Below are positions 1 through 64,000 of a stretch of DNA of 64,000 nt, piece by piece. Below the pieces are notes generated by a model that saw only the letters and a program-made list of their open reading frames with translations, ran no database searches and was not told where the DNA came from. The position numbers were made by a program, and so were the translations under genes. Each line of letters begins with the position of its first letter. Positions within the stretch are counted from its first letter, which is position 1. Source of the DNA: an uncultured Granulosicoccaceae bacterium (GTDB lineage: Bacteria > Pseudomonadota > Gammaproteobacteria > Granulosicoccales > Granulosicoccaceae); NCBI GenBank assembly GCA_937927895.1, contig CALGKA010000014.1, positions 1 to 64,000 on the forward strand, given 5' to 3'.

Positions 1-1124
1 GCGCCAGCGTTGCTTGCAGGTATAGTGAGCATCGGTTCCATTGACACCACCATGCCTGGCTCTAGCACGGTATGAATATCTTCTCTGAGTTCTAAGCCCG
101 CTTCACGGCCATAGTAATGGCTCAAGACTCCGAATGAATGACCGTAACCGAAAGAGCGGTATTGGAGTAGATTTAGATCTTCGAAGTATTCGTTAATTTC
201 AGCACAGATTTGTGCACAACTTACACCTGGCTTTATAAGTGAGATGCCCAGTTCATGTGCTCCCACATTCGCTTGCCATATTTTTAGAGATTCGGCATCC
301 GGCTCACCAACGAACAGTGTTCTTTCAAGAGCAGTGTAATAACCGTTGATCATTGGGAAAGTATTTAAGCTTAAGATATCGTGTGGTTCTAGCTTGCGCG
401 AAGTCACCGGATTATGAGCGCCGTCGGTGTTGACGCCAGACTGAAACCAAACCCATGTGTCTCTATATTCAGAATCAGGGAAGCTTTTAGCTATCTCTAA
501 CTCCATAGCGTCGCGTCCTGCCATGGCGACATCAATTTCTCTAGTGCCAACTTTAATGCCTTCTCTAATTGCATAGCCACCGACGTCGGCAATTCTTGCG
601 CCTTCTTTTATCAATGAAATTTCAGCTTCAGATTTATGCATGCGTTGTTGCATTGTTTCTGGCGCTATATCTATGCACTCGGCATTGGGAAAAAACTGCA
701 ATAACGTTTGCTGTTGTTGCAGGCTAAGGTGATCACCTTCTACACCGACTCGGCTAAGAGTGCCGGTGATCTCTTTAATCGCTCGCCAGTAGTTGTCACG
801 TTGCCAGTCGGTGTACACCACGTTTTCAAAAGCACCGCAGCGGCCAGGTTGCCCGCCATCAATATTGGCTGATACGGTCACTACTCGATCGTTAGTCACT
901 ACGCAGGCATAAGGTCTGCCGAACGCGCAATAGAGAAAGCCACTATAGTAGGCAATGCAATGCATCGATGTGAATATCACAGCATCAAGACTATGCGGTT
1001 CTAAACGTTTGCGAATGGTAGCGACGCGTTGTTCGAACTCCGCTTTGCTAAAAGTAAGTATGGAGGAGGCGCTGTGCTCAGGGCCATGGGGGAAATCGAA
1101 AAAGTGTGGTCTTACGGTAGACAT
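1..1124 (-). CDS. Creatinase (creatine amidinohydrolase), 3' end cut by window edge
   Basis: Hydrolyses creatine to sarcosine and urea in the cytoplasm. This M24-fold ('pita-bread') enzyme uses no metal. The 374 visible residues match the known Pseudomonas creatinase closely from end to end: FTSMHCIAYYSGFLYC, FGRPYACVV, VYTDWQRDNYW, WFQSGVNTDGAHNPVT, the ALERTLF strand and the C-terminal GHSFGVLSHYYGREAG and EPGMVVSMEPM. The His in GAHNPVT (about residue 237) corresponds to the catalytic His232 of the Pseudomonas enzyme. About 25-30 C-terminal residues lie outside the window. The ATG at 1124 has a GGAG 5 nt upstream. The metal-dependent Xaa-Pro peptidases share the fold, but the creatinase signature residues around Phe/Arg of FGRP and the conserved His favour creatinase. 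Confidence 0.93.
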   Translation of the reverse strand, partial: MSTVRPHFFDFPHGPEHSASSILTFSKAEFEQRVATIRKRLEPHSLDAVIFTSMHCIAYYSGFLYCAFGRPYACVVTNDRVVTVSANIDGGQPGRCGAFENVVYTDWQRDNYWRAIKEITGTLSRVGVEGDHLSLQQQQTLLQFFPNAECIDIAPETMQQRMHKSEAEISLIKEGARIADVGGYAIREGIKVGTREIDVAMAGRDAMELEIAKSFPDSEYRDTWVWFQSGVNTDGAHNPVTSRKLEPHDILSLNTFPMINGYYTALERTLFVGEPDAESLKIWQANVGAHELGISLIKPGVSCAQICAEINEYFEDLNLLQYRSFGYGHSFGVLSHYYGREAGLELREDIHTVLEPGMVVSMEPMLTIPASNAG

Positions 1125-1710
1125 AATGACTCCGGTTTAGAACCCGGGTCTGTCCCGGGCTATTCTCCGGGCGTGCAGGATAGAAGCAGTGGCACACAAC
1201 TGTGCTGCTGGGGAAAACATGGATCACAGGTGAGCATGTATGGCGACGCCATCGCCATTCCCAATTCGGAATTTACGCTTAAAGATGGTCTTGGGCAAGG
1301 CTAAAAAGTGGCCTGTTATAGGGTTTAAATAATTATTTGGTAGCATTGATTTGTGCTGACAAAACCAAACTATTTCCATATGTTGTTACTGACTGGAAAT
1401 GCTTGGGTTTAATAGGTATCTACATGTCGATTTCAAAGATGTCAGTGGTACATAGGAAGATATCCGTAATCCTTCGTGTAATGTCGAGTGCTAACATTTT
1501 AATTCACCGGTCTGTTCGAAAGAAACTCTTCTCCGTAGTTTCCGACAGGATGTCGGCTTAAACCGTCATGTATTCCTAGAAAAATTCTAATTTTCTACTA
1601 AAACTTAGTAACTACTTTCCCATAGCGGCCGAATGCTTGATCGGTAACTGTCGATTGGCTTTATGGCATCTATTTGCTTGAATTTATTATTATTTTTAAG
1701 AGGTGTTTGA
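1125..1710. other. Intergenic region without a convincing gene
   Basis: Several short open frames occur but none has a ribosome site, family resemblance or coding-like composition. A small GC-rich inverted pair, CCCGGG-TCTGT-CCCGGG at 1143-1159, lies just upstream of the creatinase start. The last ~350 bases are AT-rich and probably hold the promoter of the downstream lipoprotein gene, whose AGAGG ribosome site is at 1699-1703. Confidence 0.5.
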
Positions 1711-3099
1711 ATGAAATTAGCTGTGCTGGGGTGCTTTTTAACTGTGCTTATCGGCTGTGATTCCGGTCAGAAACAAGCGGTGTCCGACAACCCGACTGCT
1801 GTCGCCCTGAGTGATGATGCCCCGCCTCCTATTTGTACGTCGTCAGCTGATGATCACGGTGATGGCTGGGGCTGGGATAACGGTGTCTCTTGTCGTTGGC
1901 CCGGGGCGGTTGCGTCAGATGCCTCTGCTGCTAGATCTGTCGTGCCAGAATGTTCTGCTGCTGCAATTAATCACGGTAGTGGTTGGGGTTGGGAAAATAA
2001 TCAATCTTGCCGTTGGGGTGATTCGACTCTTTCCGATGATGTTGTACCTTATTCAAGCAATGCACCGCAAATTCAAGTGGGTGTGCCAAACCCGTCCGGT
2101 CAGTGTTCTGCAAGCGCGCTTGATACTGGTGATGGTTGGGGTTGGGAATATGGTGCGCCGTGTCAGTGGGGCTCTGTGCAGCCGGCCGCGTCCGGCTACT
2201 CTGTTTCAGTCCCTGGGCCAGTTAATGTTCCGGTGATTGGTTATGAACAAGGTAAGCCAATTTGTTTGACTGATGCCAGTGACGGTAATGGTGATAGTTT
2301 TGGTTATGAGTCCGGGCGTACTTGTGCCGTGGTTGATGGCCGTACGGCTACAGCTGAAAAGCCGTTACTGAATACACGTTGGTGTCAGCCGTGGGCTGAA
2401 ATTAGCTACGGTGACTACGTATTGCAAAACAATACCTGGAACGACAGTGAAGTTTATTCAAACAATTGGCATCAGTGTATTGAGCTTACCGGTTCATCTT
2501 CAAAATATATTGCTAAGTGGGATTACAATTGGCTTGCTAAAGATCGTGGTAATGAGTTTGCGGTAAAAAGCTACCCGCAAGTGTATTACGGTCGTAAAAC
2601 CAGAAACTCTATCTCTGGCAGCGTAGAGAAATTAGGTTTGCCAGCGCCACTTTATCAGTTACCCCAATATATGGTTAAGTACAAGTACTCTGAAACGGGT
2701 AACCCTGAGCGCAATGTAGCGCTTGAGTCATTCTTTCACACGAGCTGTGAAGCAGAAGAGTGGAACAAGCAGTTTGAAATGATGGTTTGGGTTGGTGTGC
2801 CTGTTACTCGTGGTCCAGGGCCCAAAGTGGCAGAGGCGACCATTGATGGCAAGGTATGGAATGTACACGTGAACCCATCGCTTGGTTGGGGTTATGTAGC
2901 GTTTGTTGCGCAGCGGCCCGAGCAAGAAGGTTGGCTTGATTGGAATAAGTTCATCGATTGGACTCGTTACAATGGCCCGGGCTTTGGTGTACCAAGAATT
3001 CAAAATAACACCTGCATGGGTGCTATTGAGATTGGTACTGAAACCTTTTGGGGGCAGGGAACCTTTACCCTGCATGAATTCAAAGTAGTTCGCCAATAA
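1711..3099 (+). CDS. GH12 endoglucanase/xyloglucanase-like lipoprotein with Cys-Trp modules
   Basis: Predicted surface or periplasmic lipoprotein that cleaves beta-1,4-glucan or xyloglucan. The signal peptide ends in a lipobox, LIGC (Cys about residue 16). Residues about 41-205 hold four short modules of the type C-x(8-10)-GDGWGW-x(4-5)-C (for example HGSGWGWENNQSC). They resemble half of a CBM10-type cellulose-binding motif; the fourth is degenerate (GDSFGYESGRTC). Residues about 225-462 look like glycoside hydrolase family 12: YGDYVLQNNTWN, SYPQVYYG, the nucleophile strand FEMMVWVG (Glu356) and the acid/base motif GTETFWGQG (Glu444). Both catalytic Glu are present. The modules recur in the CotH-like protein at 44.7 kb. 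Fold assignment is by motif only, so confidence is good for GH12 and lower for substrate. Confidence 0.82.
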   Translation: MKLAVLGCFLTVLIGCDSGQKQAVSDNPTAVALSDDAPPPICTSSADDHGDGWGWDNGVSCRWPGAVASDASAARSVVPECSAAAINHGSGWGWENNQSCRWGDSTLSDDVVPYSSNAPQIQVGVPNPSGQCSASALDTGDGWGWEYGAPCQWGSVQPAASGYSVSVPGPVNVPVIGYEQGKPICLTDASDGNGDSFGYESGRTCAVVDGRTATAEKPLLNTRWCQPWAEISYGDYVLQNNTWNDSEVYSNNWHQCIELTGSSSKYIAKWDYNWLAKDRGNEFAVKSYPQVYYGRKTRNSISGSVEKLGLPAPLYQLPQYMVKYKYSETGNPERNVALESFFHTSCEAEEWNKQFEMMVWVGVPVTRGPGPKVAEATIDGKVWNVHVNPSLGWGYVAFVAQRPEQEGWLDWNKFIDWTRYNGPGFGVPRIQNNTCMGAIEIGTETFWGQGTFTLHEFKVVRQ

Positions 3100-3110
3100 C
3101 GCCTTTGCTG

Positions 3111-3152
3111 CTAGCCGGGTGCTTTACGCAATAGTGCAAAGCACCCGGCTAG
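3111..3152. terminator. 15-bp perfect hairpin shared by convergent genes
   Basis: CTAGCCGGGTGCTTT at 3111-3125 pairs perfectly with AAAGCACCCGGCTAG at 3138-3152, leaving a 12-nt loop. It sits 11 nt after the GH12 stop, and its left arm contains the stop codon and last codons of the convergent efflux gene. No long U-tract follows on either strand, so it may act as a bidirectional barrier or 3'-end stabiliser rather than a classic intrinsic terminator. Confidence 0.65.
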
Positions 3153-4340
3153 AGTGGCAAAACCACAAATAGTTATTGCGATAAACATTGGCAATTCGCT
3201 GCCTTTAAGTGTGGCGCTCAGCACTAGCGTTATTACGATCGCTATCGCTATTTGAATGGTGCCAAGCAACCCTGAAGCGCTACCCGCAAGATCTGAACGC
3301 ACACTCATAGCGGCAGAGGTTAAATTGGGCAGGCACATACCATTGCTTAACGCGATAAATTGCATGGGTAAAAACAAGCCAAGTAAATGCTGAGTAGTAG
3401 AAAAAAGCCAAAACAAAACAACACCTACTACAAGTGGCAGCATACTCAGGGTGATCATCTTTTGTGTTCCGAGCTTCTCTGAAAATCTGCCTGCTATAAA
3501 GTTGCCAACGAGGTAGCCTATGGCCACCACTGCGAACCAAGTGCCGTAAGTGGTGGCGCTGTGCCCTCGAAGCTCCATGACAACATATGGCGCTGCAGAT
3601 AAATAACAATAATAAATACCTGCCGAACCACACATAATAAGCAGGTAAGCCAGATACTCTGGTTCTTTTAAAAGTAGTAGGTTGGTTTGCATACTACTTT
3701 GTTTAGGTTTGTTAGCTGAACGCCAAGTCTCTTGCTGATAACAATAACTTAAGATCGCAAACAGCAGCCCGACAACAGCCAGCACCACATAAATGTAACG
3801 CCAGCTACCGGCATCTGTGATCCAACCAAATAACGCCGGCCCGAACAATGGCGCGACCATCATGGCGGTGACCATATAGCCAATAGCGCTAGCGGCTTTA
3901 TCTTTCGGGTGAACATCGCGCATGATAGTGCGTGGTAAGAATACGCACACCGCCGAGCCAAACCCTTGAATAAATCTTCCTGCTAATAGGGTCTCAATTG
4001 AAGGTGCAATGACGCATAGAGCACTGCCAATACTAAATACCAGCAGCGAGCCGATCATCACCGGGCGCCTGCCTATGCGATCTGCAAGGCCGCCGAGTAT
4101 CACTTGTGAAAGCATGGCTGCGAACAGGTACACACTCAGCACCATTTGGGCGAACCCGTAAGTGGTAGTGAGATCATCCATGACAGCGGTGTTGGCAGGT
4201 AAAACGCCATTCATAGCGATGGGGGCAATCGCTGAAATACCGACCAATAACAACAGAGGCGGTTGGCTAATGGCTGTATCAGCCGATGGATTTTGCATGT
4301 AAAGTGGCAACTTGGAGGCGGGTAGGCAATGGTACGGCAA
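3111..4340 (-). CDS. Bcr/CflA-family multidrug efflux MFS transporter
   Basis: Inner-membrane drug:proton antiporter of the DHA1 group (12 predicted membrane helices, 409 residues, usual for the family). Visible features are the Bcr/CflA-type first helix (PIAMNGVLPANTAV), MFS motif A between helices 2 and 3 (GGLADRIGRRPVM) and RFIQGFGSAVCVFLPRTIMRD in helix 4. The annotated ATG gives about 14 extra N-terminal residues; a second ATG at 4298 (MQNPSADTAI) would also give a complete transporter. The gene is convergent with the GH12 gene and divergent from psuK. Substrate cannot be told from sequence. Confidence 0.88.
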   Translation of the reverse strand: MPYHCLPASKLPLYMQNPSADTAISQPPLLLLVGISAIAPIAMNGVLPANTAVMDDLTTTYGFAQMVLSVYLFAAMLSQVILGGLADRIGRRPVMIGSLLVFSIGSALCVIAPSIETLLAGRFIQGFGSAVCVFLPRTIMRDVHPKDKAASAIGYMVTAMMVAPLFGPALFGWITDAGSWRYIYVVLAVVGLLFAILSYCYQQETWRSANKPKQSSMQTNLLLLKEPEYLAYLLIMCGSAGIYYCYLSAAPYVVMELRGHSATTYGTWFAVVAIGYLVGNFIAGRFSEKLGTQKMITLSMLPLVVGVVLFWLFSTTQHLLGLFLPMQFIALSNGMCLPNLTSAAMSVRSDLAGSASGLLGTIQIAIAIVITLVLSATLKGSELPMFIAITICGFATLAGCFALLRKAPG

Positions 4341-4483
4341 TGGAACGGTAAATTAGAGCATTTACGGATGCAGCTTGCCAGTCTGCGATAAACAACAAAA
4401 AAAAGCTCAAAAGTTTACAGCGGGTAAAGTAGCAATAAAACCTATAGAATGTCGCCGTATTAAACTATCCATTCAGGCAAATC

Positions 4484-5416
4484 ATTATTAGTAGCAACCC
4501 TCCATCCGTTGTAGTTTTTGGTGCTATCAACATTGATCTACTAGCGTCCGCCGATACTGCCGCACTTTCTGGTGACTCAACGCCTGGAACCTTGCAGCAA
4601 TTCCAAGGGGGTGTTGGGCGCAATATCGCAGAGAATCTATCTCGACTAGGGATTAGCACCAAGTTGGTATCAGCTGTTGGTGACGATGCTTTTGGTTACG
4701 CGGCGATAGATCACTGTAAGGCGCTTGGAATAGATACCACTGATATTTTGATTAGTGATCATTTCCCAACAGCGAGCTACACAGCAATACACAACTATAA
4801 TGGCGAAATGCTACATGCGGTGTCAGATATGCGATTGTTTGATCAGCTGCAGTTCGCATTATCAGGCTCACAACTGGCGAGTATTTTAGTTTCTGATGCC
4901 ATTGTAATTGATGCAAACTTACCTAGTGCTGCAATTGTTGAGATTGTTGCAAACAGTCGCTCAAAATTAATAGTGGCAGATGCAGTTTCAAGTCAAAAGA
5001 GCACACGTTTGTTGCCAGTAATAGAATCGTTGGATCTGATAAAGGTTAATCGAACTGAAGCTTGTGTGCTAAGTAATGCTGAGCGTAGTGATAGTGAACT
5101 ATCGCAAGCTCTATTGAATCAAGGTGTGAAAGAGGTGTTGTTAACGCTTGGGAGTAAAGGCGCGGTTTTATCGGGTTTCGATCAGCAGACTGTCGGTGTG
5201 CCTGTTTATGAGCCTACTGTAGTTTCTACCACCGGCGCTGGGGATGCATTGTTATCTGCTGTGCTTGCAGCCAGATTATATGGGCTTGATAAACAAGAGC
5301 AGCTACAGTGGGGCATAATTGCTGCGGCCCACACATTGGGTGCCAAGGCGGCCTGCGCCGACACTATCAGTTATAATGTTATTAAAAATACGGTTCGTGA
5401 GCACTTTATCCAATGA
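4484..5416 (+). CDS. psuK: Pseudouridine kinase (PfkB family), non-canonical start
   Basis: Phosphorylates pseudouridine to pseudouridine 5'-phosphate, the substrate of the next gene product. PfkB/ribokinase features: FGAINIDLLA at the N-terminus, FQGGVGRNIAENLSRLG (substrate/dimer motif, very close to E. coli PsuK), and the C-terminal TTGAGDALLSAVLA with the catalytic Asp. The conserved first strand is encoded from about 4505, but no ATG, GTG or TTG occurs in frame between the stop at 4445 and the TTG at 4592, which would delete that strand. I place the start at ATT 4484 (AGG 6 nt upstream); ATC 4481 or ATT 4487 are alternatives. The stop overlaps psuG by 4 nt (ATGA), so the two are translationally coupled. 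Confidence 0.85.
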   Translation: MISSNPPSVVVFGAINIDLLASADTAALSGDSTPGTLQQFQGGVGRNIAENLSRLGISTKLVSAVGDDAFGYAAIDHCKALGIDTTDILISDHFPTASYTAIHNYNGEMLHAVSDMRLFDQLQFALSGSQLASILVSDAIVIDANLPSAAIVEIVANSRSKLIVADAVSSQKSTRLLPVIESLDLIKVNRTEACVLSNAERSDSELSQALLNQGVKEVLLTLGSKGAVLSGFDQQTVGVPVYEPTVVSTTGAGDALLSAVLAARLYGLDKQEQLQWGIIAAAHTLGAKAACADTISYNVIKNTVREHFIQ

Positions 5417-6330
5417 CCAATACGCACGCATCACTTTGTTTTAGTGATGAAGTAACACACGCAGTTAAGAATTCTCAGCCAATTGTGGCACTTGAATCAA
5501 CCATTATTTCGCATGGCATGCCTTGGCCACAAAATGTCGAGACAGCGCTCAAAGTAGAAGCGACTGTTCGAGAAAACGGTGCGGTGCCTGCCACTATTGG
5601 AATAGTAAACGGCCAGTTGTGTGCAGGACTCACGCATAAGCAAATAGAAGCGATTGGTAAGGCAGGCCCCAGTGCTATTAAGGTAAGTCGCAGAGATCTG
5701 CCGTTTATACTTCAAGATCCTTCACTGGTTGGTGCCACTACGGTTGCGGCCACCATGATAATCGCAGAAATGGCGGGCATAAAAGTGTTTGCGACTGGTG
5801 GAATCGGCGGTGTACATCGCGGCGCTGAACACACTATGGATATCTCGGCGGATCTTGCAGAGCTCGGCAGAACATCGGTCGCGGTTGTGTGTGCGGGAGC
5901 TAAATCGATCCTTGATATAGGGCTTACGAAAGAATACCTGGAAACACTTGGCGTGCCTGTAATCGGATATAAAACAGATGTGTGGCCAGCATTTTATACC
6001 AGAACAACAGCGTTTCCTGTTGATTACACTTTACATGCACCTGCGGAAATTGCAGGAGTCCTGCGTAGTAAGTGGGCAGTGGGTTTAGAAGGTGGCGTGG
6101 TGGTGTGCAATCCTGTGCCAGAGGCTTATGCGATGGATGAGGCGGTAATGGATTCAGCCATTAATGCCGCACTAAAAGAGATGGCAGATCTTGAAATTAC
6201 CGGCAAAGAAACCACGCCCTTTTTACTTCAGCGCATTGCCGATATTACCGGTGGTGATAGCCTTACCACTAATATTCAGCTGGTTATTAATAACGCCATT
6301 GTCGCAAGTGGTATAGCCTGCAACTTGTAG
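5413..6330 (+). CDS. psuG: Pseudouridine-5'-phosphate glycosidase
   Basis: Cleaves the C-C glycosidic bond of pseudouridine 5'-phosphate to uracil and ribose 5-phosphate. The 305-residue protein is of normal family length and carries the hallmark blocks: ALESTIISHGMPWPQN (Glu near residue 28), IKVSRRDLP with the active-site Lys, TGGIGGVHRGAE, DISADL (metal Asp region), and CAGAKSILDIG with the second conserved Lys. It starts inside the last codons of psuK and ends directly against the stop codon of the convergent EamA gene (no spacer), so transcription from both sides must meet here. Confidence 0.95.
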   Translation: MTNTHASLCFSDEVTHAVKNSQPIVALESTIISHGMPWPQNVETALKVEATVRENGAVPATIGIVNGQLCAGLTHKQIEAIGKAGPSAIKVSRRDLPFILQDPSLVGATTVAATMIIAEMAGIKVFATGGIGGVHRGAEHTMDISADLAELGRTSVAVVCAGAKSILDIGLTKEYLETLGVPVIGYKTDVWPAFYTRTTAFPVDYTLHAPAEIAGVLRSKWAVGLEGGVVVCNPVPEAYAMDEAVMDSAINAALKEMADLEITGKETTPFLLQRIADITGGDSLTTNIQLVINNAIVASGIACNL

Positions 6331-7263
6331 TTAAGGCTTTTTTCTTTCTCGCCACACATTGCCACGTGCGTGAATTGCAGTCGATGTAACTACGCGTCTA
6401 CCTGCTGTAAGTTCGCGATACAAAGTAAATAAGCCCATGGCAATCACCACACTTGCGCCAATAATGGTGTAGCCATCTGGTACCTCTGCAAAGATAAAGT
6501 ACCCGAATACCATGGCCCAAATAAGGCTTGTATAGCGGTACGGCACTACGTAGGCAATGTCTCCGGTACGCATAGCTAATACAATAAATTGGTAACCAAA
6601 GAATAAAAAACATGCAGCGGAAAACAACAAGCCAAACTGGCGTATGGAGACAGGCTGCCAGTCACTTTGCACGGTTGTTAAAAGTGCACCGACAATACAG
6701 ATAGAAATAGTGGTGGCCAGCGATACCAATAAAGACGGCAGTTCGGTAGGTAGCTTGCGTGTAGCAAGGTCGCGAATGGCGGCAAACACCACTGATGCCA
6801 GTACCAGTAATGAAGCTGGTTGAAAGCCATCTAATCCAGGCCGCACAATGATAAGTACCCCGATAAAGCCAACACCAATAGCTAGCCAACGACGCCAGCC
6901 AATGGGTTCTTTAAGTACTAAAGCACCACCCATGGCAACTGCAAGTGGCAGAGATTGCAAGATTGCCGAGATGGTTGAAAACGGTAAAAGAGTCAGCGCT
7001 GAAAGAAACAGCAGGGTAGCACCCACTTCCATGCTTGAGCGCAACGCGACGATCGGGTTGAATAGTTCTGCGATTCTATTGAGTACGCCTCTTTGCCATG
7101 CAATAAGACTGATCAGTATGATTAATATGAACCCGCGGATGGCCATGATCTGTCCGGGTGGCAAGCTTCCATCAAGTAGTTTTATAAACAGATCATTGAC
7201 TGTGAAGCCCATCATGGACAACATCATATAAAGGCTAGCGCGAATATTGTCTGAAATTGGCAT
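6331..7263 (-). CDS. EamA/DMT-superfamily permease
   Basis: Ten-helix inner-membrane metabolite exporter or importer of the drug/metabolite transporter type; 310 residues with two EamA repeats (about residues 8-138 and 150-285). Typical features are LFIKLLDGSLPPGQIMAIRG in repeat 1 and the Pro-containing end-of-helix segment VVPYRYTSLIWAMVFGYFIF followed by FAEVPDG in repeat 2. The C-terminus is basic (WRERKKP). It faces psuG tail to tail with no gap. Substrate is unknown; a link to nucleoside salvage is only suggested by proximity. Confidence 0.85.
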   Translation of the reverse strand: MPISDNIRASLYMMLSMMGFTVNDLFIKLLDGSLPPGQIMAIRGFILIILISLIAWQRGVLNRIAELFNPIVALRSSMEVGATLLFLSALTLLPFSTISAILQSLPLAVAMGGALVLKEPIGWRRWLAIGVGFIGVLIIVRPGLDGFQPASLLVLASVVFAAIRDLATRKLPTELPSLLVSLATTISICIVGALLTTVQSDWQPVSIRQFGLLFSAACFLFFGYQFIVLAMRTGDIAYVVPYRYTSLIWAMVFGYFIFAEVPDGYTIIGASVVIAMGLFTLYRELTAGRRVVTSTAIHARGNVWRERKKP

Positions 7264-7296
7264 CGGCGCATAGTATCAGTTACTACGGTAATGTCG

Positions 7297-8037
7297 CTAT
7301 AAATTCAATTCCATGACTATGGCAGCATGATCACTCAAACAATGCTGTTTAATATGGGGTTGACCTCCCCAAATGTGTTTGAAGTTGGTCAGTTTGTGCT
7401 TAATGGCGGGATGCAAAAATGCTTGGTCAAGGCGAAAGCCATTACCACCATTCGGTGAATACCATGTGTACTCCCGGCTATTGCCGGAGTGTAGGCGATG
7501 CGCATCGGCCCACTGGTGTTGCGTAAATGACTTTATCCATTGATCTTCAATGGCATTAAATGCAGACGATTCTTCATCAATGTCTATACAGCCACAGTTG
7601 GTATCACCGACTAGCACCGCCTGTGGACCGCGCCATTTCTTCACAAGTTCAGTGATCGACTCCATGAAGGGATATTTTAGTCCGCTGGAGCGATTCGGAA
7701 TATGCATGGCCATCAACGCAATAGTGGTGTGAGGCGCTGAAACGTTTACGTGTAGCCAGCGCTTTTTATTGCTGGGCGCTGTGGCTAAATTGATACGCCG
7801 CAGTGGCCACCGGGAGGCAACTAAAAGTGCGTTGTCAGAAGCGTTGATTGGGTCAGCAGTGCTGCGTTGGTGTTGGAACCCCAATTCATAAAGCCGCTGT
7901 GCTATCCATACGCTTGCAGGTGTTGCACGAAATTCAGATAACGCAATAATATCGGGTTGCCATAACTGTAGTTGATCAACAATGCCTTGCGCTCTAACAC
8001 CGCCACCCGCACGAATATTCCAAGAAACGATTTTCAA
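7297..8037 (-). CDS. Endonuclease/exonuclease/phosphatase (EEP) family hydrolase
   Basis: Metal-dependent phosphoesterase of the DNase I/ExoIII fold, 246 residues from the TTG at 8037. EEP motifs in order: WNIRAGG near the N-terminus, LSEFR (metal-binding Glu), GDTNC (Asp/Asn pair) and SDHAAI (catalytic Asp-His) near the C-terminus. The TTG start gives a protein beginning MKIVSWNIRAGG, as is usual in this family. An ATG at 8136 would add 33 residues of unlikely sequence and overlap the upstream gene by 59 nt. The spacing of 40 nt from the SAF-domain gene upstream suggests cotranscription. No signal peptide. Substrate (DNA, phospholipid or other) cannot be judged. Confidence 0.8.
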   Translation of the reverse strand: MKIVSWNIRAGGGVRAQGIVDQLQLWQPDIIALSEFRATPASVWIAQRLYELGFQHQRSTADPINASDNALLVASRWPLRRINLATAPSNKKRWLHVNVSAPHTTIALMAMHIPNRSSGLKYPFMESITELVKKWRGPQAVLVGDTNCGCIDIDEESSAFNAIEDQWIKSFTQHQWADAHRLHSGNSREYTWYSPNGGNGFRLDQAFLHPAIKHKLTNFKHIWGGQPHIKQHCLSDHAAIVMELNL

Positions 8038-8077
8038 GTGTATATTGCCACTAAAATGTATGCGGTTATTAAAGACG

Positions 8078-9385
8078 CTAACACGCAAACAAGCTTTCCA
8101 TCTTGCGCCTAAAAGAGATGTTATCAAGGCTTTCATCTATATCGACGTCTTGCCACAGCACCGGTTGATTGGCAGCTATGTCATTTTTAAGCGTTACGTG
8201 ATGCGCTAAACCGATCGGCAAGCCGCCTAACTGTAGTGATATTTGTGCCGGATATAATTTCCCCCATACGGTGAAGCCGCCTTCGCCATCCAGTGTTTCT
8301 GAAGCTTTAAGGTCTCTTTTTGCGGTTGCGATAACATCAGCTTGAAAGCCTTGCGTGCTGCCTGTTGCTTTGCCGAGCAATGCTGCCGCCAGTATCGATA
8401 TATTGAGCTCAAGACCAATTAAGTGAAAAGGTTTATACATCGCAGAGTATTGGCCTGAATCGTCGGTGTTCATTCCGTATTGTTTAAAACACGCAGCGGT
8501 GTAGTCATTGGGTGCTTCGATAACCACATAAACACCCCAGCGCAAGTCTTTAAATACAGGGCGGCCATCACGCTCTAGGGACGATACAACTTCAACTTGA
8601 CCAGCGTTATCTAGTTGGCCGCCTTTGTCGATAGGGCGCAGTACATGAGCTAGATCATCCATTCCTGCTGCAGGAAACTTTAGGCCATTATCGGGTGCTG
8701 AAAGCCCTGTAGCATTCGCTATGGCTGCCATCTCGAGTGCTGACTTTGTGCCATCAAGAAAACTATTGAACATTTGGCAGTTCATGCCTGCCGCACTTGC
8801 TTGTTCCGCTGTTAGGCCGTAGTGGTCCCACACTGTGTCAGGGGTTGAGCGGTGATAACTGGGTAGATACTTTGTACCTTTGCCTGCAGCCACGACATTA
8901 AAACCGGTGGCGCGGGCCCACTCAACTAATTCGCAAGTAAGGGCAGGCTGATCACCGTAGGCCATTGAATAAACTACACCTGCTTGCTTAGCCTGTTGCG
9001 CAAGTAATGGTCCTGCGAGTACATCGGCCTCTACATTAACCATCACAATATGCACACCTTGTTCTATGGCTTGGCGTGCGTGATGAATACCGACTGTCGG
9101 GTTGCCAGTGGCTTCAACGACAACATCTACAACACTTTTATTAATGATCTTACTGGCGTCATCAGTAAAGTGAGTTTTATCGATAAGTTCCTGTGTCCAG
9201 CCTACAGATGCACAAGAGGCTTTAGCGCGGGCAGGGTGAAGATCGGCTATGGCCGTGACTTGCAAGCCTGTAGTGGTGGGTGCTTGTGATAAAAACATGC
9301 TGCCGAATTTACCAGCGCCAATCAAGCCGACTCTGACAGGCTTGCCTTCTGCTACGCGTGCTTGTAAATCAGTATAGAGAAACAT
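8078..9385 (-). CDS. Homoserine-dehydrogenase-like NAD(P)-binding protein with SAF domain
   Basis: Oxidoreductase-type protein of 435 residues. Residues 17-150 form a Rossmann domain (VRVGLIGAGKFGSMFL, with the GxGxxG pattern) followed by VVEATGNPTVG; residues about 180-330 resemble the homoserine-dehydrogenase catalytic region, and the C-terminal ~100 residues look like a SAF domain (YKPFHLIGLELNISILAAAL). Proteins of this architecture occur in sugar-acid and polyol catabolic clusters and are often mis-named FlgA-like; the reaction here is unknown. The ATG at 9385 lies inside the last codons of a truncated PhyH frame and has no clear ribosome site of its own, so it is probably translated by coupling to that remnant. 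Confidence 0.75.
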   Translation of the reverse strand: MFLYTDLQARVAEGKPVRVGLIGAGKFGSMFLSQAPTTTGLQVTAIADLHPARAKASCASVGWTQELIDKTHFTDDASKIINKSVVDVVVEATGNPTVGIHHARQAIEQGVHIVMVNVEADVLAGPLLAQQAKQAGVVYSMAYGDQPALTCELVEWARATGFNVVAAGKGTKYLPSYHRSTPDTVWDHYGLTAEQASAAGMNCQMFNSFLDGTKSALEMAAIANATGLSAPDNGLKFPAAGMDDLAHVLRPIDKGGQLDNAGQVEVVSSLERDGRPVFKDLRWGVYVVIEAPNDYTAACFKQYGMNTDDSGQYSAMYKPFHLIGLELNISILAAALLGKATGSTQGFQADVIATAKRDLKASETLDGEGGFTVWGKLYPAQISLQLGGLPIGLAHHVTLKNDIAANQPVLWQDVDIDESLDNISFRRKMESLFAC

Positions 9386-9566
9386 TGTCTGCGACGCCTG
9401 TGGTTTCTCGCCAATCGTCCTTGCGATCAGAAGTGTAGGCGGTATTCGCTTCTCTCTTTAAGAGCTGCGCTTCTTCTTTACTAAGCCGCTCTTCACTAAA
9501 CAGCTCTTCCAGGAAGAGATAGCCAGCTTGGTCGAATTCCTGTAACTGTTGCTTGGTAAGCTTCAT
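9369..9566 (-). pseudogene. Truncated phytanoyl-CoA dioxygenase (PhyH) N-terminus
   Basis: A 65-codon frame whose first ~58 residues look like the N-terminus of PhyH/ectoine-hydroxylase-like Fe(II)/2-oxoglutarate dioxygenases (KLTKQQLQEFDQAGYLFLEE, then DRKDDWRETTGVA). The iron-binding HxD...H and everything after the first tenth to fifth of the family length is missing. The frame runs into DNVSLY-stop, where the last codons are the first codons of the SAF-domain gene in another frame (17-nt overlap). It looks like the stub left by a deletion that fused a PhyH gene start to the next gene. The stub has a good ribosome site (TGGAGGAATC upstream of ATG 9566) and may serve as a leader for the downstream gene. 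Confidence 0.72.
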
Positions 9567-9785
9567 GATTCCTCCAGAGTTAGTGTCGCGCTCATTGGTG
9601 GTGTGCCATCTTAGAATATCCTTATATTTGGTTTTCTGCTAATGCTGCTTGATGTATTGTCCTCTTAGCGATATGTGGCGAATGCCTCATTGTGCGCGGT
9701 TGCGGCATTTGTTAAATTTGCAGCCGCTGAAGCTCGACTCGCCTTGAATTGTCGCCCACACATTTACCCTGGAATACCTATCAGC

Positions 9786-11921
9786 ATGACTCCCCATCTG
9801 TGGAAGCTAGACGCTTTAGATACAACACTGCTGTTATTGGCAACTGGTACTGACGATATCCCCGCTATTATTTGGTTTGGTGAAAGCCTGCCAGATGATA
9901 TTGATAGTAAAACCGTACATGCCATCACTGATATTCCGGCGCCGATGGCTAAGATAGATGTGCCTGTGCCACTTTGTTTGTTCCCTGAAAGATCAAGTGG
10001 GATTGATTGTGCACCAGCATTGCGCGGACACAGAGATGGCAAAATGTTTGATCATCGATTCAAGCGTGTTGCGGTCAATGTGCGATCAAATGGTTTAACT
10101 GTAGAACTGATTGATCAAACTGCGGCTTTGGCAGTTACACTGGCACTGACACTCCATGAATCGACCGGTGTGCTTTCTATTGCTACAACCTTGCAAAACC
10201 AATCCAGTGAACCTTATACCGTTGACTGGTTGGCAAGTGCAACGCTGCCCATGCCTGCATGTTATCGTGAGTGTATGCATATTCATGGTCGTTGGGGGCT
10301 TGAATTTCAAACCCAGCGGTCAGACATTTCTACCGGTGCGTTAATGCTTTCAAGTCATCGAGGGCGCACTAGCCATGAACGTTATCCGGGTGTTGTTTTG
10401 GGTGAGGCTGGCTTTAGTGAACAACGTGGTGATGTAATGGCTGCAAAGCTCGCATGGAGTGGCAGCCACAGTACCGGCATAGAATTGCTAAGTGATGGCC
10501 GGGTAGTGTATCAATCAGGCGTATCTTTTGACCCAGGTGAGATCCAGCTGGCTGCCAATGAATCGTTTAGTGCTCCTGCGTGCCACTTCAAGCGCGATGC
10601 AGGTTCTGGTCTGAACGCAATAAGCCAGTCGTTGCATGCTTTTATGCGTCAGCAAGCGCTGCCTGCATGGACCCGTACCACGCGGCCGGTGCATGCCAAT
10701 AGTTGGGAGGCATTGTACTTTAACCACGATATAGACACATTAAAATCTCTGATAGATGCGGCGGCAACGGTTGGGGCTGAGCGATTTATTCTTGATGATG
10801 GATGGTTTCCCGCGCGTAGATCTGATCATGCAGGCTTAGGTGACTGGATAGTCGATACCAGTATCTATCCTGATGGTTTGCATCCGGTGGTTGAGCATGT
10901 GCGCTCAAATGGAATGCAGTTTGGTTTATGGTTTGAGCCAGAGATGGTTAACCCCGATAGTGAGATTTATCGACAACACCCCGATTGGACGTTGCATCTA
11001 GAGTCGTACGAAACACCGCTTGCTAGAAACCAATTGGTATTGAATATCGATAAACCAGAAGTATTCGAATATCTATTTCAGTGTATTTCAACTTTAGTAG
11101 AAGAATACAAAATTGACTATATTAAGTGGGATCACAACCGCGATATTATATTGGCCGGTGATGGTTCGAAAAGCAAAATGGCTAAGCAAACACTTGCCTG
11201 TTATCGCTTGATGGATAAACTCACAACGGAGCATAAAGCGTTAGAGATAGAGTCTTGTAGTTCTGGCGGCGCACGCGCTGACTGGGGTGTATTAAAGTAC
11301 ACTGGTCGCGTCTGGACATCAGATTCCATTGATGCGATCGATAGAATAAGTATACAGCGTGGTTACAGCTACTTTAATCCGCCAGAGATTATGGGGGCGC
11401 ACGTAGGTCATGCAGAGGCACACCTGACAGGCCGTTATATCAATATTCATACTCGTGCCATTGTCGCGTTGCAAGGCCAGTTTGGTTATGAGATTGATGC
11501 GCGTGTGCTTAATGATACTGAAATTAAAACGCTTAATCATTATGTGGGATTGTATAAAAAGCATCGTGACTGGATCGCGCAGAGCACAACATGGCGCCTG
11601 GATTCCTCCATTGAACACTTGGTTTGTAGTGGTTTGGTTAGTGCAGATCAAAAAACGTCGTTATGGTTTGCAACCGTTGTATCAAGTATGGCAGTGACGG
11701 TGCCAGGTACTATTGTGCTCTGTGGTTTAAAGCCTGATGGCCACTACACAGTGTCACTTGCCAGTGATAATTTTGAGCAACTGGCAGCTTTTACAAAAAA
11801 ATCCCCAGCTTGGTTGTCAGGTGCAATTACCTCAAGTGGAAAACTACTAATGACATTAGGATTAACTTTGCCTGTCATGCCTGCGCAGAGCGCCTTGCTA
11901 CTAGAGGTTACAGCGGTATGA
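9786..11921 (+). CDS. Alpha-galactosidase, GH36
   Basis: Releases galactose from alpha-galactosides (raffinose/melibiose type or galactosyl-glycerol type). 711 residues from ATG 9786, normal for bacterial GH36; an upstream in-frame GTG at 9675 would add 37 residues of poor sequence. Order: N-terminal beta-supersandwich, (beta/alpha)8 barrel from about residue 310, C-terminal beta domain. Catalytic features: ILDDGWFPARR, YIKWDHNRD with nucleophile Asp449, CSSGGAR, and WTSDSIDAIDR with acid/base Asp513. No signal peptide, so it acts on imported oligosaccharide. First gene of a four-gene set whose ends overlap by 4 nt (its TGA overlaps the galK ATG). Confidence 0.93.
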   Translation: MTPHLWKLDALDTTLLLLATGTDDIPAIIWFGESLPDDIDSKTVHAITDIPAPMAKIDVPVPLCLFPERSSGIDCAPALRGHRDGKMFDHRFKRVAVNVRSNGLTVELIDQTAALAVTLALTLHESTGVLSIATTLQNQSSEPYTVDWLASATLPMPACYRECMHIHGRWGLEFQTQRSDISTGALMLSSHRGRTSHERYPGVVLGEAGFSEQRGDVMAAKLAWSGSHSTGIELLSDGRVVYQSGVSFDPGEIQLAANESFSAPACHFKRDAGSGLNAISQSLHAFMRQQALPAWTRTTRPVHANSWEALYFNHDIDTLKSLIDAAATVGAERFILDDGWFPARRSDHAGLGDWIVDTSIYPDGLHPVVEHVRSNGMQFGLWFEPEMVNPDSEIYRQHPDWTLHLESYETPLARNQLVLNIDKPEVFEYLFQCISTLVEEYKIDYIKWDHNRDIILAGDGSKSKMAKQTLACYRLMDKLTTEHKALEIESCSSGGARADWGVLKYTGRVWTSDSIDAIDRISIQRGYSYFNPPEIMGAHVGHAEAHLTGRYINIHTRAIVALQGQFGYEIDARVLNDTEIKTLNHYVGLYKKHRDWIAQSTTWRLDSSIEHLVCSGLVSADQKTSLWFATVVSSMAVTVPGTIVLCGLKPDGHYTVSLASDNFEQLAAFTKKSPAWLSGAITSSGKLLMTLGLTLPVMPAQSALLLEVTAV

Positions 11922-13036
11922 CTACCACCAGAATTTTCCATGCGCCGGGCAGGGTAAACCTGATCGGTGAGTACACCGATTTTAATGGTGGCTTGGTTTT
12001 TCCCTGCGCAATTAATCGCGGCACGCAGGTGTCAGTGGAGCAAGATAATTCGATTGCAGGCATTGAGTTTTCATCAGAAGATTTTAGTTTTACAGCTACT
12101 ATAAAGGTGTCAAAAGATTTACAACCGATAGGTCAAGAGTGGGTGAACTACCCGTTGGGGATAATGGTAGAGTTCGCTAAATTAGGCTTTGTTATTGATG
12201 GTTGTAAATTCCAATTCAAAGGTGATCTACCGCATAGTGCCGGGTTATCTTCTTCGGCCTCTATTTCTGTACTTACCGCTTATGCGGTTAACTCAATTGT
12301 TGGTGCTGAGTTATCACGTCAAGAGCTAGCATTGTTGGCGCAGCGTGCGGAAAATGATTTTATTAATGTTCAGTGCGGCATCATGGATCAGTTTGTCATT
12401 GCAATGGCTAAAGCTGAATGTGCTATAGCACTAGACTGCGATTCGCTGGAGCACAAGCAAGTACCACTGAGCCTTGGTGAATACAAAATAGTGATTGGCA
12501 ATACTAATCAACCGCGCGAACTTAAAAGCAGTGCTTATAATGATCGGGTGGCAGAATGTAACGAAGCGTTAGCCATACTTGGACCGTTAACGGCTGCACA
12601 GCAATTGGCGCATGTTACTCCTGCGCAATTAAAAGAGCATGTGAAGCTGCTGTCCGACACCACCGTTCGCAACAGAGCAACACATGTAATTGAAGAGTCA
12701 GATCGTGTTAAGCGTGCAACAGTAGCGCTTGAAAGCGGGGCTTTAGAAGAATTTGGCCAGTTAATGAATCAATCACATGTTTCACTACGTGATCTTTTTG
12801 AAGTATCTAGCTACACGCTTGATTGCATGGTTGAGCTAGCGTTAAGTACTCAAGGTGTTATAGGCAGTCGAATGACAGGCGCGGGTTTTGGTGGTTGCAC
12901 TGTGAGTCTTGTTCATACTAATGCGGTAGATGATTTTATAGCAGACGTAGGCGCCGCTTATAAAAAGGCTACCCGGTTAGAGGCGAGTTTCTATGTGACG
13001 ACTGCCACAGACGGCGTTAACGAGATCACAACATGA
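11918..13036 (+). CDS. galK: Galactokinase
   Basis: Phosphorylates galactose at C1 with ATP (Leloir pathway, first committed step). 372 residues from ATG 11918. GHMP-kinase motifs in order: GRVNLIGEYTDFNGG (galactokinase signature, near residue 10), LPHSAGLSSSASI (ATP phosphate loop), CGIMDQFVIAMA (catalytic Asp region), and GSRMTGAGFGGC near the C-terminus. The start codon shares ATGA with the stop of the alpha-galactosidase gene, and its own stop shares ATGA with galT, so all three should be translationally coupled. Longer upstream starts would lie inside the GH36 gene. Confidence 0.96.
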   Translation: MTTTRIFHAPGRVNLIGEYTDFNGGLVFPCAINRGTQVSVEQDNSIAGIEFSSEDFSFTATIKVSKDLQPIGQEWVNYPLGIMVEFAKLGFVIDGCKFQFKGDLPHSAGLSSSASISVLTAYAVNSIVGAELSRQELALLAQRAENDFINVQCGIMDQFVIAMAKAECAIALDCDSLEHKQVPLSLGEYKIVIGNTNQPRELKSSAYNDRVAECNEALAILGPLTAAQQLAHVTPAQLKEHVKLLSDTTVRNRATHVIEESDRVKRATVALESGALEEFGQLMNQSHVSLRDLFEVSSYTLDCMVELALSTQGVIGSRMTGAGFGGCTVSLVHTNAVDDFIADVGAAYKKATRLEASFYVTTATDGVNEITT

Positions 13037-14073
13037 ATGATTCAGAAGCAGCCACAGGTAATTGGGAGCGACGTTGGCACCCGTTACTAGAACAGTGGGT
13101 AATAATCGCGGCCAATACCACCGCGCGGCCGTGGTCGGGTTTGACGGCAGAGCGCAAGGTAGAGGTGCAGCCTGCGCATGACGCTAACTGTTACTTATGC
13201 CCCGGTGTAACGCGTGCCAATGGTGAGGTTAATCCTGATTACATTGGTCCGCGAGCAATGGATAACGATTTCCCGTCACTAGCCGTACATGCACCCAGGC
13301 CGAACGGTGGTTCAGATAGTCTGCTACGCCGTGAAGCGGCATTGGGTCGGTGCAGAGTATTGTGTTGGTCAGAGCAACATAATGTTACTTTGCCTGATCT
13401 ATCAATAGAGCAAATGCGTAAAGTAGTTGATCTATGGTGTGAAGAGCACAAAACATTATCAGCTGACCCGGCCATTAAGCAGGTGCTAGTTTTTGAAAAC
13501 AAGGGGGTAGAGGTGGGGGCCTCGAACTTACATCCGCATGGACAAATCTATGCTTATCCGTTTGTTACAGACCACGGCCGTAGAATGCGTGGTTCGCAAA
13601 CAAAGTACGCAGCTGAAAACAATAATCAAAGCCTACTAGGTGATTTGCTTGTGCACCCGGATTGTGCTGCCAACTTGGTAGAGCAATCTAGTCACTGCTC
13701 GGTTATTGTGCCATTCTCAGCGCGCTTTTCTTATGAGACATGGATAATACCGCACCGAAAAGTTGCTATGATCTCAGACTTGACGGACGAGGAGCTCACT
13801 GATTTAGCCGGTGTTTACCAAAGGCAAGCTCGGCGCTACGATGGTTTATTTCAACGCTCTGCACCTAATATTACGCTGCTACACAATGCACCTTGTGATA
13901 ACAGTGCTGAAAATGAACATTGGCATTTTCATATAGCTATGCAGCCACCGCTGCGTGACCTTGAAAAAGTTAAATTCCTTGCTGGTGCGGAAGCCGGTAG
14001 TAATAATATAGTCAACCCTCTGCAGCCGGAAATAGCGGCTGAGCAATTACGCAACTGTGTTATCCATTCATGA
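13033..14073 (+). CDS. galT: Galactose-1-phosphate uridylyltransferase
   Basis: Transfers UMP from UDP-glucose to galactose 1-phosphate via a uridylylated His. 346 residues, standard length. The active site is in SNLHPHGQIYAYP (His169, second His of HPHGQ). A CYLC pair near residue 55 and the later histidines of NEHWHFHI match the structural metal sites of GalT. The product UDP-galactose would need GalE to return to UDP-glucose; no galE is in the window. Overlaps galK and the beta-galactosidase gene by 4 nt each. Confidence 0.96.
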   Translation: MNDSEAATGNWERRWHPLLEQWVIIAANTTARPWSGLTAERKVEVQPAHDANCYLCPGVTRANGEVNPDYIGPRAMDNDFPSLAVHAPRPNGGSDSLLRREAALGRCRVLCWSEQHNVTLPDLSIEQMRKVVDLWCEEHKTLSADPAIKQVLVFENKGVEVGASNLHPHGQIYAYPFVTDHGRRMRGSQTKYAAENNNQSLLGDLLVHPDCAANLVEQSSHCSVIVPFSARFSYETWIIPHRKVAMISDLTDEELTDLAGVYQRQARRYDGLFQRSAPNITLLHNAPCDNSAENEHWHFHIAMQPPLRDLEKVKFLAGAEAGSNNIVNPLQPEIAAEQLRNCVIHS

Positions 14074-16013
14074 AATTAGGCGTTTGTTATTACCCTGAGC
14101 ATTGGCCTGAATCACAATGGCCGGAAGATGCTAAGCGTATGCGTGATATGGGTATTAGTGTTGTGCGTATTGGTGAGTTTGCATGGAGCCGTCTAGAGCC
14201 AACACGCGACAGCTTTAAATTGGATTGGCTGCAACGTGCTCTTGATGTTTTGCATGCTGAAGGTCTTGAGGTAGTGCTTGGCACTCCTACCGCAACTCCA
14301 CCTAAGTGGTTAGTTGATGAAGAACCATCGATTCTTGCGATTGATGAAAACGGCAATGCAAAAGGCTTTGGTTCACGCAGGCATTACTGTTTTTCATCTG
14401 CGGTGTATCGTCGTGAGTGCCACCGTATTGTAGAAAAAATCGTAAAGAAGTTTGGTAATCACCCCGCTATCTCTACTTGGCAAACAGACAATGAATACGG
14501 TTGCCACAGTACCATTGCAAGTTACTCCGCTGATGCGCTAGACGCTTTTAGGCTGTGGTGTAAGGCGCGTTACATCCGTATAGAAAATCTAAATGAATTG
14601 TGGGGCAACGTGTTTTGGAGTATGGAGTACACAAGTTTTGATCAGATACCATTGCCCATGCTATCAGTAACCGAGCTTAATCCCGCGCATCGGCTGGCAT
14701 TCTGGCGCTTTTCATCTGATCAGGTGGCAGCGTTTAATCGATTACAAGTTGAACTAATCAGGTTGCATTCGCCTGGTCGTGATGTCATGCATAACTATAT
14801 GGGTAACTTTACAGAGTTTGATCACTACACCACCGGTGCAGATCTGGAAATCGCAGCATGGGATAATTACCCGTTAGGGTTTCTTGACCGTGATGGCATC
14901 AACGAAGACCACCTAAAAAAATGGTACCGCACAGGGCATCCGGATTCATCAGCGTTTCATCACGATCTATACAGAGGTATTGGTCGCTTATGGGTTATTG
15001 AGCAGCAGCCAGGGCCTGTTAACTGGGCGCCGCATAATCCCGCGCCAATATCGGGCATGGTTCGATTGTGGGCGTTAGAGGCAATGGCACATGGTGCAGA
15101 ACTTATGTCGTGGTTTAGGTGGCGTCAGTTACCCAAGGCACAAGAGCAAATGCACACGGGTTTGTTGTTGCCTGACGGTACTGAAGATCAAGCCGCAGAA
15201 GAAGTAAGGGAATTAGGCACTGATCTGCAAGTCCTTGCATCGAAGGGAATATCTACAACTGATATAAACGAAAACAGTACTGCTCAAGTGGCTATAGTAT
15301 TTGATTACGCGGGGGATCAAATGCTGCGTATTCAACCGCAAGGCATTAACTATGGCCCGCTTGAGTGGGTGCAGGAAGTATATACCGCTATAAGAAGGTG
15401 TGGTGTTGATACCGATATCGTAAGTCCGCAAGCAACTCTCGATGGCTATCAGCTTGTGGTGTTAGCGAACAGCATTGCAATAGAGCCTGCACTACAGAAA
15501 AATCTTAAAAGCTTTAAGGGGCAAATAATTATTGGTCCGCGCTGTGGTAGCAAAACAGACGAATATTCTATCCCTATGACTTTACCACCCGGGTTGTTGC
15601 AAGACCTGCTACCCATTAAGGTGACGCGCGTTGAATCTTTGCCGGACTTTGTAGAGCTAACTACTGCTAATGGTTACACAGCTGTGCGTTGGCGTGAAAA
15701 AGTAAGCACTGAGTTAGTGGCAGAGTCATCGTTTGACGATGGTTGGGGTTTCTACTATTGCCATGGCAGCGTGCATTATTTAAATGCTTGTCTCGATTCT
15801 GACTCATTGCTGCACTTTGTAGAAGCAAGATTAAAAGATGCAGAAATAGAAACAATAATGTGTAGTGAAGGCTTGCGACTGCGTAGGGCAGGCGGCTATG
15901 TTTTTGCGTTTAACTACGGGCCGCAAACGGAACAGCTAAGCCCTGATTATCATTATGTTTTGGGTTGTGAAACCCTCAAGCCCGCTGATGTTGCGGTTTG
16001 GCGTGAAGGCTAA
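14070..16013 (+). CDS. Beta-galactosidase, GH42
   Basis: Cytoplasmic retaining beta-galactosidase of 647 residues, the family's normal size. Landmarks: start MKLGVCYYPEHWPESQWPED, WQTDNEYGCH with acid/base Glu142, FRWRQLPKAQEQMHTG with nucleophile Glu359, then the trimerisation (Rossmann-like) domain from about residue 395 and a short C-terminal beta domain. There is no signal peptide. GH42 enzymes usually act on short galacto-oligosaccharides rather than lactose. Together with the GH36 enzyme it lets the cell remove both alpha- and beta-linked galactose before GalK/GalT. Confidence 0.94.
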   Translation: MKLGVCYYPEHWPESQWPEDAKRMRDMGISVVRIGEFAWSRLEPTRDSFKLDWLQRALDVLHAEGLEVVLGTPTATPPKWLVDEEPSILAIDENGNAKGFGSRRHYCFSSAVYRRECHRIVEKIVKKFGNHPAISTWQTDNEYGCHSTIASYSADALDAFRLWCKARYIRIENLNELWGNVFWSMEYTSFDQIPLPMLSVTELNPAHRLAFWRFSSDQVAAFNRLQVELIRLHSPGRDVMHNYMGNFTEFDHYTTGADLEIAAWDNYPLGFLDRDGINEDHLKKWYRTGHPDSSAFHHDLYRGIGRLWVIEQQPGPVNWAPHNPAPISGMVRLWALEAMAHGAELMSWFRWRQLPKAQEQMHTGLLLPDGTEDQAAEEVRELGTDLQVLASKGISTTDINENSTAQVAIVFDYAGDQMLRIQPQGINYGPLEWVQEVYTAIRRCGVDTDIVSPQATLDGYQLVVLANSIAIEPALQKNLKSFKGQIIIGPRCGSKTDEYSIPMTLPPGLLQDLLPIKVTRVESLPDFVELTTANGYTAVRWREKVSTELVAESSFDDGWGFYYCHGSVHYLNACLDSDSLLHFVEARLKDAEIETIMCSEGLRLRRAGGYVFAFNYGPQTEQLSPDYHYVLGCETLKPADVAVWREG

Positions 16014-16041
16014 GCGAGAAAGTTACCTTGTGAGGCTCGCG

Positions 16042-17112
16042 TTAACGAATTCGCAGTGTGCTCTCAGGGTCGAATAAAAAGGCGCGGCTTGCATCGAAGC
16101 GTGCGGTAAAATCACCTTTAGCATCCGTTATTTGATGCTCCTCTAAGGCCATGGTGAGTGGCGTATCGCTCTCGGCATCGGCATACGCAAACGAAGATCC
16201 ACCTAAACTTTCCACTACTTCAATGCGCGTTTGTAAAGACGCATTGCCTTGGCTGCCAAAGTGCTCTGGTCGAATACCTACTAGTACGCGGCTACCGACA
16301 GTAAGTGCTGTGGTACTTGCCACTGTGAATTCATCGCTTGGGTAGTCAATCAGTTGTAGTGCGCCATTGTTTACTACTTCTGCTTGTAAAAAATTCATTT
16401 GCGGCGATCCAATAAAGCCACCCACAAAAGTGTTGTCTGGATCATTGTATAAATGCATGGGTGCGCCTACTTGTTCAATTTTACCAGCGCGAAGCACAAC
16501 GATTTTGTCCGCTAAGGTCATTGCCTCAACTTGATCATGGGTGACATAAACCATGGTAGCGCCAAGGTCATTATGTAGCTTTGCTATTTCTAATCGCATG
16601 CGAACGCGTAGTTCCGCATCAAGGTTAGAGAGGGGTTCGTCAAACAGAAATACTTTTGGCTCACGAACGATAGAACGACCAATCGCTACACGTTGACGTT
16701 GCCCACCGGATAACGCTTTAGGCTTGCGATCTAACAGTGGTTCAAGGTGTAAAATTCTGGCCGCTTTTTGCACGCGCTCGTCAATAAGGGCTGGATCATG
16801 GCCTGTCATCTTTAGGCCGAAGCCCATGTTTTCCTCTACGGTCATGTGCGGATAAAGTGCATAGGACTGGAATACCATTGCAATCCCGCGATCTGCCGCT
16901 TCAACGTCAGTGACGTCTTGGTTGTCGATCAGAATAGTCCCGTCGGTCGCGTCTTCGAGCCCCGCTATAAGTCTGAGAAGGGTGGATTTCCCGCAGCCGG
17001 AAGGCCCAACAAATACTGTGAATTCGCCAGAGTTGATTGATAAGTCAACTCCGTGAATGACATCTACACGGCCAAATGATTTTTTTAGAGATTTGAGTTC
17101 AACGTTGGCCAA
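16042..17112 (-). CDS. Sugar ABC transporter ATPase, MalK/UgpC type
   Basis: Energises the carbohydrate importer encoded divergently at 17.4-20.8 kb. 356 residues with Walker A GPSGCGKSTLLRLIAG, Q-loop MVFQSYALYPHM, signature LSGGQRQRVAIGR, Walker B VFLFDEPLSNLDA and H-loop YVTHDQVEAM. The C-terminal ~120 residues form the MalK-type regulatory/TOBE (MOP-like) region. It is convergent with the GH42 gene (28 nt apart) and shares a 284-bp divergent control region with the binding-protein gene, so import and hydrolysis are probably co-regulated. Confidence 0.93.
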   Translation of the reverse strand: MANVELKSLKKSFGRVDVIHGVDLSINSGEFTVFVGPSGCGKSTLLRLIAGLEDATDGTILIDNQDVTDVEAADRGIAMVFQSYALYPHMTVEENMGFGLKMTGHDPALIDERVQKAARILHLEPLLDRKPKALSGGQRQRVAIGRSIVREPKVFLFDEPLSNLDAELRVRMRLEIAKLHNDLGATMVYVTHDQVEAMTLADKIVVLRAGKIEQVGAPMHLYNDPDNTFVGGFIGSPQMNFLQAEVVNNGALQLIDYPSDEFTVASTTALTVGSRVLVGIRPEHFGSQGNASLQTRIEVVESLGGSSFAYADAESDTPLTMALEEHQITDAKGDFTARFDASRAFLFDPESTLRIR

Positions 17113-17396
17113 CGGAGTGCACCTTATTGTGTTCTGCGAGAAGTCTAAACGTGTCTGTTATTTACGACAGGTGTTGGCATGGTACCTTTGTTTATACAGA
17201 TCTTTCAATTTTTACGGCGCAATTTTGCAAATGAGAATTGGTGCCTTATAAACTGCCGAATTGGTGCCGCGTTTAGTTACGAATAATACGAATTGAAGCT
17301 TTTCCAGCGAAAAATGGGTGATATCATAGTGGTTCTTGTTGCACCATCCTTCGTGCAGGTCGCTATCCTGTGCATTGTTTAATGGAGATTTCACGT
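17113..17396. promoter_or_regulatory. Divergent control region of the sugar importer
   Basis: Lies between the ATPase gene (leftward) and the binding-protein gene (rightward). It contains a perfect 11-bp direct repeat, GAATTGGTGCC, at 17235-17245 and 17258-17268 (23 nt start to start, about two helical turns), a pattern that suits binding by an activator or repressor dimer pair. The ribosome site of the binding-protein gene is AATGGAG at 17381-17387. No regulator gene of the LacI or AraC type is seen nearby. Confidence 0.5.
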
Positions 17397-18638
17397 ATGA
17401 AATTCAAACTCAATTTTTCACTAACCAGCATTGCGGCGGCAGCGTTACTGTCTACGTCAGCTATGGCTAGTGATCTTGTTATTACTTTTGACGATCTGAA
17501 CCCTGATAAAGCAGCAGCATATGAAGCTGCGGTAGAGGCGTTCAAAAAAGCCAACCCCGATATCAACGTAGTTGCCAACAATGGCGATCGTGAAGCTCAC
17601 AAAGGCACTATTCGTAACGCGCTTCAAAACGATTCACCAGACCTAATCACTTGGTATCCCGGTAACCGTATGGGGCCTTTCGTAGATGCTGGCTTGTTCA
17701 TGGATATCTCTGACCTTTGGGCGTCAGATCCAAACCTGTCTGGTAATTTCAATGCGATCAAACCTACCATGACCCGTGATGGCAAGCAGTGGGGCGTGCC
17801 TTACTCTTATTACCAGTGGGGCGTGTACTACCGCAAAGACATCTACGAGAAGCTAGGCCTAAGTGAACCAAAAACCTGGGACGAGCTACTAGGCAATTGC
17901 GATAAAATGAAAGAAGCAGGCGTCACACCTTTCACCATTGGCACAAAGTTCCTATGGACTGCGGCTGGTGTATTTGACTACCTTAACCTTCGCACCAATG
18001 GCTACGATGTTCATAACGAGCTTACCGCCGGTAAAGTCAAATATACTGATCCACGTATCCGCGATACATTCGCAAACTGGGAAACCATGCTTGATCGCTG
18101 TTCATTCGTAAGCACCCACGCCACTATGTCTTGGCAAGATGCTATTGCTCCTTTCGCTAACGGTGATGCAGCAATGTATGTAATGGGTAACTTCTCTGTT
18201 GGTCAGTACAAAGATGCGGGCTTAACAGATGATCAGATTGATTTCTTCCAGTTCCCTGAAATCACTCCAGGCCTTCCACGTGCAGAAGAAGCACCAGCCG
18301 ATGCTTTCTTTATTCCTGCTAAGGCGACTAACGTTGAAAATGCTAAGAAGTTTCTTGCGTTCATCGCAACACCAGAAATTCAAAGCGAGTGGAACAAAAC
18401 TATTGGTCAACTACCTCCAAACTCTGAAGCTGCCATCAACACTGATGATAAATTCATTGTAGAAGGCATGGAAACACTTTCAACAGCTGCAGGTCTTGCG
18501 CAGTTCTATGATCGTGATGCGCCAGCGGCTATGGCCAAAGAAGGCATGCAGGGATTCCAGAAGTTCATGCTTGATCCTTCAAGCCTAGATGAGATTCTAG
18601 AGAATCTTGATAAAGTACAGGCTGAAGTTTACAAGTAA
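17397..18638 (+). CDS. Extracellular sugar-binding protein (family 1 SBP)
   Basis: Periplasmic receptor of the adjacent carbohydrate ABC importer. 413 residues from ATG 17397, preceded by GGAG with suitable spacing; signal peptide with cleavage after AMA (about residue 24). SBP family 1 features: VITFDDLNPDKAAAYEAA at the mature N-terminus, the hinge-near segment GVPYSYYQWGVYYRKDIYEK, KTWDELL, and NGDAAMYVMGNFSVGQY. Aromatic residues around WYPGNRMGPF are the sort that stack on sugar rings. Followed by a strong terminator that probably keeps this protein in excess over the permeases. Ligand probably an oligogalactoside, by context. Confidence 0.92.
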   Translation: MKFKLNFSLTSIAAAALLSTSAMASDLVITFDDLNPDKAAAYEAAVEAFKKANPDINVVANNGDREAHKGTIRNALQNDSPDLITWYPGNRMGPFVDAGLFMDISDLWASDPNLSGNFNAIKPTMTRDGKQWGVPYSYYQWGVYYRKDIYEKLGLSEPKTWDELLGNCDKMKEAGVTPFTIGTKFLWTAAGVFDYLNLRTNGYDVHNELTAGKVKYTDPRIRDTFANWETMLDRCSFVSTHATMSWQDAIAPFANGDAAMYVMGNFSVGQYKDAGLTDDQIDFFQFPEITPGLPRAEEAPADAFFIPAKATNVENAKKFLAFIATPEIQSEWNKTIGQLPPNSEAAINTDDKFIVEGMETLSTAAGLAQFYDRDAPAAMAKEGMQGFQKFMLDPSSLDEILENLDKVQAEVYK

Positions 18639-18648
18639 GTAGTTAATA

Positions 18649-18680
18649 GGCCAGCTGCCTCGCAGCTGGCCTTTTTTTCT
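18649..18680 (+). terminator. Intrinsic terminator between binding protein and permeases
   Basis: GGCCAGCTGC-CTC-GCAGCTGGCC followed by a run of seven T. Perfect 10-bp stem, 3-nt loop. Its position after the binding-protein gene and before the permease genes suggests partial termination giving more receptor than membrane components. Confidence 0.9.
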
Positions 18681-18720
18681 TTGTTTTCTAGTCCCGTTGT
18701 ACCCGCTTCGGAGCAAATAA

Positions 18721-19905
18721 TTGAATACAGCAGCTACTAGCACTGATCGGTTTTCTACCTCTGCTGGGCGGATGGTTGTCGCAGCTGTAGTAATGCTAGT
18801 CTGTGTTGTGTTGCTAATGTTAGTAAGCACTACCGGAATGCAGGGCTTATTAGATTTAGCGCAAAGAACAGAAGCCAGGGTGCCGACCTTCTTAGTGCGC
18901 ATAAGCCTGATAATTGCGGCGCTCACAGCAGCGTTCTTTTTTATAACCAGCCACTCCTATTACAAACGAAACAAAGTGGCTATAGCGCCGTGGATGTTTC
19001 TATCTGTTGGCTTGGTTTTCTTTTCGATCTACGTGATCGTGCCTATTTTTCAATCTATTTCTTATTCCTTCACGCGTTGGGATGGTCTGTATGACTTCAA
19101 CGGCGTATGGACTGGTGAATGGGTGGGTTTGCATAATTATAAATTACTACTTGACGACCCTAATTTTTACACCTCCCTTTGGAATAATCTGCTGTGGCTG
19201 TTGCTGTTTATGTTGGCTGTGCCTATCGGATTATTCATAGCGCTGTTTCTGAATCAAACCGTTGCAGGTATCAGAATTTACAAATCACTATTCTTTTTTC
19301 CGTTTGTAATTTCGCAAGTGGTAGTAGGTTTGATTTTTACGTGGGCCTACAACCCAGAATTTGGTTTGCTCAGTGAGATCTGGAGTTGGTTTTTTTGCGA
19401 AACCAAAACCAACATTATGGGTAACCTGACTCGGGTGTGTTCGCCAGAGCCGCCATCTATCCTTGGTGATGAAACCATGGCGACCTACGGTATTATTGCA
19501 GCTGGACTATGGCCGCAAATAGCCTACTGCATGATTCTCTACCTCACTGGCCTTAATAATATATCTTCCGATCAAATAGAGGCTGGTCGCTTAGATGGCG
19601 CTAAAGGCTGGAAAATGCTTCGCCACGTAATTTTGCCGCAACTCAAGCCGGCGACCTTCATTGCCATAGTGGTTACTGTTATCGGGGCGCTACGCTCATT
19701 CGATATGATCGCTACCATGACTCAGGGTGGCCCGTACGGCTCGAGTAACGTGCTGGCTTACTATATGTACGATCAAGCTGTAGGTGAAGGCGTAGGGCGC
19801 TATGGGTATGGTTCTGCCATTGCGACTGTGTTGTTTTTAATTATGTTGGTTTATATCAGCTACTTTTTGTGGCGTATGTATGTAGATGAAATGGAGGCAA
19901 AATAA
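18721..19905 (+). CDS. Sugar ABC transporter permease, MalF type
   Basis: Inner-membrane subunit, 394 residues. Starts at TTG 18721 with GGAGC 7 nt upstream; no ATG fits better. Two N-terminal helices (about residues 18-40 and 60-80) precede the six-helix permease core, as in MalF-like proteins with extra N-terminal helices. The coupling (EAA) loop is visible as EAGRLDGAKGWKMLRHVILPQLKP. A Cys-containing periplasmic loop (FFCETKTN... RVCSPEP) lies between helices. Its stop overlaps the next ATG by one nt (TAATG). Confidence 0.9.
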   Translation: MNTAATSTDRFSTSAGRMVVAAVVMLVCVVLLMLVSTTGMQGLLDLAQRTEARVPTFLVRISLIIAALTAAFFFITSHSYYKRNKVAIAPWMFLSVGLVFFSIYVIVPIFQSISYSFTRWDGLYDFNGVWTGEWVGLHNYKLLLDDPNFYTSLWNNLLWLLLFMLAVPIGLFIALFLNQTVAGIRIYKSLFFFPFVISQVVVGLIFTWAYNPEFGLLSEIWSWFFCETKTNIMGNLTRVCSPEPPSILGDETMATYGIIAAGLWPQIAYCMILYLTGLNNISSDQIEAGRLDGAKGWKMLRHVILPQLKPATFIAIVVTVIGALRSFDMIATMTQGGPYGSSNVLAYYMYDQAVGEGVGRYGYGSAIATVLFLIMLVYISYFLWRMYVDEMEAK

Positions 19906-20756
19906 TGTTTCCACGTCCTGTAGAAAAAGCATCCGCTGGTGTTCGTTGGGCCTATAAATTGTCTTTGCCGATCGCGCTATTTCTTTGGCTATTGCCATTG
20001 CTTGCGATCTTCATGACATCAATCAGGCCCGCATCTGATATTGCTACTGGCAACGTTTTTGGTATACCCAGCTCTTTTCAGTTCTTCCAGAACTACGGTG
20101 AGGTATTTGCTAAAACAGATGCGCTGCAATACTTAATTAATACTTTGCTTATTGCTGTGCCTACTACAATAATCTCTGTCTCATTGGCATGCTTAACAGG
20201 CTATGCATTAGCTATTTATAAATTCAAGTGGGCATTACCGCTGTTCTTTCTTTTTGTTGCTGGCAACTTTGTGCCTTTTCAGATATTAATGCTGCCGGTG
20301 GTCGATATGTCTAATCGGCTAGAGATTATTAATACAGTCCCGGGTCTGGTTATGTTTCATGCGGCATTTCAAACGGGCTTTTGTACTTTGTTTATGCGTA
20401 ACTTCATGAAGGCATTGCCGTTTGAGTTAATCGAATCTGCAAGGCTAGAAGGGGTCGATGAATTTAAAATCTTTTGGCACTTAGTATTGCCGTTAGTAAA
20501 GCCCGCTATTGCCGCGCTGTGCGTATTGATCTTTACGTTTATTTGGAATGATTTCTTTTGGGCCTCGGTACTCATCCGTGACGATTCGAACTTGCCAATA
20601 ACGGTGGGTGTAAGAACACTAAATGGTGAATTTGTACAGCAATGGCATCTAGTTTCTGCGGCCTCATTGTTAGCAGCGGTGCCGCCCGTGCTTATGTTTT
20701 TTGCTATGCAAAAACACTTTATCGCAGGCCTGACCTTAGGTGCTACAAAAGGTTAA
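19905..20756 (+). CDS. Sugar ABC transporter permease, MalG type
   Basis: Second membrane subunit, 283 residues, six predicted helices. EAA loop ESARLEGVDEFKIFWHLVLP is present, and the N-terminal IFMTSIRPASDIATGN and C-terminal MQKHFIAGLTLGATKG are typical of MalG/UgpE-like permeases. One-nt overlap with the preceding permease gene indicates strict co-translation. Confidence 0.92.
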   Translation: MFPRPVEKASAGVRWAYKLSLPIALFLWLLPLLAIFMTSIRPASDIATGNVFGIPSSFQFFQNYGEVFAKTDALQYLINTLLIAVPTTIISVSLACLTGYALAIYKFKWALPLFFLFVAGNFVPFQILMLPVVDMSNRLEIINTVPGLVMFHAAFQTGFCTLFMRNFMKALPFELIESARLEGVDEFKIFWHLVLPLVKPAIAALCVLIFTFIWNDFFWASVLIRDDSNLPITVGVRTLNGEFVQQWHLVSAASLLAAVPPVLMFFAMQKHFIAGLTLGATKG

Positions 20757-20813
20757 GGCGTTCAAGGCGTGCGTCTAGCTGTTTTTGTTTGATCTATATG
20801 TGGATAAAAGCCA

Positions 20814-21647
20814 ATGCCTAAATTTCTCACCGAAGCGCAGATTCGTGATTATCACGAGCAAGGTTTTCTTTCGCCCATAGATCTAATGTCAGAATCTGAT
20901 GCGGCCTCTATATTGGCGCAATTGGAAGAGGCTGAAAGCCAACATCCGGAACATATCAATGCAGAAAACCGAAACAACCCGCATTTGGTTTTTAAGTTTC
21001 TTGATGATCTGGCTTTCAACGAAATAATACTTGATGCAGTAGAAGATCTAATCGGTCCTGATTTTTCATTGTGGGGCAGCGTGTTATTTATAAAAGAGCC
21101 TGCCAGTAAACACTTTGTGAGTTGGCATCAAGATGCTACTTACATGGGAATGACATCCAATAATTTTGTAACGCCATGGATAGCGCTTTCTCCTAGCAAC
21201 AAAGAGACTGGCTGCATGTCTATGATTCCAGGTAGCCACTTAAGTGATATTAAACCGCATGATGATACCTTTGGTGAAGATAATATCCTGACCCGTGGGC
21301 AGGTAGTAAAAGACGTAGATGAATCCAAAGCTGTCGACCTAATAATGCGGCCTGGGCAAATGTCTTTGCATCACGGTGAGATTGTTCATGGTTCGCAGCC
21401 TAATCTCAGTCAGCAACGTCGCGTGGGATATGCTTTGCAGTCTTATATGGCTAATGATATTGATCAGATCATTGGTGAAAACATGTGGCTACCTGTGCGC
21501 GGTCAGATGCGTTCACAAAGCAAATCTACCTTTCTGTCCCGGCCTGCCACCAATATGAGTGAAGAGTCCGTAGCGCTGCGAGAAAATGTAAATAAGAATT
21601 TCGGTGATATTTTGTATCATGGTGCGGAAAAGCGACGTAAATTGTAG
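20814..21647 (+). CDS. PhyH-family Fe(II)/2-oxoglutarate dioxygenase
   Basis: Intact PhyH-like oxygenase, 277 residues. Iron ligands: WHQDATYMGM (His105, Asp107) and the distal His192 in HHGEIVHGSQPN; the Arg pair in QQRRVGY is placed to bind 2-oxoglutarate. These enzymes hydroxylate or demethylate small substrates such as ectoine, phytanoyl groups or quaternary amines; the substrate is not evident. It starts 57 nt after the MalG-type gene on the same strand and may belong to the same transcript, suggesting a modified sugar or aglycone as substrate. A second, truncated PhyH gene lies on the other side of the galactoside locus (9369-9566). Confidence 0.87.
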   Translation: MPKFLTEAQIRDYHEQGFLSPIDLMSESDAASILAQLEEAESQHPEHINAENRNNPHLVFKFLDDLAFNEIILDAVEDLIGPDFSLWGSVLFIKEPASKHFVSWHQDATYMGMTSNNFVTPWIALSPSNKETGCMSMIPGSHLSDIKPHDDTFGEDNILTRGQVVKDVDESKAVDLIMRPGQMSLHHGEIVHGSQPNLSQQRRVGYALQSYMANDIDQIIGENMWLPVRGQMRSQSKSTFLSRPATNMSEESVALRENVNKNFGDILYHGAEKRRKL

Positions 21648-21687
21648 TTGCGTAGTACGGTATTCGAAGAGCTAACTGTTAGCACAA

Positions 21688-22092
21688 ATGACTGGTATCG
21701 AAATAACAGCCGCTGATCTGATCGCGGCGCTGACTCACGTAAAACGCTGGATTAGCAATTTGCGTCGCGCAGGCGACACCCGAAAAGCAGAGTCTCGTAA
21801 AGCTCTTAGAAGCGTCATTTTAGCTATTAGAGAAACAGAAATTTATATCCGCCATATAAAAGATGGTGGCAGAAAATCTATAAAAACAGAACGCGAATTA
21901 TCATTACGCTGGACCGAGCTTTCGTTTGCACTTGAAGATATAGGCCTTAAGAAGTTAGCAAATCGGTGTCGCGTAACCGGTAAGTTTTGGGCAGACCCTT
22001 CTGGTTTTGATCAAGCCTTTTTAGGTCAACTGGCTAAAAGACTTAACGAGTTAGAACAATTATCTGTGCTAGCAGATCAAGAGAATAACTAA
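21688..22092 (+). CDS. Hypothetical basic helical protein
   Basis: 134 residues, no family recognised. Mostly charged helices: VKRWISNLRRAG and RETEIYIRHIKDGG in the first half, then LRWTELSFALEDIGLKKLANRC. No signal peptide or membrane helix, so cytoplasmic. The start ATG at 21688 has only a weak ribosome site (GTTAGCACAA). Located 40 nt after the PhyH gene on the same strand. Coding potential is supported by length and regular codon use; function unknown. Confidence 0.6.
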   Translation: MTGIEITAADLIAALTHVKRWISNLRRAGDTRKAESRKALRSVILAIRETEIYIRHIKDGGRKSIKTERELSLRWTELSFALEDIGLKKLANRCRVTGKFWADPSGFDQAFLGQLAKRLNELEQLSVLADQENN

Positions 22093-22177
22093 GCTGCTTA
22101 ACGGTCGGCTGACGAACATTTTTGTCGGGGCTTCTTATTGGGTGCTTTTAGGGCGGTGCGCTAGTGGTTACGTGAGT

Positions 22178-22213
22178 GCTGTAAGCCGCTTGCCGTAGCA
22201 AGCGGCTTACAGC
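22178..22213. terminator. 16-bp perfect hairpin after EF-hand gene
   Basis: GCTGTAAGCCGCTTGC at 22178-22193 pairs with GCAAGCGGCTTACAGC at 22198-22213, 4-nt loop. It lies between the convergent hypothetical gene and EF-hand gene, 8 nt beyond the latter's stop. No U-tract on either side; probably a bidirectional transcription barrier or mRNA end. Confidence 0.65.
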
Positions 22214-22220
22214 AAATGCA

Positions 22221-22718
22221 CTATTGGTCGTTGGTGCTTTGGTTCTGACGGTCGCCTTTCTTGCCACCTTTCTTGCCGTGTTTACCACCTTTGCGTTCAC
22301 CACGTTCTTCACGAACTTGTTCAAAACCAGCGCGCTCGGCGTCAGAAACTTCGCCATCTTGATTTACATCAAGCTGTGTGTTTAGTGCGGCCTGTCGCGC
22401 TTCTTTAGCAGTCACTTTTTCTGCGCGAGAAAGCTTGCCATCTCCGTCGGTATCGTACTGGGCGATTTTTGTGGTTTTGCGTGTTTCTTTCATCACTTTG
22501 CGCTCATCGCGTGAAAGTTCTCCGTCGCCGTTAGTATCGAATTCGATTACCGCAGCTGCTTTCCTTGCTTCACGGGCTTGAGTGATCTCATCAGCTGAAA
22601 TGATACCGTCGTTGTTGGTGTCTGTCAGGGTGACCTGGCTCATGGCCCACGCTGGTGCGCTAATGAGAACAGTCAGTGCAGCGGCAATTGTAGTGTTTGT
22701 TTTATTCAGATTTTTCAT
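22221..22718 (-). CDS. Periplasmic EF-hand calcium-binding protein
   Basis: 165 residues with a signal peptide (cleavage after AWA, about residue 25). Four EF-hand-like loops: DTNNDGIISADE, DTNGDGELSRDE, DTDGDGKLSRAE and DVNQDGEVSDAE, with Ca ligands at positions 1, 3, 5 and 12 in each. The tail is Lys/Gly-rich (GERKGGKHGKKGGKKGD). It probably senses or buffers calcium in the periplasm. It is the next gene after a BaeSR-like two-component pair on the same strand (138 nt gap), which suggests it is an output or a partner of that system, much as the Bae system controls small periplasmic proteins in enterobacteria; that link is inference. Confidence 0.87.
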   Translation of the reverse strand: MKNLNKTNTTIAAALTVLISAPAWAMSQVTLTDTNNDGIISADEITQAREARKAAAVIEFDTNGDGELSRDERKVMKETRKTTKIAQYDTDGDGKLSRAEKVTAKEARQAALNTQLDVNQDGEVSDAERAGFEQVREERGERKGGKHGKKGGKKGDRQNQSTNDQ

Positions 22719-22855
22719 GGTTTTTGCCTTATTAAATTAGATTGATAAAGTATCTGGCTTAGACTTTATTGCCTAAGCTCAGACAAATTATCGGATCAAA
22801 TTGTGTAAATAGTTTGCAAGAACAAAGAAGGCTTTTAGTATAAAAAATAAGAAGG

Positions 22856-23524
22856 CTAGCTCATCAGCTCGAATTTGTAGCCCAGGCCATAAACGGAGTG
22901 TACGTACTCGTTTTCAGTGTCTAGCGCTTTTAACTTCTGGCGCAATTTTTTCACGTGACTGTCAATTGTGCGATCACTGACAACACGATTGTCAGGGTAA
23001 ATTCGGTGCATTAGCTGTTGCCGGTTATAGATTCGCCCTGGGTGTGCATGCATTGTTTTTAGCAATGATAACTCTACCTGGGTTAGTGGGCAGCTTGTAC
23101 CGTTAACCTTCACCAGTGCTTCATCTTCAAGCAATACAAAATCTGCATTGTCAGTGGCGTCTATTGCCGTTGTTCTGCGCAGCACCGCCTTAACCCGTGC
23201 GACCACTTCACGTGGGCTGTATGGCTTGCAAATATAGTCATCAGCGCCAATCTCTAAACCTAGTAGCCGGTCAATTTCATCAACTCTGGCGGTCAACATG
23301 ATGATCGGTACGTTTGATGTTTTTCTTATCTCACGGCATATGGTTAGACCATCGGTGCCGGGCAACATAAGATCCAGCAATATTAGATCGGGTGGATTGA
23401 GCTGTAGCTGTTGTAGAGCATCGGTGCCGTCGGAATAAAGGGAGGTCTGATACTCTTCTTTTTTTAAGTATTCGTTTAATACTGCTGCAAGCTTTGGCTC
23501 GTCTTCGACGATCGCAATATTCAA
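22856..23524 (-). CDS. BaeR-like response regulator (OmpR family)
   Basis: 222 residues. Receiver domain: acidic pair VEDEPKLA, phospho-acceptor Asp51 in LILLDLMLPGTDGL, Lys in YICKPYSPREV. C-terminal winged helix: LTQVELSLLKTMHAHPG and VVSDRTIDSHVKKLRQKL. The stretch GLEIGADDYICKPYSPREVV is nearly identical to E. coli BaeR, an envelope-stress regulator. Overlaps the sensor kinase gene by 4 nt. Confidence 0.9.
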   Translation of the reverse strand: MNIAIVEDEPKLAAVLNEYLKKEEYQTSLYSDGTDALQQLQLNPPDLILLDLMLPGTDGLTICREIRKTSNVPIIMLTARVDEIDRLLGLEIGADDYICKPYSPREVVARVKAVLRRTTAIDATDNADFVLLEDEALVKVNGTSCPLTQVELSLLKTMHAHPGRIYNRQQLMHRIYPDNRVVSDRTIDSHVKKLRQKLKALDTENEYVHSVYGLGYKFELMS

Positions 23525-24933
23525 CTGTGGGTTCCTTGTATTGACGGAAAGCTTATAGAGATAGTCAGACCGCCAGACTCTGAGTGGGTAGCTGTGCAGG
23601 TGCCGTGGTGTGCGTCTACTATTTTCTTTACGATTGATAGGCCGAGTCCTGCGCCACCGAATTCTCTGCTTCTGGATTTTTCAGCTCTAAACAGTGGATC
23701 GAATAATTTTTCTAGTGCGGTATCCTCTACTCCCGGGGACGAATCTGACCAGTGAAGCTTTACACTATTTTTTGTAGTGTCATTTTCAACTGAAATAGAG
23801 ACTGAGCCGGGCTTGTCCGTATAGCGAATTGAGTTTTGCATGAGATTGTCAATCAGTTGTTGTATTCGCTGTTTGTCAGCGTTAAAAATGGGTGCTGGTA
23901 CTGAGGTTTGTAGGCTGATGTTTAAATCACTTTCTGATGTTTGGTAGCCACTTATTTGTGTCTGCACCAGTTCAGCCAGGTTAACCGGTTGCATCTGATA
24001 TTCCAGTGCGCCAGTATTGGCTAAGGACAAAGTATGTAGATCATCAATAAGTCTATTTAGTCTGATAGTTTCTGTATGCAATGAATTAATAGATTCACTG
24101 TTGAGTTCCCGTACGCCGTCTTGCAAGGCTTCAAGCTCACCCTGAAGGACTGCAACAGGGGTGCGTAGCTCATGCGATATTTCTGCAATTAGCCTGTGTC
24201 GTGCTTCTCTGTTTTGTTCAAGAGTTTCACCAAGCTTGTTGATATCGGTAGCGAGATCTCCTATCTCATCACGCCGTTTTGTTTCTATGCGGTGTTCGAG
24301 ATTGCCTTGGCTAATCTCAGCCACGGTGCTTTTTACACTTAAAATGGGCTTAACAATGCGGGATGCTAATGGTGCGGCCAGTAGCGCTGAAAGAAAAACC
24401 ATGCACAGGCCTGCAAGTGCGAAGCTTTTCATTTGTTGTCTTTCAAAGGCCTGATCGAACTGCTGGTCTAGTCGCTTTAAGCCAACGAGACCAAGGTAGC
24501 CGACTACCTTGTCCTGGTGCTTGAGTTCTTGCCAATTGGGTTCGTCTTGTCTTTTAAGCCGGCCAAATAGCGTTTCTTTTTCGTGGTTTGCAAGCACTAG
24601 CCTTTGTCCGATTCGACCGGTCGGTGGTGGCGGAGGGCGCTTATTAGTTTGGCGGCCTTTTGGTGGGCGTCTGATGAATCGGCTATCGACACCATTTTCA
24701 AACAGTAGAGCGTGCCAGGCCTGAGGGTTGTCGGTTAGCGAGTCCCAGTTGCCATCTTTCGCGTATTGAGCTTCAAGTGCTGTAGCGAGTGGTTTTAATT
24801 TTGCCGCCTCAGCACTATTGATATAACTTAAAAATCCGCGGCTAAAGCTTAGGCTATTGATAACGAGAATAACCGCAACCAGCAAGGCGCTGGCAATCAA
24901 TAAGGTGATGAATAGTTGATACTTTAAGCGCAT
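23521..24933 (-). CDS. BaeS-like sensor histidine kinase
   Basis: 470-residue inner-membrane kinase. Helix 1 at about residues 8-28, a periplasmic sensor loop with a Pro-rich segment (RRPPKGRQTNKRPPPPPTG), helix 2 about 175-195, HAMP about 196-248, HisKA with phospho-acceptor His254 in AEISHELRTPVAV, and HATPase with N-box QNSIRYTDKPG and G-box GGAGLGLSIVKKIVDAHHG. Paired with the BaeR-like regulator by a 4-nt overlap. The Pro-rich insertion in the sensor loop is not typical of enterobacterial BaeS, so the stimulus may differ. Confidence 0.9.
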   Translation of the reverse strand: MRLKYQLFITLLIASALLVAVILVINSLSFSRGFLSYINSAEAAKLKPLATALEAQYAKDGNWDSLTDNPQAWHALLFENGVDSRFIRRPPKGRQTNKRPPPPPTGRIGQRLVLANHEKETLFGRLKRQDEPNWQELKHQDKVVGYLGLVGLKRLDQQFDQAFERQQMKSFALAGLCMVFLSALLAAPLASRIVKPILSVKSTVAEISQGNLEHRIETKRRDEIGDLATDINKLGETLEQNREARHRLIAEISHELRTPVAVLQGELEALQDGVRELNSESINSLHTETIRLNRLIDDLHTLSLANTGALEYQMQPVNLAELVQTQISGYQTSESDLNISLQTSVPAPIFNADKQRIQQLIDNLMQNSIRYTDKPGSVSISVENDTTKNSVKLHWSDSSPGVEDTALEKLFDPLFRAEKSRSREFGGAGLGLSIVKKIVDAHHGTCTATHSESGGLTISISFPSIQGTHS

Positions 24934-25076
24934 AAGTTATAACAGAGGCGATGGGTCTGGTGCTTTGGTCAGAGTCCTATAGATTGAAGTATCGGTGCTT
25001 AATGTGCAAAAAAAGTGGAAATGGTTCTAGGCTAAGCCATAAAATGACTCAGGCCCGCTTTTTAAGAGAAATGTCT

Positions 25077-26456
25077 ATGAATACGCTTCCTAATTCTGTT
25101 GAAGGGCGTGATATTGCCGCACACCTCCATGGATACACCAATGCCCGCACCCATGTCGAAGTGGGGCCGCTAATCATTGAAAGGGGCGAAGGTGTTCATG
25201 TTTGGGATAACTCTGGCAACAAATATATTGAGGCGATGGCGGGCCTCTGGAGCACGGCGCTTGGCTTCAGTGAGCAGCGGCTGGTAGATGTCGCCACGGC
25301 ACAAATGCAAAAGCTGCCTTACTACCACACCTTCGCGCATAAAGGGCATGGCCAGGCGGCAGACCTTGCGCACAAACTGGTAGAAATAGTGCCTGGCCCA
25401 ATGAGCAAGGCGTTCTTTACGAACTCGGGCTCTGAAGCAATAGATACTGCCATTAAACTTAGCTGGTATCGCTCGAATGCACTCGGCAAGCCCGACAAGA
25501 AAAAAATCATTGCGCGTAATCGTGCTTATCATGGCGTGACTACGGCAGGTGCATGCCTGACTGGTCTGCCTGCTAATCAGGCATCTTTTGATTGCATAGT
25601 GCCGGTGGTGCGAGTGACTTGCCCGCATTATTGGCGCGAAGGGCAAGCCGGGGAATCGGAAGAAGAGTTCGCAACCCGCCTCGCAGATGAATTAGACACA
25701 ACCATTCAATCTGAAGGGCCAGATACTATAGCGGCCTTTTTTGCCGAGCCTGTTCAAGGCGCAGGCGGTGTTGTGGTTCCGCCTAAAACGTATTGGTCGA
25801 AGATTCAAGCGGTATTAAACAAGTACGATATCCTGTTGGTAGCAGATGAAGTCATTTGCGGCTTTGGGCGCACTGGCAATATGTTTGGTTGTGAAACGTA
25901 TGATATTAAGCCAGACATGATGACTCTCTCAAAGCAGCTTACGTCAAGTTACTTACCGGGCTCAGCGTTAATGATAAATGATCGTGTATTTGAACCTATC
26001 GCTGATGAGAGCAATAAGGTCGGAGTACTGGGGCATGGCTATACCGGCGGAGGCCATCCGGTGGTGCTGGCAGTAGCTAATGAAACCATAAGGATTATCG
26101 AAGAAGATAACCTGGTTGCGCACGCAGCGCAGGTGGGTGCCCATATGCGTGCAGGTTTAAAGCAATACGAATCACACCCACTGGTAGCAGAGGTAAGAGG
26201 TGTCGGGCTGATCGCCGCAATTGAGCTGGTGACCAATAAAGAAACTAAGGTGGCGTTAGAGAAGCCAGGTCAGTTGGGTGCAATTGCTAACGCACAAGCT
26301 ATGGCAAACGGATTCTTCACGCGTAACATGGCAGATGCAATGGCGTTTTGTCCGCCGTTAGTGATTACTGAATCTGAAGTAGATGATTTAGTTGAGCGTG
26401 TAGGGCGTACCTTAGATGCCACCTTAAAAGAAGTGGGTAGTGCCAATGTAAACTAG
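25077..26456 (+). CDS. Class III PLP aminotransferase (omega-transaminase type)
   Basis: Transfers an amino group from an omega-amino acid or diamine to pyruvate or another keto acid. 459 residues from ATG 25077 (GAGA 7 nt upstream; ATG 25071 adds two residues). PLP features: FTNSGSEAIDTAIKL, ARNRAYHG, FFAEPVQGAGGVVVPP, LVADEVICGFGRTG and the Schiff-base Lys286 in LSKQLTSSYLP. Close in pattern to the beta-alanine/putrescine:pyruvate transaminases. Substrate not determined by sequence. Confidence 0.88.
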   Translation: MNTLPNSVEGRDIAAHLHGYTNARTHVEVGPLIIERGEGVHVWDNSGNKYIEAMAGLWSTALGFSEQRLVDVATAQMQKLPYYHTFAHKGHGQAADLAHKLVEIVPGPMSKAFFTNSGSEAIDTAIKLSWYRSNALGKPDKKKIIARNRAYHGVTTAGACLTGLPANQASFDCIVPVVRVTCPHYWREGQAGESEEEFATRLADELDTTIQSEGPDTIAAFFAEPVQGAGGVVVPPKTYWSKIQAVLNKYDILLVADEVICGFGRTGNMFGCETYDIKPDMMTLSKQLTSSYLPGSALMINDRVFEPIADESNKVGVLGHGYTGGGHPVVLAVANETIRIIEEDNLVAHAAQVGAHMRAGLKQYESHPLVAEVRGVGLIAAIELVTNKETKVALEKPGQLGAIANAQAMANGFFTRNMADAMAFCPPLVITESEVDDLVERVGRTLDATLKEVGSANVN

Positions 26457-26501
26457 GTTCTCTCTATATAAGTTCTATTGGTTTAATTTACAGAGAAACG
26501 T

Positions 26502-26759
26502 ATGTTAGATTTTCTAATTCTATCTATAGTTGGGTCGGTGGTATTGACCATACTGCTTAATGTTTTACCAATGTTATTTCCAAAAGCATCTGCAAAAGTA
26601 GAGCGAAAAGTGCATGAAAAAATGACTGAGGCCGTTGCCAAACAAGAAGATGGCACACAGCCTCGCGTCAGAGTTTTTTTTCCATGGAAGGCTATGCTTC
26701 TAGCTTCTGTAGTGTTGACCGTATTGGTTAACGTTGTTGGTTTGTTTGCATCTCGTTAG
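26502..26759 (+). CDS. Small two-helix membrane protein, unknown
   Basis: 85 residues: a membrane helix at about 3-27 (FLILSIVGSVVLTILLNVLP), a charged linker (KVERKVHEKMTEAVAKQEDG) and a second helix at about 66-84. The start ATG has AGAGAAACGT upstream. It lies 45 nt after the aminotransferase gene and could share its transcript. No family recognised. Confidence 0.65.
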   Translation: MLDFLILSIVGSVVLTILLNVLPMLFPKASAKVERKVHEKMTEAVAKQEDGTQPRVRVFFPWKAMLLASVVLTVLVNVVGLFASR

Positions 26760-26772
26760 TCTGGCACCAAGG

Positions 26773-28017
26773 CTAAGAGTTGTTAGCTTCAGCGCTAGCA
26801 AGCTTAATACAACAGGCGACGATTTCCATTGCTGTTTCTACTTCTTCTACTGAAGGGCGCGTGGGGGCTAGTCTGATGTTTCGATTCGCAGGGTCAACGC
26901 CATTGGGGAATGTAGCGCCGGTTTGCGTAAGTGCAAGCCCCGCCTCTTTGGCAAGTTCAACTACACGGCTTGCTATTGGTGCTGTGGTATCGAGGCTTAC
27001 GAAGTAACCGCCACGTGGGTTTGTCCAACTGGCGATATTTAAATTGCCAAGCTCTCGATTTAAAACCTCCTGCACTTTATCGAATTTTGGTTTAAGTATT
27101 TTTGCGTGCTCCTGCATTAGTCCGGTGAGGCCGTTTGGGTAATTACGCAAAAACAGTACGTGTCGCCACTGTTCGGCTTTGTTTGGACCGATGCTTTGTG
27201 TGCTTAACGCTTTAGACCAATATTTGATGTTGTCGGTGGCCATGCCAGCCAAGCCTATGCCAGCGCTTGCGAAGGTAACTTTTGAAGTAGAGCCAAACAG
27301 TATTACGCGATCTTGGTTGCCACTGCTTTTAGCAATTTGTAAAAGGTTGGGGGCTATTGCCGGATCATTTTCCAAGTGATGAACAGAGTAGGCATCGTCT
27401 GCAAAAATGGTGAAGTCTGGAGCGGCGGCATTGACAGAAACTAATCTCTCTGCACAGGCCTGTGAGATAGTGTCGCCGGTCGGGTTACTGTAGGTAGGTA
27501 CAAAGTAAATACCTTTGATTGATGCATCGTTGGCCACCAATGCTTCAATTGCATTCATGTCCGGGCCGTTTTCTGTCATTTGTACAGGGACGAGGTCAAA
27601 TCCTAATTCCTGTGCTAATAAGAAGTGCCGGTCATAGCCCGGAACAGTCACAATCAATTTTGGGTTATCGTTGACCCAGCCGTGGCCGCTGTTCTTGACT
27701 CCGCGCAAGAGTGCCCATGTGAGGAACTGAGCCATCATGGAAAGGCTGGAGTTGTTACCCAGAATGATCTCATCGGCTTCTACATTTAATTGCTCACAAA
27801 AAATCTCACGCGCCTCTACTAAGCCCAGAATGCCACCTGGATAGTTACGAATATCTACGCCGCTGTCGGTGGTATAATTGGTTTCATTGACGGCATTCAG
27901 TATTGGCAAGCTCAGGTCAAAATTGGCATCTGCGGGTTGACCGCGCTCCATATTTAGGCTTAGGTGTCGCGCCTTGAATTCCTGATATTGTTGCAATAGC
28001 GCGTCGTAGTTGGTCAT
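26773..28017 (-). CDS. Class I PLP aminotransferase (aspartate aminotransferase, subgroup Ic)
   Basis: 414 residues, pattern of the Corynebacterium-type class Ic aspartate aminotransferases: NMERGQPADANFDLS near the N-terminus, YPGGILGLVEAREIF, NNSSLSMM, the substrate/PLP segment FVPTYSNPTGDTIS, DDAYSVHHL and the Schiff-base Lys in FGSTSKVTFASAG. Probable role is aspartate/glutamate transamination. Convergent with the small membrane protein gene (13 nt apart). Confidence 0.87.
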   Translation of the reverse strand: MTNYDALLQQYQEFKARHLSLNMERGQPADANFDLSLPILNAVNETNYTTDSGVDIRNYPGGILGLVEAREIFCEQLNVEADEIILGNNSSLSMMAQFLTWALLRGVKNSGHGWVNDNPKLIVTVPGYDRHFLLAQELGFDLVPVQMTENGPDMNAIEALVANDASIKGIYFVPTYSNPTGDTISQACAERLVSVNAAAPDFTIFADDAYSVHHLENDPAIAPNLLQIAKSSGNQDRVILFGSTSKVTFASAGIGLAGMATDNIKYWSKALSTQSIGPNKAEQWRHVLFLRNYPNGLTGLMQEHAKILKPKFDKVQEVLNRELGNLNIASWTNPRGGYFVSLDTTAPIASRVVELAKEAGLALTQTGATFPNGVDPANRNIRLAPTRPSVEEVETAMEIVACCIKLASAEANNS

Positions 28018-28153
28018 TAGATTGGCTCAAGTAAAATTAAAAATAGCTCTGCATTATGCAGTATTCATTGGCTTTTTTGTGTGTGCGTTGTTAACTAAAT
28101 TCATTCTTTTTTAGATCAAGCTGCCTTTTAGGTAGAACCGTTGTGGAGCAATG

Positions 28154-29035
28154 ATGAGTAAGATCGGATTTATAGGTGTTGGATTAATGGGCGCGGCAAT
28201 GGCCGGGCGACTGATTGACCAAGGTCACAGCCTGACTATTCTGGGTAACCGCTCCAGAGAGAGGATAACTGCTTTGGTAGAGCGTGGTGCTGTGGAGGCG
28301 TCAAATGCCTGCGAACTGGCCAGGGAATCTGACATAGTAATGCTCTGCATGGGTACATCACAGCAAGTCGAAGGCCGTATGAACGGCGATGCCGGCGTTA
28401 TAGCGGGCTTAAAGCCCGGAGCTGTCGTGATCGACTTCGGTACTTCGCTACCCGCTTCAACTCGCACCCTGGGTGATGCAGTAGAGAAGGCGGGTGGTCA
28501 CTATCTGGATGCACCACTGGGCCGAACTCCAGCGCACGCGGTAGATGGATTGTTGAACATTATGTGCGCCGGTAACGAAGACGCTTACAACAAGGTGCTT
28601 CCCGTACTTCAAGATGTCGGAGAAAACGTGTTTCATCTAGGCGCGTTAGGCTCAGGCCACACGGTAAAGCTGATTAACAATTTCTTTGGTATGACTGTCG
28701 CAAATGCTATGTGTGAAGCATTTGCTATGGCCGATGTACAAGGCGTCGATCGCAAAGCCCTGTACGACGTAATGTCAGCAGGCCCGTTACACAGTGGCAT
28801 GATGGATTTAGTTAAAGGTTACGGTGTTGATGGTGATCCAACGCAACTGGCTTTTGCTATTAAGAACGCTTCTAAAGATGTTGGTTACTACTCAAAAATG
28901 GCGGAGCAAGCCGGCGTTAAGAGTATTATGTCTCCAGCGCCGTTGAGTGCTCTGCAAGATGCAGATGCTGCAGGCAAGGGTGATCAGATGGTATCTCAGA
29001 TGGTTGATTACTACAGTGATAAGTTAAAGGCCTAG
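28154..29035 (+). CDS. 3-Hydroxyisobutyrate dehydrogenase-family oxidoreductase
   Basis: Beta-hydroxyacid dehydrogenase, 293 residues. NAD(P) motif KIGFIGVGLMGAAMAGRL at the N-terminus, substrate segment YLDAPLGRTPAHAVDGLL (usually DAPVSGG, here altered to PLGRT), catalytic Lys in HTVKLINNFFGM. Could be a tartronate-semialdehyde reductase, 3-hydroxyisobutyrate dehydrogenase or a sulfolactaldehyde-type reductase. ATG 28154 has GGAG 5 nt upstream; ATG 28151 is too close to it. Confidence 0.87.
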   Translation: MSKIGFIGVGLMGAAMAGRLIDQGHSLTILGNRSRERITALVERGAVEASNACELARESDIVMLCMGTSQQVEGRMNGDAGVIAGLKPGAVVIDFGTSLPASTRTLGDAVEKAGGHYLDAPLGRTPAHAVDGLLNIMCAGNEDAYNKVLPVLQDVGENVFHLGALGSGHTVKLINNFFGMTVANAMCEAFAMADVQGVDRKALYDVMSAGPLHSGMMDLVKGYGVDGDPTQLAFAIKNASKDVGYYSKMAEQAGVKSIMSPAPLSALQDADAAGKGDQMVSQMVDYYSDKLKA

Positions 29036-29387
29036 TTTGGCCTGAGCCATGCGCATACTGGCCTTCAGTGATGCGCATGGCAAATAAAAGCTGTGTTGTT
29101 GGCAGGTCAAGGTGCTAACTATCGTTATACACCAGCGCAGTCAATAGACTGCACTAGTGTTCCAGGCATCGATACTGCAAACCGAATCGGATCTTACCCG
29201 TGGGTTGGTCAATGCCAGAGGAAATGTTCGCTACTGCTCGATCTGAGTCACAATTTGCGCGAATACGTTTAGTTAAATAGCCGCCTCGATAAGAACCTTC
29301 CACCTAATTTCAACTTTTTTGCCCCTCCTTAACCCCTTTTTCCGACCCGGTGCGATTGAATCAATATCGTAGCAAACGGGGCGGTTT
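29036..29387. other. Intergenic region with hairpin
   Basis: Contains CCATGCGCAT at 29047-29056 pairing perfectly with ATGCGCATGG at 29071-29080, the loop itself able to form ACTG/CAGT. It stands 12 nt after the dehydrogenase stop and probably marks its transcript end. A pyrimidine-rich run (about 29308-29342) and an AT-rich promoter-like stretch precede the RnfD-like gene. No gene seen. Confidence 0.55.
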
Positions 29388-30251
29388 ATGGATCCGCGCA
29401 ATTACCAAATAGCAGCACTAAGTACGTTTATCGTGTTCGGGATCGCAGGCCTTGGGTTTACTATACTGCTGCCTAATGCGATCGGTATTGTTTCGGTTGC
29501 ATTGCTAACCCAGTGGCTTCTGTTTTCAAAAAGTCTTTTTAGCACGCCATTAAGCGCGTTAATTAGTGACGCTAAGAGTGCCTTGATATCTGCGCTGTCT
29601 TTGATTTTGTTGTTACGCACTGATTTAGTGTTGTGTGCGGGTGCCGCTGCATTTATAGCGATAGCCAGTAAAAAATTTATCCGTATTAACCACTTCCATA
29701 TATTTAACCCTTCTGCTTTAGCGTTGGTGGTTGTCACTGGCATAACATCGCATGCCTATCTTTCTCCAGGGCAGTGGGGGCCGCTTGGCCTATTTGCTTT
29801 TTGCGTGATGGGTGTTGGATTGCTAGTAGTCACGAGGGCTCAACGGTTGGATGTGTCGTTGGCATTTATAGTGCCGTTCGCCTTAATGGTTCTTCTTCGA
29901 AATGTTTATCTTGGTGACCCTTTAGCGATCGCCTGGCATCAGTTGCAAAGTGGTGCTTTGTTGCTGTTTGCATTTTTTATGATCACCGACCCCAGGACCA
30001 CTCCGCTTAATAAAAGCGCCAGAATCGTTTTTGGGTTTTTAGTCAGTGTGGCCACGTATATCTTACAGTTCCATTTTTATATCTCCTCCGCTGCAATCTT
30101 TGCCCTGGTCGCATTTGCGCCACTGACGATTGTTCTGAATTTCTACTTTAAGGAAAACGCTGATGTTAAAAAAAATATTATCCATTACTGCATTCGTCGC
30201 TTTAGCGAGCTCCAACAGCGCTATGGCGTTTTGCGGGTTTTACGTCGCTAA
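29388..30251 (+). CDS. RnfD/NqrB-like membrane protein
   Basis: 287 residues with about nine to ten membrane helices, resembling the RnfD/NqrB quinone-reductase subunits: HIFNPSALALVV and SGALLLFAFFMITDPRTTP. In true RnfD/NqrB the second motif is SGAT, whose Thr carries covalent FMN; here that position is Leu, so covalent flavinylation is unlikely. It stands alone with no other rnf/nqr gene and is coupled to a DUF2330 gene, an arrangement I believe recurs in other genomes. Its last 29 codons overlap the DUF2330 reading frame. Role unknown, probably redox or cofactor handling in the membrane. Confidence 0.78.
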   Translation: MDPRNYQIAALSTFIVFGIAGLGFTILLPNAIGIVSVALLTQWLLFSKSLFSTPLSALISDAKSALISALSLILLLRTDLVLCAGAAAFIAIASKKFIRINHFHIFNPSALALVVVTGITSHAYLSPGQWGPLGLFAFCVMGVGLLVVTRAQRLDVSLAFIVPFALMVLLRNVYLGDPLAIAWHQLQSGALLLFAFFMITDPRTTPLNKSARIVFGFLVSVATYILQFHFYISSAAIFALVAFAPLTIVLNFYFKENADVKKNIIHYCIRRFSELQQRYGVLRVLRR

Positions 30252-31491
30252 GGCTGATACAGAATTGTACAACAGTGCATCACAAGTAGTGATGGTGCGA
30301 GATGATGATCGCACAGTCATTACTATGTCTAATGATTTCAAGGGCGATGTTCGTGACTTTGCAATGGTCGTCCCTGTGCCTACTTTTATAGAGCGCGGAC
30401 AAATTAATGTAGCCGAGCAATCCTTAGTGGATCACCTGGATGCATACACCGCACCGCGCTTGGTAGAGTATTTTGATGATGATCCATGTGATACGCGACT
30501 GTATGCAACTGTTGAGGCTGCATCAGCTGACACTATGGTGCGACGCGAAATGACAATGCAAAAACTAGATGAAGATCTAGGAGTCACTATTGAAGCTACT
30601 TACACAGTCGGCGAGTACGATATTCTTATTCTTTCGGCTGAAGAGAGTAGTGGCCTGATTGATTGGTTGAAAATCAATGATTACAAATTGCCTGATGGTG
30701 CTGAAAAGGTAGTAGGCAGTTACTTAAAGCAAGGTATGCGCTTTTTTGTTGCTAAGGTTAATTTAGACAATCACGAGGCAAGTGGATTCAGTGATCTACG
30801 GCCCTTACAAATAGCCTTTGAGAGCCCTAAGTTTATGTTGCCTATTCGCCTTGGCACATTAAACGCTGATGGTCAGCAAGAGTTATTTGTATATGCGTTA
30901 ACCCGCACTGGCCGTGTTGAAACTTCTAACTACCGCACTGTTAAAATGCCCTCTAATATAGAGATCCCAGGGTTTGTAAAAAATCAATTTAGTGATTTCT
31001 ATAAAGATATGTTTACGCTACAAACAGAAAAAGAAAACGGCAAAGCGGTGTTTCTTGAGTATGCATGGGATATGGCTTGGTGTGATCCTTGTGCGGCTGA
31101 TCCACTTACCGCGAAGCAGCTACAAAGCCTGGGCGCTTTTTGGTTAGATTCTGAGTCGAATGTCCAGGGTAAAAGGCAGCCCATGGCGCAGAATGTATTT
31201 GTAACACGCCTACATGTGCGTTATGACCAGGAGCACTTCCCGGACGATCTAAAGTTTATTGAGACTGGTGATCGCACCAACTATCAAGGTCGTTATGTTA
31301 TGCGCCATGCGTGGAAAGGCGAGGCGAACTGCCCGGCAGCTAATGACTATTTTAAAATGGTTAAAGCGCGTGATACGCAAGCAGGCAATGTGCTGGCAAA
31401 CTTGACAGGTTGGAGCAGGGAGAATATTGCTGCATCAATGGGGGTGAAGAGCTTGCCGTCAGATAAATGGTGGAAGCGTATTTGGAAGTAG
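30163..31491 (+). CDS. DUF2330 secreted protein
   Basis: 442 residues with a clear signal peptide (cleavage after SAMA, about residue 22), then CGFYVAKADTELYNSASQVV, the typical DUF2330 opening. Conserved-looking Cys lie at the mature N-terminus, in DDDPCD, in WCDPCAADP and in EANCPAAN, so the protein is likely disulfide-bonded or metal-binding in the periplasm. The ATG has a good ribosome site (AAGGAAA, 6 nt spacer) inside the RnfD-like gene; the overlap of 89 nt encodes the whole signal peptide in a second frame. Function of the family is unknown. Confidence 0.85.
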   Translation: MLKKILSITAFVALASSNSAMAFCGFYVAKADTELYNSASQVVMVRDDDRTVITMSNDFKGDVRDFAMVVPVPTFIERGQINVAEQSLVDHLDAYTAPRLVEYFDDDPCDTRLYATVEAASADTMVRREMTMQKLDEDLGVTIEATYTVGEYDILILSAEESSGLIDWLKINDYKLPDGAEKVVGSYLKQGMRFFVAKVNLDNHEASGFSDLRPLQIAFESPKFMLPIRLGTLNADGQQELFVYALTRTGRVETSNYRTVKMPSNIEIPGFVKNQFSDFYKDMFTLQTEKENGKAVFLEYAWDMAWCDPCAADPLTAKQLQSLGAFWLDSESNVQGKRQPMAQNVFVTRLHVRYDQEHFPDDLKFIETGDRTNYQGRYVMRHAWKGEANCPAANDYFKMVKARDTQAGNVLANLTGWSRENIAASMGVKSLPSDKWWKRIWK

Positions 31492-31505
31492 ACTTTTGTT
31501 GGTGC

Positions 31506-31532
31506 GTCTGGTCGGTGATATACCGACCAGAC
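31506..31532 (+). terminator. Hairpin after DUF2330 gene
   Basis: GTCTGGTCGGT-GATAT-ACCGACCAGAC, perfect 11-bp stem with 5-nt loop, 14 nt after the stop codon and followed by TATTTAACTTTA. Probable end of the RnfD-like/DUF2330 transcript. Confidence 0.75.
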
Positions 31533-31581
31533 TATTTAACTTTAGTAAATTAGCAATCGACGTGTTGGCAGCGAGACTGCG

Positions 31582-31632
31582 TTCACTAAGATAATAAGTT
31601 CACTAAGATAATAAGTTTACTAAGCTAATACG
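31582..31632. repeat. 17-bp tandem repeat, three units
   Basis: Two identical units TTCACTAAGATAATAAG (31582-31598, 31599-31615) and a third diverged unit (31616-31632, TTTACTAAGCTAATACG). Located between convergent genes, just beyond the 3' end of the spondin-domain gene. Confidence 0.85.
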
Positions 31633-31640
31633 TAAACTAA

Positions 31641-32330
31641 CTAGTTACGCACAATCTCTATTTTCAATACTTCAGCACCTGCTGCAAAATCCCAATTTTG
31701 ATCGTCTGGTACATTGGCTACGCTTGTTTGACCTGCATGGGCTGCAATATTAGCTCTTGGTGACTCAACTGCTGCTTCTACTACGTCACCCGTTCTGCAA
31801 GGTCCAGGGAAGAAAGTTTGCGCATCAGCTTGATTAACCCGAGTACCGGCATCGTATGCCATAGCCATAACGGTGGTGGGTTCGTTGCCAGCAGGTAGCG
31901 CGATAGAGTCAACGCCTGCTATGCCATCATTGGTGCAAATTACCATGTTAACAGCACTGAATACTTGCCCTGTCTCTGTTGTAGTCAGGCTTGTGGTGAC
32001 TGATCCACCTGCAGCAAAAGGTGCTCCACCTGCAACACCTGCGGCACTGACAAGATCAGGGTTGGCGGTTGCAAACGCTACCAGTGCATCGTTGCTTCCC
32101 ATCTCTGCGATATCACGAATTGCATCACTTGCTTGCGTCCCTACCTGGAACAAATGTGCCGCAGGGTCGTGGAGGGCTACAACAGCGGGAGTCATGAGTT
32201 GCCCATCTGTCATATTAGTAAGAGTAATTTGAAAGGTTCCTGGTTCGGCCGGCACAGGATCGCTATCTGATGAACATGCGCTAATTGTGGCTATTACTGA
32301 TACTAATGCTAGTGGAAGTACTGATTTCAT
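31641..32330 (-). CDS. Spondin-domain lipoprotein
   Basis: 229 residues. Signal peptide with a lipobox-like ISAC (Cys about residue 19) followed by Ser/Asp-rich linker. The mature part fits the spondin_N fold seen in many marine bacteria: FQITLTNMTDGQLMTPAVVA, HLFQVGTQASDAIRDIAEMG, MVICTNDGIAGVDSIALP, AMAYDAGTRVNQ and the C-terminal strand AEVLKIEIVRN. Likely outer-membrane or surface attached. Function unknown. No partner gene nearby. Confidence 0.83.
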   Translation of the reverse strand: MKSVLPLALVSVIATISACSSDSDPVPAEPGTFQITLTNMTDGQLMTPAVVALHDPAAHLFQVGTQASDAIRDIAEMGSNDALVAFATANPDLVSAAGVAGGAPFAAGGSVTTSLTTTETGQVFSAVNMVICTNDGIAGVDSIALPAGNEPTTVMAMAYDAGTRVNQADAQTFFPGPCRTGDVVEAAVESPRANIAAHAGQTSVANVPDDQNWDFAAGAEVLKIEIVRN

Positions 32331-32927
32331 TGCAGTTCCTTTTAAAAAATTCGATAAGTTATCTAGGTAATTGAATATGAACTAAATTATCCCAGTATTT
32401 AGGAGTAAAAACACCTTAGAAAGTTCAAGGTAAAGTTCAGTGGTTATATTACCAATTTGCTTAATAGCGTAAGTTAGTCAGCTTGATGTCGATTAAGTTG
32501 TCACGTATTTATCACAGATGTAATGTGAGGCCCCACGGACTGAAACTAAAGGCTTAGGCTTTTTGTCATTTTGGCTTTTGAATACTATGATGACTGTAAC
32601 ACGTCTGTTACAGATTAATGCAGTAGAAGTTGGATAGAGACTAAACGTCGTTTGTTTTCAATAAGAAGGCTAATGTATACGAATATGCTGCACTGAATTC
32701 CCACTGCAGTTAGTGAAAGTTCTTGGTGAACAAAGGTACTCGAGCGGCTTATTGGTAAACATTCTGCTCTGGAAAATTTAGATGGCTATCGTTTCGTTCG
32801 TTTGAACATGTGAGGGGCGTTGGGCAGAATTCCAGAGGTATCTGGTGACAAGTTGCATAAAAAAGCCGCTACGGGATTATCCGTAACGGCTTTGTCATTT
32901 AAACATTCTGTTTAAATTTCGATGCGC
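32331..32927. other. Intergenic region with palindrome and terminator
   Basis: No gene seen in almost 600 bp. Holds an operator-like palindrome CTGTAACA-CGTC-TGTTACAG at 32594-32613, and, on the minus strand, the terminator of the beta-roll protein gene at 32858-32893. A related 20-mer matching 15 positions of the palindrome occurs at 34569-34588, upstream of that gene. Confidence 0.5.
32858..32893 (-). terminator. Intrinsic terminator of the beta-roll protein gene
   Basis: Read on the minus strand: AAGCCGTTACGG-ATAATC-CCGTAGCGGCTT followed by TTTTT. One mismatch in an otherwise complete 12-bp stem, 35 nt beyond the stop codon of the gene starting at 34355. Confidence 0.88.
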
Positions 32928-34355
32928 TTAGAACGCCCTTACAGGTGCAACTTGATAGGTAATACCTGGCTCTGAAGTGAGCATTTTATCTGTAGGTGAT
33001 GCCGGAATTGAGATGTCGGTGAAAACAATAAATGCACTATCATCTGTTTGCTCAGACGATGTCCAGTATGCGTTGCCCGGAAGGTTGACTTGATCCAAGG
33101 CATTTTTAAGTTCTACCGCCGATGGTAAAAACCAGCCGTCAGATCCAGTTGGTGAAATAAAACCGCTCGCTAGAATCGCGGCATCAGCACCACAATTTGC
33201 GGCTAGTAGTTCGCGGGTTTTGTCTGCGCCGGATTGCGGATCGATGGCACCATCATTAACACCTTCAACGTTGGTTCCTGCACAGCCATAGGCAACGCCC
33301 TCACCCAAAGCGATATCCATAGGCATGATTTCAAGGCCGTTAGTGCCTGCATCATTAATCTCAAATACGATACCGCCAGCAGGCCCGGTTTTACCAATTT
33401 CATAGGTCATTGTTGGCTCTTCTGGTTCTTCCGGTTCTGTTACATCGATTATTTTTTCAAAGCTGACAATCTTTGGTTCAACTTTGTTGAAGATATTATT
33501 GTTCTCTGTCTCATACGCATCGTGACCTTTGCCACCGTGGAATAAAGGTGCGATGTTGAATACAGACTCAGTGATTTCAAGTGTATCGTCGCCATTGCCA
33601 AGGAAAATTCGACTTGGTGTAGAGAAGTTCATGTCTGCTATTTCAATGTTGTCGTTGCCGCGACCGGTAAAAACGTTAAGCTTGTTTGTAGGTTCAATGT
33701 CTGTCAGTGCGATATCATCTGCACCTATGCCGGTTCTAATGGTTGTGATGCCGTGGGTAGTCATTGTTTCCAGGTCGACAAAATCATTGCCTGCAGCAGT
33801 AAACACAACAAGATTTTTCTTTGTGGTTATCGCGCCGATCTCGACACTGTCATTGTTAGCGCCTGTGCTAATAAAGGTGTGACCACCAACAGAGGCAAAG
33901 CCACCGTCAATAACATCGTCACCTTTGGCGGTTCTAATGGTTAAGTTTTTTCCGACAGTTAAGCCAAAAAATTCAACGCTGTCAGCGCCAGCTCCGGTCA
34001 AGATCTTCAGTGATTTGCGAACTTCCAGGCTTTCGAAATTAAGGGTATCCATACCTTCACTTGTCTGGACGGTAAGGTTGCCGGTTACACCTGAAAGTGT
34101 TTTGGTTATTGTGCCGTTTGAAGATTCAAGCGTGTAGATTACATCACCATGTTTATCGCCAGAAGATACAGTTAGCGTTACACCGCTTTTGTCGGTCACT
34201 TTGATTACCGCATTACCAGCTTTATCAACATAAATATGATTTGAACCGCTGCTGCTAGCATGTGCGTTTGATTGTAGTGCAAGCGCGCAACAAGCACTTA
34301 AAAGTGTTCTTGTAAGATACTTTGGTTTTTTCACAGCAATGAATTTAGTAAGCAT
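32928..34355 (-). CDS. Secreted beta-roll-like repeat protein with C-terminal DUF1566-type domain
   Basis: 475 residues, signal peptide ending about residue 34 (NAHA). Residues about 90-310 contain eight repeats of roughly 23 residues built around TGxGxDxxx (TGAGADSVEF, TAKGDDVIDG, TGRGNDNIEI, LGNGDDTLEI), reminiscent of a parallel beta-helix or RTX-like calcium roll but with longer spacing than RTX nonapeptides. A Pro/Glu linker (EPEEPEEP) leads to YEIGKTGPAGGIVF, then GWFLPSAVEL, YWTSSEQ and the final APVRAF, the pattern of DUF1566/Lcl-type C-terminal domains. Likely exported through Sec and exposed at the surface; ligand unknown. Confidence 0.75.
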   Translation of the reverse strand: MLTKFIAVKKPKYLTRTLLSACCALALQSNAHASSSGSNHIYVDKAGNAVIKVTDKSGVTLTVSSGDKHGDVIYTLESSNGTITKTLSGVTGNLTVQTSEGMDTLNFESLEVRKSLKILTGAGADSVEFFGLTVGKNLTIRTAKGDDVIDGGFASVGGHTFISTGANNDSVEIGAITTKKNLVVFTAAGNDFVDLETMTTHGITTIRTGIGADDIALTDIEPTNKLNVFTGRGNDNIEIADMNFSTPSRIFLGNGDDTLEITESVFNIAPLFHGGKGHDAYETENNNIFNKVEPKIVSFEKIIDVTEPEEPEEPTMTYEIGKTGPAGGIVFEINDAGTNGLEIMPMDIALGEGVAYGCAGTNVEGVNDGAIDPQSGADKTRELLAANCGADAAILASGFISPTGSDGWFLPSAVELKNALDQVNLPGNAYWTSSEQTDDSAFIVFTDISIPASPTDKMLTSEPGITYQVAPVRAF

Positions 34356-34657
34356 AATTATTCCCTTTTTACTGATTTGATTGACCTGACATCCAGTGGA
34401 TTTCAGGTGCGCTCAAAATGAACGGTGGAGACTATGCTGTACGAGAAAAATTCTCTGTGATGTAGCTTTCAGGATCGATAAAGTCGGCGGTATTTAAAGT
34501 GGTTAACCGTAGAGTATTAATAAACTGTGTGTGTTGGATCACACTGTGATGTTTCAGGCTTTGGTGGGCTGTTACACGTGTGGTTCATAGCCAAATTTGC
34601 ACAGTAAACGAATTCAGCCTTTTAAAAAAGCTGCGTATCGAATTATTGAAAGTCTCG
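34356..34657. other. Intergenic region, possible operator
   Basis: No gene. Carries CTGTTACACGTGTGGTTCAT (34569-34588), similar to the palindrome at 32594, and TTGGATCACACTGTGAT nearby; these could be regulatory sites for the beta-roll protein gene that starts 214 nt to the left. Confidence 0.35.
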
Positions 34658-35467
34658 TTAACTCTGGTTTTTGATAATAGCTTCAAGCTGTGCCAAGCCT
34701 TCAGTCAGAGCAGCAGGGCCTGGTTGTAAGATTATTGGTGATTTTATTTCGTGCAATTGATTGTTCTTAACAGCATTGATTTGCTTCCAGCCTGGTCTGT
34801 CGGCAACTTTCTCGGGACGGAATTTTTTGCCACACCAGGAGCCAATAATTATGTCCGGGTTAGCATCGATCACACGTTGTGGATCAGCGATGATTCGCTC
34901 GGCACCACCTGCGCGAAGCGCTAGCTCAGGAAAACAATCTTTGCCACCAGCAATCTCCAGTAACTCTGACACCCAGCGGATAGCCGAGATCATTGGTTCG
35001 TCCCATTCCTCAAAGTAGACACGCGGCCGGTGTTTAAGAAGTGCGGCACGTTGGATAGTGGCATTAATGGATTTAATGTAGCTATCGACTAAAAGCTGGC
35101 CTTTTTCTGTGGCGCCGGTCAGGCTCGCCAGTTGCAGAACCATGCTCAGTATTTCATTCACTGAGCGTTGATTGTAGACCAGTACAGTGACCCCCAGCTT
35201 TATTAAATCCCTTGCTATATCGGCCTGTAGATCAGAAAATCCGATCACTAGATCTGGCTTTAAATCCATGATCTTTTCAATCTTGGCAGATGTAAATGCA
35301 GATACTCGTGGTTTTTCCTTGCGTGCCTCAGGCGGCCTGACCGTAAAGCCCGAAATACCTACTATTCGGTCTTGCTCCCCTAACAGGTATAATGTCTCGG
35401 TGGTCTCTTCAGTGAGGCAGACAATTCTCTCTGGATAGCGTGCGCGGTAGGTCAACGTTGGTGGCAT
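34658..35467 (-). CDS. BtuF-like cobalamin-binding protein without signal peptide
   Basis: 269 residues of the helical-backbone class of ABC binding proteins: RIVCLTEETTETLYLLGEQD, VVGISGF-type strand, KIEKIMDLKPDLVIGFSDLQ, GVTVLVYNQRSVNEI, and the second lobe RPRVYFEEWDEPMIS with WVSELLEIAGGKD and PDIIIGSWCGKKF. FEEWDEP is characteristic of the cobalamin-type group. There is no signal peptide at the chosen start and none upstream in frame, so it is either cytoplasmic or its true start is elsewhere. No permease or ATPase gene of this type lies near. Confidence 0.78.
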   Translation of the reverse strand: MPPTLTYRARYPERIVCLTEETTETLYLLGEQDRIVGISGFTVRPPEARKEKPRVSAFTSAKIEKIMDLKPDLVIGFSDLQADIARDLIKLGVTVLVYNQRSVNEILSMVLQLASLTGATEKGQLLVDSYIKSINATIQRAALLKHRPRVYFEEWDEPMISAIRWVSELLEIAGGKDCFPELALRAGGAERIIADPQRVIDANPDIIIGSWCGKKFRPEKVADRPGWKQINAVKNNQLHEIKSPIILQPGPAALTEGLAQLEAIIKNQS

Positions 35468-35588
35468 CGGTGGAATATGAAGGTGCAGTCTAGCAAACTA
35501 GATTGCGGGCGTTCTGTTGTAAAGTGAAATTGCAAAGAAGCTGTAGCATTTTATACAGTCATTTATGTGGCAATGAATACGGTAATTA

Positions 35589-37241
35589 ATGAATAACGAC
35601 GTTGAAACAAATAACAGAAACCGCGCGCAGCTAACAGTATTAGAGAAATATGGCCTATTGTTGATGGGTATTTTTCTGCTTATATTATCGGGTGGCAGAT
35701 TTGTTACTCCAGCGGCTGCATTTCTAGCACCAATCTTCCTGCTTAGGTTTACTAGAAATTCTTCCGTAAATGTCGGAATAGCAGTTCTTTATGTTTTGCT
35801 GTTCCTCAGTCTGTTGGTACGTTTACACGATTACATTGATGTATCGCAAACGACAAAGCTATTTTTAGTAGCAGGCTTTGCGCTTATAGAAGTAGCACCG
35901 TTCTTCATTGATCGTAAGTTATTTAACAAGCTTCCGGCAATTCTTGCTCCTTTGGTATTGTCTTGTGCGTTTGTGGTGCTGAGTTTTATAGCTGTGGCGG
36001 TAATGCCTTTTGGTTCTATGGGTGAAAAAGCCTATACCCAGGTAGGTAACAACGAACTAGTGCAAATGCTAACAATAACGGGGCCGCATGGAATCACGTT
36101 TGTGATTTTTTGGTTTGCGGCCACAATGGCAACTTTTTGGGATTCAGGGTTTTCATGGCGTCGTTGTAGAAGTCAGGTTGTGTTGATGTCATTGTGTGTA
36201 ATGATTATTTTTGTGGCTGGCGGCTTCAGAAATATTTTTGATGAAAACGAATCCAGTACCGTTCGTATTGCAGGGGTTGTAGGTAACAGAAGTGCCTTAG
36301 CGCAAGGTCTTCGCGACAACAAAATCGCATCAATTAAAACGTTGACTGGTGCCGAGGCTGCTTTAGAACCGGTGAGCGCATTGCTTACTAATCATCACGA
36401 TGATCTGTTTGCGAGAACCATTGCTGAAGCAAGCGCGGGTGCTGAAATTGTCGCGTGGGCAGAGGCTGACGGTGTAATAGTAAAGAGTGCTGAACCGGCG
36501 TTTATTGTCCGCGCAGCCAGTGTTGCAAAAGACGCTGGTATTTACCTTGTAGCTACTTTATTTGTGATAGATGATTCCACTAGTTCGGTGAGCACGGCGG
36601 TAAATAAATTAGTGGTGTTTAGCCCAGAGGGGCGGTCCTTAGGTCAATATACTAAAACACGACCGCTTTGGAATGATCACATAGTGTCGTCTGATAATGA
36701 AGTCTTATTGTTGGATACCGAGTTTGGTAAAATTGCATTCGCTATTGGTTTTGATTTAGATTTTCCGACATCCATGCGTGCAGCGGGTAGTGCCGATATT
36801 ATTATTGCACCATCACTTGATTGGAAAACGCTATCGCCACATCACAGCTTAATGGCAACTTTCCGCGGTGTTGAAAACGGCAGTGCATTGTTTAGACCAA
36901 CAAGTTATGGTCAATCCATTGCCAGTGATTCGCATGGCCGCATACTTGCGCAGTCCGATCACTTCAGAACCTCGCCGCATACCTTGGTGGCCAATGTGCC
37001 GACGCGCGGTGTGACTACTTTTTATTCTAGTGCGGGGGATTGGTTTGGGTGGCTTAATGTAGGGTTGTTATTGATCTTGTTATCAGTGTTTTTTTGGCGG
37101 CAGCGCAATGGAGATCAATTGGCAGAATCCCTTATAGACAGCGATGAAACAAACGCAGATGCGGTTCGAGATCGCAGCAGAATTACCGCCATTCAATGGC
37201 GTGATTCGCAAAGAGACAATAATTTAGACAAAAACGATTAA
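35589..37241 (+). CDS. Apolipoprotein N-acyltransferase-like membrane protein, catalytic Cys missing
   Basis: 550 residues: six predicted helices in the N-terminal ~215 residues, a periplasmic nitrilase-like domain (about 225-490) and a last helix (about 498-515), the Lnt layout. Of the Glu-Lys-Cys triad, Glu292 (AWAEADG) and Lys356 (QYTKTRPLW) align, but the Cys position in the GKIAFAIGFDLDFP strand is Gly387 where Lnt has ICYE. It is therefore unlikely to acylate lipoproteins by the known route. Possibly a binding or regulatory paralogue. Stand-alone gene. Confidence 0.75.
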   Translation: MNNDVETNNRNRAQLTVLEKYGLLLMGIFLLILSGGRFVTPAAAFLAPIFLLRFTRNSSVNVGIAVLYVLLFLSLLVRLHDYIDVSQTTKLFLVAGFALIEVAPFFIDRKLFNKLPAILAPLVLSCAFVVLSFIAVAVMPFGSMGEKAYTQVGNNELVQMLTITGPHGITFVIFWFAATMATFWDSGFSWRRCRSQVVLMSLCVMIIFVAGGFRNIFDENESSTVRIAGVVGNRSALAQGLRDNKIASIKTLTGAEAALEPVSALLTNHHDDLFARTIAEASAGAEIVAWAEADGVIVKSAEPAFIVRAASVAKDAGIYLVATLFVIDDSTSSVSTAVNKLVVFSPEGRSLGQYTKTRPLWNDHIVSSDNEVLLLDTEFGKIAFAIGFDLDFPTSMRAAGSADIIIAPSLDWKTLSPHHSLMATFRGVENGSALFRPTSYGQSIASDSHGRILAQSDHFRTSPHTLVANVPTRGVTTFYSSAGDWFGWLNVGLLLILLSVFFWRQRNGDQLAESLIDSDETNADAVRDRSRITAIQWRDSQRDNNLDKND

Positions 37242-37254
37242 GTGCAGCAATTAA

Positions 37255-37277
37255 GTAGAGGCCATTGCGGCCTCTAC
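37255..37277. terminator. Hairpin between convergent genes
   Basis: GTAGAGGCC-ATTGC-GGCCTCTAC, perfect 9-bp stem, 13 nt after the stop of the Lnt-like gene and 23 nt before the end of the DUF937 gene. No U-tract; a part of the stem (AGAGGCCG) recurs at 37291-37298. Confidence 0.6.
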
Positions 37278-37300
37278 TGGTATGACGGTATTAGAGGCCG

Positions 37301-37906
37301 TTATTTCATAGCGACTTTTACTGCCATGCTAAGAAGGTCATCCCACATGGAGCCGTCTTTATCGGCATCAAGAAATTTTTCAAGCATACCTCGATTCTGA
37401 TTAGTGGCGATACCAGTACCGAAAATATCACTGTTGTTATTGCTCTGGCCACCACCAAAAATACCACCGCCACTGGATTTACTTCCTTTACCTAAAAGCT
37501 TTTTGCTTAAAGCGCTCATCACAAGTGAGGCAAGTATAGGCAGTGCTTTTTTCATCAGCGATGATGAAAGGCCGGCTTGATTCGCACCGTAGTTCGCAAC
37601 ATTGCGGCTAACGTCTTTGCTACCAAAGATATGCCCCAATATTGAGTTACCATCATTTACTGTATTGGCCAGGCCAAGTGTTGATGGGTTGTCAATGTAG
37701 TTGTTGTGGCTACCTTCCTGAAGGGCCGTAATAAGGTTGCTTAGGCCACTATCGGTTGCGGTGTTGTTGCGTAGGCCACGGGTAAGGGCCGGGATCAATT
37801 GGCTCGCTGCAGTGCGTGCTTGATCTTCACCAACGCCTAATTGCTTAGCCAGCTCACTGACAATACCAGAGCTTTCATTGCTAAGCAGTGATTCTAATAT
37901 ATTCAT
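37301..37906 (-). CDS. DUF937 protein (YidB-like)
   Basis: 201 residues. N-terminal helical repeat typical of DUF937: LLSNESSGIVSELAKQLGV and ARTAASQLIPALTRGL, then ILGHIFG, LMKKALPILASLVMSALSKK and a Gly/Ser/Asn-rich low-complexity stretch (KGSKSSGGGIFGGGQSNNNS), ending in a helix-forming tail LLSMAVKVAMK. No signal peptide. Function of the family is unknown. Confidence 0.85.
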   Translation of the reverse strand: MNILESLLSNESSGIVSELAKQLGVGEDQARTAASQLIPALTRGLRNNTATDSGLSNLITALQEGSHNNYIDNPSTLGLANTVNDGNSILGHIFGSKDVSRNVANYGANQAGLSSSLMKKALPILASLVMSALSKKLLGKGSKSSGGGIFGGGQSNNNSDIFGTGIATNQNRGMLEKFLDADKDGSMWDDLLSMAVKVAMK

Positions 37907-38016
37907 ATTGCGGTGTATTCCTGGTTAGATAGAGTCAATCAAGCACTATTGCTTAGCTGCTCTTCATTGTTCACTTCTATATAAGGTTGAGTTTAAATAA
38001 GGCTTAATTGCGAAAT

Positions 38017-38496
38017 TTAAAGTTGTTCGAGAATTTTATCTGCGCCGCTGACTTCAAATACTGGCCCTTCTTCAACATTTAAGTGGGAGATTTTGCCGTT
38101 GTCGACGATCATTGAAAAACGTTGTGAACGAACACCAAGCCCGCGTTCAATAAGATCAAGCTCAAGCCCCAGTGCCTTTGTCCATGTGGCGCTGCCATCG
38201 GCTGCCATCAGTATGTTTTCTGCATTTTGAGATTTGCCCCACGCACCCATTACAAAGGGATCGTTAACGGAAATGCAAACCACGCGATCAACGCCCTTGG
38301 CAGCGATTTTGTCGTAATTTGCAACAAAGCTCGGTAGATGCGCTTCAGAGCAGGTTGGGGTGAATGCACCTGGAACGGCGAAAAGAACGACTTTTTTGCC
38401 GTTGAAAAGCTCGTCAGTGGTGATTGATTCCGGGCCGTCAGCGCCTAGAAAGCCAAGAGTGCCAGAGGGAATGGTGTCGCCAACTTTTACAGTCAT
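38017..38496 (-). CDS. Peroxiredoxin, Prx5 type
   Basis: Thiol peroxidase reducing hydrogen and alkyl peroxides. 159 residues, single domain. Peroxidatic Cys49 lies in VPGAFTPTCSEAHLP with the Thr and Pro of the PxxxT/SxxC motif; the Arg is in LGVRSQRFS. A Cys at VVCISVNDPF is probably not resolving; reduction may be by glutaredoxin or glutathione. Monocistronic, with an inverted repeat GTTACA-TTG-TGTAAC at 38636-38650 about 140 nt upstream of the start that could be a regulatory site. Confidence 0.92.
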   Translation of the reverse strand: MTVKVGDTIPSGTLGFLGADGPESITTDELFNGKKVVLFAVPGAFTPTCSEAHLPSFVANYDKIAAKGVDRVVCISVNDPFVMGAWGKSQNAENILMAADGSATWTKALGLELDLIERGLGVRSQRFSMIVDNGKISHLNVEEGPVFEVSGADKILEQL

Positions 38497-38718
38497 AGTG
38501 TTTGTCCAAGGTAAGATTGTGATCGCATAAAACCACAGTCGCTCGTCTGCGGCAAGCTTGATCTTGATCTTGGTTGGATTTATCCGTTAAGCGGCACGCT
38601 ATTCACGACAGTTTTCGAACTACCGCGGCTTTACGGTTACATTGTGTAACAGCACCCGAAAGTAGCCGAAGGTGTTTTAGGCGGCGGGCCGGTGTTTATT
38701 GGGGCTGTCGGCGATTGC

Positions 38719-39888
38719 CTATAGTTCCAAAAGCTCTTGAATCTTGTCACGCTGAGCATAGCCATCTTTATAACCTAGCTCGATCAGTTCGCGCGCAAAG
38801 GAAGATTCAAACAATAAGTAGCTGGTTAGTGGTCTGCCTTCTTTTGCCATTGCACCGGCCCCACGCAGCAATACTCGCATAGAGCGCGGGAAGTGCTTAA
38901 TGTGCTTGGCAACAATTTCACGGATATCGACACTGGGTGATATCACCAGAAATTCTACAGGCCGAAGCACGGTATCGTTGTGCTTAAAGGTGGAGCCTTT
39001 GGCTTGTGATAAGGCAAAGTTTATACGTTTGAGTCTTTCAATGTCTGAATCTAGTCGATCCATGAATAAGGTGTCAAACATATAGCCTGCAACGAATCCA
39101 AGGTTTGGGTATACAGGCTTGTAGTTGCTTGGGTCGTATTCTGTTTGCGGGTTGCGAACACTTATTATTAATAGCTTATCTGCACCTAAGTGTAGTGCCG
39201 GGCTTAGTGGTGCAGACTCACGCATAGAGCCATCACCATGGTATTCGTTACCAATTTTGATAGCGGGAAACACTACAGGTATACCAATAGAGGCCATAAA
39301 GTGGTCGCCACGGAGGCGTGCTGGAGTACCAAAGCGCCGGGTGCGCTCCCATGGGGTGATATCTTCGTGGCCTTCGTAGTAGGTTACTGATGCACCACGT
39401 GCATAAGATGATGCCGTAACACCAAGTGCTCTTAAGTGGCCGCTGTGTATACATTGACGCATACGTGCCAGATTGACGTGGTTCTCTAATAGAGAGCGAA
39501 GTGGGGTGTTGTCTAGCAAGGAGTCGGGTTGTGAGTTGCCAGCCCCACCACTTGCGAATGACCACAGCCATCGTGCTCCGGTTTTGGCCGCTGTTTTGGA
39601 ATCAGTGCGGACTACCATATCCATTTGGAGGTTTTCCCACATGCCAAGTAGGCGCTCCATTCCGTCACTGAAATCTGCAGAACGGCTGGCAACCAGCCCT
39701 GCATTTAGAGACCCTGCAGAGGTGCCTGTCACGACTGGAAAAGGAGAGGGTGATTTTGGTGGCATCAATTCTTCGACCACCTTGAGTACACCTGCCTGAT
39801 ACGCAGTACGAGCACCACCACCTGGCAAGATCAGGCCAAGGGTCTGTTGCTCTTCAATTTTCTTTTTCGAAAACCAGTGTAATCCCAT
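38719..39888 (-). CDS. Patatin-like phospholipase
   Basis: Cytoplasmic Ser-Asp dyad acyl hydrolase of 389 residues. Oxyanion-hole motif PGGGARTAYQAGVLKV near residue 22, nucleophile Ser57 in VTGTSAGSLNAG, and the Asp of YHGDGSMRESAPLSPAL. This is the group of proteobacterial patatins with an N-terminal KKK stretch and a C-terminal helical region. Downstream on the same strand of the two coiled-coil protein genes at 39969-41022. Confidence 0.9.
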   Translation of the reverse strand: MGLHWFSKKKIEEQQTLGLILPGGGARTAYQAGVLKVVEELMPPKSPSPFPVVTGTSAGSLNAGLVASRSADFSDGMERLLGMWENLQMDMVVRTDSKTAAKTGARWLWSFASGGAGNSQPDSLLDNTPLRSLLENHVNLARMRQCIHSGHLRALGVTASSYARGASVTYYEGHEDITPWERTRRFGTPARLRGDHFMASIGIPVVFPAIKIGNEYHGDGSMRESAPLSPALHLGADKLLIISVRNPQTEYDPSNYKPVYPNLGFVAGYMFDTLFMDRLDSDIERLKRINFALSQAKGSTFKHNDTVLRPVEFLVISPSVDIREIVAKHIKHFPRSMRVLLRGAGAMAKEGRPLTSYLLFESSFARELIELGYKDGYAQRDKIQELLEL

Positions 39889-39968
39889 GGGGCAAAAAAT
39901 TTCGGCGTCTGAAGCTCTCTAGCTTAACAATAGATAGGCCAAAGAGGGGGAAAAACACAAGGGTGTTG

Positions 39969-40205
39969 CTATTGTTGACGCAGACTTGCCGACTGTTGTT
40001 CTTTAACCAGGCGTTGCTGTAGGGAGTCGTGCAATTCCCGCTTAGCGTTTTCAACATCCATAAGTGCGGTGCTGACCTGCTGCCAGTCGACTGTGGCATC
40101 TGCTTGTTTGCGTTGGTGATGCATGCCAGCCGCACAAATACCGATAGCCAACACACTCAGGCAGGCAACGAACCGGACTCCTGCTTTGTTGTTAGGTGCC
40201 TTCAT
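39969..40205 (-). CDS. Small membrane-anchored coiled-coil protein, unknown
   Basis: 78 residues: one N-terminal membrane helix or uncleaved signal (FVACLSVLAIGICAAG, about residues 12-28), then a charged helix rich in Gln/Lys/Glu (DVENAKRELHDSLQQRLVKE). It begins 14 nt before the end of the preceding coiled-coil gene, so they are translationally coupled and probably act together in the periplasm. No family recognised. Confidence 0.65.
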   Translation of the reverse strand: MKAPNNKAGVRFVACLSVLAIGICAAGMHHQRKQADATVDWQQVSTALMDVENAKRELHDSLQQRLVKEQQSASLRQQ

Positions 40206-41022
40206 AGCTTACAAACTCTTCGCGCCCGATTTCATTGACAATAGCGTCAACTTCACGCCAGCTGGTGGCAAGTTCAATAAGGGAGTTTTCGATCGCCCCT
40301 AGGGCTTGTAGGTCTTGCAATGCCAGCTTAACGTTGCGGCGTAGCTGTGCCGTGTTTGCAGCTTCTCTATACACCTGGGCATTTTTTTCAAGCACAAACA
40401 GCACAAAATCGACGCGTTCGGTGCTGGTGGTAAATGTTGAGAGCAATCGTGTTTGTGAGTCTGCAAACCGAACCCAGATCTGTTTCTGCGCTTCTAGTGA
40501 ATTAAGCACGCTTTGGTTAGAGCTTAATATAATTCGGTTCTTGTCACGCTCAAGAGCGCTGGCACCGTAGTTAGACTGTGCTTGTTGAACCTCTTGTTTG
40601 GCGATAGCCATGCGCCGATCGATGTCGTGGATTGCCGCCATTGTTTCGCGATGGCGGCGTGCCATTTCGTCTTGGCTCTCTTGCGTGTTACGGCTGTAAT
40701 CCACTCTTAATTTGGCAGCTCGTTCAAAATTAGAGGCAATAGTGTCAAGCTCAGTGGCGAGCTCTTCTATAACATCGTCTAAATGTGGTGCCTGCTGTAC
40801 GCGTGTGCTTAACGCTCTGAACGCTGCAAGGTTTTCAGTCAGTAGGCGATACGTACTGGCCGCGCCCATTTTTTGTGAATCAGAGACAGTCTCAAGCACT
40901 GATTGTTTGATCAGATTAAATTGTTCCGGTAACCCTCGTTCCGTGGCGCTAACAAAAGAACTGCAGGCAAGTGTAAGCATGCACACTGCGATGGATTTAA
41001 CTAGGCTGGCCCTTGCCGTCAT
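40192..41022 (-). CDS. Secreted coiled-coil protein, unknown
   Basis: 276 residues from ATG 41022, with a signal peptide (MTARASLVKSIAVCMLTLAC, cleavage about SFVSA). An ATG at 41055 would put 11 polar residues before the signal and is less likely. The mature protein is nearly all alpha-helical with heptad-like spacing (DDVIEELATELDTIASNFER and QESQDEMARRHRETMAAIHD). Coupled by overlap to a small membrane-anchored helical protein. Function unknown; an envelope scaffold is conceivable. Confidence 0.72.
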   Translation of the reverse strand: MTARASLVKSIAVCMLTLACSSFVSATERGLPEQFNLIKQSVLETVSDSQKMGAASTYRLLTENLAAFRALSTRVQQAPHLDDVIEELATELDTIASNFERAAKLRVDYSRNTQESQDEMARRHRETMAAIHDIDRRMAIAKQEVQQAQSNYGASALERDKNRIILSSNQSVLNSLEAQKQIWVRFADSQTRLLSTFTTSTERVDFVLFVLEKNAQVYREAANTAQLRRNVKLALQDLQALGAIENSLIELATSWREVDAIVNEIGREEFVSYEGT

Positions 41023-41250
41023 TGTTGTTACTCGATCTTCGTCGGTTAAATGCAATTACTGCGGATTTTTGCGCATTTGAAGTGCACGGTATCGGCAAAT
41101 GCCAAAATTGCTTTAACGATTTTGTCTATGGCGGTGGTCACTCCGCGCAGGTGGGGGCAAAAAAGCGCAAATACTGATGAAATTAGCGACTTCGAGCCAA
41201 TATCAATTACAATTGCCGCTTATTAAAATTAAAACGGTAAACCCCCGTCG

Positions 41251-43212
41251 ATGAAACTATTGACTGAAATAAAAGCGCGCTTCAAACCCGCACTTGAAGC
41301 GCTCCTGGAAGGCGCCAATGCTGCGGAAATTGACGCTCTGCTGTCGATGGTCCGACCCACCCAGGATGACAAATTCGGTGACTACCAAGTCAATTGCGCA
41401 ATGGCACTGGCTAAAAAGCTTGGCAGCGCACCGAGGGATATCGCGACCGCACTGGTAGAGCAGGTCAAGTTAGATGATCTCTGTGAGAAGGTTGAGCTGG
41501 CTGGGCCCGGGTTTATCAATCTCACCATCAAAGATATGTGGCTGAAAGGTGCTTTATCCAAGGTAATCGCCGATACGAATCTTGCGGTAGAGCAGGTGGC
41601 AGATCCACGAACTGTGGTTATAGATTTGTCGTCTCCGAATGTTGCAAAGCCAATGCACGTGGGTCATATACGCTCAACTGTTATTGGCGATGCACTGGCC
41701 AAAATTCATCGCTTTATTGGTCATAAGGTCATCACAGATAACCATCTAGGGGATTGGGGAACCCAGTTTGGAATGATCATCTATGGCTATAAACATTTTG
41801 TCGATGAACAAGCTTACCAACAAAACCCCGTTCAGGAATTGAGTCGGCTGTATAAATATGTACGGGTAATTGTTGATTACCATGGAGCGGCAAAGGCATT
41901 ACCTGAAGCTCAAGAATTAAAACAAAAGCAGCTCGGCGCTTTAGAAAAAATACAGGCGCAGGATCACACCGATGATAAAGCCAAGCTCAAGAAAGTTAAA
42001 AAAGATATACAGCGTCTGAAAGAAAAGATCGCCCTACAAGACGAGCTAATAGTGGGTTTTACTAAAACCCTGAACAGCGATGCAGAAATACAAGCGGTAG
42101 CCGCGCAGCATCCGACCATAGCAAACGATGTTTTGGTAGAAACAGCTAAGTTGCATGAAGGTGATAAAGAAAACCGCGAGCTATGGGATAAATTCCTACC
42201 GCATTGCCTGGACGATATCCAGCGAATCTATGATCGCTTGAATATTGAGTTTGACTATGTGCTTGGTGAAAGTTTCTACCAGGATAAACTGGCAAGCATA
42301 GTGGAAGAGCTAACCAACAAAGAGATAGCCACTGAAAGTGATGGTGCTATGTGTGTGTTCCTTGATGGTTTTGAAGCACCAATGATCATACGTAAAAAAG
42401 GGGGTGCGTTTCTATATTCAACTACAGACCTTGCCACTATTAGACACCGCGTTGAAGAATGGAAGGCAGACACCATGCTATACGTGGTTGATCATCGACA
42501 AGGTGATCACTTCGATAAATTATTCGCGGCATCAGAAAAGTGGGGGTATACCGATGTCGAATTAACCCACGTAAGCTACGGCACAGTAATGGGTGATGAC
42601 GGCAAGCCGTTTAAAACCCGTGCTGGTGACACCGTGGGGCTTGAAGGGTTAATTGATGAAGCAGAAAGCCGCGCTTTGGCAGTGGCTAAAGAACAGAACC
42701 CAAACCTTGAAGAAGATCGACAAAAAGAAATCGGCCGGGTAGTGGGGTTGGGCGCGTTAAAGTACGCAGATTTATCGCAGAACCGAAACTCTGATTACAA
42801 GTTTAGCTATGACAAAATGCTAGCGCTTAAGGGTAATACCGCTACTTATCTGCAGTACGCTAACGCTCGAGTGCATGGCATATTGCGAAAGTTAGATACC
42901 GATGTCGAGAAATTGCGTTCAAGCACTGACGACATAATATTTTCAGAAGCTGTAGAGCGGCAACTTGCTATGCAACTATTGCGCTTTGATGAAACTATAA
43001 ATGAAGTGCTTGCGGAGTATCGGCCAAATTTGTTGTGTAACTACTTATTTGATTTGGCGCAGCTTTTTGCGCGGTTTTTTGATCAGTGTTCTGTGCGGGA
43101 TGCAGCTTCTAGTGAAATTCAGTTGAGCCGATTGCAGCTTTGCGGGTTGACGTCGCGGACGCTTACTTGTGGGCTGGAGCTGTTGGGGATTGAGTCGCTG
43201 GAGCGGATCTAG
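41251..43212 (+). CDS. argS: Arginyl-tRNA synthetase
   Basis: Charges tRNA-Arg. 653 residues: N-terminal Add1 domain, class I catalytic core with HIGH-type HVGHIRST (about residue 137), RSTVIGDALAKI, DNHLGDWGTQFGMIIYG, a ~70-residue charged helical insertion (about 215-285, with DDKAKLKKVKKDIQRLKEKI), then DHRQGDHF, KPFKTRAGDTVGLEGL and the anticodon-binding domain ending SLERI. The insertion makes it longer than the E. coli enzyme and resembles the long ArgRS type. The last ~60 codons have a very unusual third-position composition (about 53 of 63 end in G or T) although the protein sequence is normal; see findings. Confidence 0.95.
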   Translation: MKLLTEIKARFKPALEALLEGANAAEIDALLSMVRPTQDDKFGDYQVNCAMALAKKLGSAPRDIATALVEQVKLDDLCEKVELAGPGFINLTIKDMWLKGALSKVIADTNLAVEQVADPRTVVIDLSSPNVAKPMHVGHIRSTVIGDALAKIHRFIGHKVITDNHLGDWGTQFGMIIYGYKHFVDEQAYQQNPVQELSRLYKYVRVIVDYHGAAKALPEAQELKQKQLGALEKIQAQDHTDDKAKLKKVKKDIQRLKEKIALQDELIVGFTKTLNSDAEIQAVAAQHPTIANDVLVETAKLHEGDKENRELWDKFLPHCLDDIQRIYDRLNIEFDYVLGESFYQDKLASIVEELTNKEIATESDGAMCVFLDGFEAPMIIRKKGGAFLYSTTDLATIRHRVEEWKADTMLYVVDHRQGDHFDKLFAASEKWGYTDVELTHVSYGTVMGDDGKPFKTRAGDTVGLEGLIDEAESRALAVAKEQNPNLEEDRQKEIGRVVGLGALKYADLSQNRNSDYKFSYDKMLALKGNTATYLQYANARVHGILRKLDTDVEKLRSSTDDIIFSEAVERQLAMQLLRFDETINEVLAEYRPNLLCNYLFDLAQLFARFFDQCSVRDAASSEIQLSRLQLCGLTSRTLTCGLELLGIESLERI

Positions 43213-43224
43213 TCTTTTGGTTTT

Positions 43225-43493
43225 TTTTGCCTTGCAGGCGGCTAACGAGCTTGGCATGCCTGCCGGCGGCCTTCGTTTGGAAAGACCCAAACAGAAGCAA
43301 AGGTCTTCTTGCTACTTTGCTTGCCCCTTGATTAACTGGGAAAGGGTGGCTGCGCCATTTTTTGAAATCATCTGGAATGGGGCCGCGCCCATTATTGTCA
43401 ACTATGGGCACATCTATGTGCACCGCGCTCAAAGCGCCGTCCCTGGCGCTTTGACCCCACGGAAGACTATTGCAAAAAACAACTAAAAGCGCG
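43225..43493 (+). repeat. Dispersed non-coding repeat, copy 1 (full)
   Basis: Starts with TTTTGCCTTGCAGGCGGCT 13 nt after argS and ends in the block CAAAAAACAACTAAAAGCGCG. The core (43295-43493) matches copy 3 (60237-60447) closely over nearly 200 bp, and its last ~70 bp match copy 2 (46827-46913). Contains the inverted pair AAGACC/GGTCTT and CAAAGCGCC-GTCCCT-GGCGCTTTG, a 9-bp perfect hairpin. Open frames through it are not conserved as protein (substitutions change residues), so it is taken as non-coding DNA or RNA. Confidence 0.88.
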
Positions 43494-43555
43494 GTAAAAG
43501 CACTGTGCGCTTTTGAGAGTTATGGGCGATCTTGATTGCAGATATAGGTATGTTA

Positions 43556-43619
43556 TTACTTAGTTACTTAGTTACTTAGTTACTTAGTTACTTAGTTACT
43601 TAGTTACTTAGTTACTTAG
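43556..43619. repeat. Octamer tandem repeat (TTACTTAG)8
   Basis: About eight perfect tandem copies of TTACTTAG directly abutting the stop codon of the amino-acid permease gene (43620). It lies beyond the coding sequence, so slippage would not change the protein. Read from the permease side it supplies stop codons repeatedly in all frames. Confidence 0.95.
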
Positions 43620-44360
43620 CTAATTACTTGTGTCGGTTTGCCATTTTCGTTCTAGCCAACGAACTCCGGCTGACACTATTAGAATAAGTAATAGGTATTC
43701 GATCAGAAGTATTGTGTAAATTTCTAGTGGGCGGTATTCGGTTACTACTAGTTCGTTGGCTTTTCTTGTTAGTTCTTGCATGCCTATTACTGATACAAGT
43801 GATGACATCTTTAGCATGTAAACCAACTGATTGCCCAGGGCGGGTAGTATTCTTCTTATTGCTTGCGGCAATATGACGAAGCGCATGGTGTCTGTGTAGC
43901 CAAGGGCTATCGTGTGGGAGGCTTCGTATTGGCCTTTGTCTATCGATTGAATGCCGGCTCTGAATATTTCTGCTTCAAACGCGCTGTCTGATAGCGCTAG
44001 CGCGATTACACCTGCCCAAAATACACTGATGCTTATTGGCAGTAACTGAGGTAGGCCGTAATACACCCATAGGATCATAACTAGAATGGGCACTGCCCTT
44101 ACTAGCTCTACGTATACGCGATTAAAACTTCTGATCCACTTGTTGGACGACAACCCGGGTAGAGCGACTAACAGACCTATAACAATAGAAATGCTGATGG
44201 CTGTCACCGATAACAATACGGTGTATTTTAGACCGCTGAGCATAAACTTGAGGTTGATTAAGCCTTTCGGTTTTGTCGGATCGACGACATACCAACCCCA
44301 ATCACTAGAGCATGCAGTTAAAAGCAGTAGGGCGCTGCATATAAGTAAAATTCTAATCAT
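43620..44360 (-). CDS. Polar amino-acid ABC transporter permease (HisM/GlnP type)
   Basis: 246 residues from ATG 44360 (an ATG at 44432 would add 24). N-terminal helix with a lipobox-like LLTACSSDWGW, then the permease core: LKYTVLLSVTAISISIVIG, ELVRAVPILVMILWVYYGLP and the EAA loop YEASHTIALGYTDTMRFVILP. Last residues RWLERKWQTDTSN. It has no ATPase or receptor gene adjacent; matching ones lie 11 kb away at 55.7-57.4 kb, the ATPase on the same strand. Third codon positions in its last ~100 codons are mostly A or C (about 75 percent), the mirror image of the argS bias. Confidence 0.87.
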   Translation of the reverse strand: MIRILLICSALLLLTACSSDWGWYVVDPTKPKGLINLKFMLSGLKYTVLLSVTAISISIVIGLLVALPGLSSNKWIRSFNRVYVELVRAVPILVMILWVYYGLPQLLPISISVFWAGVIALALSDSAFEAEIFRAGIQSIDKGQYEASHTIALGYTDTMRFVILPQAIRRILPALGNQLVYMLKMSSLVSVIGMQELTRKANELVVTEYRPLEIYTILLIEYLLLILIVSAGVRWLERKWQTDTSN

Positions 44361-44666
44361 GGTGTCAAAGGAGGTAGATTTTAGTGGAGCAGCTAAATTG
44401 CCTGGTCTGCTTGGGCTAAGCACACTCAACATGTTGAGTTGTTAGCGGTAACTATAGCGGTTATGCAAGTCATTGAAGCGCTGGTTGATGTAGGAATCTA
44501 ACAGATTCATGCTGTTTTTGTGTGAAGAATCAGCTAGTTCAAGTAGTTGCAATCTAGAAAAGTGAGTGCTCAGAAAAAGAAAACAATTCAAAATGGAACT
44601 CATATAGCTTTAAAAGCAATATACTTGTTAAAGAGCTCCCATAGTCACTGCACAGAGGACACTTAC

Positions 44667-46826
44667 GTGATTCACCCTGTAAAGAACCTACTTTCAAAGA
44701 AAATCATACTATCTAGCCTGTTTTTATCCGGCTTATGTTTAACCCAGCAGGGCTTTGCGCAGTCTGCCGGTGTTCAGTGTGTTGATACTGATGGTGACGG
44801 ATGGGGGTGGGACGGTGTCGCTTCATGCCTTGTAGAAAACCGCACCTCACCAGCGTCTGATTGCATTGATACTGACGGAGACGGCTGGGGCTGGAATGGG
44901 GTAGATTCTTGTTTTGTCGCAGGTTCAAACCCAGCAGCGAATACAGCTGGAAATACGGCCAGTGCTGAATGTATTGATCCTGATGGTGACGGCTGGGGGT
45001 GGAACGGTACAGATTCTTGTCTAGTTGACCAGGGTGCAGCTTCAGTAACGACTGCACCCACGGCAGCTGTATGTGTCGATACTGATGGAGACGGTTGGGG
45101 TTGGAACGGTGTGGACTCCTGCCTGGTGGGGAGCACTTCTGCAGTGGGCAATACACCCACAGATACCTCACCAGTGGCATCAGCGTGTGTTGATGCTGAT
45201 GGTGACGGTTGGGGTTGGAATGGCGTAGCTTCATGTGTACCAGGTAATGTAGCTGCCAGTACAACGCCAGTGACATCACCGGATACAACACCCATCACTG
45301 GCACTGTCGTTATCACTTCTATTGATGAGCTCGACGTAAAGTGGGGCGGTCTGCCTTTGCTCGCAGATACGACTAATAAGAGATTATTTTTGTCGGTTGG
45401 TGAAGATTTCACGAGCAAAACTTTGAGATCTGCAGAGCTAACGTACTTGCATGCAGACTCTGGATACTCACTGTTAGTTAATGGCCAGCAAGCTACCGTG
45501 GGAGCAACCTTAGACTTAGAGATTCAGCATGGTGATCTATTTCCTATAAGCATTTACCGCGGTGAATCATTGTTTGAACAATATGACCTGGTGATTACTA
45601 ATCTGCCTATAGTGCAGATTGTCGCAGATAGCATTGTTGATGAACCCAAGCTCCCTGGAACAATGCGTTGGGTAGATGGCGCTCGTGACATCGATACAGG
45701 CACAATGCCATTAGGTATAGAGATTAGAGGCAATTCATCTCAGGCATTCGACAAAAAAGCATTCTCTTTTGAGGTTCGAGATGAATCAGGCGACGGCACC
45801 AATATAGAGTTTTTAGATCTACGTAACGATGATGATTGGATTCTTGATGCAGCATTCCGGGATCAATCGTTTGTGCGCAACCTGGTGTCTCACGACTTAT
45901 TCAGAGACATGCGACCTTATGCGTACATAAACGATGGAGGTGAGCAAAAAGGACAATCAACTTTGGCTGGTGGTTTAGCCGAAGTTATCCTGAATTCTCG
46001 CTACCAGGGTGTGTATGTACTGCATGAAAGAATTGATAGAAAATTACTAAAGCTTTCTAAAGTAGATGTACCTGAGGATGATACAGGTGACCGTTGGGAC
46101 TTAGTCGACTTTACAGATCCGCAAAACGGCTCTGTGCTTTACAAGGCATCTTTAAGTGCTACCAATTTTTATACTACCGATGCAATTGAAAGTAAGTTCG
46201 AGCAAAAATATCCTGATGAAGATGACATAACTCACTATCAGCCATTGCTTGAATTGGCCGATTTTATAGCTAACTCAACCGATAGCGATTTTAATAGTCG
46301 TGTTGCTAGTGTTGTTGAGCTTGATTCAGTGGTGGACTGGTGGTTGTTAAGATTGGTCAGTGCCAACAGAGATGCGTTTCATAGAAACTATTACATGGCT
46401 CGTAGTGAAAATTTAAAATGGACTGTCGTTCCATGGGATTTTGATGCTACTTTTGGTATGGATTGGAGGGGCGGAGTTGAGCCTGATAGTGTAGATTATT
46501 ACAACCCGAGCGGTAATAGATTAGTAGGCCGATTAACCGAACACCCTCAAAATGGTTTTAATGCATTGGCTAAAGCAAGGTGGTCAGAGCTTCGTGCGTC
46601 GCTATTTACTGCTGACGCGATAGCTGACAGGTTTGCGTTTTATGCACAGCAAGTTGATCGTGGTCTGATGTTATCCGGTGAGACACCGCGACAGCGTAAT
46701 TTGCAGCGCTGGCCCGGCACTGGTAATACCGGGGCAAGTAACCCTGAGCTTGGAGATGTTGAGTATCTTCGTAGTTGGCTTGCAGAGCGGTTGGCGTTTG
46801 TTGATGGGGTTATGGAGTCTTTATAG
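44667..46826 (+). CDS. Secreted CotH-kinase-like protein with five DGDGWGW modules
   Basis: 719 residues from GTG 44667 (AGAGGA about 8 nt upstream; a TTG at 44547 adds 40 residues before the signal). Signal peptide cleaved after QQGFA (about residue 33). Residues about 38-195 carry five near-identical modules C-[VI]-D-x-DGDGWGW-[ND]-G-x-x-SC, each with two Cys, separated by Thr/Ala/Ser linkers. A strand-rich spacer (about 210-330) leads to a CotH-type domain: EIRGNSSQAFDKKAFSFEV, DWILDAAFRDQSFVRNLV, DRKLLKLSK and VVPWDFDATFGMDW, which carries the Asp pair seen in secreted CotH kinases. Probably phosphorylates or modifies extracellular proteins; next to the T1SS adhesin locus. Its last ~20 codons are G/T-ending and it runs straight into repeat copy 2. 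Confidence 0.82.
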   Translation: MIHPVKNLLSKKIILSSLFLSGLCLTQQGFAQSAGVQCVDTDGDGWGWDGVASCLVENRTSPASDCIDTDGDGWGWNGVDSCFVAGSNPAANTAGNTASAECIDPDGDGWGWNGTDSCLVDQGAASVTTAPTAAVCVDTDGDGWGWNGVDSCLVGSTSAVGNTPTDTSPVASACVDADGDGWGWNGVASCVPGNVAASTTPVTSPDTTPITGTVVITSIDELDVKWGGLPLLADTTNKRLFLSVGEDFTSKTLRSAELTYLHADSGYSLLVNGQQATVGATLDLEIQHGDLFPISIYRGESLFEQYDLVITNLPIVQIVADSIVDEPKLPGTMRWVDGARDIDTGTMPLGIEIRGNSSQAFDKKAFSFEVRDESGDGTNIEFLDLRNDDDWILDAAFRDQSFVRNLVSHDLFRDMRPYAYINDGGEQKGQSTLAGGLAEVILNSRYQGVYVLHERIDRKLLKLSKVDVPEDDTGDRWDLVDFTDPQNGSVLYKASLSATNFYTTDAIESKFEQKYPDEDDITHYQPLLELADFIANSTDSDFNSRVASVVELDSVVDWWLLRLVSANRDAFHRNYYMARSENLKWTVVPWDFDATFGMDWRGGVEPDSVDYYNPSGNRLVGRLTEHPQNGFNALAKARWSELRASLFTADAIADRFAFYAQQVDRGLMLSGETPRQRNLQRWPGTGNTGASNPELGDVEYLRSWLAERLAFVDGVMESL

Positions 46827-46913
46827 TGCACTGCGCTCAAAGCGCCGTCCCTGGCGCTTTGACCCCACGGAAGACTATTGCAAAAAACAACAAAAAGCGC
46901 GTTTAACTGCATT
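46827..46913 (+). repeat. Dispersed non-coding repeat, copy 2 (5'-truncated)
   Basis: Begins at the CotH gene stop codon with GTGCACTGCGCTCAAAGCGCC and continues through the hairpin GTCCCTGGCGCTTTG to CAACAAAAAGCGCGTTTAACTGC. Only the last third of copy 1 is present; the tail GCGCGTTTAACTGCATT is shared with copy 3. Confidence 0.85.
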
Positions 46914-46950
46914 AACCGATTCACTTAAACCTCACGTGCTTTCTTTTAAG

Positions 46951-46976
46951 GAAACCCACAAGCGTGAGCGTGGGAC
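46951..46976 (+). repeat. Small hairpin repeat R1
   Basis: GAAACCCACAAGCGTGAGCG then TGGGAC. Forms a CCCAC...GTGGG hairpin with inner GCG/CGC pairing. One of at least five copies of the family in the window (R2 47079-47105, R3 47205-47276, R4 60661-60725, R5 60760-60810). Confidence 0.8.
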
Positions 46977-47078
46977 TGACTTGTTAGAGTTTTGAGTTTG
47001 AATGATATAGCTCGAACTACGAGATTTGGTTGTGTGCAGTTCGGTTCTGGATATAAGCATGATGAGATCGGGGTGGTT

Positions 47079-47105
47079 AGTCCCACGCTAACGCTTGTGG
47101 GTTTC
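47079..47105 (-). repeat. Small hairpin repeat R2, inverted
   Basis: On the minus strand reads AAACCCACAAGCGTTAGCGT followed by GGGACTA. Opposite orientation to R1 and R3, 100 bp from each, so R1-R2 and R2-R3 could form long-range foldbacks in RNA. Confidence 0.8.
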
Positions 47106-47204
47106 GGTTGACGTACTTGACTCATAAAAAGTCGCAAAGCTGCTTATAGTACATGTCTATGTTGTGCTCGTTAGATTTCCATGCCGTGCTGTCAAGAGCT
47201 TTAG

Positions 47205-47276
47205 GAAACCCACAAGCGTTAGCGTGGGATTTTAGAACCGTAAAGCCAAATAATTATCATCACCTGAAAAAAGAAC
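47205..47276 (+). repeat. Small hairpin repeat R3 with conserved tail
   Basis: GAAACCCACAAGCGTTAGCG, TGGGA, then a tail AACCGTAAAGCCAAATAATT continuing to CACCTGAAAAAAG. R4 has the same tail in the form AACTGTGAAGGCTAATTATT, so the repeat unit is about 70 bp, not just the hairpin. Confidence 0.78.
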
Positions 47277-47657
47277 ACGATTCTAAACAAAATCGACGTG
47301 CTGGCTGATTAGACCATGCCTATTCGCCAAACACGCAACCAGCAGTTATACAACCCAAATAAACCGTTCTTGTACCGAATACATCCAACCCCAAAGCAAA
47401 ACCTACATCTCAATTTAATACTGCAAATCGCTGAATACCTGTCTCGACTTCAAAAAAACAACAATTAAAAAGGCCTCTTTCAATAGTCTGGAATAAACGA
47501 TGCTCGTACTGCCATCCTAAAGTGTGAATTAGTCGAGTCTATGTTCTGTGCATCCGTTTGTGGTGCGGTTTAAGTACCGGCATGACGCGGCGGACTGTAC
47601 TTTCGACACTGAATTGTTTTTGACACTTATTTGTTTTGCTATTGATGGAGTTTCATT

Positions 47658-50600
47658 ATGTCTGACCAGCACACGCATACTATTCACTGTGACGATCCGT
47701 TTGCCGCCACCAACCTTCGAATTGAGAAAAGCGTTGATAACCACACACCTCAGGTAGGTGACGATGTCACGTGGACAATTGAAATTAAGAACGATGGCCC
47801 AGGCTACGCTGAGGCTGTGCGGGTTGAAGATTTGTTGCCTGCGGGCGTATACCACGTTAGTGATTTCGCGAGCATTGGCGATTACGATGAGGCTACGGGT
47901 GAGTGGTATGTCGGTACATTCGCACCGGGTACTTGTCATACCTTAACGATTGTGACCACCGTTACAGACACTAGTGAAGCACAAGTTAATAGTGCAACTA
48001 TTTCAAGTAACACTCACGATACTAATCCGTACGACAACAACGACAATGATTGGATTCACGCAACCGGGCCGATATCAGATCTAAAAATAACCAAAACAGT
48101 TAGTAACGATCAGCCTGCTCTGGGTGAAGAAGTATCATGGGAAGTGACCGTAACCAATGAAGGCCCGGATACCGCTACTAATGTGGTGGTTAGAGACAAT
48201 CTACCGTCTGGTGTTACGCATGTTAGTGATGCCGCTGCTAACGGTGAATATGATGAATCGGCTGGCACCTGGAGGCTTGATCAACTTGCAAGCGGTGAGT
48301 CGCAAACGCTTACAATTGTCACTACGGTAGATGAATCTTCTGCGCAATGGAATTCTGCCACGGCTGTCAGTGATACTTATGAATCAGACTGGTCTGACAA
48401 CACTGGCCACGCAGTAGTACGTGGTGGTGAAGCGGATATTTCAATTACAAAAACCGTTAGCAGCGAAACACCAAACTTAGGTGAGCAAGTAGAATGGACC
48501 ATTGTTGTAACGAACAATGGAGCAGATGATGCCATCGGTGTAAAAGTATTGGATACCTTGCCCGGTGGTTTGCAACACCTTGCTGATGATGCCACCACTG
48601 GGTTCTTTGATGAGTATCAAGGCCAGTGGTGGATCGGTGAGCTTGCGGCAGGTGCCACTGAAACACTTACTATCAGCACTAACGTGATTGATGCTGCAGA
48701 AGCACAGGTAAACACCAGCACTGTTCACACAGATACCAACGATACTAATGCTGATAACAATGTCGCCACTGCCAGTACTGATGCTGAAGCTGCTGACCTT
48801 GCTGTGGTGAAAACAGTAAGTGATCCTACACCAAATGTTGGCGATACCATTACCTGGACTGTAGTGATCACCAATGAAGGGGTCGATACTGCTGTAAACA
48901 CAGTGGTTCACGATGCGCTTCCAAACGGTGTTGTATACGCATCCGATGAGGCAACCCTGGGTGGTTATGATAATCGTACAGGCCAATGGGATTTGGGTGA
49001 TCTACCAAGTGGTGCGTCTGAAACGCTTACCATTGATACCGTGGTCACTGACTCATTCCTGCAAATGAATGTAGCAGTTGCCACCAGTGATACTTTTGAC
49101 CCGGACGATTGTAATAACGCAGACTTTGCCATTACTGATGCGCTACCTGCGGCCGATCTGTCGGTCATTAAATCGGTTAGCAACGAAGCGCCAAACGTTG
49201 GTGATGTAGTCGTCTGGACAATCGAAGTGAGTAATAACGGACCTGATGCAGCCAGTGGTATAGAAGTTACAGACGTATTGCCAGCAGGCGTTGCCTACGT
49301 GCCAGACGCTGAAACTAATCAGCAATCTGCCGGTAGTTTTGATCCAGCAACTGGTATCTGGACAATGGCCACATTGACCCCGGGTGCTTCAGAAACGCTA
49401 GAAGTCAGTACCACGGTCACAAGCCTTGAAAGCCAGGTTAATACAGTGTCGGTTACCAGTGACACCTATGACTTTAACCCTGACAACAATGCTGCTGATG
49501 CCCTAACCGATGCAGTCGCTGCTGATGTACAAGTGGTTAAAACCGTCAGTGATGAAGCGCCGAACTTAGGCGATGTAATAGTGTGGACGATTGAAGTCAC
49601 CAATAATGGTCCAGATACGTCTGACAATATTGTGATCGATGAAATCTTGCCAGGCGGTGTTAGCTACATTCCTTTTGAGTTTGGCCGCGCCGGAACCGCT
49701 GGCGAATACGATAACGAGGCTGGCACGTGGACTCTGGAATCACTCGAAGTAGGTGCCACAGAAACCCTAATGTTGCGCACCGAAGTCACAAGCTTAGATG
49801 TGCAAGAAAACAGTGCGACAGCCACCAGTTCAACCGTTGATCTTGATGAAACGAATAATACTGATCAAGCGTCTGCCGACCCTGTGGGTGCTGATCTTCA
49901 GATTAGCAAAGTGGTCAGTGAAGAATCTCCCGAGCTAGGAGAAGAAGTAACCTGGACACTTGAAGTAGTGAACCTTGGGCCTGATGCTGCAACTGAAGTC
50001 GCGGTTATAGATGCGCTACCAAGTGGTGTTGAATACGTAAGTTCTGATACCGCCAATGGTACCGTAACGGTATCCGATGATGGCACACTGGTATGGCAAA
50101 TAGGTGACCTTGCGGTTGACACACCGGTCACTCTTGAAATTGTTACCGAAGTTACAAGCCTTGATATTCAGGTAAATGAAGCGGTAGTGACTGCGGCACC
50201 GGGTGAGGAGCTGGATACCAGTAATAACACCGCTGAAGATCAAACCGATGCTATTCAAGTTGACCTTAGTGTTACCAACATGGCAGACGTAGATATAACC
50301 ACGGTTGGCGGCACAGTAGTATGGACAGTCACCGCAACCAACGATGGCCCGGATGACGCAACAGGAGTAGCACTGAGTGACCTATTACCTGAAGGTGTTG
50401 AGTTTGTATCTGCAGACACAAACTCAGGAACATACACAGATGGTGTGTGGACCATTGGCGAATTACCGTCAGGCGCTACCAGTACTGTAGAAGTTACAAC
50501 ATCCGTCAACGAAGATGCCACTCCAGGGCAATTGATTAGCATTGCTGAAGTCATAGCGCAGTTGGAATCAGACGTAGATTCTACACCTGCAAATGATGAT

Positions 50601-51992
50601 GGCGACCAATCAGAAGATGATGAAGCCGCTGCCACAATCACTGTGGTAGAGCCTGAGCCTGTAGCAGGCTTACTGGCAGAGCCGAATGAATTGTCTGTTG
50701 CAGGAAGCGGCGATCGCGCCGTGAATGCAGTGGTTGTTTTAGATCGCTCAAGTAGTATGGGTGCTGAAATCGAAATAGATGGTCAAACTGAAACAAGACT
50801 CTATTGGAACGCACGTGCCATTGAAGAATTTGCCGCACGTCAGGACGTTCACGCTGTTAAAGTGCTTTCATTTGATCGTCGCGTCACTGATGAAGCCAAT
50901 GGAACCACCACTTTCTTTGATGGTGGCGAAGACGGATTGGGTGATAAAGGCAATATGCCCGCTGATGAAGTATCAGACTGGATAGATGTCACTACCCCTG
51001 CGGGCCTTGCTGAATTACAAGCCTTTATGGCAACGCAAGAGCCACACGGTTCAGGCACCAATTATTCTGCCGCAATTGAAGCAACACTGGCACAAGTCGA
51101 TACGCCACCGAATGCAGAAAATGAAACAAACTTCTATTTCTTCTCTGATGGTGAGCCGCTCAATGGTGGTGTACCTGGAACGCACCAGCTTCTAGACGTA
51201 GCAGGGTGGGAAGCTCACGCCGAAGCCACCTACGATAGCACTTACGCTATTGGCTATGCGGGCGCTGTAAAAGTACGAGAATCCTTAGAAGAAATTGCAC
51301 ATGTTAACGGCGAACCTGATGTTCGTGGTGTTGATGATGATCCGAATGTTTTATTGGTCAATGAAGTAGACGCAATACCAACAGTACTGAGCAACCTGGT
51401 CTCTACCAGTATAAAGGGCAATGCCATCGAAGATGATTCGATCATGGTAGATGACTTTATTATCTCTAGTATGGAATTCGACGGTGTGCTCTACACCTAC
51501 GATGGTACGTCGGTATCGGGTGAGCTAACGACTGCTACGGAATTGCCAGACAACTTTGGCGCAGAGAGTTTTATTGTTGTTAATACTTCGCAAGAGGGTT
51601 CGTTGCAGTTTGATTTTGTCACTGGTGATTTTATTTACTATTCACCCACCACTGATCAAGCACTGACTGAGTCATTCGACTACACAATCACCGAAGTCTC
51701 TGATTCGCCTGAGCCTGCAAGTTCAACATCGACAGTGTCTATAAATGTGACAGCGCCGGTTACTGAGGTAGTCAGCCCGGATCCAGTCGTTCTGGAAGAG
51801 CCGGTTGTCAGCGAATTGATCAGCTCTAGCGATGATAATGTGGATCAATTATTGCCTGCCCTAACGTCCGCATCAAAATTGCCATGTGCAGACGGGTCAG
51901 ATGATTGTCCTGAAGATATCAGGCAAGAGTTCTACTTTGCTCCGAATGATATCGAAGTACAAATCTGGGACAACGGGATCGCAATGTTCTAA
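47658..51992 (+). CDS. Giant DUF11-repeat/vWA adhesin, type I secretion substrate
   Basis: 1444 residues, very acidic, no Sec signal peptide (starts MSDQHTHTIHCDDPF). Eight DUF11-type beta-sandwich repeats of ~120 residues begin near 20, 141, 261, 380, 500, 623, 745 and 868 (openings such as LKITKTVSNDQPALGEE, LSVIKSVSNEAPNVGD; endings NxxDNNNxAxA). Residues about 1022-1255 form a von Willebrand A domain with a complete MIDAS: DRSSS (Asp1029, Ser1031, Ser1033), GSGTNYS and FFSDGEP. A cadherin/VCBS-like domain (about 1260-1370) and a Pro/Glu/Val tail follow, ending IEVQIWDNGIAMF. Adjacent T1SS genes suggest it is their cargo, but RTX nonapeptides are absent. Likely surface adhesin. Confidence 0.83.
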   Translation: MSDQHTHTIHCDDPFAATNLRIEKSVDNHTPQVGDDVTWTIEIKNDGPGYAEAVRVEDLLPAGVYHVSDFASIGDYDEATGEWYVGTFAPGTCHTLTIVTTVTDTSEAQVNSATISSNTHDTNPYDNNDNDWIHATGPISDLKITKTVSNDQPALGEEVSWEVTVTNEGPDTATNVVVRDNLPSGVTHVSDAAANGEYDESAGTWRLDQLASGESQTLTIVTTVDESSAQWNSATAVSDTYESDWSDNTGHAVVRGGEADISITKTVSSETPNLGEQVEWTIVVTNNGADDAIGVKVLDTLPGGLQHLADDATTGFFDEYQGQWWIGELAAGATETLTISTNVIDAAEAQVNTSTVHTDTNDTNADNNVATASTDAEAADLAVVKTVSDPTPNVGDTITWTVVITNEGVDTAVNTVVHDALPNGVVYASDEATLGGYDNRTGQWDLGDLPSGASETLTIDTVVTDSFLQMNVAVATSDTFDPDDCNNADFAITDALPAADLSVIKSVSNEAPNVGDVVVWTIEVSNNGPDAASGIEVTDVLPAGVAYVPDAETNQQSAGSFDPATGIWTMATLTPGASETLEVSTTVTSLESQVNTVSVTSDTYDFNPDNNAADALTDAVAADVQVVKTVSDEAPNLGDVIVWTIEVTNNGPDTSDNIVIDEILPGGVSYIPFEFGRAGTAGEYDNEAGTWTLESLEVGATETLMLRTEVTSLDVQENSATATSSTVDLDETNNTDQASADPVGADLQISKVVSEESPELGEEVTWTLEVVNLGPDAATEVAVIDALPSGVEYVSSDTANGTVTVSDDGTLVWQIGDLAVDTPVTLEIVTEVTSLDIQVNEAVVTAAPGEELDTSNNTAEDQTDAIQVDLSVTNMADVDITTVGGTVVWTVTATNDGPDDATGVALSDLLPEGVEFVSADTNSGTYTDGVWTIGELPSGATSTVEVTTSVNEDATPGQLISIAEVIAQLESDVDSTPANDDGDQSEDDEAAATITVVEPEPVAGLLAEPNELSVAGSGDRAVNAVVVLDRSSSMGAEIEIDGQTETRLYWNARAIEEFAARQDVHAVKVLSFDRRVTDEANGTTTFFDGGEDGLGDKGNMPADEVSDWIDVTTPAGLAELQAFMATQEPHGSGTNYSAAIEATLAQVDTPPNAENETNFYFFSDGEPLNGGVPGTHQLLDVAGWEAHAEATYDSTYAIGYAGAVKVRESLEEIAHVNGEPDVRGVDDDPNVLLVNEVDAIPTVLSNLVSTSIKGNAIEDDSIMVDDFIISSMEFDGVLYTYDGTSVSGELTTATELPDNFGAESFIVVNTSQEGSLQFDFVTGDFIYYSPTTDQALTESFDYTITEVSDSPEPASSTSTVSINVTAPVTEVVSPDPVVLEEPVVSELISSSDDNVDQLLPALTSASKLPCADGSDDCPEDIRQEFYFAPNDIEVQIWDNGIAMF

Positions 51993-52013
51993 CCAAATGT
52001 CAGTTGGTTGACG

Positions 52014-52040
52014 CCGATCCCTTCCTTTAGAAGGGATCGG
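52014..52040 (+). promoter_or_regulatory. Hairpin over the ribosome site of the T1SS ATPase gene
   Basis: CCGATCCCTTC (52014-52024), 5-nt loop, GAAGGGATCGG (52030-52040): perfect 11-bp stem in the 53-nt gap between the adhesin and transporter genes. The only purine-rich ribosome-site candidate (GAAGGGA / GATCGGAA) lies in the right arm, 6-13 nt before ATG 52046. The stem could cap the adhesin mRNA and damp transporter translation. Confidence 0.7.
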
Positions 52041-52045
52041 AATAA

Positions 52046-54307
52046 ATGACAGAAGTTAAGAACAATTCCACTGAAGAAAATCGAGTCGATACTACGGATG
52101 TATTGCTTGCCTGCTTCCAGAAAATAGCACAATGGCATAGCCGGGAAGTGTTTGCAGAAGCCGCTTTAGCGAGCTTGCCTGTTTCAAGCCATGGCCTTGT
52201 TCCAGCGCAAATGCTTGAGCTTGCCAGCAGGGCCGGATTTGACGGCACTGTTATGCAAAAAAAACCAAGCGAACTAAGCGCCGAACAACTACCGGCGATT
52301 GTTCTACTTAAAGATAACCGCGCCGGCATCATTGAATCAGACGGGAGTGCTGTTGGTTACCGTTTTCTGTTGTTGTCTGAGCACGGTCAGTTTGTTGAGT
52401 CTACCGCTGCCTACTTATCTGAACATTTCCTTGGTTATACGTTTACCTTCGCATTGCGGGTAGTCAACCATACAGGCAACGGCAAGCCAGGCTTGTTTGA
52501 CTCATCAGATAGAAAAAACTGGTTTTGGAATACCCTTTGGAATTTCCGTAGTCACTATATTCAACTACTTCCGGCTTCATTGCTAATTAACTTGTTCGCT
52601 TTGGCAATGCCGTTTTTTGTCATGATTGTATACGACCGGGTGGTACCTAATAGTGCGACCGAAACTCTGTGGGTGCTGGCTATAGGCGTGGTGCTAGTGT
52701 TCGCGTTTGATCTGGTAATGAAGCTCGTACGTGGCGCTCTGCTTGAGAGAGCAGGTAAGGAAATGGACATTAAACTTTCGGGTATTTTGTTCGAACAAAT
52801 CCTATCTTTATCGATTAGTTCAATACCCTCGTCTATGGGCAACTTGGTCAGTCGAATAAGAGCCTATGAAACTCTTCGTGAGTTTTTTGTATCAGCCACT
52901 ATGTTGGCCATAGCGGATCTGCCATTTTCGTTATTAATGATTGGTGTGATATTTTATTTAGGTGGCCCTATAGGATGGGTGTTAGTGACTGCCGCTAGCA
53001 TCGCAATTACGGTAGCTGTGCTAATACAAGTACCGTTGCGAAAATCAGTCAATATGGCGGCAGAGGCAGGCTTAGAACGACAAGCGTTTATTGGTGAAAG
53101 TGTAGCGAATCTTGAATCGGTAAAAGCCTGTAACGCTGAAGGCTACTTACAGCGCCGAATGAAAAGCATGATGCTAACCGCATCTTCTTCTGCCGTGAAG
53201 TCTCACTGGTATAGCTTGCTTGGCAACACCTTAACCACTACTACCATTCAGGTAACCTCTGTTGCAGTTGTGGTGGCGGGCGTATATCTGGTATCGGCCG
53301 GGCAACTGACAATGGGTGGTTTGATAGCGGTTGTAATGTTGACCTCACGATGCATGGCGCCTTTGGCTATGGTGGCAGGTTTAATGACGCGCTTACAGCA
53401 AGCGTTGCAGTCTCTGGAGTCGCTTAATGGTGTTATGGGTCTTGAGCGTGAGACTGAATCTAATGATCGCTTTACTCATGCGACCGTGCAAAAAGCAGAT
53501 TATGAATTTCAAAAGTTCGGCTTGAAATACCCGGATACAAGTGAATTTGCATTAAAAGATTTATCGTTCAGCATTCGCGAAGGTGAAAAGGTAGCGCTGT
53601 TAGGCAGAATTGGCTCTGGTAAGAGCTCATTGTTAAAGGTAATGGCGGGTTTGCTTAAGCACACTGAAGGCGCGTTACTGGTTAATAGTATCGATATAGC
53701 CCAGTACCACCCGACCATTTTACGAAAGATGGTTGGTTATGTACCGCAGGATGCCGCGTTGTTTCATGGCTCTCTGCGCGACAACATAGTGATGGGCAAT
53801 ACCGAATTTACCGATGATCAAATTCTTGAGGTTATCCGTTTTACCGGGCTTGACGGGTTCGTTAAACGTCATCAGAACGGAATACATGCACAAGTCGGTG
53901 AGCGGGGTTGCTTGCTTTCAGGCGGTCAGCGTAAAGCCGTGGCGTTGTCACGTTGTTTGTTACTAAAGCCGCCGATGCTACTTCTTGATGAGCCAACGGC
54001 CAATCTTGACCCGGAAACGGAAAAACTCTTTATACAAAACTTAGAGCGTTTATCGGCCTTGCCGGGCAGCACGCTTGTGGTTGCAACGCATAAAGCGTCA
54101 GTACTAAAAATTGTTGACCGCGCTATTGTACTTCATGAAGGGCGAGTAGTGTCAGATGGCAATGCAACGCAACTACAAAACAATGCGCCGCTAGAACCAG
54201 TTACCGCACGTAAGGCGACTATTACTCGAAGTAAGTCAGCGCAACCAAAGCCTAAAGTTAGTCAGGACAAAGTGCCTGCTGCAACAAGATCTAAGGCAAT
54301 ATCATGA
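52046..54307 (+). CDS. Type I secretion ABC transporter with degenerate C39-like domain
   Basis: Inner-membrane engine of a type I secretion system, 753 residues, LapB/RtxB pattern. Residues about 10-140 are a C39-peptidase-like domain without a convincing catalytic Cys-His pair, as in adhesin exporters. Five to six helices follow (about 165-430). Nucleotide-binding domain: Walker A LLGRIGSGKSSLLKVMAG (about 517-534), Q-loop VGYVPQDAALFHGSL, signature LLSGGQRKAVALSR, Walker B MLLLDEPTANLDPET, H-loop VVATHKAS. A basic Thr/Ser/Lys-rich tail of ~45 residues ends the protein. Stop overlaps the HlyD-family gene by 4 nt. No TolC-like gene is in the window. Confidence 0.9.
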   Translation: MTEVKNNSTEENRVDTTDVLLACFQKIAQWHSREVFAEAALASLPVSSHGLVPAQMLELASRAGFDGTVMQKKPSELSAEQLPAIVLLKDNRAGIIESDGSAVGYRFLLLSEHGQFVESTAAYLSEHFLGYTFTFALRVVNHTGNGKPGLFDSSDRKNWFWNTLWNFRSHYIQLLPASLLINLFALAMPFFVMIVYDRVVPNSATETLWVLAIGVVLVFAFDLVMKLVRGALLERAGKEMDIKLSGILFEQILSLSISSIPSSMGNLVSRIRAYETLREFFVSATMLAIADLPFSLLMIGVIFYLGGPIGWVLVTAASIAITVAVLIQVPLRKSVNMAAEAGLERQAFIGESVANLESVKACNAEGYLQRRMKSMMLTASSSAVKSHWYSLLGNTLTTTTIQVTSVAVVVAGVYLVSAGQLTMGGLIAVVMLTSRCMAPLAMVAGLMTRLQQALQSLESLNGVMGLERETESNDRFTHATVQKADYEFQKFGLKYPDTSEFALKDLSFSIREGEKVALLGRIGSGKSSLLKVMAGLLKHTEGALLVNSIDIAQYHPTILRKMVGYVPQDAALFHGSLRDNIVMGNTEFTDDQILEVIRFTGLDGFVKRHQNGIHAQVGERGCLLSGGQRKAVALSRCLLLKPPMLLLDEPTANLDPETEKLFIQNLERLSALPGSTLVVATHKASVLKIVDRAIVLHEGRVVSDGNATQLQNNAPLEPVTARKATITRSKSAQPKPKVSQDKVPAATRSKAIS

Positions 54308-55629
54308 GTGCTCAGGATAAAGCCGCGGGTATGAATAAGCCGCTGGATAATAAACCCATAGAACTATGGGATCTCAGTGAGCTCGATACCATTGGTGCGG
54401 GGACCGAAGACGTCACACCCGATAAAGCGCAAAATCCCCATCAGGCGATTGAGCACCCGGGTATAGATTTTGGTGCGCACAGCAAAGAACTCGCAAGGCA
54501 GCAACCCCAGGCGAAACAGCGTTGGATTCCATTGATAGGTGTTGGCTTTTTTATGGTGTTACTGCTGTGGGCAAGTGTTGCAAAAATAGATCAGGTAACA
54601 CGTGGCCACGGCAAGGTGATACCTGCTAGTGGTGTGCAGCGCATTCAAAGCCTTGAAGGTGGAATAGTAAAAAATATCCAGGTCCAGGAAGGGCAAATGG
54701 TAGAGCAGGGGCAAATTTTATTGCAGCTTCAAGATACGCTCTTTAATTCAAACTACCAGGAGAACGCCGTACAGCGCGATTTCCTTGCAGGTAGAGTCGC
54801 ACGATTAGCGGCCGAGTCAGAGGGATTCAGAGAACCTGTTTTTCCAGAATCGCTTAGTGAAGAAAACCGCAAAGTCGAAACAGCGTTGTTTAATATTCGC
54901 CGTGATGATTTTCTAGCACGTGAGCGTGCTATCGCAGAGCGTCTATCATTTGCAGAAGAAGAGATCTCTATTTTGACCAATGGCAGGCAATCAGTTTCGC
55001 GCCTTGATCTTGTTACTAGTAGGCGAGTGGCAGCTGAGCTCCTTGGACAATTAAATACATTGCGCACAAAACAAGTGCGAGATGCGCTAGAGCAGCACGA
55101 TAGTTATCGCTCTGAATTGATGGTGCTGAGTGAATCGCTTAAGCGTGATAAAGATAGACTCGATAGAACAACCCTTCGTTCTCCGGTAAAAGGTATAGTC
55201 AATAAAATACATGTTGAAACCGTAGGTGAGGTCGTTGATCGCGGTGACGACATCATGGAAATAGTCCCGCTTAAAGATACCTTGCTAATAGAGGCCAATG
55301 TGCGGCCTGCAGATATTGGTTTTATTCATGCAGATCAACGCGCGGTAGTTAAATTCACCGCTTATGAATTTACTACCTATGGTGGTTTGGAAGGCACGGT
55401 AGAATACATTGGTGTTGATACCGTTTCAGATGCAAATGGTGACAGCTATTACCCGATACGCGTTAGAGCGTCTGCAGACACCCTGGGTGTTAATCGCGAT
55501 GGCCAGGATCTACACATAATACCGGGTATGGTTGCTGAAGTAGATCTTCTAACTGGCGAAAAAACAGTGCTGCAATATTTACTAACGCCGATCAACCGTG
55601 CGCGTGAGAAGGCGTTAACGGAACGCTAA
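54304..55629 (+). CDS. HlyD-family T1SS periplasmic adaptor
   Basis: Membrane fusion protein, 441 residues. Cytoplasmic N-terminus of ~75 residues, one helix (WIPLIGVGFFMVLLLWASVA), lipoyl half-motif GHGKVIPASGVQRIQSLEGG and VKNIQVQEGQMVEQGQILLQ, long helical hairpin (about 150-290), second lipoyl half LRSPVKGIVNKIHVETVGEV, and the beta-barrel domain with FTAYEFTTYGGLEGTV. This is the typical LapC/HlyD structure. Coupled by ATGA overlap to the ABC gene; the outer-membrane channel must be encoded elsewhere. Confidence 0.92.
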   Translation: MSAQDKAAGMNKPLDNKPIELWDLSELDTIGAGTEDVTPDKAQNPHQAIEHPGIDFGAHSKELARQQPQAKQRWIPLIGVGFFMVLLLWASVAKIDQVTRGHGKVIPASGVQRIQSLEGGIVKNIQVQEGQMVEQGQILLQLQDTLFNSNYQENAVQRDFLAGRVARLAAESEGFREPVFPESLSEENRKVETALFNIRRDDFLARERAIAERLSFAEEEISILTNGRQSVSRLDLVTSRRVAAELLGQLNTLRTKQVRDALEQHDSYRSELMVLSESLKRDKDRLDRTTLRSPVKGIVNKIHVETVGEVVDRGDDIMEIVPLKDTLLIEANVRPADIGFIHADQRAVVKFTAYEFTTYGGLEGTVEYIGVDTVSDANGDSYYPIRVRASADTLGVNRDGQDLHIIPGMVAEVDLLTGEKTVLQYLLTPINRAREKALTER

Positions 55630-55653
55630 GAAGAGCTCGGTCAGCCTGTTAGG

Positions 55654-56469
55654 CTAGTGGGGCAGAATCTGCTGCAAGAACTCCTGGCAGCGTTTGCTAT
55701 CAGGTGCGGCGAAGAATTTTTTAGTATCAGATAGTTCTACTATTTTACCGTGGTCCATAAACACCATGGAGTCTGCAACCTTGCGCGCAAAGCCCATTTC
55801 GTGTGTGACGCAGATCATTGTCATGCCGCTTTCAGCAAGCTCTACCATTACATCAAGCACTTCGTTGATCATTTCTGGATCAAGCGCTGAGGTAGGTTCA
55901 TCGAATAACAGAATTTTCGGTTCCATGCACAGTGAGCGGGCGATAGCGACTCGCTGCTGTTGTCCACCCGATAACTGTGTGGGGTACTTTGCAGCTTGCT
56001 CTGGTATGCGCACTCGTTCGAGATATTGCATAGCCAGTTTTTCGGCTTCAGTGTTGCTTAGCTTGCCAGAGCGAACGGGCCCGAGTGTAAGGTTATCCAA
56101 AACGCTTAGATGCGGAAACAGGTTAAATTGCTGGAATACCATGCCAACGTTATCGTGAATCACCTTGAGGCTGGCTTTGCTGTTGTCTAGTTGGTGATCG
56201 GCGATTGAGATTGTGCCGCTATCGTGGATTTCCAGTTGATTAATGCATCTAATGAGCGTGGACTTACCCGACCCTGACGGGCCACACACCACAACGCGTT
56301 CACCCAGCTTTACATCGAGGGATACGTTGTTGAGTGCTTGAAAGCTACCGAAAAACTTGGATACCGCGCGCATGCTGATCAGCGCTTGTGGGTTTGCTTT
56401 TGGATTGGCTTTTTGATTGGCCTTTTGGTTGGCTTGAGGGTTTGTGGGGGTGTGCTGTGTTTGCGCCAT
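55654..56469 (-). CDS. Polar amino-acid ABC transporter ATPase (GlnQ type)
   Basis: 271 residues. The first ~28 are a low-complexity Asn/Gln/Lys/Ala/Pro stretch (QANQKANQKANPKANPQA) encoded by imperfect 12-bp DNA repeats and absent in ordinary GlnQ proteins. Then a standard domain: Walker A GPSGSGKSTLIRCINQLE, Q-loop MVFQQFNLFPHLSV, signature LSGGQQQRVAIARSL, Walker B ILLFDEPTSALDPEM, H-loop ICVTHEMGFAR. An internal Met (SMRAVSKFFG, about residue 33) could be the ancestral start. Divergent from the receptor gene; convergent with the HlyD gene. Likely partner permease at 43620-44360. Confidence 0.9.
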   Translation of the reverse strand: MAQTQHTPTNPQANQKANQKANPKANPQALISMRAVSKFFGSFQALNNVSLDVKLGERVVVCGPSGSGKSTLIRCINQLEIHDSGTISIADHQLDNSKASLKVIHDNVGMVFQQFNLFPHLSVLDNLTLGPVRSGKLSNTEAEKLAMQYLERVRIPEQAAKYPTQLSGGQQQRVAIARSLCMEPKILLFDEPTSALDPEMINEVLDVMVELAESGMTMICVTHEMGFARKVADSMVFMDHGKIVELSDTKKFFAAPDSKRCQEFLQQILPH

Positions 56470-56615
56470 TTACGCGCCTTTTGTACGCTTGTAATTCATA
56501 CTATTTTAACAGATTGCTTGTGATTTTTGTGTGAATAATCGTACGCTTCAACTAGTTGCATTGTGGGTACGTCCATGCAACGATTAAGGTTCGATATTGA
56601 CTGGTAAAAAACACA

Positions 56616-57386
56616 ATGAAATTTATAAAGGCGCTGGCCGCCTCCGCACTAATTAGTTTTGCAGCAACACCTGTATTGGCTGATTCTGCTTTAAAGGAAA
56701 TCCTTGATTCAGGCGTGCTCAAAGTAGGGACCACCGGTGATTGGAATCCAATGACCGTTAAAGACCCGGCGACCAATAGTTATGAAGGTTACGACATTGA
56801 TGTTATGACTGAACTCGCAAAAGATATGGATGTCGAACTTGAATTTGTCGCTACTGATTGGAAAACACTCGTTAACGGTGTGATCGGTGGCAACTACCAC
56901 ATGACAGGCTCAGCATCTGTAAGCCCTGCAAGAATGAAAGTAGCAGGCTATTCTGAGAGCTATATTGCGGTGCAAATACAACCCTACACCACTGCTGATA
57001 AAGCAGACAAATTTGATGGTTGGGATTCAATCAACAAAGAAGGCGTTAAGGTTGCCGCTACACTAGGTACTACCTTTGAGAAGCAAGTAAAAGAATGGTT
57101 TCCAAATGCAGAGATCAAAGCGATCGAAGCACCTGCTTTGCAACACCAGGAAGTATTATCTGGCCGTTCCGATGTGTTTGTCACTTCAAATATTGAAGGT
57201 GCTACATTAACCAAGAAGTTTGGAAAGCTTGTACCAATTAATGTAGAAGCGGCACGCGCACCTACGCCAATCGCCATGTTGTTACCGCAAGATGATCAAG
57301 TTTGGATCAACTATGTAAACAATTGGATTAAAATTAAACAAGCCCGTGGGTTCTTTGCAGCGACTGCGGCAAAGTGGGGTCTTTAG
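56616..57386 (+). CDS. Polar amino-acid-binding periplasmic protein (SBP family 3)
   Basis: 256 residues with signal peptide (cleavage after VLA, about residue 22). Family 3 receptor: ILDSGVLKVGTTGDWNPMTV, YEGYDIDVMTELAKDMDVEL, FVATDWKTLVNGVIGGNYHM and VAATLGTTFEKQV. The GTTGDWNPM and GSASVSPARM segments resemble receptors near the cyclohexadienyl dehydratase/polar amino-acid branch, so an enzymatic role is a remote alternative. Divergent promoter region shared with the ATPase gene. Confidence 0.88.
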   Translation: MKFIKALAASALISFAATPVLADSALKEILDSGVLKVGTTGDWNPMTVKDPATNSYEGYDIDVMTELAKDMDVELEFVATDWKTLVNGVIGGNYHMTGSASVSPARMKVAGYSESYIAVQIQPYTTADKADKFDGWDSINKEGVKVAATLGTTFEKQVKEWFPNAEIKAIEAPALQHQEVLSGRSDVFVTSNIEGATLTKKFGKLVPINVEAARAPTPIAMLLPQDDQVWINYVNNWIKIKQARGFFAATAAKWGL

Positions 57387-58049
57387 GTAGCCAAAGTTTT
57401 TATTAGTTGTTGAGCGTGTTTACGCTTACGAGGTTAGGGCGATCAAATTGAATCGCCCTGACATTTTGACTGCGGCAGTGCTAACGACTAACCGGTAGTC
57501 GGGTTCAAGGTCGATACGGGTGCTACCATTTAGTTGATTCCCGTCAGTAGATGCCCCGCTTCCTGCTGACATCAAAATGCCGTTTATATCAACGTCACCC
57601 TCTGTTCTTTAAATATTACCGCTAATACAGCGCCGACAATAGCGGTGCTTGCCCCTAAACGAATGAAGCCACTGTTGTAAGTTTGTTGGGGCAGTCGGTC
57701 CTTACCCACCTGCGGCTAAACCGACATTGCCGAAGTTCGAACGTTTTTATGAACCTGTGCTTATATCGCGAAGTCGCGTGGGTGGTGTAAGTTGTGTGCG
57801 GCTGATTTGTTTGTCAGGATCGCGTCTTTTCAGTTCAGTATAAATAACAAGCGCGCCAAAATGTGAAGCGTCGAAGCGCGTGTAATTCGTTTGCCAGTGT
57901 GGAAAAAAGGCAGGGCTGACTTACGGCTAAACAGCCGCTGTGGCATACTGAGTTTATTGTATGAATACCCAATATATTGTTATTCACTCATATGACCCTA
58001 CCTTTGGTTTACCAAGTTCCTTTGGCCTTTACACCAACCCGATGCCCTA
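57387..58049. other. Intergenic region with hairpin and possible gene remnant
   Basis: AGGGCGAT (57436-57443) and ATCGCCCT (57452-57459) form an 8-bp hairpin, the probable terminator of the receptor gene. On the minus strand at about 57580-57710 a 43-codon open frame without a start encodes a membrane-helix-like end (FIRLGASTAIVGAVLAVIF, then KEQRVTLI-stop), possibly the tail of a lost transporter gene. A promoter for the exporter gene probably lies in the AT-rich stretch 57940-58000. Confidence 0.4.
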
Positions 58050-59900
58050 ATGTCATTGAACGAATCATTGTCTTTGAAAAAATCACCGCAGGATCTTCAT
58101 GAACCCTCGGCTTGGTCGGTACTTAGGCGTCTCGGGAGGTACCTGGCGCGCTATAAAATGCGAGTGGCGGTGAGCTTGCTGGCGTTAGTTGTAGCCGCAA
58201 TAGCTACGTTGACTATGCCGGTAGCGTTTCGTTATCTGGTTGATATAGGTTTTGCTATGCCTGCAAGTGGTGCCACAGATCACGTCTCTGTAAGCGGTGC
58301 CAACGTAAACTTAATTTTTATCGGACTCTTTGCATTGGCCTCTATTTTAGCCCTGAGTACTGCGGTAAGGTTTTATTGTGTGTCATGGTTGGGTGAGCGC
58401 ATTACCTCTGATCTACGTAATGATGTTTACTCACAAGTGCTCGTGCAAGACCCACAGTTTTTTGAAAGCCTTAAGACCGGTGAGGTATTGTCGCGGCTCT
58501 CATCTGATACCACACTCATTCAGTCTCTCATCGGTACTAGTATTTCTATGGGGCTTCGAAACGTGCTGTTGTTTTTCGGTTCGTTATTCATGATGCTTTA
58601 TACCGATCTACGCTTAGCCACCATTATTGTTGCATTGTTATTGGTTGTAGTAGTGCCTATATTATTTTTTGGCCGCAAGGTGCGCCGTTTGTCACGCACC
58701 AGTCAAGACAAATTGGCAGATACGGGTGCCATGGCAGGGGAGACTCTAGGCGCTATGCAAATTGTTCAGGCCTATGGTCGTGAATCACTTGAGAGTAGTA
58801 AGTATGCAGACGCCACTAATCAGGCTTTTGATGCTGCTATTAATCGCAATAAGTCCCGTTCTTTTCTGACGGCGCTAGCTATCGTTTTAGTTTTTGGTGC
58901 TATTGTGCTGGTGCTTTGGTTGGGCGCTAAGGCGGTTATTGCAGGGACTCTATCAGCCGGGTTGTTAACCCAGTTTATAATGTATGCAGTCATTGTTGGT
59001 GGATCGGCTGCTGCCATGGCCGAAGTGTTCGGTGATATCCAACGCGCTGTGGGTGCGACAACACGCTTAATTGAATTGTTAGATGCTAAACCTACTATTC
59101 ATAGTCCGGTAGTGCAAACTAGCGCGACCGATAACACAGCGATACAAGCAACCTCAACAGCAGGCGCCAGTGTTGCTTTTGAAGGTGTCTCATTTAGCTA
59201 CCCTAGCAGGCCTAACGAACTATCACTCAATAACGTAAGCTTCACCGCACAGCCTGGTGAAACCATAGCGATCGTTGGTCCGTCAGGTGCTGGCAAGTCT
59301 ACCGTCTTGCAGTTGTTGTTGCGTTTTTACGATCCACAGTCGGGGGTAATAAGCTTAAACGGCATAGCTGTAACAGAGCTTAATCTTAAAGCATTGCGCA
59401 AATCAATAGGATTGGTCTCACAAGACAGTGTCGTATTCTCAGCCAATGCATTAGAGAATATTCGTTATGGCAGACTCAGTGCCACAGATGAAGAAGTCTA
59501 TGCCGCGGCCTCCAGTGCGCAAGCTGATGAATTTATTCGCAAGCTGCCAGACGGCTATCTGACCTATGTAGGGGAGCGTGGTACCAGATTATCAGGTGGT
59601 CAGAAACAAAGGCTGTCGATAGCCCGGGCGCTTATTAAAAATCCACCGCTGTTATTGTTGGATGAAGCCACCAGTGCTTTAGATGCAGAGAGTGAACATA
59701 AAGTACAGGTAGCACTTGAGCGCGCTATGGCGGGGCGAACTACGCTTGTTATTGCGCATCGATTAGCGACTATTAAAAACGCCGATAGGATTATAGTGCT
59801 TGATCAAGGGGGTATTGTTGAGAGTGGTACTCATGCTGAGTTGAGTCGGAGTGATGGTATGTATGCATCGCTTGCTGCTATGCAGTTTAGTGGTGAATAG
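58050..59900 (+). CDS. MsbA/LmrA-type ABC exporter (fused TMD-NBD)
   Basis: 616-residue half-transporter acting as a homodimer in the inner membrane. TMD with six helices (about 38-330) including RLSSDTTLIQSLIGTSISMG, then NBD: Walker A IVGPSGAGKSTVLQLLLRFYDP (core GPSGAGKST), Q-loop IGLVSQDSVVFSANALENI, signature LSGGQKQRLSIARAL, Walker B PLLLLDEATSALDAESE and H-loop LVIAHRLATI. Substrate could be lipid, peptide or drug. Its last ~32 codons are G/T-ending (about 29 of 32), running into the third repeat region. Confidence 0.9.
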   Translation: MSLNESLSLKKSPQDLHEPSAWSVLRRLGRYLARYKMRVAVSLLALVVAAIATLTMPVAFRYLVDIGFAMPASGATDHVSVSGANVNLIFIGLFALASILALSTAVRFYCVSWLGERITSDLRNDVYSQVLVQDPQFFESLKTGEVLSRLSSDTTLIQSLIGTSISMGLRNVLLFFGSLFMMLYTDLRLATIIVALLLVVVVPILFFGRKVRRLSRTSQDKLADTGAMAGETLGAMQIVQAYGRESLESSKYADATNQAFDAAINRNKSRSFLTALAIVLVFGAIVLVLWLGAKAVIAGTLSAGLLTQFIMYAVIVGGSAAAMAEVFGDIQRAVGATTRLIELLDAKPTIHSPVVQTSATDNTAIQATSTAGASVAFEGVSFSYPSRPNELSLNNVSFTAQPGETIAIVGPSGAGKSTVLQLLLRFYDPQSGVISLNGIAVTELNLKALRKSIGLVSQDSVVFSANALENIRYGRLSATDEEVYAAASSAQADEFIRKLPDGYLTYVGERGTRLSGGQKQRLSIARALIKNPPLLLLDEATSALDAESEHKVQVALERAMAGRTTLVIAHRLATIKNADRIIVLDQGGIVESGTHAELSRSDGMYASLAAMQFSGE

Positions 59901-59944
59901 TCTGGTGTCCATGCGGGGCTTTTCCTGCGGAAGGCTGTTGTTTT

Positions 59945-60060
59945 GATTTGCCTTGCAGGCGGCTGGCTTGTGTTGCTTGCCCTGCCGGCGGCTTGTATGC
60001 GTTGCTAGCCCTGCGGGGGCGGCTGTTGTTTTGGATTGTCCTGCGGACGGCTTACGTGCG
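59945..60060 (+). repeat. Degenerate tandem GC-rich units, 5' module of repeat copy 3
   Basis: A series of related units (GCCTTGCAGGCGGCT, GCCCTGCCGGCGGCTTG, GCCCTGCGGGGGCGGCT, GTCCTGCGGACGGCTTACG) spaced about 30-40 bp apart, expanded relative to the two units at 43230-43272 in copy 1. About 70 percent G+T on the + strand. Confidence 0.75.
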
Positions 60061-60066
60061 TGGCAT

Positions 60067-60113
60067 GCCCAGCCTCTTACTTTTTAAAAAGACCAAAAAG
60101 TAAGAGGCTGGGC
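60067..60113. repeat. 19-bp perfect inverted repeat
   Basis: GCCCAGCCTCTTACTTTTT (60067-60085) and AAAAAGTAAGAGGCTGGGC (60095-60113), 9-nt loop containing AAGACC. Very strong foldback in either DNA strand. It sits in the middle of repeat copy 3; the sequence TTCTTGCCCAGCC at 60231 repeats part of the arm. Confidence 0.92.
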
Positions 60114-60236
60114 AAGAACCTAACCCCCGCAAAATATTAGCTCGATTAATGACCTCGAGAGCGCTCTACTTTTGCAGTTGGTACTCGTTGAGTTTAAAGC
60201 AGGGCATTGTCCGGCGCGTGTTCTTGCCCAGCCTTT

Positions 60237-60447
60237 AAGCAAAAAATCTTCTTGCTACTTTATTGTCCCTTTTTTAACTGGCAAGGGATGGCTGTGCCAT
60301 TTTTTGAAATCATCTGGAATGGGGTCGCGCCCATTATTGTCAACTATGGGCACATCCATGTGCACCGCGCTCAAAGCGCCGTCCGTGGCGCTTTGACTCC
60401 ATTCCAGAAGATTTCAAAAAACAACAAAAGTCGCGTTTAACTGCATT
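60237..60447 (+). repeat. Dispersed non-coding repeat, copy 3 core
   Basis: Near-identical to 43295-43493, including CATTTTTTGAAATCATCTGG, CCCATTATTGTCAACTATGG and the hairpin CAAAGCGCC-GTCCGT-GGCGCTTTG. Between copies the differences at coding-frame positions change residues (Ala/Val, Tyr/His, Pro/Arg), which argues against a conserved protein. Followed by the tail GCGTTTAACTGCATT shared with copy 2. Confidence 0.88.
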
Positions 60448-60660
60448 CACTTCGTGTGTGTCGGCACTCTACGTCGGCTTTTTGGGATCTAAGCAACTGA
60501 TGGAATTGTGGTTCGCGACGCTCAGTTGGGGTGGTGGTAGCTGGTGGTTGTCGCGCTAGTGTCTTTCCTTATTTTGAATGTGTTGTCCGACTACTTTGCT
60601 ACTTTGCTGTTGTGGGTTATGAGTTTTTAAATTTCTTTGGGCGTGTTCGTTGATCTTTTT

Positions 60661-60725
60661 GGAAGCCCGCCAGCGTGAGCGAGGGACTATAAAACTGTGA
60701 AGGCTAATTATTATCTAACCTCCGA
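60661..60725 (+). repeat. Small hairpin repeat R4
   Basis: GAAGCCCGCCAGCGTGAGCG, AGGGAC, then AACTGTGAAGGCTAATTATT. Variant of the R1/R3 family with a CCCGC stem base and the same ~45-bp tail as R3. Confidence 0.75.
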
Positions 60726-60759
60726 AAAACCTGACTATCGAACATTAGCTTTTGCTTTT

Positions 60760-60810
60760 AAGCGCCCAATAAGTGTTAGCGAGGGACTTAAAAACCGTGA
60801 AGGTTACGGT
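60760..60810 (+). repeat. Small hairpin repeat R5
   Basis: AAGCGCCCAATAAGTGTTAG, CGAGGGAC, then AACCGTGAAGGTTACGG. More diverged copy about 100 bp after R4, same orientation. Confidence 0.65.
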
Positions 60811-60813
60811 TAA

Positions 60814-61243
60814 AATTCATTTGAAAAGTACACTGCGCCAAGCGCAAGATACTGCTTGTCAGGTGTGTTTCGGTAGGCCCTCAGTTTTCAGCGAGGAGAT
60901 AAAGACTGGTGGCTTAGTTTGTCGTTCAGAAAGAATGTCAACTCAATCCTGATTAGTTACTGGTGATCTTCCAATGATCCCCTCCAATCAAACTGACATT
61001 CGGGTTTCACGGTTCAACAAATGGTATTACCAAGCTTGACCCAACCTTGCCAGCGCTTAGCGTGTTCGCATTGGCAGGTGTGATCACAAAAGATAGTCCT
61101 ACTGAAAAGGCAGCATCTTACATGCGGGCATTTTTTTGATCAAATATAGTACGCAGTGGTCGTAGTGGTGTATCCAAAGGCAAGGTCAACGATACGTAAA
61201 AGTGTCAATATATCTGTTGGTTAAAAGCAACACTGAAGCCGTA
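60814..61243. other. Intergenic region upstream of DmdA-like gene
   Basis: No complete gene. An open frame without a start codon at about 60976-61139 encodes ITKLDPTLPALSVFALAG and then VITKDSPTEKAASYMRAFF-stop; it reads like real protein and may be a decayed gene fragment, but I could not assign it. The probable promoter and ribosome site (GAAG at 61235) of the next gene lie at the right end. Confidence 0.4.
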
Positions 61244-62395
61244 ATGACAACATCTACCACCAGTAACTTTGGGTTTGGCACTCAAATCAGAAAGTCTCCT
61301 TATTTTGATGCAACTGTGCGGTGGGGTGCACGTGATTTTTCGGTTTATAATCATATGTATATTCCGCGTGACTTCGGTGACCCGGTAAAAAACTTTTGGA
61401 ATCTTGTGAGTGCTGCCATTCTCTGTGATGTAGCAGTAGAGCGGCAAGTCGAAATTACCGGTCCTGATGCAGCCGTATTCACTCAGTTACTAACTCCGCG
61501 CGATTTAACCTCGTGCGCGGTTGGTCAGTGCAAGTATGTATTGATCACCAATGCTGATGGTGGAATTCTTAATGACCCGGTCTTACTGCGATTGGGCGAG
61601 AACCACTTTTGGTTATCGCTCGCTGACAACGACATATTACTGTGGGCGCAAGGCGTTGCAATTAACGCGGGTATGGATGTAAAAATTACCGAGCCCGATG
61701 TCTCACCATTGCAGCTTCAGGGGCCTAACTCGGGCAAAATCATGCAGTCACTATTCGGTGACCTTGTAAACGATCTGCGTTATTACTGGCTGGAAGAATT
61801 AGACTTAGATGGTATTCCCTTAATCGTCTCTCGTACGGGTTGGTCCAGTGAGCTTGGTTATGAGTTGTACTTGCGTGATGGCACGCGTGGCGATGAGCTA
61901 TGGGAAAAAATTATGGCAGCGGGTAAACCACACGGATTAGCTGCAGGGCATACCTCATCTATTAGGCGTATAGAGGGCGGCATGTTGTCTTATCATGCAG
62001 ATATGGATATCGACACCAATCCATACGAGCTTGGTCTTGATAGACTCGTTAACCTTGACGCAGATACAAACTTCATTGGCAGACAAGCACTACAAAGAAT
62101 ACACAACGAAGGTGTGCAGCGTCAGTTGGTTGGCGTAGAAATTTCCGGTGCACCACTCAGTGGGCCAAACACCTCCTTTTGGCCAGTGCTTAAAAGCGAT
62201 AATGTAGTCGGCAAAGTCACTTCAGCAATTTATTCTCCGCGTTTGGAAAAAAATATTGCGTTAGCAATGGTCGCGATTGAAAGTTCACAGCTTGGCACAA
62301 CGCTCGAAGTGCAAATGTCCATAGGTGTGGTGGCAGCCACGGTGGTTGAAAAACCATTCTATGATCCTAATAAAAAAATAACGACTGCAAGTTAA
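61244..62395 (+). CDS. GcvT-family protein, DMSP demethylase (DmdA)-like
   Basis: 383 residues from ATG 61244 (GAAG 6 nt upstream; a GTG at 61202 adds 14 residues). Aminomethyltransferase fold: RWGARDFSVYNHMYIPRDFG and NFWNLVSAAILCDVAVERQV (the WDVS/QV region), LTPRDLTSCAVGQCKYVLI, LNDPVLLRLGENHFWLSLAD, PLQLQGPNS, VSRTGWSSELGYELYL, RRIEGGMLSYHADMDIDTNP and the C-terminal barrel. The SVYNH and NDPV/FWLSLA blocks follow DmdA more than glycine-cleavage GcvT, and no gcvH/gcvP is near. Likely a tetrahydrofolate-dependent demethylase; DMSP is the best guess, another methylated osmolyte is possible. Confidence 0.78.
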   Translation: MTTSTTSNFGFGTQIRKSPYFDATVRWGARDFSVYNHMYIPRDFGDPVKNFWNLVSAAILCDVAVERQVEITGPDAAVFTQLLTPRDLTSCAVGQCKYVLITNADGGILNDPVLLRLGENHFWLSLADNDILLWAQGVAINAGMDVKITEPDVSPLQLQGPNSGKIMQSLFGDLVNDLRYYWLEELDLDGIPLIVSRTGWSSELGYELYLRDGTRGDELWEKIMAAGKPHGLAAGHTSSIRRIEGGMLSYHADMDIDTNPYELGLDRLVNLDADTNFIGRQALQRIHNEGVQRQLVGVEISGAPLSGPNTSFWPVLKSDNVVGKVTSAIYSPRLEKNIALAMVAIESSQLGTTLEVQMSIGVVAATVVEKPFYDPNKKITTAS

Positions 62396-62587
62396 CTTGT
62401 TAAGTATATCGTCGATAGGAAGTGTGCAACAGTAGCGTCCTTAGTAGTGGTGAGTGTTACAAAGAAAATGGCTGCAGGAAAGCCCGCCGTAGTGTAACAG
62501 CGGCTATGCCGTGCAGAAAAAATTATGCTTTTACTTACGTGTAAATCCAGTTAAGTTAGTAGCAAGCAAAAAAAAAGACATTAAACA

Positions 62588-63355
62588 ATGAAATCTTTGC
62601 TGATCCTGCTGCTTGTTATATCCTGGCCGTTGTATGCCACTGATACTGAAAGAGAACAGCGCTGGGTTGAGCAAACAGTGGATACTATCTTTGATGGCGA
62701 GCCGGTATTCCTTGCCGCAGACGGGCATCAGTTTCTTGGTATTTATACCCCGGCGCAAGCTGCCAGCGACAGCGCTAGCAATAAAGGGATCATTGTGCTT
62801 CATGGCACTGGTTTGCATCCAGATTGGGAACAAGTAGTACAGCCCATCAGAGTCAAAATGACAGAGCGTGGTTGGAACACGCTTTCTATTCAATTACCTT
62901 TGTTAGAAGCCAGCGCTAAATACGAAGACTACGTGCCACTATACGTTGAAGTGCCCGCCCGTATACAAGCGGCAACTAAATACTTAGCCGATCGAGGCGT
63001 TGAAACGATTGTTATTGTGGCACATAGTCAGGGTGCGACAATGGCAAGTTACTATCTGGCGCGCAGTGAACACAACATACAGGCATTAGTGGCTATAGGC
63101 ATGAGCGCGCAGCATAGTCAGCCAGATATAAATAGCGCAGCGTCATTAAAGCTTATCGATATACCGGTGCTTGATATTTATGGTGGTAGAGACTTCCCCA
63201 GTGTTCTTCAAACGGCAGAGAAACGCCGGCTGGGTGCGGCGCATAATGAACGGTACCAGCAAATAGTTATACCAGATGCGTATCACTTTTTTGACAATAC
63301 AGACCACGAAAAGCAATTGATTGAAGTGGTCGATGAATGGCTACAGCAAAAGTAA
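62588..63355 (+). CDS. DUF3530-like secreted alpha/beta hydrolase
   Basis: 255 residues with a short signal peptide (MKSLLILLLVISWPLYA). Alpha/beta-hydrolase triad can be seen: nucleophile Ser in VAHSQGATMASYYLA, Asp in IYGGRDFPS, His in DAYHFFDN. The block GIIVLHGTGLHPDWEQVVQP and WNTLSIQLPLLE matches the DUF3530 type. Periplasmic; substrate unknown. Lies between the DmdA-like gene and an aerobic molybdenum-hydroxylase gene on the same strand. Confidence 0.8.
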   Translation: MKSLLILLLVISWPLYATDTEREQRWVEQTVDTIFDGEPVFLAADGHQFLGIYTPAQAASDSASNKGIIVLHGTGLHPDWEQVVQPIRVKMTERGWNTLSIQLPLLEASAKYEDYVPLYVEVPARIQAATKYLADRGVETIVIVAHSQGATMASYYLARSEHNIQALVAIGMSAQHSQPDINSAASLKLIDIPVLDIYGGRDFPSVLQTAEKRRLGAAHNERYQQIVIPDAYHFFDNTDHEKQLIEVVDEWLQQK

Positions 63356-63574
63356 TAGATAGTGCGGCTGTCGTTGTTTCTAGATGTAGATTTTATATTA
63401 CTTCTAGTTGACGCAGCAATTACTGCTTGAGAACTTCAAGCCTGAATTTTAGTATGGTGTGTGAGTAGCGGTTAAGTTACAGCAAGCAGAGGCTACACAT
63501 TTAGATTTTCTTCTTTGCGGCAACATTTTCGGATCGGTTTTATTTAGGATCGTTTATTAACAAGGAGAACTACC

Positions 63575-64000
63575 ATGTCAGTGTCATTAAAAATAAATGG
63601 AGAGACGCGTCAGGTCAACGCAGATGCAGATACTCCATTATTATGGGTAATCAGAGACGAACTTAACCTTACGGGTACTAAGTTCGGGTGCGGTGTTGCT
63701 TCATGTGGCTCTTGCACTGTACATATAAATGGTAAACCACAGCGCTCATGTGTGTTGCCTATCAGTGCAGTCGGTGATAGCGAAGTAACAACAATTGAGA
63801 TGATAGACACACCGCAAGCTAAGGCGGTGCAAACCGCATGGCAGGAACTTGATGTAGTGCAGTGTGGTTATTGTCAATCGGGGCAGATCATGTCGGCTAT
63901 TGGCCTGTTATCAAATAATGCTAAACCAACCGATGAAGATATAGACGGCTATATGTCAGGCAATGCTTGTCGTTGTGCCACTTATCAGCGCATACGTGCT
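63575..64000 (+). CDS. [2Fe-2S] subunit of a molybdenum hydroxylase (IorA/CoxS type), 3' cut
   Basis: 142 residues visible, of about 150-160 expected. N-terminal plant-ferredoxin cluster: FGCGVASCGSCTVHINGKP with four Cys; second cluster: VQCGYCQSGQIMS and GNACRCATYQRI. Resembles isoquinoline 1-oxidoreductase alpha subunits and aldehyde/xanthine dehydrogenase small subunits; the large molybdopterin subunit should follow just outside the window. Strong ribosome site AAGGAG 7 nt before ATG 63575. Confidence 0.92.
   Translation, partial: MSVSLKINGETRQVNADADTPLLWVIRDELNLTGTKFGCGVASCGSCTVHINGKPQRSCVLPISAVGDSEVTTIEMIDTPQAKAVQTAWQELDVVQCGYCQSGQIMSAIGLLSNNAKPTDEDIDGYMSGNACRCATYQRIRA

Follow-up and report, generated by a model that had tools for sequence, protein, structure and literature searches.

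Why should the codons at the end of argS and those of the permease gene converging on it both be drawn towards G and T on the same DNA strand, on either side of a repeat? The question arises from one locus in the 64,000-nucleotide stretch of DNA analysed here (the window), and it was approached with the help of the other copies of that repeat.

Strand bias at the argS locus

Our recount agreed closely with the original prediction, which had found about 53 of the last 63 sense codons of argS to end in G or T: we obtained about 54 of 64, with G/T third positions per 32 codons from the stop of 0.84 and 0.84, followed by 0.53 and 0.62. The mirror image that it had described in the permease was present as well, the codons of this other-strand gene being G/T-rich when read on the + strand (0.63, 0.90, 0.63 and 0.80 per 30 codons from the stop). 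The best named matches of argS are from Pirellulaceae, at 58%, and the gene has perhaps been transferred.

The repeat between the two genes (copy 1) is accompanied by two further copies in the window (Table 1). Their cores were scored with R1, a covariance model built from 28 aligned cores (alignment A1), and we use element-plus as the label for the repeat strand whose flanks are G/T-rich. All three copies are alike in the bias of the upstream gene. Copy 3, though half a core, still has a biased adjacent gene, with values of 0.83, 0.67 and 0.73 in three successive blocks of the CotH-kinase gene.

Taken on its own, the window gave no clear answer in a scan of G+T skew, as suggested in the original prediction, because other sites in it scored as high or nearly so. 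Raw skew in 300-base windows reached +0.29 at 42951 and +0.33 at 59751 (copy 2) beside copies, and +0.28 at 35951 and +0.27 at 56301 where no copy was found nearby. The case therefore rests on the genome-wide evidence, in which the flanks of the copies proved to be same-signed.

Table 1. Repeat copies in the window and the features that adjoin them.
Feature	Coordinates	Strand	Basis
argS (arginyl-tRNA synthetase)	41251..43212	+	Pfam PF00750, PF05746, PF03485
argS, last ~63 sense codons, third positions moved to G/T	43020..43209	+	codon counts
Copy 1, 5' part: short GC hairpin unit(s) and second hairpin ahead of core	43227..43343	+	own-genome BLAST, alignment
Copy 1, core in element-plus orientation (TwoAYGGAY-like RNA would be on the - strand)	43344..43493	+	R1 176.4 bits, alignment A1, Rfam matches of other copies on the opposite strand
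Octamer TTACTTAG x8 adjoining copy 1	43556..43619	+	tandem-array count
Convergent permease, 3' codons moved to A/C on own strand	43620..44432	-	Pfam PF00528, codon counts
CotH-kinase gene, last 60 codons, G/T third positions 0.83 then 0.67	46644..46823	+	Pfam PF08757
Copy 3, core 3' half only, directly past CotH-kinase gene stop	46827..46901	+	R1 63.8 bits over 46753-46901 (runs back into gene); boundary read from sequence
Alternating palindromic 'B' units downstream of copy 3	46942..47229	.	
ABC transporter gene, last 60 codons, G/T third positions 0.93 then 0.70 per 30 codons from stop	59718..59897	+	Pfam PF00664, PF00005
Hairpin array upstream of copy 2	59932..60075	+	
Copy 2, core	60286..60435	+	R1 180.4 bits
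Palindromic 'B' unit downstream of copy 2	60661..60689	-	

Repeat copies and the polarity of their flanks

A BLAST search with copy 1 against its own genome (G000) returned 78 matches, with 40 candidates scored. R1 gave 96 matches in the G000 sequence analysed, from which 61 copies were kept; a 37-base end fragment was discarded, as were 34 weaker matches to the opposite strand of the palindromic core. In the relatives, 74 of 86 matches were kept, the others being 11 opposite-strand matches of this kind and one weak separate match. R1 detected the element in 13 of the 14 genomes of the genus, and a family-wide search with stricter filters placed it in 14 of 48 genomes and in two of six genera. 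A typical copy comprises, in order, upstream short GC hairpin units, a second hairpin, a core of ~150 bases formed by a long stem with two inner hairpins, and a tail; palindromic 'B' units, mostly oriented the other way, often follow at a distance of 200-400 bases. For one copy with its array, fold stability corresponded to z-scores of -6.7 as RNA and -7.4 as DNA. The consensus fold has 40 pairs, only two of which carry changes on both sides, and covariation support is therefore thin. A scan for promoters and terminators gave no marked excess over shuffles (1 versus 2.6 and 3 versus 2.3), and a plasmid search gave no match. Among known systems, REP/BIME repeats also consist of palindromic units that occur in many copies at gene ends, and the B units described here alternate in orientation; to our knowledge, no mutation footprint has been described for REP/BIME repeats.

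The sign of the G+T skew follows the orientation of the repeat, a check put forward in the original prediction. Around the 61 copies, skew on element-plus is positive in 55 of 56 upstream flanks (-400 to -150) and in 55 of 57 downstream flanks (0 to +150). The G/T-rich array and tail of the element itself take up about 150 bases on the upstream side and 100 on the downstream side, a contribution of which only the codon counts are free. Bins past contig ends were left out, in one run together with bins near another copy. The exceptions are L165 upstream and both L165 and L114 downstream; L165 is an intact-looking copy lacking the upstream footprint, as would be expected of a recent insertion.

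By regional codon skew, 43 of 59 copies lie on the leading strand. With these labels, which were drawn from the same data, flanks are positive in 35 of 35 cases upstream and 39 of 40 downstream for leading copies (40), and in 15 of 16 and 13 of 14 for lagging ones (16). Beside lagging copies, G/T third positions in same-strand genes rise from 0.42-0.44 far away to 0.62-0.74 nearby, counter to the regional trend. Polarity follows the copy, on either replication strand and with either gene direction. End resection and a bidirectional origin would both be expected to flip the sign at the copy, and its constancy across the copy speaks against them.

Transcription could also act here, if readthrough from the upstream gene into the structured repeat slowed RNA polymerase and thereby exposed the non-template strand. 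The nearest upstream gene is indeed on the same strand in 34 of the 61 copies and on the opposite strand in 19 (none was found for eight), and the bias reaches further upstream in same-strand genes. However, copies that have an opposite-strand upstream gene no more than 500 bases away are flanked by equally strong skew (12 of 12 upstream, 11 of 11 downstream), and downstream codons at 400-1000 bases from copies with an opposite-strand upstream gene still stand at 0.64-0.79, so that we consider this explanation unlikely.

Codon third positions support an anchoring of the bias at the repeat and, as had been proposed, genes on both strands are affected around copies. In 25 same-strand genes ending just upstream of a copy, the last three 30-codon blocks contain 0.804/0.703/0.615 G/T, against 0.527/0.518/0.521 at 226 control gene ends of G000 lying more than 2 kb from any copy (Mann-Whitney p = 1.3e-12); at least 0.75 over 60 codons is reached by 15 of the 25 and by two of the 226. 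Same-strand upstream genes climb from 0.52-0.53 beyond 700 bases through 0.57, 0.66, 0.73 and 0.77 to 0.86 on nearing the copy (0.74 and 0.76 nearest the copy under other filters). Opposite-strand upstream genes are less affected, rising to 0.63-0.77 within 400 bases, or to 0.59-0.64 under other filters. Downstream, the share in same-strand genes is 0.54 over the first 200 bases (113 codons), 0.68-0.71 from there to 700 bases and 0.62-0.64 from 700 to 1500, and opposite-strand genes stand at 0.65-0.70 up to 300 bases, 0.48 at 300-400, where the dip coincides with a frequent site of inverted B units, and then 0.57-0.63 to 1.5 kb. The footprint is strong over ~500 bases upstream and weaker over ~1.5 kb downstream. 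The initial observation is confirmed and larger than first described. The gene-end contrast is also significant in four of five relatives, G001 (10 genes), G003 (14), G005 (3) and G007 (4), and not significant in G006 (4 genes, p = 0.30).

The repeat might instead insert where one strand is already G/T-rich, which would accord with the preference of its copies for gene 3' ends. A comparison across the loci around copies yielded orthologues of 18 genes of G000, only four of them within 1 kb of a copy, and led no further. An R1 search of 37 relatives' loci for four copy-bearing G000 genes gave no match, some of these loci being short past the gene (140 bases in L035), so that a copy may lie beyond them. 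The orthologues compared for these four genes, 36 in number, exclude L038 (cut argS) and the weak matches L314, L319-L328 and L342. Relatives without a detected repeat had been expected to lack the bias, and this held for most of their gene ends: in G005, argS and the permease converge with no repeat between them and neither is biased (argS, 0.50 and 0.62 G/T per 32 codons). It did not hold for spoU of G008 (0.80/0.80), the one gene end of 36 to reach 0.75 over 60 codons, whose bias may have arisen by chance or been left behind by a copy since lost; the next-highest was argS of G011 (0.60/0.87). These mostly unbiased orthologues already make target choice unlikely for the four genes tested. 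Furthermore, the sequence upstream of L165 is unbiased, and of the 250-base windows placed more than 1.5 kb away from any copy, just 0.16% of positions have a |skew| as high as 0.36, at ten places, two of which carry the repeat's array near a contig end. We regard prior bias at the target as scarcely credible.

The argS and SpoU ends are conserved, their last 60 codons being 0.78-0.90 and 0.72-0.92 identical to relatives, and those of the abhydrolase and TSP3 (0.33-0.58 and 0.42-0.50) fall below the conservation of the respective protein as a whole. Synonymous saturation together with conserved argS and SpoU proteins would point to gradual change filtered by selection rather than to a single burst.

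Kind of change and its possible origin

Around nearly every copy, A and C on element-plus have given way to G and T. At fourfold sites, A+G (0.44) and C+T (0.56) are constant, with A and C about halved and G and T increased. At twofold sites near copies, the log odds are 1.37 ± 0.14 for A/G and 0.99 ± 0.15 for C/T, which bears out the A-to-G and C-to-T change on one strand that had been proposed; replication asymmetry in G000, with labels drawn from the same data, gave 0.53 for A/G and 0.64 for C/T. Dependence on neighbouring bases is small. Codon positions 1 and 2 of G000 have also moved (0.572/0.505 versus 0.524/0.459); in five relatives pooled, position 1 is unmoved (0.530 versus 0.531) and position 2 has moved (0.507 versus 0.467). 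When changes were polarised in four genes with distant relatives, A>G or C>T was found at 20 of 35 ancestral A/C sites near copies versus 57 of 212 far from them, and keto-ward transversions were raised as well (7 of 35 versus 19 of 212). Variants of the core itself are unbiased, with 35 versus 35 transitions over 28 copies.

If G/U-rich RNA or G/T-rich DNA were favoured by selection close to the repeat, purine and pyrimidine totals could likewise stay unchanged. Such selection is made quite unlikely by the opposite-sense change in genes of the two strands, by the movement of codon positions 1 and 2 in G000, and by 6-mer enrichment over codon shuffles, where the top words have a z of no more than 3.3 and none of them is a G/T motif. 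A DNA deaminase specifically directed to the repeat would accord with A and C both being affected on one strand; the change shows little sequence context, we know of no single enzyme that deaminates both A and C, and we regard such an activity as very improbable. Plain hydrolytic deamination, on the other hand, strikes C far more, whereas here the A/G shift is at least as large as the C/T shift, which counts against a simple deamination version; the original interpretation is supported in part.

The reading that we tentatively prefer is that element-plus is repeatedly single-stranded around each copy and that the footprint stems from its damage. As we infer the steps, this strand would be left single-stranded by a displacement loop, by an R-loop of a plus-sense transcript or by a slowly filled gap beside hairpins; once exposed, it would suffer A-to-G and C-to-T changes, and the footprint would accumulate across many generations under purifying selection. 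The core would be spared, presumably because it folds on itself. Several observations count against this reading. The evidence is mostly composition, with polarised substitutions limited to four genes and distant relatives, and A-to-G is as strong as C-to-T. Furthermore, spoU of G008 is biased with no repeat detected, related RNA elements (RF01731, see below) elsewhere show little or nothing, position 1 is unmoved in the pooled relatives, and opposite-strand upstream genes are less affected.

Flank skew increases with core intactness (rho 0.41, n = 55, and 0.37, n = 56; codons alone, rho 0.32, p = 0.12, n = 26), which a pure age model does not predict. An age model based on core divergence was rejected, the correlation being of opposite sign. 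The increase suggests that live copies maintain the footprint. It is plausible, if far from assured, that this repeat is a mobile structured-RNA element acting as a local strand-specific mutator, whose live copies impose a two-sided, orientation-locked tract on adjacent genes while sparing themselves.

Error-prone resynthesis is nearly as good an explanation as single-stranded exposure, if somewhat unlikely in itself. Element-plus beside copies would be repeatedly remade, by gap filling or by copying via element ssDNA or cDNA, with an unproofread polymerase whose G-T mispairs would produce A-to-G and C-to-T changes in the newly made DNA. This would agree with an A/G shift no smaller than the C/T shift, with the weak context preference, with a core exempt as if renewed, and with short-period tandem arrays, which occur at 0.22 per kb within 600 bases of copies versus 0.05 per kb elsewhere and have 8-base units in 9 of 16 cases near copies. 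The cDNA of an RNA from the TwoAYGGAY-like strand would also be element-plus. Against it, the reverse transcriptase family PF00078 does not track copy number, with one divergent match in G000, none in G008 (10 copies) or G010 (12 copies) and eight in G012 (no copies), absences being weak in these draft genomes. Y1 transposases were matched in 7 of 14 genomes and not in G003 or G001, both rich in copies. On these matches in draft genomes, neither reverse transcriptases nor Y1 transposases stand out as drivers. We place single-stranded exposure slightly ahead because the spectrum shares components with the genome's replication asymmetry and because, as far as the excerpt of PMC2695485 goes, A-to-G change marks single-stranded time in organelle DNA.

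Relation to known systems and to TwoAYGGAY RNA

In organelle displacement-loop replication, one strand is single-stranded and A-to-G change extends to synonymous third positions (PMC2695485, excerpt), as we propose here; going by that excerpt, the organelle gradients span the distance between origins of a whole organelle genome, whereas those described here are local, at dozens of chromosomal copies. With bacterial replication strand asymmetry the footprint shares one-strand G+T enrichment with A/G and C/T components, and it differs in its local extent and in a sign that does not vary with the regional strand. Replication and transcription are known sources of strand-biased mutation in bacteria; in the present case the bias appears to be set by a dispersed repeat, to either side of it and on any regional replication strand. 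Localised mutation is tied to structured RNA in diversity-generating retroelements too. In contrast to these, no reverse transcriptase tracks the element in these draft genomes, A and C both change rather than adenine only, and the changed flanks are unique genes, different at each copy, rather than one variable repeat with its template. A search of open-licence papers found no described counterpart of the footprint. Each genome thus offers dozens of natural replicates for asking what exposes or miscopies chromosomal DNA, with the warning that codon usage near repeats can reflect local mutation, not selection.

Using Infernal, we found that the core resembles TwoAYGGAY RNA (Rfam RF01731), in every matching locus on the strand opposite element-plus. 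Seven of 18 loci exceed the RF01731 gathering score of 43 bits (two of them in G000), six fall below it and five have no match at E 0.5; L014 scores 38.4 bits. Copy 1 (L001), the first loop of which is altered, has no RF01731 match at E 0.5, and Rfam at the gathering score found nothing in the window. When A1 is read on its opposite strand, 22 of 28 copies have ATGGAT as the first loop and copy 1 has ATAGAT, and the second loop is mostly AGGGAC, with a fit to AYGGAY in a minority only. The opposite strand of the core shares with TwoAYGGAY two hairpins with mostly ANGGAY loops, and differs in belonging to a repeat that occurs in many copies, is accompanied by hairpin arrays and is surrounded by a mutation footprint. 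Since the likeness is on the other strand, the strand left exposed by an R-loop of this RNA would be the A/C-rich one, which is the wrong strand, and this counts against the simple version of the original interpretation. In excerpts of the respective sources, TwoAYGGAY is given as a probable RNA without function (PMC2864571), and CsrA binding is suggested for it (PMC4333381); the footprint is the first trait on offer for this orphan RNA family.

At RF01731 copies of other genera (28 loci) the footprint is weak or absent, upstream gene ends having 0.563 and the remainder of those 14 genes 0.512, with 0.478 versus 0.515 downstream (16 genes). It would therefore seem to need the genus-specific version of the element or of the repair machinery. 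Class-wide, 18 of 274 genomes have RF01731 matches, and 13 of the 18 have more than one, with at most nine candidates scored per genome, so that far outside the genus, too, the family has the look of a repeat with patchy occurrence and multiple copies.

TwoAYGGAY RNA beyond the genus

Matches to the Rfam family RF01731 (TwoAYGGAY RNA), which the core of the repeat resembles on the opposite strand, were found in 18 of the 274 genomes of the class, with at most 9 candidates scored per genome (loci of other genera, L343-L372). The family itself looks like a dispersed repeat, because 13 of the 18 carrier genomes hold more than one match.

Core structure and surroundings of the copies

The alignment of 28 repeat cores (A1) revealed that the core stem has a variable section, which exists in two versions, and that the core arms of several copies, including copy 1 of the window (L001), pair poorly with each other. 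Copies in three relatives (G003, G006 and G007) are frequently paired, inverted and facing each other with a few hundred bases between them (e.g. L133, L134, L143 and L144).

Octanucleotide tandem arrays, differing in sequence from one another, cluster near the copies. Many copies, at numerous loci of the window's own genome (G000), are followed 200-400 bases downstream by a second palindromic repeat, B, whose units alternate in orientation in places. Copy 2 is interrupted by an insertion with inverted ends, which by eye carries no G/T bias, as expected of a recent insert.

Neighboring and genus-wide genes

The nearest match of argS among the named genomes found was from Pirellulaceae (58%), which suggests that the gene may have been transferred. 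Imperfect direct repeats encode proteins with repeated DGDGWGW-type units. One reverse transcriptase, presumably retron-like, is common to six genomes of the genus, with 55-78% identity between genomes.

Positions of the features described
Feature	Window	Other loci
argS	41251-43212	
Insertion in copy 2	60105-60234	
B units	46942-47229; 60661-60689	
Octanucleotide arrays (examples, among others)	43556-43619	L157:7927-8047; L104:1220-1280
DGDGWGW-type repeat-protein regions	44761-45235; 1834-2151	
Reverse transcriptase		L276, L277, L278, L285, L287, L288
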